A model generated the notes under the pieces. It did not search any database. It was given only the letters and a program-made list of their open reading frames with translations, and had not been told where the DNA came from. A stretch of 23,129 nt of DNA, taken from the IMG/VR virus record IMGVR_UViG_3300045997_000151, positions 1 through 23,129 of that record; one strand, given 5' to 3'. Numbering within the stretch: the stretch's first letter is position 1; each line of letters opens with the position of its first letter. Made by a program: the position numbers and the translations under genes. Positions 1-23,129 of the stretch are shown one piece after another. Source of the DNA: a virus.

Positions 1-362
1 GGGACGCCGAACTCCGACGCCTCCTCGAAGTCGTCACCCGACAGAGTCGGAACGTCTTCGATGATCTGCTGCACCGGGTAAGTGAGCAGGTCAATGATGA
101 CCTGGCGCCGCTCGTTGTGAATCGCAACGACGCTGGTGAACTCTGTCCACAGATCGTTGAGGTCGCGACCGTCGGCCGTCTGCGTGACGACATCGGCCTC
201 GACGTTGAAGCCCTGGGGCATCGCACCAGAGATCGGCGCGAAGAGACCCAGCTCTTCCAGGTTGATCAGCTCGTGACCGGGTGCCGCGAAGGCCGCGCCG
301 GCGTACGGAGCACCGTGCTGACGCAGTGAGAACGGGCTCTTCGGTATGATGATTGTGCTCAT
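1..362 (-). CDS. Major capsid protein, N-terminal part (cut by window edge)
   Basis: The reading frame opens at ATG 362 (MSTIIIPKSPFSLRQHG) and runs off the left edge, so only about 120 residues are visible. A strong GAGAGGAGG ribosome site precedes it. The visible part has an N-terminal arm, then an acidic segment ending near TLSGDDFEEASEFG. The major capsid call rests mainly on position: it is the first gene after scaffold and a small decoration-like protein in the order terminase, portal, MuF, scaffold, decoration, capsid. The N-terminal arm fits an HK97-fold capsid protein, but no fold-defining core is in view. If correct, it forms the icosahedral shell. It could instead be another head protein. 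Confidence 0.7.
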   Translation of the reverse strand, partial: MSTIIIPKSPFSLRQHGAPYAGAAFAAPGHELINLEELGLFAPISGAMPQGFNVEADVVTQTADGRDLNDLWTEFTSVVAIHNERRQVIIDLLTYPVQQIIEDVPTLSGDDFEEASEFGV

Positions 363-375
363 GGTTGGCCTCCTC

Positions 376-756
376 TCAGCCCTGGAAAATCTCGACCCGC
401 ACAACAAGACGCGTGGTCGAAGTCGAGAAACCGATACGGGTCTTGTTGGTACCAGCGGCTGGAGCCGAGGTCTCGAGAGCGCCGGTGCCGGCGTTCGCGT
501 AGTAGACGGTGCCGGCCGTGAAGGTACCCTCCACGATCTCACCATCCGTCATGACGTCGACGATGTCGCCGATCGCCTTTGCGTTGTGAGCGATCATCAC
601 GCCAATGACGCCAGTGTTCCCGGCACCAAGCACGACGCGACCCGACGTGTCGAGGCCGACTCCGTAAGCGACGAGCGCGTTGCCGCTGGTAACAGCGGCG
701 GCGACCGGCGCACGGAACCCACCGTCAATCGGGTCGTACTTGTCGTAGCGAGGCAT
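376..756 (-). CDS. Small head decoration / capsid stabilising protein
   Basis: This 126-residue protein (MPRYDKYDPIDGGFRAP...) is rich in Gly, Ala, Thr and Val, with no cysteines and no membrane segment. The pattern of short beta strands such as VIGVMIAHNA, GDIVDVMTDGEIVEG and GTVYYANAGTGAL resembles the small decoration proteins that lie directly upstream of phage capsid genes. Such proteins sit on the outside of the head and stabilise it after expansion. An AGGTGAAAG site precedes the ATG, and the capsid start lies 13 bases downstream. The gene position between scaffold and capsid is the strongest support; the exact family is not certain. Confidence 0.65.
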   Translation of the reverse strand: MPRYDKYDPIDGGFRAPVAAAVTSGNALVAYGVGLDTSGRVVLGAGNTGVIGVMIAHNAKAIGDIVDVMTDGEIVEGTFTAGTVYYANAGTGALETSAPAAGTNKTRIGFSTSTTRLVVRVEIFQG

Positions 757-772
757 CTTTCACCTACTCTCT

Positions 773-1459
773 TCAGCGGCGAAGCGCCGGGTACTTCTTC
801 TCCAGCGCCGCGCGGTCAGCGGTCTTCTTATCTCCCGTGCTGCCACCAGGGTGATGACCAGACGGGCCCTGCTTGTCCTTGCCGTTGCCGCCGCCCGAGC
901 TGCCGCTGGTGGAGGCCTTGACGAGGAACGGCTTCTCCTTGGCAAGACGTTCGATCTCTTTCTTGAGAGCGGAGGTATTGACCTCGCCCTGCTCATCAGT
1001 GACCGTGTCCCAGTCGATGTTCCCGAGGGCCATCGACGCATCGTGCCAGGTGACGCCATTCGTTGTGAGGAACGCGTTGTCTCGCCGAGAAGCCTTCAGA
1101 TCCTCGCGGAGCTTCTTGTTCTCCTCGGTGATGTTCTGGATCTGACCCTCCAGACGCTGGGTGGCCGTCTTATCCCGATCCTCGAACTCCCGAATCTTCG
1201 TCTCGTACTCGGACGCCCGACGGTCTGCGGCTTGCATCCGCTGCTTCAGCTTCTCGTACTCTTCCGGGGACACAGTCCCCGTACTTGAACCCGTTCCGCT
1301 TGAGCCGTCGTCGGTTTCCGTCCCGCCGGTGTTCCCACCGTCGTTTTCGGCGCCACCGTTGTCGTCCTTGTTCTCGTCGTCGTCGCCCTCGGCACCGCAT
1401 AGGATGCGCACGAAACGACCATCCGAGAGTATTGCGTACTTCGCGAGCCTCAGGCTCAT
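773..1459 (-). CDS. Scaffolding protein
   Basis: The protein is about 228 residues. After a short hydrophobic start (MSLRLAKYAILSDGRF) comes a low-complexity acidic Gly/Asp/Asn segment, roughly residues 22-60. A long charged helical segment follows, about 65-125 (EYEKLKQRMQAADRRASEYE), predicted to be coiled coil, and the C-terminus is Gly/Lys rich and basic. This layout and its place just before decoration and capsid genes are typical of internal head scaffolds, which direct shell assembly and are then removed. Two ATGs are adjacent at 1462 and 1459; I chose the second because GGAGG then lies five bases away rather than two. The JAMM peptidase upstream could be its processing enzyme, but that is inference. 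Confidence 0.72.
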   Translation of the reverse strand: MSLRLAKYAILSDGRFVRILCGAEGDDDENKDDNGGAENDGGNTGGTETDDGSSGTGSSTGTVSPEEYEKLKQRMQAADRRASEYETKIREFEDRDKTATQRLEGQIQNITEENKKLREDLKASRRDNAFLTTNGVTWHDASMALGNIDWDTVTDEQGEVNTSALKKEIERLAKEKPFLVKASTSGSSGGGNGKDKQGPSGHHPGGSTGDKKTADRAALEKKYPALRR

Positions 1460-1519
1460 CATGACCTCCGGTCAGTCCCGCCTACAGGTAGAGATACTAT
1501 CCCGCCGCGGGCAGAGGTG

Positions 1520-2455
1520 CTACTTCTTGCCCGCCGCAATCCATTCCTCAGAGAAGCCTTGCTCGCGCATTAACTTATCGACGTACCCATCGTACTTCCC
1601 GTCCGTGTAGCCCTTGATGAATGCATCACGGTCAGGTGTAACGGGTGTGGTGTAGCATAAACACTGCGGATGCGGTTTAGCAGGAACTCTACCTGGCTCC
1701 CAGACACCTGCATCTTGACCCTTTACTTCCTGAGCTGTGGCATATTCATTGCAGACATCAGGCCGTGGGTGAGAGCCGCTCAAATGCCATCGCAGGTATT
1801 CAACGAATGGACTATCGACAGCCTCACGCACTGACGTAGCATGAAACGCGTTGTTAAGCTCAGTGCGGCCAAGACGCATAGCAGCATAGGAGACGCCCCC
1901 CGGAACCTTCGGATTAATGAAGGCCTTCATCTCATTCGCAATCTCCCTCGCTGAGAGACCACGAGCGAGCATTGCGGTGACCTTGCGGTCGATCATTCCA
2001 CTAGCCAGTCTCTGAGTGCCGTACACCCGATCGCTCAGAGGCATATAGGACATCCCGAGGAGTCGAGCCGTGGCTACATCCACGGTCGCTCTAGCCTGTG
2101 CCTCAGCCGCCCGTAGAAGGACGCTGCGTTGCTCTGCATTCGTCACCGATCGGAGCAAGACGTCCGTATAGACCGCATTCACCTTGATCGCGGTGGCTGC
2201 AGCCTCAAGTCGTGATGCCTCGATGGACGACCCAATCTTTCGCCAGATGGCCGCCTGCTGCCTAAGCAGATTCCGACGCACCGCATTTAGCTGATCTACT
2301 CTGATCTTCGCACCAATGCCACGCCCATCCTTCAGCGAGAGAATCATCTGCTCAGCTTCAGATGCTGCTCTGGCTAGCGTGAAAAGCAGTTGCTTTTCCC
2401 AGCCTTCCTGCACGCGAAGATAAGCGATGAGTGGGCGCTTATCAGGGACGGCCAT
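1520..2455 (-). CDS. MuF-like minor head protein
   Basis: A 311-residue, mostly helical protein whose C-terminal third carries MuF-type features: GLSAREIANEMKAF, then RLGRTELNNAFHATSVREA, then HPRPDVCNEYA, ending with a PHPQCLCY segment that repeats the His/Cys pattern of the family. MuF proteins are minor capsid components bound to the portal and are often carried into the host or used as toxin carriers. I start at ATG 2455 (MAVPDKRP), which has GGCGGGG nine bases upstream; the longer frame back to 2482 would need a TTG. The gene overlaps the end of the JAMM peptidase by 14 bases, suggesting coupled translation. No toxin domain is visible at the C-terminus. Confidence 0.8.
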   Translation of the reverse strand: MAVPDKRPLIAYLRVQEGWEKQLLFTLARAASEAEQMILSLKDGRGIGAKIRVDQLNAVRRNLLRQQAAIWRKIGSSIEASRLEAAATAIKVNAVYTDVLLRSVTNAEQRSVLLRAAEAQARATVDVATARLLGMSYMPLSDRVYGTQRLASGMIDRKVTAMLARGLSAREIANEMKAFINPKVPGGVSYAAMRLGRTELNNAFHATSVREAVDSPFVEYLRWHLSGSHPRPDVCNEYATAQEVKGQDAGVWEPGRVPAKPHPQCLCYTTPVTPDRDAFIKGYTDGKYDGYVDKLMREQGFSEEWIAAGKK

Positions 2456-2750
2456 GATAGTGAACCCCGCCGTCAGCGACAATGAACATCATCTTGCCAC
2501 TCGGGTGCGCCTCTAAATCCTCGTCAGAAGGATATGTCTTCCCTTGCGGGTGCGAATGCCAGACACCATCGATGTCACCGTGCTCTTCATAAATGGCGAC
2601 GAGCTCTGCTGCGTCCATCTCGAAGAGTCCTGGACGTCCCGCCACGTTCTTGACTACCAATACGCGACCGTCGTGAAGCACAACACCGCAAGCCTCCATC
2701 TCTCCGGCTTCTTCAGCGGCGGCGAGCATCAACGAGTAGTCGATGTTCAC
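2442..2750 (-). CDS. Stand-alone JAMM/MPN+ (Mov34-type) metallopeptidase
   Basis: This 102-residue protein has a complete JAMM signature: H65-S-H67, seven residues, then S75-D-E-D78 (HSHPQGKTYPSDED), plus an upstream Glu19 in the EACG context expected for the catalytic acid. JAMM enzymes are zinc isopeptidases or peptidases. In phages the domain is best known fused to NlpC/P60 in tail-tip assembly proteins, so a free copy in the head cassette is less usual. The start overlaps the portal stop by four bases (ATGA) and the end overlaps the MuF gene, so all three are probably translated together. A role in processing scaffold, MuF or capsid is an inference from position. The fold is minimal and nothing else is attached. 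Confidence 0.82.
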   Translation of the reverse strand: MNIDYSLMLAAAEEAGEMEACGVVLHDGRVLVVKNVAGRPGLFEMDAAELVAIYEEHGDIDGVWHSHPQGKTYPSDEDLEAHPSGKMMFIVADGGVHYHGRP

Positions 2751-4240
2751 GCAGTAGCACCGCCATTCTGAAGCTCAGATGCGACGCGACCAGTGTAGGG
2801 GTCAGGGAACGCAGCAGAGGTGAGAACGGCCGTCTCTGCGACGATAGCCTCACCCATCTCAGCGGGGAAGTCGTATCCCAGCTTCACAAGCTCTTGCCGT
2901 GCATACTCACCAGAGATGAGCTTCGCGGTAACCAGCTGGATCAACTCGGCGATACGAGCCTCACGATTCACCGGCATCGGATCGTCCACCACCGAGACAA
3001 CCTCGACCTCGAGCGTCAGAGCCTCGTAGGCAGGAAACCACATGTGCACGATGTCATACAAGAACTGATCGTACACGCCCAGCATCTCGGTCTCTTTCTC
3101 GCTATTCTTCGCAAGGAGAGGAGAGAGCTGCATGTACAGCGCGATACCAGACTCAGCGATCGCCACGTCAACACTCCCCGCAGCAATCTGCGGAACTGCG
3201 GTCGCTTGGAATGCACTATCCATAATGAAGTGCATGTGATCGAGCCACGGCTTGATGTCAGAGATCCCAGACACTCGACCGAACGTGCTTTCAGGGTCAA
3301 CCTCAACAACCCTACCCGGCCCGAGTCTCCAGTTCGTCTCGTTGCCGTCAGCATCAGTAGGCGGACCAGAGGTAGTCCAGTAAAGCCCCAGCCCTTGCAG
3401 CGCAAGAGAAAGGTCCTCGTCAGTGACAGCTTGATTGATGGACGTCATCAACGTCTCTACACCGCGCATTTCACTGGCGCCGAAGCCAAGGCCAGGAATG
3501 CGGTTGTTCTTGATGTGGTACACCGGGATTGATGTAATGGCCGGAGGAAGCTCGTACGGCGGCACCAGCACCTGCACAAGCTTCACCTCGCGCGGCTCAC
3601 CCGTTGACGCATCGACGCGATCGTCCCACTTACCCAGCTCGTACAGTGCAAGCTCAGATGTAATGCTACCAGTCTCCGTCTTGCGGTACGTCTGCCGGCG
3701 AGCGACAACCTTCTTCGCAACCGTGACCTGATCAACGATGTGACACCCGATGACCTTCTCACTGTTATTCGGGTCAGTAATCGGGAAGTACTTGGAGGGA
3801 TCCAGCTCGTAGATGCTGATGCGCTTGCCCTGCTCTTTGGTGTCATCACCAACGATGTGCCAGAGCGCGTCACCTCGCATCAAGCAGTATCTCTTCTGGG
3901 TTGCGAACTTCGTCCACATCGTTTCGCGCTTGAAGAGATTGCCTAGCTCTTGCTGCATGACGGTCTGATCACCAAGAACGCCCACCCGAGGGTTCACAGC
4001 GAAGTCCCAGTCCTTGGCGAGGAAGCGGTTAGTCGCTTCAACGATGACCCGCCCAGAGGGAATGTAGATGGGCCCCACGTCTGTGCCCCGCATCATGAGG
4101 CGGAACGTTTCAGGTGAGGACCAATAAATGTCCTCGTACGTGGCGTAGGCAGAGATGCGTTGCGCATCTGCCGTGTTGCCAACCCAACTGGGAAGAGTCG
4201 AAACGAACGGGAGAACGCCAGCATATGGAGAAGAAACCAT
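2747..4240 (-). CDS. Portal protein
   Basis: The 497-residue protein follows the large terminase and precedes the MuF protein, the classic portal position. Visible features match portals of actinobacterial phages: an N-terminal arm, a YWSSPETFRLMMRGTD segment, a mixed alpha/beta core (ISIYELDPSKYFPI), and a long helical stretch near GASEMRGVETLMTSINQAVT where portals have the stem and crown helices. It then has IAESGIALYMQLSPLLAKNSEKE, and a helical C-terminus. Portals form the dodecameric vertex through which DNA is packaged and to which the tail joins. The ATG has GGAG five bases upstream, and eight bases separate it from the terminase stop. No frameshift is seen. Confidence 0.88.
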   Translation of the reverse strand: MVSSPYAGVLPFVSTLPSWVGNTADAQRISAYATYEDIYWSSPETFRLMMRGTDVGPIYIPSGRVIVEATNRFLAKDWDFAVNPRVGVLGDQTVMQQELGNLFKRETMWTKFATQKRYCLMRGDALWHIVGDDTKEQGKRISIYELDPSKYFPITDPNNSEKVIGCHIVDQVTVAKKVVARRQTYRKTETGSITSELALYELGKWDDRVDASTGEPREVKLVQVLVPPYELPPAITSIPVYHIKNNRIPGLGFGASEMRGVETLMTSINQAVTDEDLSLALQGLGLYWTTSGPPTDADGNETNWRLGPGRVVEVDPESTFGRVSGISDIKPWLDHMHFIMDSAFQATAVPQIAAGSVDVAIAESGIALYMQLSPLLAKNSEKETEMLGVYDQFLYDIVHMWFPAYEALTLEVEVVSVVDDPMPVNREARIAELIQLVTAKLISGEYARQELVKLGYDFPAEMGEAIVAETAVLTSAAFPDPYTGRVASELQNGGATA

Positions 4241-4248
4241 CGGGGCTC

Positions 4249-5715
4249 CTAGCCTGTCATGGTCGAGGAGCGAATGCGAGCCCGCCGGGCTTGCTTCGCC
4301 TGGGTTCCGATTAACCCTGCGAAGAGACGGCCCAAGGCCTCTGGCCCGTGGTCATTCTTCTTCAGAGGACTCTCAGGTGCATTCTTGTCCTGCTCGTCCT
4401 TACGGTCAGGATAACGGTAGTCGTTGAAGTCAGTGATGGTGTTCTTACACTTGCGATCGAACAACAGCCGTGGGTATTTATTGGGATCGTGGTCAGGCCA
4501 CGGCTTCAGCCATTCACGAATCTTATCGAGCCGATGCTTCAGCTCACCACCAGTGTGGGGCCTGGAAGGAATACGAAGCTTGTCACGGAGGACAGCTGAG
4601 TCGCCAGGGGACGCGGGGTCTGGGAAGAAAGCGACAGTTCCGCTAGGGCATAGGCCACGTCGCATGATTTCTTCAGCGAACTGGACTGGGGACAGTCCTG
4701 GTTCATAGACCTCGTCCAGCACATGCATTCTCTCTCCGAAAGGATCCACCTGTACGAGCAGCCACACGTTAGGGTTAGTGTACCCATAGTCCACGGCGCC
4801 GTACGTGGCCCAGTCAGATCGAAACTCGATATCAGTGACATGCTCCTCCTCCTCGAAATCTTGAAAGACACGACCCACGAATTCAGTGAAGAGTGCAGCA
4901 ATTTCTTGATTAAATGTAGGAGCGGTAAGATCCATCATCAGCTGCGCGACTTCAGCATCAATCCCGATGTCGTTGATGACATCCTTAGTCAGCGGCAGAC
5001 GAGCGTCTAGAACGCTCCGTACGGCCTCGACCATCGCGTCCGTGGTTGGTCGCTTGTACACGTGCGGATTCATCCACGCAGGCATCCGAAAGGACTCCCA
5101 GGCTACATTGTTGGGATCCTGTCCAGCTTGCCAGCGCTCGTAAAACCAATTCTTACCCTCAGGCGTCGATGTCAGCTTGGCCCAGCCGTTGAAGTCGTTG
5201 AGCGTAGGACGGACGAACTTCGTCCATACCTTCTCTTTGATCTTTGCAGCTTCAGCCATGATAACGCCGTGGAGTCCTTCGCCCACCAATGATTCAGGGT
5301 GTGCGGCGCTCTTAGCATGCACCTGAAAGCGGCCATCCCAAAGTGAGATGTGCATGTTCCCGCCGAGAGGATCGTTGTACGTTCCCGGGCGGTCGAACGG
5401 CAGGTCGAGCTTCCGCGCATCATTCCACAGAACACGGAACTCCTTCTCGCTGTCCGAGTAGTTCGGACCTACGATCCAGAACTCTGCGCGATGACTCTTC
5501 TCTTCAAGTTCCTTGCGTCGGAAGTACGCCTTCATCGCTTCGGCTGTGAGGTAATGCCCTCCCACGAAGCTCTTACCGAAACGACGCCCAGCCGCAGTAA
5601 CTTGAAACCGAGCATTACTTCGCAGGATTGCTCGCTGCCCACTATGGGGCTCAAAGCCGATGCCATTGAAGATGGTGCTCAACCTCACACCGCGGCTAGG
5701 CGTCGTAACAGTCAT
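4249..5715 (-). CDS. Terminase large subunit
   Basis: A 488-residue packaging motor. The ATPase half has Walker A AAGRRFGKS (residues 41-49), Walker B VIMAEAA (151-157) and the coupling motif TSTPEG (182-187). The nuclease half has acidic residues at D309 (AVDYGY), D366 (FFPDPA) and D455 (DHGPEALGR), as in RNase H-fold terminase nucleases. Walker B has Ala where many terminases have Asp before the catalytic Glu; I believe Ser or Ala occurs there in some phage terminases, so I do not call it inactive. The start is MTVTTPSRG at 5715, one base after the stop of the gene before. A frame extending further upstream to 5883 is Arg/Pro-rich and lies over another gene, so it was not used. Confidence 0.93.
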   Translation of the reverse strand: MTVTTPSRGVRLSTIFNGIGFEPHSGQRAILRSNARFQVTAAGRRFGKSFVGGHYLTAEAMKAYFRRKELEEKSHRAEFWIVGPNYSDSEKEFRVLWNDARKLDLPFDRPGTYNDPLGGNMHISLWDGRFQVHAKSAAHPESLVGEGLHGVIMAEAAKIKEKVWTKFVRPTLNDFNGWAKLTSTPEGKNWFYERWQAGQDPNNVAWESFRMPAWMNPHVYKRPTTDAMVEAVRSVLDARLPLTKDVINDIGIDAEVAQLMMDLTAPTFNQEIAALFTEFVGRVFQDFEEEEHVTDIEFRSDWATYGAVDYGYTNPNVWLLVQVDPFGERMHVLDEVYEPGLSPVQFAEEIMRRGLCPSGTVAFFPDPASPGDSAVLRDKLRIPSRPHTGGELKHRLDKIREWLKPWPDHDPNKYPRLLFDRKCKNTITDFNDYRYPDRKDEQDKNAPESPLKKNDHGPEALGRLFAGLIGTQAKQARRARIRSSTMTG

Positions 5716-5716
5716 C

Positions 5717-5923
5717 TCAGCTGCGACCGCCAGAGATCCGCGCGCCGCCTGAAACCTTGACTCCAGCGCTCGAACCGTTGCTGGGATTGGTCTTCGGGGG
5801 ACCGGGCTGCACCTTCGCCTCACGCGCGAGCAACTTCCGCGCCTTACGGTCAACGGACGAGTCGGGCGCCGGTGCGATGACATCCGGTTGAAGCGCTCGG
5901 TTGGGCGCGGGGAACTGTGACAT
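5717..5923 (-). CDS. Small Pro/Ser-rich protein of unknown function
   Basis: A 68-residue protein (MSQFPAPNRALQPDVI...), rich in Pro, Ala, Ser and Gly, with one basic helical patch (DRKARKLLAREAK) and a Gly/Ser-rich basic tail. I do not recognise a family. The ATG at 5923 was chosen because GGAGAAGCC lies just before it; the frame stays open further upstream to 5992. Its stop is one base from the terminase start, so it is probably coupled to terminase translation. It might assist packaging, but that is guessed from position only. It is the first gene after the 6003-6027 hairpin. Confidence 0.6.
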   Translation of the reverse strand: MSQFPAPNRALQPDVIAPAPDSSVDRKARKLLAREAKVQPGPPKTNPSNGSSAGVKVSGGARISGGRS

Positions 5924-6002
5924 CGGCTTCTCCATCTGCAGTAGGGGCCGTGAAGCTATCATAGCCTTCATTAACTCGCGAACTATGTTCACTCACCACA
6001 GA

Positions 6003-6027
6003 AGCCCAGTTCCTCACGGACTGGGCT
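6003..6027. terminator. Perfect 8-bp hairpin in the gap before the terminase group
   Basis: AGCCCAGT (6003-6010) and ACTGGGCT (6020-6027) are perfect inverted repeats with a nine-base loop. The hairpin lies in the 175-base gap between the small gene at 6099 and the packaging/head genes. On the leftward strand it is followed by TTCTGTGG, which is a poor U-tract, so it may be a weak terminator, a transcript-stabilising hairpin or a processing site. I see no convincing promoter in the rest of this gap. Confidence 0.5.
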
Positions 6028-6098
6028 CCTGTAGCGCACCGGTGAGCTTCTTCTCCGAAGACCTTCACCTCACCAGCACTACCACCAAGAGAGGGTGC

Positions 6099-6302
6099 TC
6101 ATTCCTCCGAGGTGGAGACCTTGTCGCCTCGCTCGATTCCGATGCCATTGCTGTCGCCCTTGACGTACGATGCCACCATCTCATCATTGTCGAAGATGGT
6201 CAACGTCCCGTTATCGGAGATGATGTAGCCGGTGCCTACGATCTCGCGATCCTCGGTTTCAAGAATAACGGTGTAATGATGCTTCTGCACGGTGAATTCC
6301 AT
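6099..6302 (-). CDS. Small acidic protein of unknown function
   Basis: A 67-residue protein (MEFTVQKHHYTVILETEDRE...) with alternating hydrophobic and charged residues that suggests a small all-beta fold: YTVILETEDREIVGTGYIISD, then TLTIFDNDEMVASYV. There are no cysteines, no signal peptide and no membrane span. I do not recognise it. The ATG has only a weak ribosome site and starts four bases after the stop of the next gene upstream, so translation is likely coupled. It is the last gene before the hairpin at 6003-6027. Confidence 0.6.
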   Translation of the reverse strand: MEFTVQKHHYTVILETEDREIVGTGYIISDNGTLTIFDNDEMVASYVKGDSNGIGIERGDKVSTSEE

Positions 6303-6306
6303 TTCG

Positions 6307-6527
6307 CTAGTGGTAAGCAGTGTACGTCAGGCGATACTCAACAGTCGCCGCCATCCAGTCATGCATGCGAATCGAACGGATCGGCGATGTAGCATCGATG
6401 CTCATCTGATTGCGCACAGCTACACGCTCAGCTGCGCTATATACGCGCGCTAACAATTCTTCCTCAGACCGACCAATCACTTGTGAGTCCTGGAATGTAT
6501 GCCGGTACTCGAACTCGGTCTGCGACA

Positions 6528-6528
<1 letters not shown>
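6307..6528 (-). CDS. Small protein of unknown function
   Basis: A 73-residue protein (MSQTEFEYRHTFQDSQVIG...). It has a predicted amphipathic helix in the middle (SEEELLARVYSAAERVAVRNQ) flanked by likely strands (FEYRHTFQDS and MAATVEYRLTYTAYH). I do not recognise a family. Its ATG overlaps the stop of the metalloprotease lipoprotein (TGATG), a strong sign that the two are translated as one unit. The frame is open further upstream, but that part lies across the protease gene in another frame and looks non-coding. Confidence 0.6.
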
Positions 6529-7474
<946 letters not shown>

Positions 7475-7478
<4 letters not shown>

Positions 7479-7873
7479 TTCGAAAGAACCCAGACCTGGC
7501 AACCGTTCGTCTCGAAGATCTCGCCCTTCTTGATGGTCACAACGCCGGGGCCACCCAGGTTGTCATTCGAGATGATCGAATCGAACTCGCCAGAGTCATT
7601 CTTCTTTCGTGCCCAGTAGCAGTTCTTGAACACGTCGTTCTCGTCAGGACCCGCAGTTTTGTACTTCCCCGCAGGCATATCCACGCCAACCTCGTACGTA
7701 CCGGTTCCGTACGTCTTCGCCTTCGACGTGGTCTTGGCAGAGGGGACAGATGCTGACGCGCCCGCGCCCGCAGACGGCGTGCTATTGCTGCTAACCGCAG
7801 CGCCGCACCCGTCGAGTGCACTCACCAGCACGAGCACACCGATCGTCTTCAACATTCTTGACTTCGTAATCAT
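7475..7873 (-). CDS. Small secreted lipoprotein with a C-terminal beta domain
   Basis: A 132-residue protein with signal peptide (MITKSRMLKTIGVLVLVSAL) and a lipobox-like LDGC (Cys23). A Ser/Ala/Thr-rich linker follows, then a domain at about 55-132 with GTYEVGVDMPAGKYKT, NCYWARKK, IISNDN, PGVVTIKKGEIFETNGC. This arrangement, with a conserved YxVGxDMPAGxY start and two cysteines, is one I know from secreted proteins of Actinomycetota; its function is not known. The start at 7873 has GGAGAGACG just before the ATG. The stop overlaps the start of the metalloprotease lipoprotein, so both are likely made together and may act together at the cell surface, for example in superinfection exclusion. 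That role is inference. Confidence 0.75.
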
Positions 7874-7960
7874 CGTCTCTCCGTCCGCAGAGCTTGCATT
7901 CTCCGTTAAGCACTGCTCGTAGCGAACAGGCCCGACAGACAATGTAGTGCGTGTCACCAC

Positions 7961-8449
7961 TCACTGTCCATCATCCAAAGCGGCTGCATCATCGTCATCA
8001 CCCATATCGTTGACGATATCTGCGACGAGCCCCTCCCACGGTTTGATCTCCGCGGAGACCTCCACTTTGTCAGGTACCTTGCCCACAAGTCGTTCTTGAA
8101 CGTACTGAGATGCACGAAGACGGACGCTGGGATCAGCAGAGGTGTCAAGCGCTACGTCAATGAAAACCTCTTGCATGCTGGGAAGCACAGCTTGATATTT
8201 CAGCGAATAGCGTCGCTGAATCTCGCTCTGCATCGCCTTTCGGAGAGCACGAGGGACAGCTTTCGGCGGCCCACCAGCGAATGTCCCGTGCTTGTTCTTG
8301 AGTCTTTCTTGATGAAGTTCTTCGTCATCAAGCTCTTCCACTGGGATTTTGCCAGCTGCGAAGTTGGCCCAAATCCGCGGAATTAACGTGCCATCAGCCG
8401 CTTCATACAGTGGGGTCTCGTTCACCTCATGGTACGCCGACACCGTCAT
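7961..8449 (-). CDS. Probable terminase small subunit
   Basis: A 162-residue, largely helical protein. The segment around DPSVRLRASQYVQERLVGKVPDKVEV (about 108-133) matches the pattern seen in small terminases, where a helix is followed by a short GKxPxKVE stretch, and an acidic C-terminus (DMGDDDDAAALDDG) follows. Small subunits bind the packaging site and load the large subunit. A clear GGAGGGGTT site precedes ATG 8449. The distance to the large subunit is about 2.2 kb and the two lipoproteins and two small genes lie between, which is unusual. A helix-turn-helix is not obvious, so this remains a probable call. Confidence 0.65.
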   Translation of the reverse strand: MTVSAYHEVNETPLYEAADGTLIPRIWANFAAGKIPVEELDDEELHQERLKNKHGTFAGGPPKAVPRALRKAMQSEIQRRYSLKYQAVLPSMQEVFIDVALDTSADPSVRLRASQYVQERLVGKVPDKVEVSAEIKPWEGLVADIVNDMGDDDDAAALDDGQ

Positions 8450-8488
8450 AACCCCTCCTTCCTCTGGAAGAACTGTACCCTATGCACC

Positions 8489-8650
8489 TCACACTACTCG
8501 CTCGGTGACAATCGTCGCTCCACTGTTCTCATCTGCCGCGTTGGTCGAGTAGACAGTTTTTAACTTCTCACTTGTGAGCTCACTGGCTCCCAATCCCGGC
8601 CACAGTGAAGTGTCTTCCTCTCCTCCAAACTCCGAAGGCCCCAGACTCAT
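8489..8650 (-). CDS. Small acidic protein of unknown function
   Basis: A 53-residue protein (MSLGPSEFGGEEDTSLWPG...), acidic and rich in Ser, Thr and Glu, with no membrane span or cysteine. I do not recognise it. ATG 8650 is supported by GAGGTG six bases upstream; the frame continues open to 8680 but without a better site. It is the first gene of the leftward block, directly after the divergent control region, 39 bases ahead of the probable small terminase. Confidence 0.55.
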   Translation of the reverse strand: MSLGPSEFGGEEDTSLWPGLGASELTSEKLKTVYSTNAADENSGATIVTERVV

Positions 8651-8893
8651 ACTTTTCACCTCATCTCTCTCGTGTTCCAACCTGCCCCAACGTCCGAAAT
8701 CCTAGCTTATCAAGATCGATGTTGCGGACGCGCGCGCTATCCGCGCGTATAGCCCAATTACACAATAATACATCTCCTCTAATTCAAACGATTACTATAG
8801 TTCTCGCGCGAAGCCTCTTTTACGCGAAATTTACAGTTAGTATAATAAAGTAGTAGAGTATCAATAGCTAATCCGCCAAGATCGGGAAGGGCC
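8651..8893. promoter_or_regulatory. Divergent AT-rich control region between leftward and rightward blocks
   Basis: This 243-base gap separates the leftward packaging/head genes from the rightward early genes. The part from about 8749 on is much more AT-rich than the genes around it. It contains a perfect hairpin ACGCGCG/CGCGCGT (8728-8748, loop seven) and the 8-bp palindrome TCGCGCGA (8804-8811), both possible operator sites. A weak leftward -10 (TATAGT on the minus strand, 8794-8799) is possible but has no clear -35. I see no protein gene here. Confidence 0.6.
8830..8859 (+). promoter_or_regulatory. Predicted rightward promoter, TTTACA-18-TAGAGT
   Basis: TTTACA (8830-8835) and TAGAGT (8854-8859) are 18 bases apart, and TATAAT also occurs inside the spacer at 8841-8846. 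The same -10 word recurs ahead of other rightward genes in this window. It would drive the gene starting at 8894. Confidence 0.5.
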
Positions 8894-9736
8894 ATGACAT
8901 ACACGATCGCATGCAACTTCATTGACCTCGAACCAGGTGACATGGTTCCCGGCATGCGGGTGTCAGATCCGCCAGTTCCCGTCCTCGAAGTCTTCTACGA
9001 CTCCGACGACGGGACCCCCACTCTCAAGACAATTCAAGCGATCCATCGGTTCCGTTGGGATGAGAAAGTCATCTTCCCTCGTCGTCCTGACGGCTCCACG
9101 ATCAACTGGTTCCAAGGCCGCAAGGTCGCCCCAACTCCAGAAGACATTGCAGTGGGAGACATCCTCCCTCCCAACCTGCCCTCTGCCGAAGAGCTTAGAC
9201 GCTCCAACCCGTTCATGGCAAGTACGTGGGACCAGCACTTCCAGATCGTCACTCGTCTCTACAGATCGCGCACTGAAGGCATGTACGTGTTGAAGACGCA
9301 TGCACCTCATCACATGAATCCGAATCACGATCTCGGTCATCCCATGCGTTTCACGTACAATGTTTTCGCCGGACGTCCAGTGACATTCCCACGAGAACAG
9401 TACGACGAACGCAACATCCGATCAGGCAATCCCGAGGTGTTCGGTCCGTACGAGTGGTGCGCACGGAGTGACGGCACTCCTGGCGCGTACCGCGATGCCG
9501 AACTTTGGCTCTACGTGCACCCGTCTGGCAGAGGGCGATGGCCCGCCAAGTTCCCACCGTTCGTTCCTCCAATGGCAGGAATGAGAGGTGAGTTCAAGAT
9601 GCGTCCTCCAAGTTCCCACGAAGACTGGATGCGTCTGACCTACCGAGGTGAAAGCGGTAAGCGTCACCCCACGGATCGCTCTAAGCAAGGTCGCCATCTG
9701 ACATACGAGAAGTACCGTCGTAGCTCGGGTGACTAG
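8894..9736 (+). CDS. Unknown protein, first gene of the rightward block
   Basis: A 280-residue soluble protein (MTYTIACNFIDLEPGDMVPG...). I do not recognise a family. It is rich in Pro, Arg and aromatic residues, with many charged loops such as YRSRTEGMYVLKTHAPHH, EVFGPYEWCARSDGTPGAYR and a Lys/Arg-rich C-terminus (SKQGRHLTYEKYRRSSGD). The first 90 residues have likely beta strands around VPVLEVFYDSDD and IQAIHRFRWDEKVIF. There is no signal peptide or transmembrane helix. The ATG has GGAAGGG three bases upstream and lies 35 bases after a promoter-like TAGAGT, so it is probably expressed early. No function is proposed. Confidence 0.75.
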   Translation: MTYTIACNFIDLEPGDMVPGMRVSDPPVPVLEVFYDSDDGTPTLKTIQAIHRFRWDEKVIFPRRPDGSTINWFQGRKVAPTPEDIAVGDILPPNLPSAEELRRSNPFMASTWDQHFQIVTRLYRSRTEGMYVLKTHAPHHMNPNHDLGHPMRFTYNVFAGRPVTFPREQYDERNIRSGNPEVFGPYEWCARSDGTPGAYRDAELWLYVHPSGRGRWPAKFPPFVPPMAGMRGEFKMRPPSSHEDWMRLTYRGESGKRHPTDRSKQGRHLTYEKYRRSSGD

Positions 9737-9765
9737 TCGACACGTGGCCTACAGCCGAGTAGAGT
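9737..9765 (+). promoter_or_regulatory. Predicted promoter, TCGACA-17-TAGAGT
   Basis: TCGACA (9737-9742) is separated by exactly 17 bases from TAGAGT (9760-9765). It lies in the 63-base gap after the 280-residue gene and would drive the gene at 9800. A ribosome site GAGAGGA follows at about 9784-9790. Confidence 0.6.
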
Positions 9766-9799
9766 CGACCTCGACGGATCGACCGAGAGGACGGATGCG

Positions 9800-10258
9800 A
9801 TGGAAATCATGGATGATGGCGGGCGAATGATCCGCTTTGATGGCGAGCAACTCGGATCAGCCAGCACTCGTGAGCGCGACAGCATTCGCTGGAGTGAAAC
9901 ACGAATCTGGAAGACCACGGGTGGCAAGTACATCATGCAGAAGGTTGGGCGCAGTCTGGTCTTCCACGCCACCGGCGGGTGCAAGTACGGCACGGAGGTT
10001 TACCTCGGAGACATGCCGTGCGACTACCTCCCCTGCCCCGTGTGCAAGCCGTCCAAATCTGAGATGTACGTGAAGCAGGAGAACGACCGCTTCACTGTTC
10101 ATGTCTCAGACTCCGCCGAAGGAATCGTCGAGAGTGCGAAACTTCAGGACGACGACGGTGTCTGGTACACCACGCGTGTTGACCGTGAAGCTCTCGAGCA
10201 GGCTGCGAATGCGGATGACGAGATGCATGAAGCGTACTTCGTCACTGTTGTAGAGTAG
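9800..10258 (+). CDS. Unknown protein with possible zinc-binding cysteines
   Basis: A 152-residue protein. The central part (RWSETRIWKTTGGKYIMQKVGRS, about 30-52) looks like a small beta sheet. After it come His56, Cys61, Cys74, Cys79 and Cys82 (HATGGC, MPCDYLPCPVC), enough for one zinc site. The C-terminal third (QENDRFTVHVSDSAEGIVE...) is acidic. I recall similar short proteins as hypotheticals in actinobacteria, but I cannot give a function. It is preceded by its own predicted promoter at 9737-9765 and followed by the RNA region, so it may form a single-gene transcript. The stop is within a GTAGAGTAGTAG string that resembles the phage -10 word. Confidence 0.72.
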   Translation: MEIMDDGGRMIRFDGEQLGSASTRERDSIRWSETRIWKTTGGKYIMQKVGRSLVFHATGGCKYGTEVYLGDMPCDYLPCPVCKPSKSEMYVKQENDRFTVHVSDSAEGIVESAKLQDDDGVWYTTRVDREALEQAANADDEMHEAYFVTVVE

Positions 10259-10266
10259 TAGCCTCT

Positions 10267-10357
10267 TGGCGAACAATTCCACAGAGACTGCGCGATGATG
10301 CGACGCGCGATGCCACATGTCCCCCGACATGCGATCGGCATCTGAAGGTTCGTCGAA
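10267..10357 (+). ncRNA. Structured noncoding segment, possible small RNA or 3' UTR structure
   Basis: A long-range helix (TTGGCGAAC 10267-10275 with GTTCGTCGA 10348-10356, including G-U pairs) encloses a strong internal hairpin: GATGCC (10309-10314) with GGCATC (10337-10342), and inside it CATGTC (10316-10321) with GACATG (10326-10331). A third pairing GCGCG/CGCGC (10290-10294 with 10304-10308) is also possible. No supported protein gene lies in 10259-10868. This could be a terminator-like 3' structure for the gene before it, but there is no U-tract. No known RNA family was recognised. Confidence 0.4.
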
Positions 10358-10425
10358 TCCGCATCTCAGGGGCTGACTAGGTTTACCCCCGCTAAGATGG
10401 GTGAACTGAGGTGTATGGGTCAGCA

Positions 10426-10570
10426 GGGAGAGGGGCGGCAATCTCTCCCACTTCTCATTGCAAGGATGGGCCCGAGGCATTGACGTACGGCATATGTGGC
10501 AGCCGGGTGAGAGCCCGGTGGGGAGAGGCTTATACCTCTCCAGTTACTCGGGAGCAGGAGATGGTAACCT
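10426..10570 (+). ncRNA. Multi-hairpin noncoding segment just upstream of the tRNA
   Basis: Four pairings are visible: GGGAGAG/CTCTCCC (10426-10432 with 10443-10449); CCCGAG/CTCGGG (10471-10476 with 10547-10552), which closes a multiloop holding CCGGG/CCCGG (10503-10507 with 10514-10518) and GGAGAGG/CCTCTCC (10522-10528 with 10535-10541); and GCAGG/CCTGC (10554-10558 with 10568-10572). The first and fourth stems share the same GGGAGAG word, so alternative pairing is possible, as in attenuators. It lacks the T-loop of a tRNA. No named RNA family was recognised. Confidence 0.4.
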
Positions 10571-10586
10571 GCATTTCATTACACAA

Positions 10587-10659
10587 TGCGGAATAGCTCA
10601 GTTGGCAGAGCGCCAGGTTCATATCCTGGGTGTCACGGGTTCGAATCCCGTTTCCGCTA
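10587..10659 (+). tRNA. tRNA-Met (anticodon CAT), elongator type or Ile2-like
   Basis: All arms are present: acceptor TGCGGAA/TTCCGCT, D-stem GCTC/GAGC, anticodon stem CCAGG/CCTGG with loop TTCATAT (anticodon CAT), and T-arm ACGGG-TTCGAAT-CCCGT. The total is 73 bases and the 3' CCA is not encoded. The first acceptor pair is U1:U72, a mismatch. Initiator tRNAs also lack a 1:72 pair, but this one lacks their three G-C pairs next to the anticodon loop, so an elongator Met or a lysidine-modified Ile tRNA is more likely. It lies between two structured noncoding segments. Confidence 0.92.
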
Positions 10660-10660
10660 C

Positions 10661-10768
10661 GAATGGTAGAGGGTTGCGAGTGAAAAGGCCACGGCCCCGA
10701 ATCTCACCTTTGGGCGACAGTCGGGACTTCCTTGTCCGTGGATATGAACCAGCCTCCCTCTACCATTC
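10661..10768 (+). ncRNA. 108-base element closed by a perfect 13-bp inverted repeat
   Basis: GAATGGTAGAGGG (10661-10673) and CCCTCTACCATTC (10756-10768) pair perfectly. Inside, CCACGG pairs with CCGTGG, CCCGA with TCGGG, and short AAAGG/CCTTT and GGAC/GTCC pairings are possible, so the whole would fold as a branched RNA. It starts two bases after the tRNA and ends 24 bases before a strong promoter. It may be a phage small RNA co-transcribed with the tRNA, a terminator-like structure, or a small inverted-repeat element. No known RNA or transposon family was recognised. Confidence 0.5.
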
Positions 10769-10792
10769 ACCCATATGACCACTGAGGGGCGG

Positions 10793-10821
10793 TTGACCGC
10801 TCGCCACGGCTGTGGTAGAGT
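10793..10821 (+). promoter_or_regulatory. Strong predicted promoter, TTGACC-17-TAGAGT
   Basis: TTGACC (10793-10798) and TAGAGT (10816-10821) are exactly 17 bases apart, the best sigma70-type promoter in the window. It lies directly before the two related tiny genes at 10869 and 11040, whose transcript ends at the terminator at 11167-11200. Confidence 0.75.
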
Positions 10822-10830
10822 AGTCTTACT

Positions 10831-10847
10831 GGGCGGATGTACCGCCC
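10831..10847 (+). promoter_or_regulatory. Leader hairpin GGGCGG/CCGCCC
   Basis: GGGCGG (10831-10836) and CCGCCC (10842-10847) form a 6-bp hairpin with a five-base loop, right at the expected 5' end of the transcript from the 10793 promoter and ahead of the AAGGAG ribosome site. It may protect the mRNA 5' end or act as a protein-binding site. Confidence 0.45.
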
Positions 10848-10868
10848 CAGGATGAAGGAGACAGAGAG

Positions 10869-11030
10869 ATGGCGGAGAGCGACGCAGACCACACGCAGGG
10901 CGGCGAGTCCGGTACTGCTCAGGACATGACCAGTCAGCCCGGTGGTCTTACCACCTGGCAGAGCGCCGGTGCAAGCTGGGGCGCCACTCGCGCGCAGCAG
11001 CGCATGAACGACGCCACCGGCAAGGGGTGA
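10869..11030 (+). CDS. Tiny protein with GxxWGxxRAxQRM motif (copy 1)
   Basis: A 53-residue protein starting MAESDADHTQGGES. The first half is polar and acidic, and the second half (TTWQSAGASWGATRAQQRMN) is a likely short amphipathic helix. The same pattern recurs in the next gene. The ATG has AAGGAG eight bases upstream and lies behind the strongest promoter in the window, so it should be well expressed. I do not recognise a family; the charge pattern and Trp pair could suit nucleic-acid or protein binding. It is too short for most gene callers, and support comes from the ribosome site, promoter and paralogue. Confidence 0.6.
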   Translation: MAESDADHTQGGESGTAQDMTSQPGGLTTWQSAGASWGATRAQQRMNDATGKG

Positions 11031-11039
11031 GTACGCCCA

Positions 11040-11162
11040 GTGACCGAGAATCCGAATGAGCCAGTTCCCCAGCATGTCTGGGAGAAGTGGCAACACATCG
11101 GAGTTCAATGGGGCAAGGTCCGCGCGTGGCAGAGGATGCGGGCCGTGATGAACGGTCACTGA
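11040..11162 (+). CDS. Tiny protein with GxxWGxxRAxQRM motif (copy 2)
   Basis: A 40-residue protein from GTG 11040 (MTENPNEPVPQHVWEKWQHIG). Its C-terminal half (KWQHIGVQWGKVRAWQRM) aligns without gaps with the first copy: shared W, Q, G, W, G, R, A, Q, R, M. The GTG is the only in-frame start after the stop of the first gene, nine bases away, and no good ribosome site is close, so translation may depend on the first gene. The stop lies five bases before the terminator stem. Function unknown. Confidence 0.55.
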   Translation: MTENPNEPVPQHVWEKWQHIGVQWGKVRAWQRMRAVMNGH

Positions 11163-11166
11163 TCTG

Positions 11167-11200
11167 AGGCGGGTGGTCCACTTATGGGCCACCCGCCTTT
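11167..11200 (+). terminator. Strong intrinsic terminator
   Basis: AGGCGGGTGG (11167-11176) pairs perfectly with CCACCCGCCT (11189-11198), with a further CCA/TGG pairing in the loop, and ends in TTT. It closes the two-gene transcript that begins at the 10793 promoter. Confidence 0.85.
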
Positions 11201-11205
11201 AGTAC

Positions 11206-11245
11206 GAGACGAAGAGACGAAGAGACGAAGAGACGAAGAGACGAA
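11206..11245 (+). repeat. Five tandem copies of GAGACGAA in a gene leader
   Basis: Five perfect head-to-tail copies of the 8-base unit GAGACGAA fill the space between the terminator and the ATG at 11247. The unit is purine-rich and may serve as a set of weak ribosome-binding sequences. As the unit is not a multiple of three, it cannot be a coding repeat without frame change. Confidence 0.85.
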
Positions 11246-11246
11246 G

Positions 11247-11747
11247 ATGACAGACGCAGACGCAGACGGTGCTGACTGGCCTCCCGAAAGGCCGATCATT
11301 CTCGTACCCAACGCTCCACATCCGATGTACCCGACAGTAGCCGAGTGGGTGAAGATGAAGGGTAGTGTCAGCGTGGCCAATGAAGAGATTCTTCGACGAC
11401 GCATCGAGCGTGCGCGTGCAGACATCGACGAGTACACCGAGAAGCTCAATTGGTTGGAATCACTTCCTGTCGAGCCCAAACCAGGTGACGACAACGACGG
11501 TCCCGTTATTTTCTTTCGTAAGTCATACGGGAATGTCGAGCGCTTCACCAACGGAACAGCATGGCAGTACTGTGCGGTGTACGTCTCAGACGCCGATTAC
11601 GGTCAGGGTGCATGGTTCGTCACGGGCGGTAACAAGGTTGGCCTTAATCACGTGAAATGGCGCGAACTGATCGCATTCATCTTCATGCACGAGACGGCCG
11701 AGACTAACCCAGTCATCTGGGTTGCGACGGGATGGGAGCAGCTGTGA
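11247..11747 (+). CDS. Unknown protein with an N-terminal coiled coil
   Basis: A 166-residue protein (MTDADADGADWPPERP...). Residues about 40-73 (NEEILRRRIERARADIDEYT) form a likely coiled coil. The C-terminal half is beta-rich (DGPVIFFRKSYGNVERFTNG, CAVYVSDADYGQGAWFVTGG, VKWRELIAFIFMHE). I do not recognise a family. The ATG at 11247 directly follows the GAGACGAA repeats; the frame is open back to 11184, but that would start inside the terminator and translate through it. No separate promoter is seen after the terminator, so expression may come from read-through. Confidence 0.68.
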   Translation: MTDADADGADWPPERPIILVPNAPHPMYPTVAEWVKMKGSVSVANEEILRRRIERARADIDEYTEKLNWLESLPVEPKPGDDNDGPVIFFRKSYGNVERFTNGTAWQYCAVYVSDADYGQGAWFVTGGNKVGLNHVKWRELIAFIFMHETAETNPVIWVATGWEQL

Positions 11748-12151
11748 ATCATATGGATGCTGTGCGTGAGCAACACGAGCCATCTCCAATGCCGGACTGG
11801 AAGCGCTATAACAGCAAAGAGATGCTGTCGGCGTTCGAGAGCGGCGCTAGATGGGCATATGACAACTACACCGAATACGCACCGGCTGATGCTCAGATCG
11901 CATCTGAGGCCGCTCAAGCCTTCCACCAGTGGAGGCGTGTTGTGGAGTTCGATCATCTACCTGGCACGGTATTCGTTGGTTACATCGAATGTAAGCCATC
12001 GCAGTACAACGAGAAATTCACGTACAACGGTCCAGTGCTCATCGGGCGGAAGTCAGACGGCCCGTTGACTTTCACGTGCATTACGACAACAGTGGACATC
12101 ACTGATCCAACGCTTCGGTGGAGGATTGACAGCATTCTTCTGGAGGGATGA
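11744..12151 (+). CDS. Unknown protein
   Basis: A 135-residue protein. GTG 11744 (MNHMDAVREQHEPSPMPDWK) was chosen because it overlaps the previous stop (GTGA) and has GGGAG five bases upstream; an ATG at 11732 in the same frame has no such site. The first half is helical and polar (KEMLSAFESGARWAYDNYTE, DAQIASEAAQAFHQWRR). The second half is beta-rich (GTVFVGYIECKPSQYNEKFT, YNGPVLIGRKSDGPLTF). No cysteine motif or membrane segment is seen, and I cannot assign a function. It belongs to the overlapping chain that leads into the nucleotide genes. Confidence 0.65.
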   Translation: MNHMDAVREQHEPSPMPDWKRYNSKEMLSAFESGARWAYDNYTEYAPADAQIASEAAQAFHQWRRVVEFDHLPGTVFVGYIECKPSQYNEKFTYNGPVLIGRKSDGPLTFTCITTTVDITDPTLRWRIDSILLEG

Positions 12152-12153
12152 AC

Positions 12154-12264
12154 GTGGCTGAACCCACAAAGCTCGATCAGGCCATCAAGGACCTGGTGAA
12201 AGATCAGGGTTGGAGCGGCAACATCGCTGACAACGAAGCCAGTCAGACGCAAAGCGGAAGCTGA
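12154..12264 (+). CDS. Tiny hydrophilic protein
   Basis: About 36 residues (MAEPTKLDQAIKDLVKDQGW...), with one amphipathic helix and a Ser/Gln-rich tail. Two starts are possible: ATG 12148, which overlaps the previous stop, and GTG 12154. GGAGGG at 12142-12147 touches the ATG but lies six bases before the GTG, so I prefer the GTG. Its stop is eight bases before the kinase start. Function unknown. Confidence 0.5.
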   Translation: MAEPTKLDQAIKDLVKDQGWSGNIADNEASQTQSGS

Positions 12265-12272
12265 GGGAACCA

Positions 12273-13163
12273 ATGAGTCTCATCATTGTCGAAGGTTGTG
12301 ATGGGTCGGGGAAGAGTACGTTCGTCGCCAACCTCTGCCATATCACACCACCTGCGACGAGGGTGATTCATAGGGGACCTCTGCATCGTGATCCCATTCT
12401 CGAGTACATCGGCGACATTATGTCGTATTCGCCGATGGGCGATAGCATCATTGCAGATCGTTGGCATCTCGGTGAAATGGTGTACGGTCCGCTCTACCGT
12501 GGAGAGTCTCGACTCACGCCAGCGATGAATCTGTATGTGGAATTGTTCCTCGACAGTCGGGGCGCTGAACGAGTGTGGATGGACACGCCATTCGATATCG
12601 TTCGTTCTCGTCTACGTAATCGCGGTGAAGATTTCCTTCTCGAGCAACATCAACGGCTGGTTGTCGATTGGTACAGCGAGGCGCTCACTCCACTTCCTGC
12701 GTGGACCGCTGTGCATTGGCAGCAGAAGCCAAAGCCGAGCTTTGTTGAGAAAATTCGAGATATGGCTGAAGTTAAGGCTATGCGCGCTCGAGAATGGATG
12801 ACGCGCTTCCCGAGCTACGTCGGACCGCTTGAACCTGCACAAGTGCTCATCATGGGCGATCAGACTGTAAACCCTGCGCTTCGCAATTGGCCCATGTCGA
12901 TGGTGCCGTGGCGCGGTTCGCCCATGCACGACATTCTCATGGCGATGACGTATCTCAATTTCACCAAGGTTGGCATTCTCAGTGGAACGCAACGAGGTCG
13001 TGAGTTGTGGAATCGCCTAGGATCGCCGATCGTCTTCACTCTTGGTCACGCTGCATGGCAATACTGCATCGACCGTGAAATTCCTGCACGACGACTGGCT
13101 CTTCCTCCGCGCGGCATTCCCATCACTCAGCTCATCGAGAACATTCAGGAGCGGCAGAAGTGA
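12273..13163 (+). CDS. P-loop (deoxy)nucleotide kinase with a UDG-like C-terminal domain
   Basis: A 296-residue protein in two parts. Residues 1-170 are a nucleotide kinase like dTMP kinase: Walker A GCDGSGKST (8-16), the DRW segment in IIADRWHLGEMVYG, and a lid-like RSRLRNRGED. Residues about 186-296 (VLIMGDQTVNP, then LNFTKVGILSGTQRG, then SPIVFTLGHAAW) follow the strand order of the uracil-DNA glycosylase superfamily. The first motif is altered and the usual C-terminal HPS is replaced by PPRG, so glycosylase activity is doubtful. The gene overlaps the thymidylate-synthase-fold gene by four bases, so it may phosphorylate that enzyme's product. The kinase part is clear; the second domain is tentative. 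Confidence 0.78.
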   Translation: MSLIIVEGCDGSGKSTFVANLCHITPPATRVIHRGPLHRDPILEYIGDIMSYSPMGDSIIADRWHLGEMVYGPLYRGESRLTPAMNLYVELFLDSRGAERVWMDTPFDIVRSRLRNRGEDFLLEQHQRLVVDWYSEALTPLPAWTAVHWQQKPKPSFVEKIRDMAEVKAMRAREWMTRFPSYVGPLEPAQVLIMGDQTVNPALRNWPMSMVPWRGSPMHDILMAMTYLNFTKVGILSGTQRGRELWNRLGSPIVFTLGHAAWQYCIDREIPARRLALPPRGIPITQLIENIQERQK

Positions 13164-14011
13164 AAACATTCACGTTCCGCAACGGCGTCGATAGCCTCTA
13201 CGGTCTTGCTGAGCATCTCTTGCGCCATGGGCACAAGGTTGCGCCTAGAGGACAGGTGACGTTGGAGGAACGAAATGCCGTCATTCAGGTAACGCATCCT
13301 GATGACGTTACGATGTACGGCATAGGTCGTAACTGGAGTGATCGTCTTGCAGCTGCTGAAGCGTTACAGCTCATCGGTGGCTTCAGCGATCCCGCGGCAA
13401 TGGTTCGCATGGTACCTAGCATGGAGAACTTCGTCAATCCGCAGACTCGGAAATTCGACGGTGCTTACGGTCCACGTACCGTTGGGCAGATGCAGGCCAT
13501 GCTCACTAAGCTGCTCGATGATCGTGATTCGCGCCAGGGTGTTCTGCAAGTGTGGAACTACACCTACGACCAGATTCCGGGAAGTGTTGATTACCCGTGC
13601 ACCGTGTACATCAACTTCGCCATTCGTGATTCATCGTTGTTTATGACAACGCACATGCGATCGAATGACATCTGGTGGGGTTGGTGCTACGACCTCTTTC
13701 AGTTCACTCAGCTTGGCTGGACCGTGGCGAACTATCTCGGGCTGGAGATGGGTACGTACACGCATGTCGCTGATTCACTACATCTGTACGAGCGTGACCT
13801 CCCCAAGTTGGAAAAGCTCAGTCGTCCGATAAATGCTACACCGCAGCGACTACGTGGCATCGGACTGAAACAGAGTGCGCTACAGATTCCTACTTGGCGT
13901 GAGTTCGCACAGGAGCCAGCCTGGGAGTTCTTCTACGACATCGAGAATACGCCGTTGTCCGATACTGAGCAATGGTTCATCGATCGCAAGATATTCGAGT
14001 TCAACACGTGA
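13160..14011 (+). CDS. Thymidylate synthase-fold enzyme, probable dCMP hydroxymethylase
   Basis: A 283-residue enzyme from GTG 13160 (AGGAG eight bases upstream). The catalytic Cys147 is in DYPCTVYINF, Arg167-Ser-Asn-Asp170 matches the RSxD motif, and His208/Tyr210 match the dUMP-sugar contacts. Compared with E. coli ThyA, the stretch from Cys147 to Tyr210 aligns without a gap. The position of Asn177, which selects dUMP, is Asp178 here (GWCYDLFQF). Asp at this site is what T4 dCMP hydroxymethylase has (Asp179), and Asn-to-Asp mutants of thymidylate synthase accept dCMP. I therefore infer that dCMP is the substrate and hydroxymethyl- or methyl-dCMP the product. Neighbours are a nucleotide kinase and a dCMP deaminase. 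An ordinary thymidylate synthase is the alternative. Confidence 0.82.
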   Translation: MKTFTFRNGVDSLYGLAEHLLRHGHKVAPRGQVTLEERNAVIQVTHPDDVTMYGIGRNWSDRLAAAEALQLIGGFSDPAAMVRMVPSMENFVNPQTRKFDGAYGPRTVGQMQAMLTKLLDDRDSRQGVLQVWNYTYDQIPGSVDYPCTVYINFAIRDSSLFMTTHMRSNDIWWGWCYDLFQFTQLGWTVANYLGLEMGTYTHVADSLHLYERDLPKLEKLSRPINATPQRLRGIGLKQSALQIPTWREFAQEPAWEFFYDIENTPLSDTEQWFIDRKIFEFNT

Positions 14012-14505
14012 TCGTCTCGCCGCGTGCTACTTGGGACGAGACGTGGATGCGTCTTGCTCACGACATGGCACTTCGTAGTCTGTGCGAACGTCGCCAGATC
14101 GGTGCCGTTGTCGTTTCAGTCGACAACGCCTACAGCGTAGTCGGATACAACGGCCCTCCGCGAGGTCTGAGCATCCCTCAGCGGACTTTCAGTGTTGAGC
14201 CGACTAGTTGTACGACCTGGTGCGATAGGGGCCGCCAGTCGTCATCTATCGTCCCTCAGGACTACGACAACTGCGTTACGATCCACGCCGAAACAAATGC
14301 ATTGATCCGAGCGGACTACTCGAGAATTCAAGGTGGGTCGCTTTACGTGACATCATTCCCATGTTGGGACTGTGCCAAGAACATCTGCAACAGCGGCGTC
14401 ATTCGAGTGTTCTCGCATCTCGACCCCTCAGCCGAAGCACACCGCAAGCCGTACGTGACGAAGAATTTTATGGAGCGTTGTGGACTGGAGGTCACGGTCG
14501 TATGA
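14008..14505 (+). CDS. Deoxycytidylate (dCMP) deaminase
   Basis: A 165-residue protein with the cytidine-deaminase-fold zinc motifs: HAE at 93-95 (TIHAETNAL) and PCxxC at 118-122 (FPCWDC). A Cys-rich insert (SCTTWC, about 68-72) may hold a second, structural zinc as in T4-type dCMP deaminases. The enzyme converts dCMP to dUMP for dTMP synthesis. The GTG start at 14008 overlaps the preceding stop (GTGA). If the neighbouring synthase uses dCMP, the two compete for the same pool, as they do in T4. The frame is open upstream to 13972, but that part overlaps the previous gene. Confidence 0.9.
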   Translation: MIVSPRATWDETWMRLAHDMALRSLCERRQIGAVVVSVDNAYSVVGYNGPPRGLSIPQRTFSVEPTSCTTWCDRGRQSSSIVPQDYDNCVTIHAETNALIRADYSRIQGGSLYVTSFPCWDCAKNICNSGVIRVFSHLDPSAEAHRKPYVTKNFMERCGLEVTVV

Positions 14506-14762
14506 TCAGCGTACTTACTGCCTGGGAAGACATCGACGAATTCCCTACAGCGAACGACGTCAGCATTTTGAGCGGCGGGTATCTCGCCGTCCAGGAACCT
14601 GTGCTAGGCAACGAAGGAATGATGAAACAGCTCGCACTCTATGCCCCTGGCGCGTGGCAGAAGGTGGAGTACGACGAGGCATCGATGCAGCTTACCTGTT
14701 TCCTCATGGAACATCAACTCATGGAGAAGTGGGTAGCGTATGGGAAATGCGATGAACAGTGA
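14502..14762 (+). CDS. Small protein of unknown function
   Basis: An 86-residue protein from ATG 14502 (MISVLTAWEDIDEFPTANDVS). It is acidic, with a helical C-terminal half (SMQLTCFLMEHQLMEKWVA). The start overlaps the deaminase stop (ATGA), with GGAGG about 11 bases upstream. I do not recognise a family. Its stop overlaps the next microprotein start. It may be part of the nucleotide pathway by position only. Confidence 0.6.
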   Translation: MISVLTAWEDIDEFPTANDVSILSGGYLAVQEPVLGNEGMMKQLALYAPGAWQKVEYDEASMQLTCFLMEHQLMEKWVAYGKCDEQ

Positions 14763-14878
14763 GCCAGAAGACAAGTAAGTTAGAGAATGTCGTGATTACG
14801 GTAATCACTCTGTTCACAATTCTGTTTATGCTTTACATCGTAGTACGCTTCGTTCTTTGGATCGTGCCGTGGGCGTAA
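14759..14878 (+). CDS. Single-span membrane microprotein 1
   Basis: A 39-residue protein from GTG 14759, which overlaps the previous stop (GTGA). A short polar N-terminus (MSQKTSKLEN) is followed by one hydrophobic helix (VVITVITLFTILFMLYIVV) and a basic/aromatic end (RFVLWIVPWA). The single span and size recall small phage membrane proteins such as holin-like or host-interaction peptides; function cannot be told. It is too short for standard gene calling, but its exact overlap with both neighbours supports it. Confidence 0.55.
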   Translation: MSQKTSKLENVVITVITLFTILFMLYIVVRFVLWIVPWA

Positions 14879-15003
14879 CACCTCGTCTAAAGACTGCAGG
14901 CTACCGACTCGCAATCGTCGTTGTTGTGTCGTCGTGTATAGTGTTCTGGGTCATAGTACTTATGGTCTTGATCCTAATCTGGAGATCCTATGGGCGTGCT
15001 TGA
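14869..15003 (+). CDS. Single-span membrane microprotein 2
   Basis: A 44-residue protein from GTG 14869, overlapping the end of the first microprotein by ten bases and the start of the DNA polymerase gene by 14. After MGVTPRLKTAGYR comes a hydrophobic helix of over 20 residues (LAIVVVVSSCIVFWVIVL and on) and a basic tail (WRSYGRA). The positive ends on both sides leave topology open. No good ribosome site is seen, so it would depend on coupling. The pair may form a two-component membrane unit. Confidence 0.45.
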   Translation: MGVTPRLKTAGYRLAIVVVVSSCIVFWVIVLMVLILIWRSYGRA

Positions 15004-16738
15004 TCACGTGCAACTGAAGTACGTGAGTTCGTTCGATGACCTCTGTGAATTCATGCGGTGGATCGGCGAACGTCGAAGCGTGCTCGGTGTTGACACTGAG
15101 ACTGGCGGATTTCATGCTGAGCAGCATAGGCTGCGATTGGCGCAATTCGGTGATCTGAATACAGGATGGGCTATTCCGTGGGAGAAGTGGTCTGGCGCTG
15201 TTACTGAGGTCATCGAGATGTATGATGGTCAGATGGTGCTGCATAACAGCAAGTTCGACGCGCGGTTCATTTCACACCACGGTAATATCAAGTGGCCATG
15301 GCATAAGACGAACGACACCATGACGATGGCGCATCTTCTCGACCCTCAAAGACCTAAGGGTCTAAAGCCACTCTCTGCCATGCTCATCGACCCAAAGGCT
15401 GCTTTAGCTCAGCGACTCCTCGATGATGGAATGACGGATCATCGTTGGACGTGGGACACTGTTCCTCTCGATTACCCCTATTACTGGATTTATGCAGCAA
15501 TGGATCCAGTTCTGACGTGTCACATGTACGAGAAAATGTGGCCACAGATTCGTGATCAATATGCTGGCGTGTATGACCTAGAAATGGGCGTCACCCGCGT
15601 CATCGCTGGTATGGAGGCTCGCGGCGCTCGAGTGAACCTTGAGTACTGTGTACGTACTACTGACCAGCTTCGTACGTGGGCTGCATCAGCGAGAAACTGG
15701 CTGTCGACTGAGTACGGTATCCATAGAATGACAGATCTCGAGTTGCTGAAGTTCTTCCAGGCTAATAGCGTGCCAATGCTGCGAAAGATGACAAGCAGCG
15801 GTTCACGTCAAGCGCTAGACAAAGAAGTCCTGTCATCCATCGACCATCCTGTGGCGAAGACAGTTCTTCAGATCAGGAAGGCTGAGAAGAATGTTGGTCC
15901 GTACTTCTCGAACTTCATTGAGCTCGCAGACAAGAACAATCGTGTGCATCCGAACATCTGGACTATGGGTACTCGTACTGCACGGATGTCTATTACGACT
16001 CCGGCTCTACAGACTCTCCCGCGCAAGGATCCCACAGTTCGAACAGCCTTCGTACCATCAGATGATTCCGTTCTCATCACTTGCGACTACGACCAGATTG
16101 AGGCACGTCTTACCGCACACTTCAGTGAGGATGACGGTCTCATTCACGCATTCGACGGGCCTGACGACTTCTTCTGCACGCTTGCTTCTCAGATCTTTGG
16201 GGAGCCTATCTCGAAGAAAGATCCCCGGCGGTCTCTCACTAAGAACACCATATACGGTAAGATCTACGGCGCCGGTCCGCCCAAGATGGCTCAGACAGCA
16301 GGTGTACCGCTTGAAGTAATGGAAGGCGTTGTACGTGCACTCGACACAACGTTCCCAGGGATCCTTTTACTACAGCGTCGTATCGGTGCAATGGCTCGGT
16401 CGCGAATTGCGCGTGATGGCGTTGCGTCGATCAAGACTCCGATGGGTCGTCGTCTCGTTGCGGATGATGGCAAAGACTACACACTGATGAACTACCTCAT
16501 CCAATCGCATGCCGCTGAAATCCTCAAGAAAAAGATCGTAGAGCTAGACACTGTCATTCCCGGTATGATGATTCTCCCGGTGCATGATGAACTTGTCTTC
16601 GATGTTCCGCGTGACGGGGCGGAGGATGTTCAGCGTCTGATCGAGACGACGATGGCTGATCACACAAACTATCGTGTTCCTATTACCGCCTCGTCTGATC
16701 TCCTCACCGCCGATTGGGGTCAAAAATACAGAACTTGA
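14990..16738 (+). CDS. Family A DNA polymerase with 3'-5' exonuclease
   Basis: A 582-residue replicative polymerase, without a 5'-3' nuclease domain. Exonuclease motifs are present: ExoI D35-T-E37, ExoII N86 to D90 and ExoIII Y168 to D172. Polymerase motif A is CDYDQIEAR (D366), motif B is R414...K418...Y422-G...Y426-G, and motif C is H532-D-E534. The O-helix residue equal to E. coli Phe762 is Tyr422, as in T7 polymerase. All catalytic residues are in place, so it should copy the phage DNA. The ATG has GGAG five bases upstream. The gene is followed directly by an endonuclease VII gene. Confidence 0.96.
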   Translation: MGVLDHVQLKYVSSFDDLCEFMRWIGERRSVLGVDTETGGFHAEQHRLRLAQFGDLNTGWAIPWEKWSGAVTEVIEMYDGQMVLHNSKFDARFISHHGNIKWPWHKTNDTMTMAHLLDPQRPKGLKPLSAMLIDPKAALAQRLLDDGMTDHRWTWDTVPLDYPYYWIYAAMDPVLTCHMYEKMWPQIRDQYAGVYDLEMGVTRVIAGMEARGARVNLEYCVRTTDQLRTWAASARNWLSTEYGIHRMTDLELLKFFQANSVPMLRKMTSSGSRQALDKEVLSSIDHPVAKTVLQIRKAEKNVGPYFSNFIELADKNNRVHPNIWTMGTRTARMSITTPALQTLPRKDPTVRTAFVPSDDSVLITCDYDQIEARLTAHFSEDDGLIHAFDGPDDFFCTLASQIFGEPISKKDPRRSLTKNTIYGKIYGAGPPKMAQTAGVPLEVMEGVVRALDTTFPGILLLQRRIGAMARSRIARDGVASIKTPMGRRLVADDGKDYTLMNYLIQSHAAEILKKKIVELDTVIPGMMILPVHDELVFDVPRDGAEDVQRLIETTMADHTNYRVPITASSDLLTADWGQKYRT

Positions 16739-16739
16739 T

Positions 16740-17186
16740 ATGATATCCAGTATGCAGACAAAAGAGTGCACGACATGCCACTGTGTGAAGAACGTAGATC
16801 AGTTTGACCCAGATGTTAGATACAGAACTGGATACAGATCGCAGTGTCGTGAATGTCGGTACCAGTCGTTGGAGCGATCACGCATCAATCAAGGGCTTAA
16901 GATGCGGTATGGCATTACCATTGAGATCTTTGAAGCAATGGTTATCGCCCAGAACGGCGTATGTGCAATATGCAAGAAACCTGAAACGCGTGGTAAGCGA
17001 ATGGGTAAATTCAACAATGCTCCATGGGCAACGACACGATTGTCCGTCGATCACTGCCATGTCACGGGAAAGGTTCGTGGGCTTTTGTGCCAACGATGTA
17101 ACATCGCAATTGGTCATCTCAACGACGATCCGCAGACAGCGATGAATGCTGCTGCATATCTGATGGAGCATCATGCAACAGCTTAG
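16740..17186 (+). CDS. Endonuclease VII-like (HNH-type) nuclease
   Basis: A 148-residue protein. The N-terminus has a treble-clef-like cysteine group (CTTCHCVKN and CRECR). The C-terminal half shows the recombination endonuclease VII signature: CAICKKP, then LSVDHCHVTGKVRGLLCQRC, with the His-containing beta-beta-alpha metal site, and ending GHLNDDPQTA. Such enzymes cut branched DNA such as Holliday junctions before packaging, or act as free-standing homing nucleases. Two starts are possible, ATG 16740 and ATG 16752; neither has a good ribosome site. It overlaps the RuvC-like gene by 14 bases. Its lower GC than the polymerase is modest and not proof of transfer. Confidence 0.85.
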   Translation: MISSMQTKECTTCHCVKNVDQFDPDVRYRTGYRSQCRECRYQSLERSRINQGLKMRYGITIEIFEAMVIAQNGVCAICKKPETRGKRMGKFNNAPWATTRLSVDHCHVTGKVRGLLCQRCNIAIGHLNDDPQTAMNAAAYLMEHHATA

Positions 17187-17643
17187 TGCGAGCAACCTAG
17201 TTCTTGGCGTGCTGGACCCTGGAATGACCACAGGCTTCGTCACTTATCATCTAGACTCAGGGCTGTTCATTCCTGAGCAGCTCAACTTCAACGATACGTG
17301 CATGCGCCTCATGGGGTTGGCGGTCGAGCATGCAGCGAACCTTATCGTCGTCTCAGAGTCATTCCGCATCACCATGCAGACGGCAAAGAACACGCAAGCG
17401 CCGTGGAGTCTCGAGCTAATCGGCGTTGCACGAATGGTGTCGCGGCTTTACACCGGCAGAGAGTTGCACATGCAGGATCCATCCTCCGCCAAGCGCTTCT
17501 CTTCCGACGCAAAGCTCAAGCACATGGGTTGGTATAACTCTGGCAAAGGTCATGCGAATGATGCGAGCCGTCATTTACTGCTCACGCTTGCGACGCGTGG
17601 CTGGCTCCCTGTCGAAACACTGAGACAACTCGCTGAGGCGTAG
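17173..17643 (+). CDS. RuvC-like Holliday junction resolvase
   Basis: A 156-residue RNase H-fold protein. Acidic motifs are in place: D16 in GVLDPGMTTGF, E59 in VVSESF, and the C-terminal GHANDASRHLL with the Asp of the RuvC-type HxxDA. It should resolve four-way junctions in replicated phage DNA. The ATG at 17173 has GGAG four bases upstream and lies within the end of the endonuclease VII gene. Two junction enzymes side by side is unusual. A promoter-like TAGAGT follows the stop. Confidence 0.82.
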   Translation: MQQLSASNLVLGVLDPGMTTGFVTYHLDSGLFIPEQLNFNDTCMRLMGLAVEHAANLIVVSESFRITMQTAKNTQAPWSLELIGVARMVSRLYTGRELHMQDPSSAKRFSSDAKLKHMGWYNSGKGHANDASRHLLLTLATRGWLPVETLRQLAEA

Positions 17644-17663
17644 TAATTCACGCCATACCCTGG

Positions 17664-17669
17664 TAGAGT
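17664..17669 (+). promoter_or_regulatory. Extended -10-like TAGAGT in a short intergenic gap
   Basis: CCTGGTAGAGTAGAC lies in the 53-base gap before the gene at 17697 and repeats the TGGTAGAGTAG string of the 10793 promoter, but the -35 region (TAGTAA at 17 bases) is poor. A ribosome site GGAGAGG follows near 17688. Confidence 0.45.
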
Positions 17670-17696
17670 AGACAATGACGGACGGACGGAGAGGAC

Positions 17697-17930
17697 ATGA
17701 AACCCATAGCGTTCTACAGCATTCCTACATGTGCTGACAGTCTCATTGCTATCGACCGATCTCGTATTCTCGTGCACATTCACGGAAAATGGAAAGGCGA
17801 TCGGCCTCTACGTATTCATCCGCACAATGTTGCCATAGCGACGGACGTGGCTGATGTTATGGAGATGCGATTGATTCCAGCGTCTGAGATTACTCCACCG
17901 CTGATGATATTTCAGGATGGACTGAGCTGA
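17697..17930 (+). CDS. Small protein of unknown function
   Basis: A 77-residue protein (MKPIAFYSIPTCADSLIAID...). A compact all-beta pattern is likely (SRILVHIHGKW, NVAIATDVADVMEMRLIPAS). No family is recognised. GGAGAGG lies close to the ATG, and the stop overlaps the helicase start (TGATG), so it is translated with the helicase. It is the first gene after a promoter-like site. Confidence 0.62.
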   Translation: MKPIAFYSIPTCADSLIAIDRSRILVHIHGKWKGDRPLRIHPHNVAIATDVADVMEMRLIPASEITPPLMIFQDGLS

Positions 17931-19720
17931 TGGCTGTTGCGATCGAGCGGAAGAGTGACGACCCTAGTCTCGTTGTCATTCGAAGCGACTTGCCGATGAG
18001 GGACAAGGACCTCATCATGTCTCTTCCTGGTTCTAAGTACGATGTGTTCAGTCACACGTACACCGCACCATTGACATGGGCAACGTGCCGGGCAATGCGA
18101 GGCATCTTTGGTACTGGACTTATCATCGGTGAAGACGTGAATGCATGGGCGTGGAACGAGCGCATGACACGTGTCGATCCAGCCATGAAGCTTCGTATTG
18201 CATGGGATGCTGAAGGCGACACTGATCTGTATCCATTCCAGCGAGCAGGTGTGCTCTTTGGTGCATTCGCGCGGCGATACCTCAACTGCGACGAGATGGG
18301 TACTGGTAAGACCGTACAGTCCATCCGCACGTTGAAGAGGCTTGCCGATTCAGGACAGCAGGTGTTCCCTTGCATCGTCGTTGCACCGAACAACATGGTG
18401 CTTACTTGGAAGAAGGAGTTCGAACGTTGGTGGCCTGGCGTTAAAGTGAATGCCATTAAAGGTAGCGCTGCAAAACGTCGTCAGATCATCGAAGGATCTG
18501 GCGATGTATGGGTCATCAACTACGAAGGTGTACGCTCTCATTCCAAGCTGGCACCGTACGGATCAGTTCGTTTGAAGCACTGCATCGTCTGCGATCCAAC
18601 AATGGCGGACGTTCCTGCGAATAAGCAGAATCGTTGCGAGCGGTGCAAGAAGGAGCTCAACTTCATCGACTGGAAGAGCCTTATCGTTGACGAGGCGCAT
18701 AAGATGAAGGACCCGAAAGCGAAGCAGACTCGCTCCATCTGGGCACTACGCACAGCGGCAACAGACAATATCTTCTGCCTAACTGGGACGGCCATCGCAA
18801 ACGCGCCGCACGACATGTGGCCTTCATTGCATCTGATCAGTCGCGAAGAGTTCCCATCCAAGAACAAGTACATTGGTCGCTACTGCCTCGCGTCTTACAA
18901 CATCTTCGGTGGCATGACCGTGATTGGGTTAGCTCCTGGGACAAAGGACGAGTTCTTTAGCATCGTCGATCCGCGCATGCGAAGGATGCCGAAAGAGGCT
19001 GTCCTTCCACATCTCCCAAAGAAGAACTATGTACAGCGGTACGTAGAGATGACGCCTAAGCAGGCCAAGGCGTATCAGCAGATGGAAGACACGCAGATTG
19101 CCATGCTGGGAGACGACCATGGCGTCGCAGTGGCCTCGAATCCGCTCGTTCAGCTAACGCGACTGACGCAGTTCGCGTCTGCCTTTGCGGAGGTCGACGA
19201 GGAAGGCAAGGTGCGATTGTCAGTGCCATCTTGCAAGGTGGACGCGATGCTGGAATTGCTTGAAGAGATGAACGACGAGCCGCTCGTTGTCTTCGCGCAG
19301 TCACGTCAGCTTATCGAACTTGCACGTGATGCGCTGAAGCGACACGACATCACCTACACGATGATCGTGGGCGGGCAGACGGTAGAGGAGAGGGAAAAGG
19401 CCAAGGACGATTTCCAGGCTGGACGAGTCCGTGTCATTCTCTGCACCATCGCTGCTGGCGGCATTGGCATCACGTTGACTCGAGCAGGCACTGCACTCTT
19501 CCTTCAGCGCAGCTGGAGCATGGTGGAGAATTCGCAGGCCGAGGACCGTGTGCATCGCATCGGCAGTGAGGTGCATGACAAGGTGAACATCGTCGACATC
19601 GTCTCAGTAGGAACGATCGAGGAACGTCAGCGCATCGTCCTCGGCACCAAGCTCGAACGGCTCGAGGAAGTCATGCGCGACCGTGAAACCATCAAGCGCC
19701 TGTTGGGGGTGAAGGCATGA
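17930..19720 (+). CDS. SNF2-type (superfamily 2) DNA helicase/translocase
   Basis: A 596-residue protein. The order of motifs is YPFQRAGV (about 101-108), Walker A DEMGTGKT (121-128), VAPNNMVLTWKKEF (motif Ia), VINYEG, Walker B VDEAH (253-257), LTGTAIAN (motif III), and in the second lobe VVFAQS, ILCTIAAGGIGITLTRA (motif V) and QAEDRVHRIG (motif VI). A Cys4 zinc finger (C218, C221, C236, C239) is inserted just before Walker B. Such proteins remodel replication forks or recombination intermediates. The start overlaps the preceding stop, and the end overlaps the next gene (ATGA). Both ATPase lobes look intact. Confidence 0.93.
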   Translation: MAVAIERKSDDPSLVVIRSDLPMRDKDLIMSLPGSKYDVFSHTYTAPLTWATCRAMRGIFGTGLIIGEDVNAWAWNERMTRVDPAMKLRIAWDAEGDTDLYPFQRAGVLFGAFARRYLNCDEMGTGKTVQSIRTLKRLADSGQQVFPCIVVAPNNMVLTWKKEFERWWPGVKVNAIKGSAAKRRQIIEGSGDVWVINYEGVRSHSKLAPYGSVRLKHCIVCDPTMADVPANKQNRCERCKKELNFIDWKSLIVDEAHKMKDPKAKQTRSIWALRTAATDNIFCLTGTAIANAPHDMWPSLHLISREEFPSKNKYIGRYCLASYNIFGGMTVIGLAPGTKDEFFSIVDPRMRRMPKEAVLPHLPKKNYVQRYVEMTPKQAKAYQQMEDTQIAMLGDDHGVAVASNPLVQLTRLTQFASAFAEVDEEGKVRLSVPSCKVDAMLELLEEMNDEPLVVFAQSRQLIELARDALKRHDITYTMIVGGQTVEEREKAKDDFQAGRVRVILCTIAAGGIGITLTRAGTALFLQRSWSMVENSQAEDRVHRIGSEVHDKVNIVDIVSVGTIEERQRIVLGTKLERLEEVMRDRETIKRLLGVKA

Positions 19721-19872
19721 CGCTAGAGGATTTCCTCAGCGAGGCACGGAATCACGATACTGCGAAACAGATCAAGATTCGCGTGGAAGGAAGTGCTCAG
19801 ATCTTCACACAACTCCATATTCATGTGATTGACTCAGATGTTACGACTATTAGCATGGTGGTGCTGCGATGA
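19717..19872 (+). CDS. Tiny protein between helicase and Cas4-like genes
   Basis: A 51-residue protein (MTLEDFLSEARNHDTAKQ...) with a helical start and a beta-rich end (IHVIDSDVTTISMVVLR). Both ends overlap neighbours by four bases (ATGA at 19717 and ATGA at 19869), which strongly suggests a real, coupled gene. No family is recognised; it may be a small partner of the helicase or nuclease. Confidence 0.6.
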   Translation: MTLEDFLSEARNHDTAKQIKIRVEGSAQIFTQLHIHVIDSDVTTISMVVLR

Positions 19873-20861
19873 CTGTCGAGTGGAATGGCGAGAAGCCGCT
19901 CACCATCAGCAACTCGGAGATTCAGACCTTCAAGGCATGTCGTCGCAAATGGTACCTCACGTACTATCTGGAGCTCGGTCTGCGGCGTGAGAGCGGGAAG
20001 GGCTGGGGTCCTCGTGAACTCGGCACACGTGTGCACGCTGCACTACATGCCTACTACGTCGAGGGTGCGAATCCCATCACTGTAGTGGACGAGATCTACG
20101 CCGACGACATCTCGTTCTTCAAGGATCGCGAATTCACTGAAGACGAAATCACTACGATCAAGAAAGAACAGGACCTCGCTCACGCGATGCTTGAGGGTTA
20201 CCTCATGTGGATCGCTGAAGAAGGTACCGATGCTGGTATGCATCTGGTGGCGGCGGAGAGTGTCGTCGAAGTTCCATCCGCAATCAAAGGTGTGCACCTT
20301 CGAGGCAAGCTAGATCAGCGTTGGCGACGAGATGTAGACGGCGCACGTGTCTTCCGCGACTTCAAGACAGTGCCAGATCTCACAACCCCAGCCAAGCTCC
20401 TTCCTCTCGACGAGCAGATGAAGTTCTATCATCTGTTGGAACGCGCTGATGCCATTGCAAAGACTGGTGCTGAGCCGCCCGACAGAACTGATGGCGCGTT
20501 ATACACGATGCTCCGTAAGGTGAAGCGAACCGCCAATGCAAAGCCGCCGTTCTACGGCCAGGTGGAGGTTCGGCATAACCGCGCTGAGCTGCTCGCAATG
20601 TGGAGTAGAGTGCATCGTGTCGTCATTGAAATCGTGAACACGAGACATGAACTCATGGCGGCTGGTGACGAGCCCGATCACAACTACATCGTTCCTCCTC
20701 GTCCGTCACGCGACTGCACGTGGGCATGTGACTTTTTCACCGTGTGCAGCATGATGGATGACGGGAGCAACTACCGCGGGCTCCTCCGCGAGTACTACAC
20801 GCACATCGATCCGCACGAGCGGTACGCCGCTCAGGACAAAGGAAAGGCGGTCACGGAGTGA
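19869..20861 (+). CDS. Cas4/RecB-like exonuclease (PD-(D/E)XK, iron-sulphur)
   Basis: A 330-residue nuclease. Active-site parts are His57 (GTRVHAALH), Asp149 (LRGKLDQRW) and Asp164-x-Lys166 (FRDFKT), the PD-(D/E)XK pattern of RecB and Cas4. Four cysteines, Cys24 near the N-terminus and Cys283, Cys287 and Cys293 near the C-terminus, match the 4Fe-4S ligands of Cas4/AddB-type proteins. It probably resects DNA ends for recombination, together with the Sak4-like ATPase and SSB-like protein downstream. No CRISPR array, cas1 or cas2 is present, so it is a phage recombination nuclease rather than an adaptation gene. The start overlaps the previous stop (ATGA). Confidence 0.88.
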   Translation: MTVEWNGEKPLTISNSEIQTFKACRRKWYLTYYLELGLRRESGKGWGPRELGTRVHAALHAYYVEGANPITVVDEIYADDISFFKDREFTEDEITTIKKEQDLAHAMLEGYLMWIAEEGTDAGMHLVAAESVVEVPSAIKGVHLRGKLDQRWRRDVDGARVFRDFKTVPDLTTPAKLLPLDEQMKFYHLLERADAIAKTGAEPPDRTDGALYTMLRKVKRTANAKPPFYGQVEVRHNRAELLAMWSRVHRVVIEIVNTRHELMAAGDEPDHNYIVPPRPSRDCTWACDFFTVCSMMDDGSNYRGLLREYYTHIDPHERYAAQDKGKAVTE

Positions 20862-20986
20862 CGAAGGAAGCGTTCCTCAAGGATCTGCTGGAGCGCGTCG
20901 AGGAGTTCACCGAACTCACCGGCGACGACCTCATGTGGATCGGCAGCAAGCTCATCAGCGAGGGGCTTCTCGCGGATGATCGCTGA
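20858..20986 (+). CDS. Tiny acidic helical protein
   Basis: A 42-residue protein from GTG 20858, overlapping the nuclease stop (GTGA). It is helical and acidic (LKDLLERVEEFTELTGDDL, then WIGSKLISEGLL). No family is recognised. Its end overlaps the start of the poly-lysine microprotein by 11 bases in another frame. Confidence 0.55.
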   Translation: MTKEAFLKDLLERVEEFTELTGDDLMWIGSKLISEGLLADDR

Positions 20987-21068
20987 GAAGTTCGGCGCGG
21001 AGAAGAAGAAGAAGAAGAAGAAGAAGAAGAAGAAGAAGAAGAAGAAGAAGGAGGAGGGTCTTAGTTGA
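20976..21068 (+). CDS. Poly-lysine microprotein on an AAG repeat
   Basis: A 30-residue frame from ATG 20976: MIAEKFGAE, then sixteen Lys, then EEGLS. Its stop overlaps the next ATG (TGATG at 21066-21070) and a GAGGGG site lies about ten bases upstream of its start. The product would be very basic and could bind nucleic acid, or the frame may exist only to couple translation. Long Lys runs can slow ribosomes. It may instead be just a repeat expansion ahead of the downstream ribosome site. Confidence 0.4.
   Translation: MIAEKFGAEKKKKKKKKKKKKKKKKEEGLS
21003..21050 (+). repeat. (AAG)16 trinucleotide microsatellite
   Basis: Sixteen uninterrupted AAG units (48 bases) form a pure purine strand that ends directly in the GGAGGAGGG ribosome site of the next gene. 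All-purine/all-pyrimidine tracts of this length can form triplex DNA and are prone to length change by slippage. Confidence 0.95.
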
Positions 21069-21274
21069 TGGCACGCATCAAGGTGATCGGCTATATGCCG
21101 CTCAATCAATTCACCCTGGAGGAGCTCGACGAGACCCGCATCAGCGGCCTCACCGAGCAGGTCGAGAACGACATCATCGAGGACATCGGCGAGAATCTCG
21201 ACGACATCTCGATGGAGCTACTCGCTGATGACGGTGACGAAGAGTTCGAAGCTGAAGTTGGCAAGATCCTGTGA
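21068..21274 (+). CDS. Small acidic protein of unknown function
   Basis: A 68-residue, strongly acidic protein (MARIKVIGYMPLNQFTLEELDE...). After a likely strand (RIKVIGYM) the rest is rich in Asp and Glu and ends in FEAEVGKIL. The ATG at 21068 overlaps the poly-Lys frame stop and has GGAGGAGGG nine bases upstream, a very strong ribosome site. It overlaps the start of the Sak4-like gene (GTGA). Charge and context would fit a small partner or DNA mimic, but nothing shows it. Confidence 0.68.
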   Translation: MARIKVIGYMPLNQFTLEELDETRISGLTEQVENDIIEDIGENLDDISMELLADDGDEEFEAEVGKIL

Positions 21275-22023
21275 CCGCACCAGCTTCGATTCGTGGACGT
21301 GCACTTTCCATTCTGGTGCATGCTGATACGAAGGTCGGCAAGTCTACCTTCGGGAACACCACTCCAGCTCCTCGTCTTTTTCTAGACGCCGAAGCGGCGT
21401 ATCGCTTCCTGCCGGGAACGAAGGTGTTCTGGGATCCCGTACGTGAAGCGCCGCCGCAATACGACGGCACGTGGGAGACATGCGTCGTCATCATCAGAGA
21501 GTACAGTGTGATGACGAAAGCGCTGGAATGGTTGGTGTCCGGCCAGCATCCATTCATCTCGGTGGTAATCGACTCTATCTCCGAGGTGCAGACGAAGTGC
21601 AAGGACCAGATCTCGCCTGATGGTGTGATGAAGATTCAGCTGTGGGGCGAGCTACTGACCCACATGGAGCGAACGGTTCGTGCGTTCCGTGACCTGACGG
21701 AGCACCCCACCCGTCCGCTGCAGGCTGTTGTCATTACGGCAATGACACAAATGAAGGACGGAAAGTTTCGTCCATTCGTGCAAGGTCAGCTGCAGGTGAA
21801 GCTGCCGTACTTCCTGGACGTCATCGGCTACATGTACGTGGAATCAGAGCCGAACGCGCAGGACCCTACCGCACCTCCCCAGAAGGTGCGTAAATTGCTC
21901 GTCACGCCTCATGTACAGTTCGAGGCGGGAGAGCGTGTTCAGGGTAGGCTTGGCGATATCGTCGTCAATCCGACCGTTCCCACAATGCTGGATGCCGTCT
22001 TTGGCCCAGCACCGAGCAACTGA
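21271..22023 (+). CDS. Sak4-like RecA-fold ATPase
   Basis: A 250-residue protein from GTG 21271. Walker A is ADTKVGKST (18-26) and Walker B is ISVVIDSIS. The small RecA-like core without N- or C-terminal additions matches Sak4-type single-strand annealing ATPases found in many phages with family A polymerases. These work with an SSB to pair single strands in recombination; the SSB-like gene is next door. The GTG overlaps the preceding stop by four bases. A role in origin or fork loading is an alternative. Confidence 0.8.
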   Translation: MTAPASIRGRALSILVHADTKVGKSTFGNTTPAPRLFLDAEAAYRFLPGTKVFWDPVREAPPQYDGTWETCVVIIREYSVMTKALEWLVSGQHPFISVVIDSISEVQTKCKDQISPDGVMKIQLWGELLTHMERTVRAFRDLTEHPTRPLQAVVITAMTQMKDGKFRPFVQGQLQVKLPYFLDVIGYMYVESEPNAQDPTAPPQKVRKLLVTPHVQFEAGERVQGRLGDIVVNPTVPTMLDAVFGPAPSN

Positions 22024-22039
22024 AAGAAGGACACCTGAA

Positions 22040-22855
22040 GTGAGTCAGTCCATCAACTGGGGAGAGCTCCTCGAGCAGTCGGGTGGCGCATTCGAGCCGC
22101 TCCCGAAGGGCACCTACGACGTGTACGTGGACACCGCTGAGGCGACCAAGTCGTCGACTGACAAGGTGATGTTCAAGGTTCGGTTCAAGGTCGAGGGTGG
22201 GCCGTACGCCGGTCGTACCGTTTACAACAACATCACGCTCACCACTGACAACCCGAATGCCCTTCGCATGTTCTTCTTGAACATGAAGGCGATGGGACTC
22301 GACCAGTCGTACTTCGCGGAGAACCCGCACCCGGACACCGTCGCCGCAGCCCTCGTCGGACAGCGTGCCACCGTGAGTGTCGATCACGGGATATACCATG
22401 GGCAGATGCGTGAGAACGTCAAGTCGCTGATGCCGCGAGCTGGTGGAATCAGTGCGGCCGGGATCATCTCTCCCGGCATCCAGGTCGCGCCTCCGGTGGC
22501 CTCTGGAGGCCCCATTGTTCCGACCCCTGGTGCCAACCCGATGGTCCCGAGCGGGATGCACCAGTCGGCGTCTGTCGTCTCTCAGCCCGCGCCACAGCCC
22601 GCTCCTGCAACGGTCGAACCGCCGGCTGTCGAGTCGACCGTGAACATCCCCGCACCGAGCAATCCGGCACCCAGCGCTGATACTGCGGCGCCTGCTCTTC
22701 CGCCCGGCATGACGCCTGAAATGCTTGCGCAATTCCAGGCGTTCCAGGCTGCACAGGTCGCACAGACCGCAGCTCCCGCTTCGGAAACCTCGGCGCAACC
22801 CGCCGTTCCGGCTGGTGCACCGCCGTTCCCGCTTCCGGACAGCGAGGCATTCTGA
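22040..22855 (+). CDS. Single-strand DNA-binding-like protein with an acidic tail
   Basis: A 271-residue protein from GTG 22040 (AGAAGGA eight bases upstream). The N-terminal 130 residues (GTYDVYVDTAEATKSSTDKV, then FKVRFKVEGGPYAGRTVYNN) fit the phage OB-fold SSB-like family placed next to Sak4 genes. A long Pro/Ala-rich linker (about 155-260) follows, and the end PLPDSEAF is a short acidic, Phe-terminated tip like that of bacterial SSB. It should coat single strands and recruit partners through the tip. An alternative start upstream would run into the Sak4 gene. Confidence 0.75.
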   Translation: MSQSINWGELLEQSGGAFEPLPKGTYDVYVDTAEATKSSTDKVMFKVRFKVEGGPYAGRTVYNNITLTTDNPNALRMFFLNMKAMGLDQSYFAENPHPDTVAAALVGQRATVSVDHGIYHGQMRENVKSLMPRAGGISAAGIISPGIQVAPPVASGGPIVPTPGANPMVPSGMHQSASVVSQPAPQPAPATVEPPAVESTVNIPAPSNPAPSADTAAPALPPGMTPEMLAQFQAFQAAQVAQTAAPASETSAQPAVPAGAPPFPLPDSEAF

Positions 22856-22860
22856 GAGAA

Positions 22861-22922
22861 CGAGATGCTGGTCGCTGTTGAATATGCGGTACATCCGCTG
22901 ACCAGCAGCGACTAGCATCTCG
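22861..22922 (+). promoter_or_regulatory. Long hairpin: 17-bp stem in the gap after the SSB-like gene
   Basis: CGAGATGCTGGTCGCTG (22861-22877) pairs with CAGCGACTAGCATCTCG (22906-22922), with one G-U pair. A smaller GCGG/CCGC hairpin lies inside the loop. It fills most of the 107-base gap. There is no U-tract, so it is not a standard terminator; a transcript-processing, regulatory or replication-start structure is possible. Confidence 0.6.
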
Positions 22923-22962
22923 ATCACATTACTCTGCAACAACAAGAGGGAGCCAAGCTGTT

Positions 22963-23129
22963 GTGAGAGTTGGGTACGGGAAGATTGGCCGGGTCATTGA
23001 AATGGATCAGGCGAAGTGGGGAGCGAGTGGAGGCGACAATGAACCGCCAGCGCTTCTCCTCACTCTTGCTAAGCGTAACCCTGATGTTACGTGGGTCGTT
23101 GTCGGTAGAAACTCTGGTTGGAAACCACC
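22963..23129 (+). CDS. Unknown protein, N-terminal part (cut by window edge)
   Basis: Fifty-five residues are visible from GTG 22963 (MRVGYGKIGRVIEMDQ), with GGGAG ten bases upstream. The pattern of a Gly-rich first strand, GGDNEPPALL, a helix LLLTLAKRNPD and a strand VTWVVVGRNSG loosely resembles the first half of GT-B glycosyltransferases. That is weak, and the rest lies outside the window. I recall similar starts among hypothetical proteins of actinobacteriophages. If it were a glycosyltransferase, it could act on modified cytosine, but this is speculation. Confidence 0.55.
   Translation, partial: MRVGYGKIGRVIEMDQAKWGASGGDNEPPALLLTLAKRNPDVTWVVVGRNSGWKP

What the first reader, a model, noticed from the sequence alone, without database searches (positions are those of the whole stretch)
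13160..14011. Thymidylate-synthase fold with the dCMP-selecting Asp: predicted cytosine-modifying nucleotide pathway
From Cys147 to Tyr210 the protein is gap-free against E. coli ThyA (Cys146 to Tyr209), and the dUMP-selecting Asn177 is Asp178 here. T4 dCMP hydroxymethylase has Cys148 and Asp179, the same 31-residue spacing. Asn-to-Asp mutants of thymidylate synthase are known to accept dCMP. This predicts that the phage makes 5-hydroxymethyl- or 5-methyl-dCMP, so its DNA may carry modified cytosine.
Basis: partly seen in the sequence, partly recalled or inferred. Interest (0 to 1): 0.8.

Follow-up and report, generated by a model that had tools for sequence, protein, structure and literature searches.

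The report
Phage dCMP hydroxymethylase in modification operon
This uncultured phage very probably encodes a T4-type enzyme that hydroxymethylates cytosine nucleotides before they enter its DNA, next to kinase, deaminase and (at the cut end of the contig) glycosyltransferase-like genes, so its DNA probably carries disguised cytosines; this is a well-understood strategy in a large phage lineage where it has hardly been described.

Summary
Observation confirmed. ORF 13160-14011 is a thymidylate-synthase-fold protein (Pfam E 1.8e-16); Cys147-Tyr210 aligns without gaps to ThyA Cys146-Tyr209, and Asp178 sits on Asn177. Four positions separate enzymes of known type: T4 gp42 and MilA read D-C-T...D; SPO1- and M6-type dUMP hydroxymethylases D-C-N...N; ThyA L-C-H...N. 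The window and all 82 readable IMG/VR relatives in the main alignment read D-C-T...D. Asp144 matches T4 Asp145 (activates the water), so hydroxymethylation is favoured over methylation; Arg125/Ser168 favour deoxy- over ribo-CMP. In the tree the window lies in an all-Asp clade of 51 rows (100/99). The gene is coupled by GTGA overlaps to a nucleotide kinase and a dCMP deaminase, in a replication module conserved across dozens of relatives. Four of 24 relatives examined carry a separate ThyX. AXL3, an Asp-type relative, has DNA cut by only 2 of 37 restriction enzymes, both with A/T-only sites. The Asp signature is already published (MetaGPA 2021): new member of a known kind. Enzyme activity and DNA chemistry remain untested.

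The parts
13160..14011 (+). dCMP hydroxymethylase (thymidylate-synthase fold); GTG start; Glu67, Tyr103, Arg125, Asp144, Cys147, Thr148, Arg167, Ser168, Asp178, His208, Tyr210
12273..13163 (+). P-loop nucleotide kinase (N-terminal half; phrog_761 'thymidylate kinase' 2.2e-14) with an unassigned C-terminal domain; stop overlaps the next gene's start (GTGA); proposed 5hm-dCMP kinase
   Evidence: substrate inferred from gene order
14008..14505 (+). dCMP deaminase (PF00383 3.2e-18, PF14437 7.7e-10), HAE and PCxxC zinc motifs; proposed start GTG 14008 overlaps the synthase stop (GTGA), rather than the mechanical ATG 13972
14990..16738 (+). family A DNA polymerase with 3'-5' exonuclease domain, same module
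17173..17643 (+). RuvC-like resolvase, by homology to the DSL-LC01 gene so annotated
17930..19720 (+). SNF2-type DNA helicase of the module
19869..20861 (+). PD-(D/E)XK exonuclease of the module
21271..22023 (+). Sak4-like annealing ATPase of the module
21911..22855 (+). DUF669 / single-strand-binding-like protein, last complete gene of the module (the mechanical start is probably too early)
22963..23129 (+). first 55 codons (GTG start) of a glycosyltransferase-like gene cut off by the contig end; 74% identical to the full-length copy in L034/L103
   Evidence: profile score 66.6 bits; family links to PF13524, phrog_7922 and T4 beta-glucosyltransferase:

Best explanation
The gene encodes a T4 gp42-like dCMP hydroxymethylase. 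It uses 5,10-methylene-tetrahydrofolate: Cys147 attacks C6 of dCMP, Asp178 recognises and protonates the cytosine edge, and water (helped by Asp144) adds to the exocyclic methylene to give 5-hydroxymethyl-dCMP. The co-translated kinase probably phosphorylates this product towards 5hm-dCTP for the phage's own family A polymerase. The dCMP deaminase diverts the rest of the dCMP to dUMP for normal thymidylate synthesis. After replication, the glycosyltransferase-like enzyme whose gene begins at 22963 probably caps the hydroxymethylcytosine with a sugar, protecting the DNA from host nucleases. Shown here: fold, residue signature, clade, gene order, translational overlaps, presence of the truncated gene. 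Inferred: enzyme activity, kinase substrate, polymerase use, sugar transfer, protection.
For: Closest solved structures are the CMP 5-hydroxymethylase MilA (2.7e-20), above all canonical synthases. Cys-3/Cys/Cys+1/site 177 reads DCTD as in T4 gp42 and MilA, against DCNN in SPO1, M6, phiEa2809 and LuckyBarnes and LCHN/LCVN in ThyA and Stahl. T4 Asp179 sets dCMP specificity and Asp145 activates the water (PMC6400193). Arg and Ser at MilA Lys133/Ala176 give deoxy preference (PMC5175136). All 82 relatives of the main alignment are DCTD; all-Asp clade 100/99. MetaGPA tied Asp177 and position 147 to contigs with modified cytosine, and reported co-occurrence of this domain with PF00383, PF14437 and PF01503 (PMC8670742). 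The window's deaminase matches PF00383 and PF14437; relative L034 has PF01503 just downstream. ThyX in 4 of 24 relatives. AXL3 DNA cut by 2 of 37 enzymes, both A/T-only (PMC7504290). Truncated glycosyltransferase-like gene.
Against: No biochemical data for this protein or any close relative. Sequence identity to T4 gp42 is only about 20%. T4 Arg124 is Gln126 and T4 Ser94 is Gly101 here, though SPO1 has the same Gln and MilA the same Gly. Thanatos-1, annotated as a dCMP hydroxymethylase, has Glu rather than Asp at Cys-3, so that position is not absolute. AXL3 is a distant Asp-type relative (30% identity), and its DNA chemistry is unknown. The contig is a 23 kb fragment. The structure model of the glycosyltransferase-like family is of low confidence (pLDDT 48) and its fold search gave no significant match.
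Confidence: 0.8

Rival explanations
1. dCMP 5-methyltransferase (XP12-like): Asp178 selects dCMP, but hydride transfer gives 5-methyl-dCMP, so the DNA carries 5-methylcytosine.
For: Asn-to-Asp mutants of thymidylate synthase methylate dCMP (cited in PMC8670742), so Asp alone does not decide the product.
Against: Asp144 replaces ThyA Leu143 and matches T4 Asp145, as in the hydroxymethylases T4 gp42, MilA and SPO1 gp29. Glycosyltransferase-like genes follow in relatives and begin in the window; a sugar on the base would need a hydroxyl acceptor. The XP12 sequence was not in the collection, so the contrast could not be tested directly.
Confidence: 0.08
2. dUMP-directed enzyme: thymidylate synthase, or dUMP hydroxymethylase making 5-hydroxymethyluracil, as the annotations of related phage genes say.
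For: Databases name the family thymidylate synthase; PW916's copy is annotated deoxyuridylate hydroxymethyltransferase; the neighbouring dCMP deaminase makes dUMP.
Against: Asp at 177 and Thr at 147 instead of Asn with His or Asn; no extra residue in the loop before position 177, which SPO1, M6, phiEa2809 and LuckyBarnes have. ThyX present in 4 of 24 relatives. T4 combines dCMP hydroxymethylase with dCMP deaminase too (general knowledge).
Confidence: 0.08
3. CMP (ribonucleotide) hydroxymethylase like MilA, acting in small-molecule or RNA chemistry rather than DNA.
For: MilA is the best PDB match.
Against: MilA's ribose-selecting Lys133 and Ala176 are Arg125 and Ser168 here; the gene lies in a DNA replication module.
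Confidence: 0.03

Closest known systems
T4 gp42 dCMP hydroxymethylase (PMC6400193)
   Same: Catalytic Cys, Glu, Tyr; Asp at the base-selecting site; Asp at Cys-3; Thr after Cys; a glycosyltransferase gene in the same genome region
   Different: About 20% identity; extra C-terminal region; Gln for Arg124, Gly for Ser94; set in a Pol A/Sak4 replication module rather than T4's
Asp177-type phage thymidylate synthase homologues of MetaGPA (PMC8670742)
   Same: Asp at 177, non-His at 147; company of PF00383/PF14437 deaminase and, in relatives, PF01503
   Different: MetaGPA's tested partner was a 5hmC carbamoyltransferase; here glycosyltransferase-like genes stand downstream, and no data on modification exist
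Actinomycetia phage DSL-LC01 module and Gordonia phages Forza, GodonK, GMA2
   Same: Same kinase-synthase-deaminase-Pol A-helicase gene order (in full in DSL-LC01); Asp-type enzyme
   Different: 30-38% identity; annotated only as thymidylate synthase; DSL-LC01 has a different glycosyltransferase-like family plus UDP-galactopyranose mutase
MilA CMP 5-hydroxymethylase (PDB 5jnh, 5b6d)
   Same: Best-scoring solved structure; same DCTD signature
   Different: Ribose-selecting Lys/Ala are Arg/Ser here
T4 beta-glucosyltransferase (for the truncated 3' gene)
   Same: Family profile scores 11.7 bits on its C-terminal region, best of 2000 shuffles 7.9; two members match phrog_7922 beta-glucosyltransferase
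   Different: No significant overall sequence match; only 55 residues in the window; fold not established

Membership tests
dCMP hydroxymethylase (T4 gp42 type) | Thymidylate-synthase domain with catalytic Cys and Glu | tested here: met
   PF00303 1.8e-16; Cys147 and Glu67 aligned to T4 Cys148, Glu60
dCMP hydroxymethylase (T4 gp42 type) | Asp at the base-selecting site (T4 Asp179) | tested here: met
   Asp178
dCMP hydroxymethylase (T4 gp42 type) | Asp at Cys-3 (T4 Asp145) | tested here: met
   Asp144
dCMP hydroxymethylase (T4 gp42 type) | Deoxyribose-selecting Arg and Ser | tested here: met
   Arg125, Ser168
dCMP hydroxymethylase (T4 gp42 type) | Forms a clade with T4 gp42 | tested here: inconclusive
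   T4 gp42 is a long branch apart from the window's clade; its place is unsure
dCMP hydroxymethylase (T4 gp42 type) | Makes 5hm-dCMP; 5hmC in DNA | not testable with these tools
   Needs assay and mass spectrometry
Thymidylate synthase (ThyA) | Asn177, His147, Leu143 | tested here: not met
   Asp178, Thr148, Asp144
dUMP hydroxymethylase (SPO1 gp29 type) | Asn at 177 site, Asn after Cys, one extra loop residue | tested here: not met
   Asp178, Thr148, no extra residue
CMP hydroxymethylase (MilA) | Lys133 and Ala176 for ribose | tested here: not met
   Arg125, Ser168
dCMP methylase (XP12) | Residues that make methyl rather than hydroxymethyl | tested here: inconclusive
   XP12 sequence not found; Asp144 argues against
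DNA beta-glucosyltransferase (truncated gene at 22963) | GT-B fold with UDP-sugar site | tested here: inconclusive
   Family members match PF13524 at 6.8e-6 and phrog_7922 at 0.002; fold model too weak

The most novel reading that the evidence does not exclude
A large, mostly uncultured phage lineage, probably of Actinobacteria, makes its DNA with hydroxymethylcytosine capped by sugars, using at least three families of uncharacterised glycosyltransferase-like enzymes exchanged at one fixed place in a conserved replication module. One of these families starts at the window's end and may transfer a new sugar or linkage.
Probability: 0.4. Interest if true: 0.6.

Novelty: new member of a known kind. 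Interest (0 to 1): 0.42.

Why it matters
It turns a gene routinely annotated as thymidylate synthase into a testable DNA-modification prediction for a whole lineage with cultured members (Gordonia phages). It offers a simple residue rule for re-annotating phage synthase homologues: Cys+1 and position 177, Thr/Asp for cytosine, Asn/Asn for uracil. It would account for the unexplained restriction resistance of phage AXL3, and it points to uncharacterised glycosyltransferase-like families that could be useful as DNA-labelling tools.

Tried and rejected
Megablast of the whole window against phage records: no match. XP12 dCMP methylase under a remembered accession: not held. Sequence-profile searches of the glycosyltransferase-like families against PDB: nothing useful. 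Profile-profile comparison of the window-type family with the other two: no similarity. Structure model of the window-type family: pLDDT 48, and its fold search had no match at E<=0.001; T4 beta-glucosyltransferase at rank 1 with E 0.22 is not counted as evidence. No dCTPase/MazG gene was found among the window ORFs scanned; relatives carry one downstream of the cut. Literature search for hydroxymethylcytosine in Gordonia phages found no report in the open library. L082 was left out of residue counts because its open frame reads off-frame in the conserved block.

Full report
What the window is. The window is the whole of a 23,129-base virus record, in all likelihood a fragment; it has no near DNA match among phage records. 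Packaging genes lie on the minus strand and a replication and nucleotide module on the plus strand. The closest annotated relative is Actinomycetia phage DSL-LC01, followed by Gordonia phages, so an actinobacterial host is likely but not shown.

The observation. ORF 13160-14011 encodes a 283-residue thymidylate-synthase-fold protein (PF00303 1.8e-16; phrog_5131 5.5e-42). Against E. coli ThyA the local score is 124, with at most 61 in 300 shuffles. The stretch Cys147-Tyr210 aligns to Cys146-Tyr209 without a gap, and Asp178 falls on Asn177. In a multiple alignment the same column is Asp179 of T4 gp42, and the catalytic residues line up: Glu67/Glu60, Tyr103/Tyr96, Cys147/Cys148, His208/His216, Tyr210/Tyr218.

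Which substrate and product. The best-scoring solved structures are the CMP hydroxymethylase MilA, ahead of all canonical synthases. Four positions (Cys-3, Cys, Cys+1, site 177) sort the reference enzymes: D-C-T-D in T4 gp42 and MilA; D-C-N-N in SPO1 gp29, M6, phiEa2809 and LuckyBarnes; L-C-H-N in ThyA and L-C-V-N in Stahl. That M6 and phiEa2809 belong to phages with 5-hydroxymethyluracil-derived bases is general knowledge; SPO1 gp29 is so noted in its record. The window reads D-C-T-D. Published work gives the roles: Asp179 sets dCMP specificity and Asp145 activates the attacking water in T4 (PMC6400193); Arg and Ser at the sites of MilA Lys133 and Ala176 favour deoxyribose (PMC5175136). The window has Asp144, Arg125 and Ser168. 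The expected product is therefore 5-hydroxymethyl-dCMP. Exceptions exist: Thanatos-1 has Glu at Cys-3 and Riparian combines Thr with Asn.

Family context. An alignment search of IMG/VR found 551 relatives, of which the best 80 were fetched. Together with three relatives fetched earlier (L001, L002, L009) and with one frame-disturbed row (L082) left out, all 82 read D-C-T-D. One of the two fetching patterns contains D..CT, so those three positions are partly selected; Asp178 is not. In a maximum-likelihood tree the window groups with L023 and L034 (100/98) inside an all-Asp clade of 51 rows (100/99), apart from the dUMP hydroxymethylases and ThyA; the places of T4 gp42 and MilA are long-branch and unsure.

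Neighbourhood. The synthase GTG (13160) overlaps the kinase stop, and the synthase stop overlaps a GTG (14008) that is the likely deaminase start, both as GTGA. This suggests coupled translation of kinase, hydroxymethylase and deaminase. The order kinase, synthase, deaminase, Pol A, RuvC-like, helicase, exonuclease, Sak4, single-strand-binding-like protein recurs in DSL-LC01 and in most fetched loci. Every one of 24 long relative records has exactly one PF00303 match, and four of them also have ThyX, including GMA2 and AXL3, so there at least the Asp-type enzyme is not needed for dTMP.

The 3' end. Downstream of the single-strand-binding-like gene the relatives carry one of several glycosyltransferase-like families, often followed by a MazG/dUTPase-type pyrophosphohydrolase. 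For one family (L027) a confident model (pLDDT 84) matches GT-B enzymes; T4 beta-glucosyltransferase is the top Foldseek hit (2.1e-5), but other GT-B enzymes score as well (Z 16.6 for SenB against 16.1), so this shows a GT-B fold and not a DNA substrate. The window itself ends inside a different family: GTG 22963 starts 55 codons that match its profile at 66.6 bits and are 74% identical to the copy in L103/L034. All 38 loci found with that family have it directly downstream of the Sak4 and single-strand-binding-like genes. Five of 31 members match PF13524 glycosyl transferase (best 6.8e-6), two match phrog_7922 beta-glucosyltransferase (0.002), and the profile touches the C-terminal region of T4 beta-glucosyltransferase at 11.7 bits against a best of 7.9 in 2000 shuffles. 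The glycosyltransferase reading is likely but not proven; its model is poor.

Independent phenotype. Phage AXL3 carries an Asp-type enzyme beside kinase, pyrophosphohydrolase and deaminase genes. Its DNA was cut by only 2 of 37 enzymes, the two with A/T-only sites (PMC7504290). Its authors called the gene thymidylate synthase and noted the redundant ThyX. An Asp-type dCMP hydroxymethylase explains both points, although AXL3 is a distant relative (30%) and its bases were not identified.

What is known. MetaGPA (PMC8670742) already showed that Asp at position 177, and position 147, mark synthase homologues on contigs with modified cytosine, and that these co-occur with PF00383, PF14437 and PF01503. 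The window's deaminase matches the first two, and L034 has the third. The finding is thus a new member of a known kind, in a lineage for which I found no report of hydroxymethylcytosine in the open library. The uncharacterised glycosyltransferase-like families are the least known part.

Limits. No activity, no DNA chemistry, no complete genome. The kinase's substrate and the sugar step are inferred from gene order.

Noticed in passing
L016:6001-7551 (Brevibacterium phage LuckyBarnes gp41): Published as a dCMP-hydroxymethylase (PMC6588365), but it has Asn at site 177 and Asn after the Cys, like SPO1 and M6 dUMP hydroxymethylases; its two glycosyltransferases may act on hydroxymethyluracil.
   Followed up: partly
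L014:5998-6807 (AXL3 gp28) and L015:3280-4098 (PW916): Annotated thymidylate synthase and deoxyuridylate hydroxymethyltransferase, but both are D-C-T-D; a cytosine-modifying role fits AXL3's restriction resistance.
   Followed up: yes
window 12273-13163, residues about 165-296: The kinase has a second, C-terminal domain shared with L023, DSL-LC01, L024, L027 and AXL3 but missing or short in Gordonia phages; no Pfam match.
   Followed up: partly
window about 21002-21050: A pure (AAG)n tract that encodes a run of lysines in a short reading frame starting at ATG 20977.
   Followed up: no
window 6528-7502, minus strand: Putative secreted lipoprotein with an Excalibur domain and a matrixin-like metalloprotease motif.
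   Followed up: no
window 10587-10660: tRNA-Met (CAT) gene between the two gene blocks.
   Followed up: no
window 16674-17186: Endonuclease VII-like HNH protein between the polymerase and the RuvC-like gene.
   Followed up: no
L004:20951-22048: DSL-LC01 has a UDP-galactopyranose mutase between two related glycosyltransferase-like genes, which hints at galactofuranose as a possible sugar donor there.
   Followed up: no
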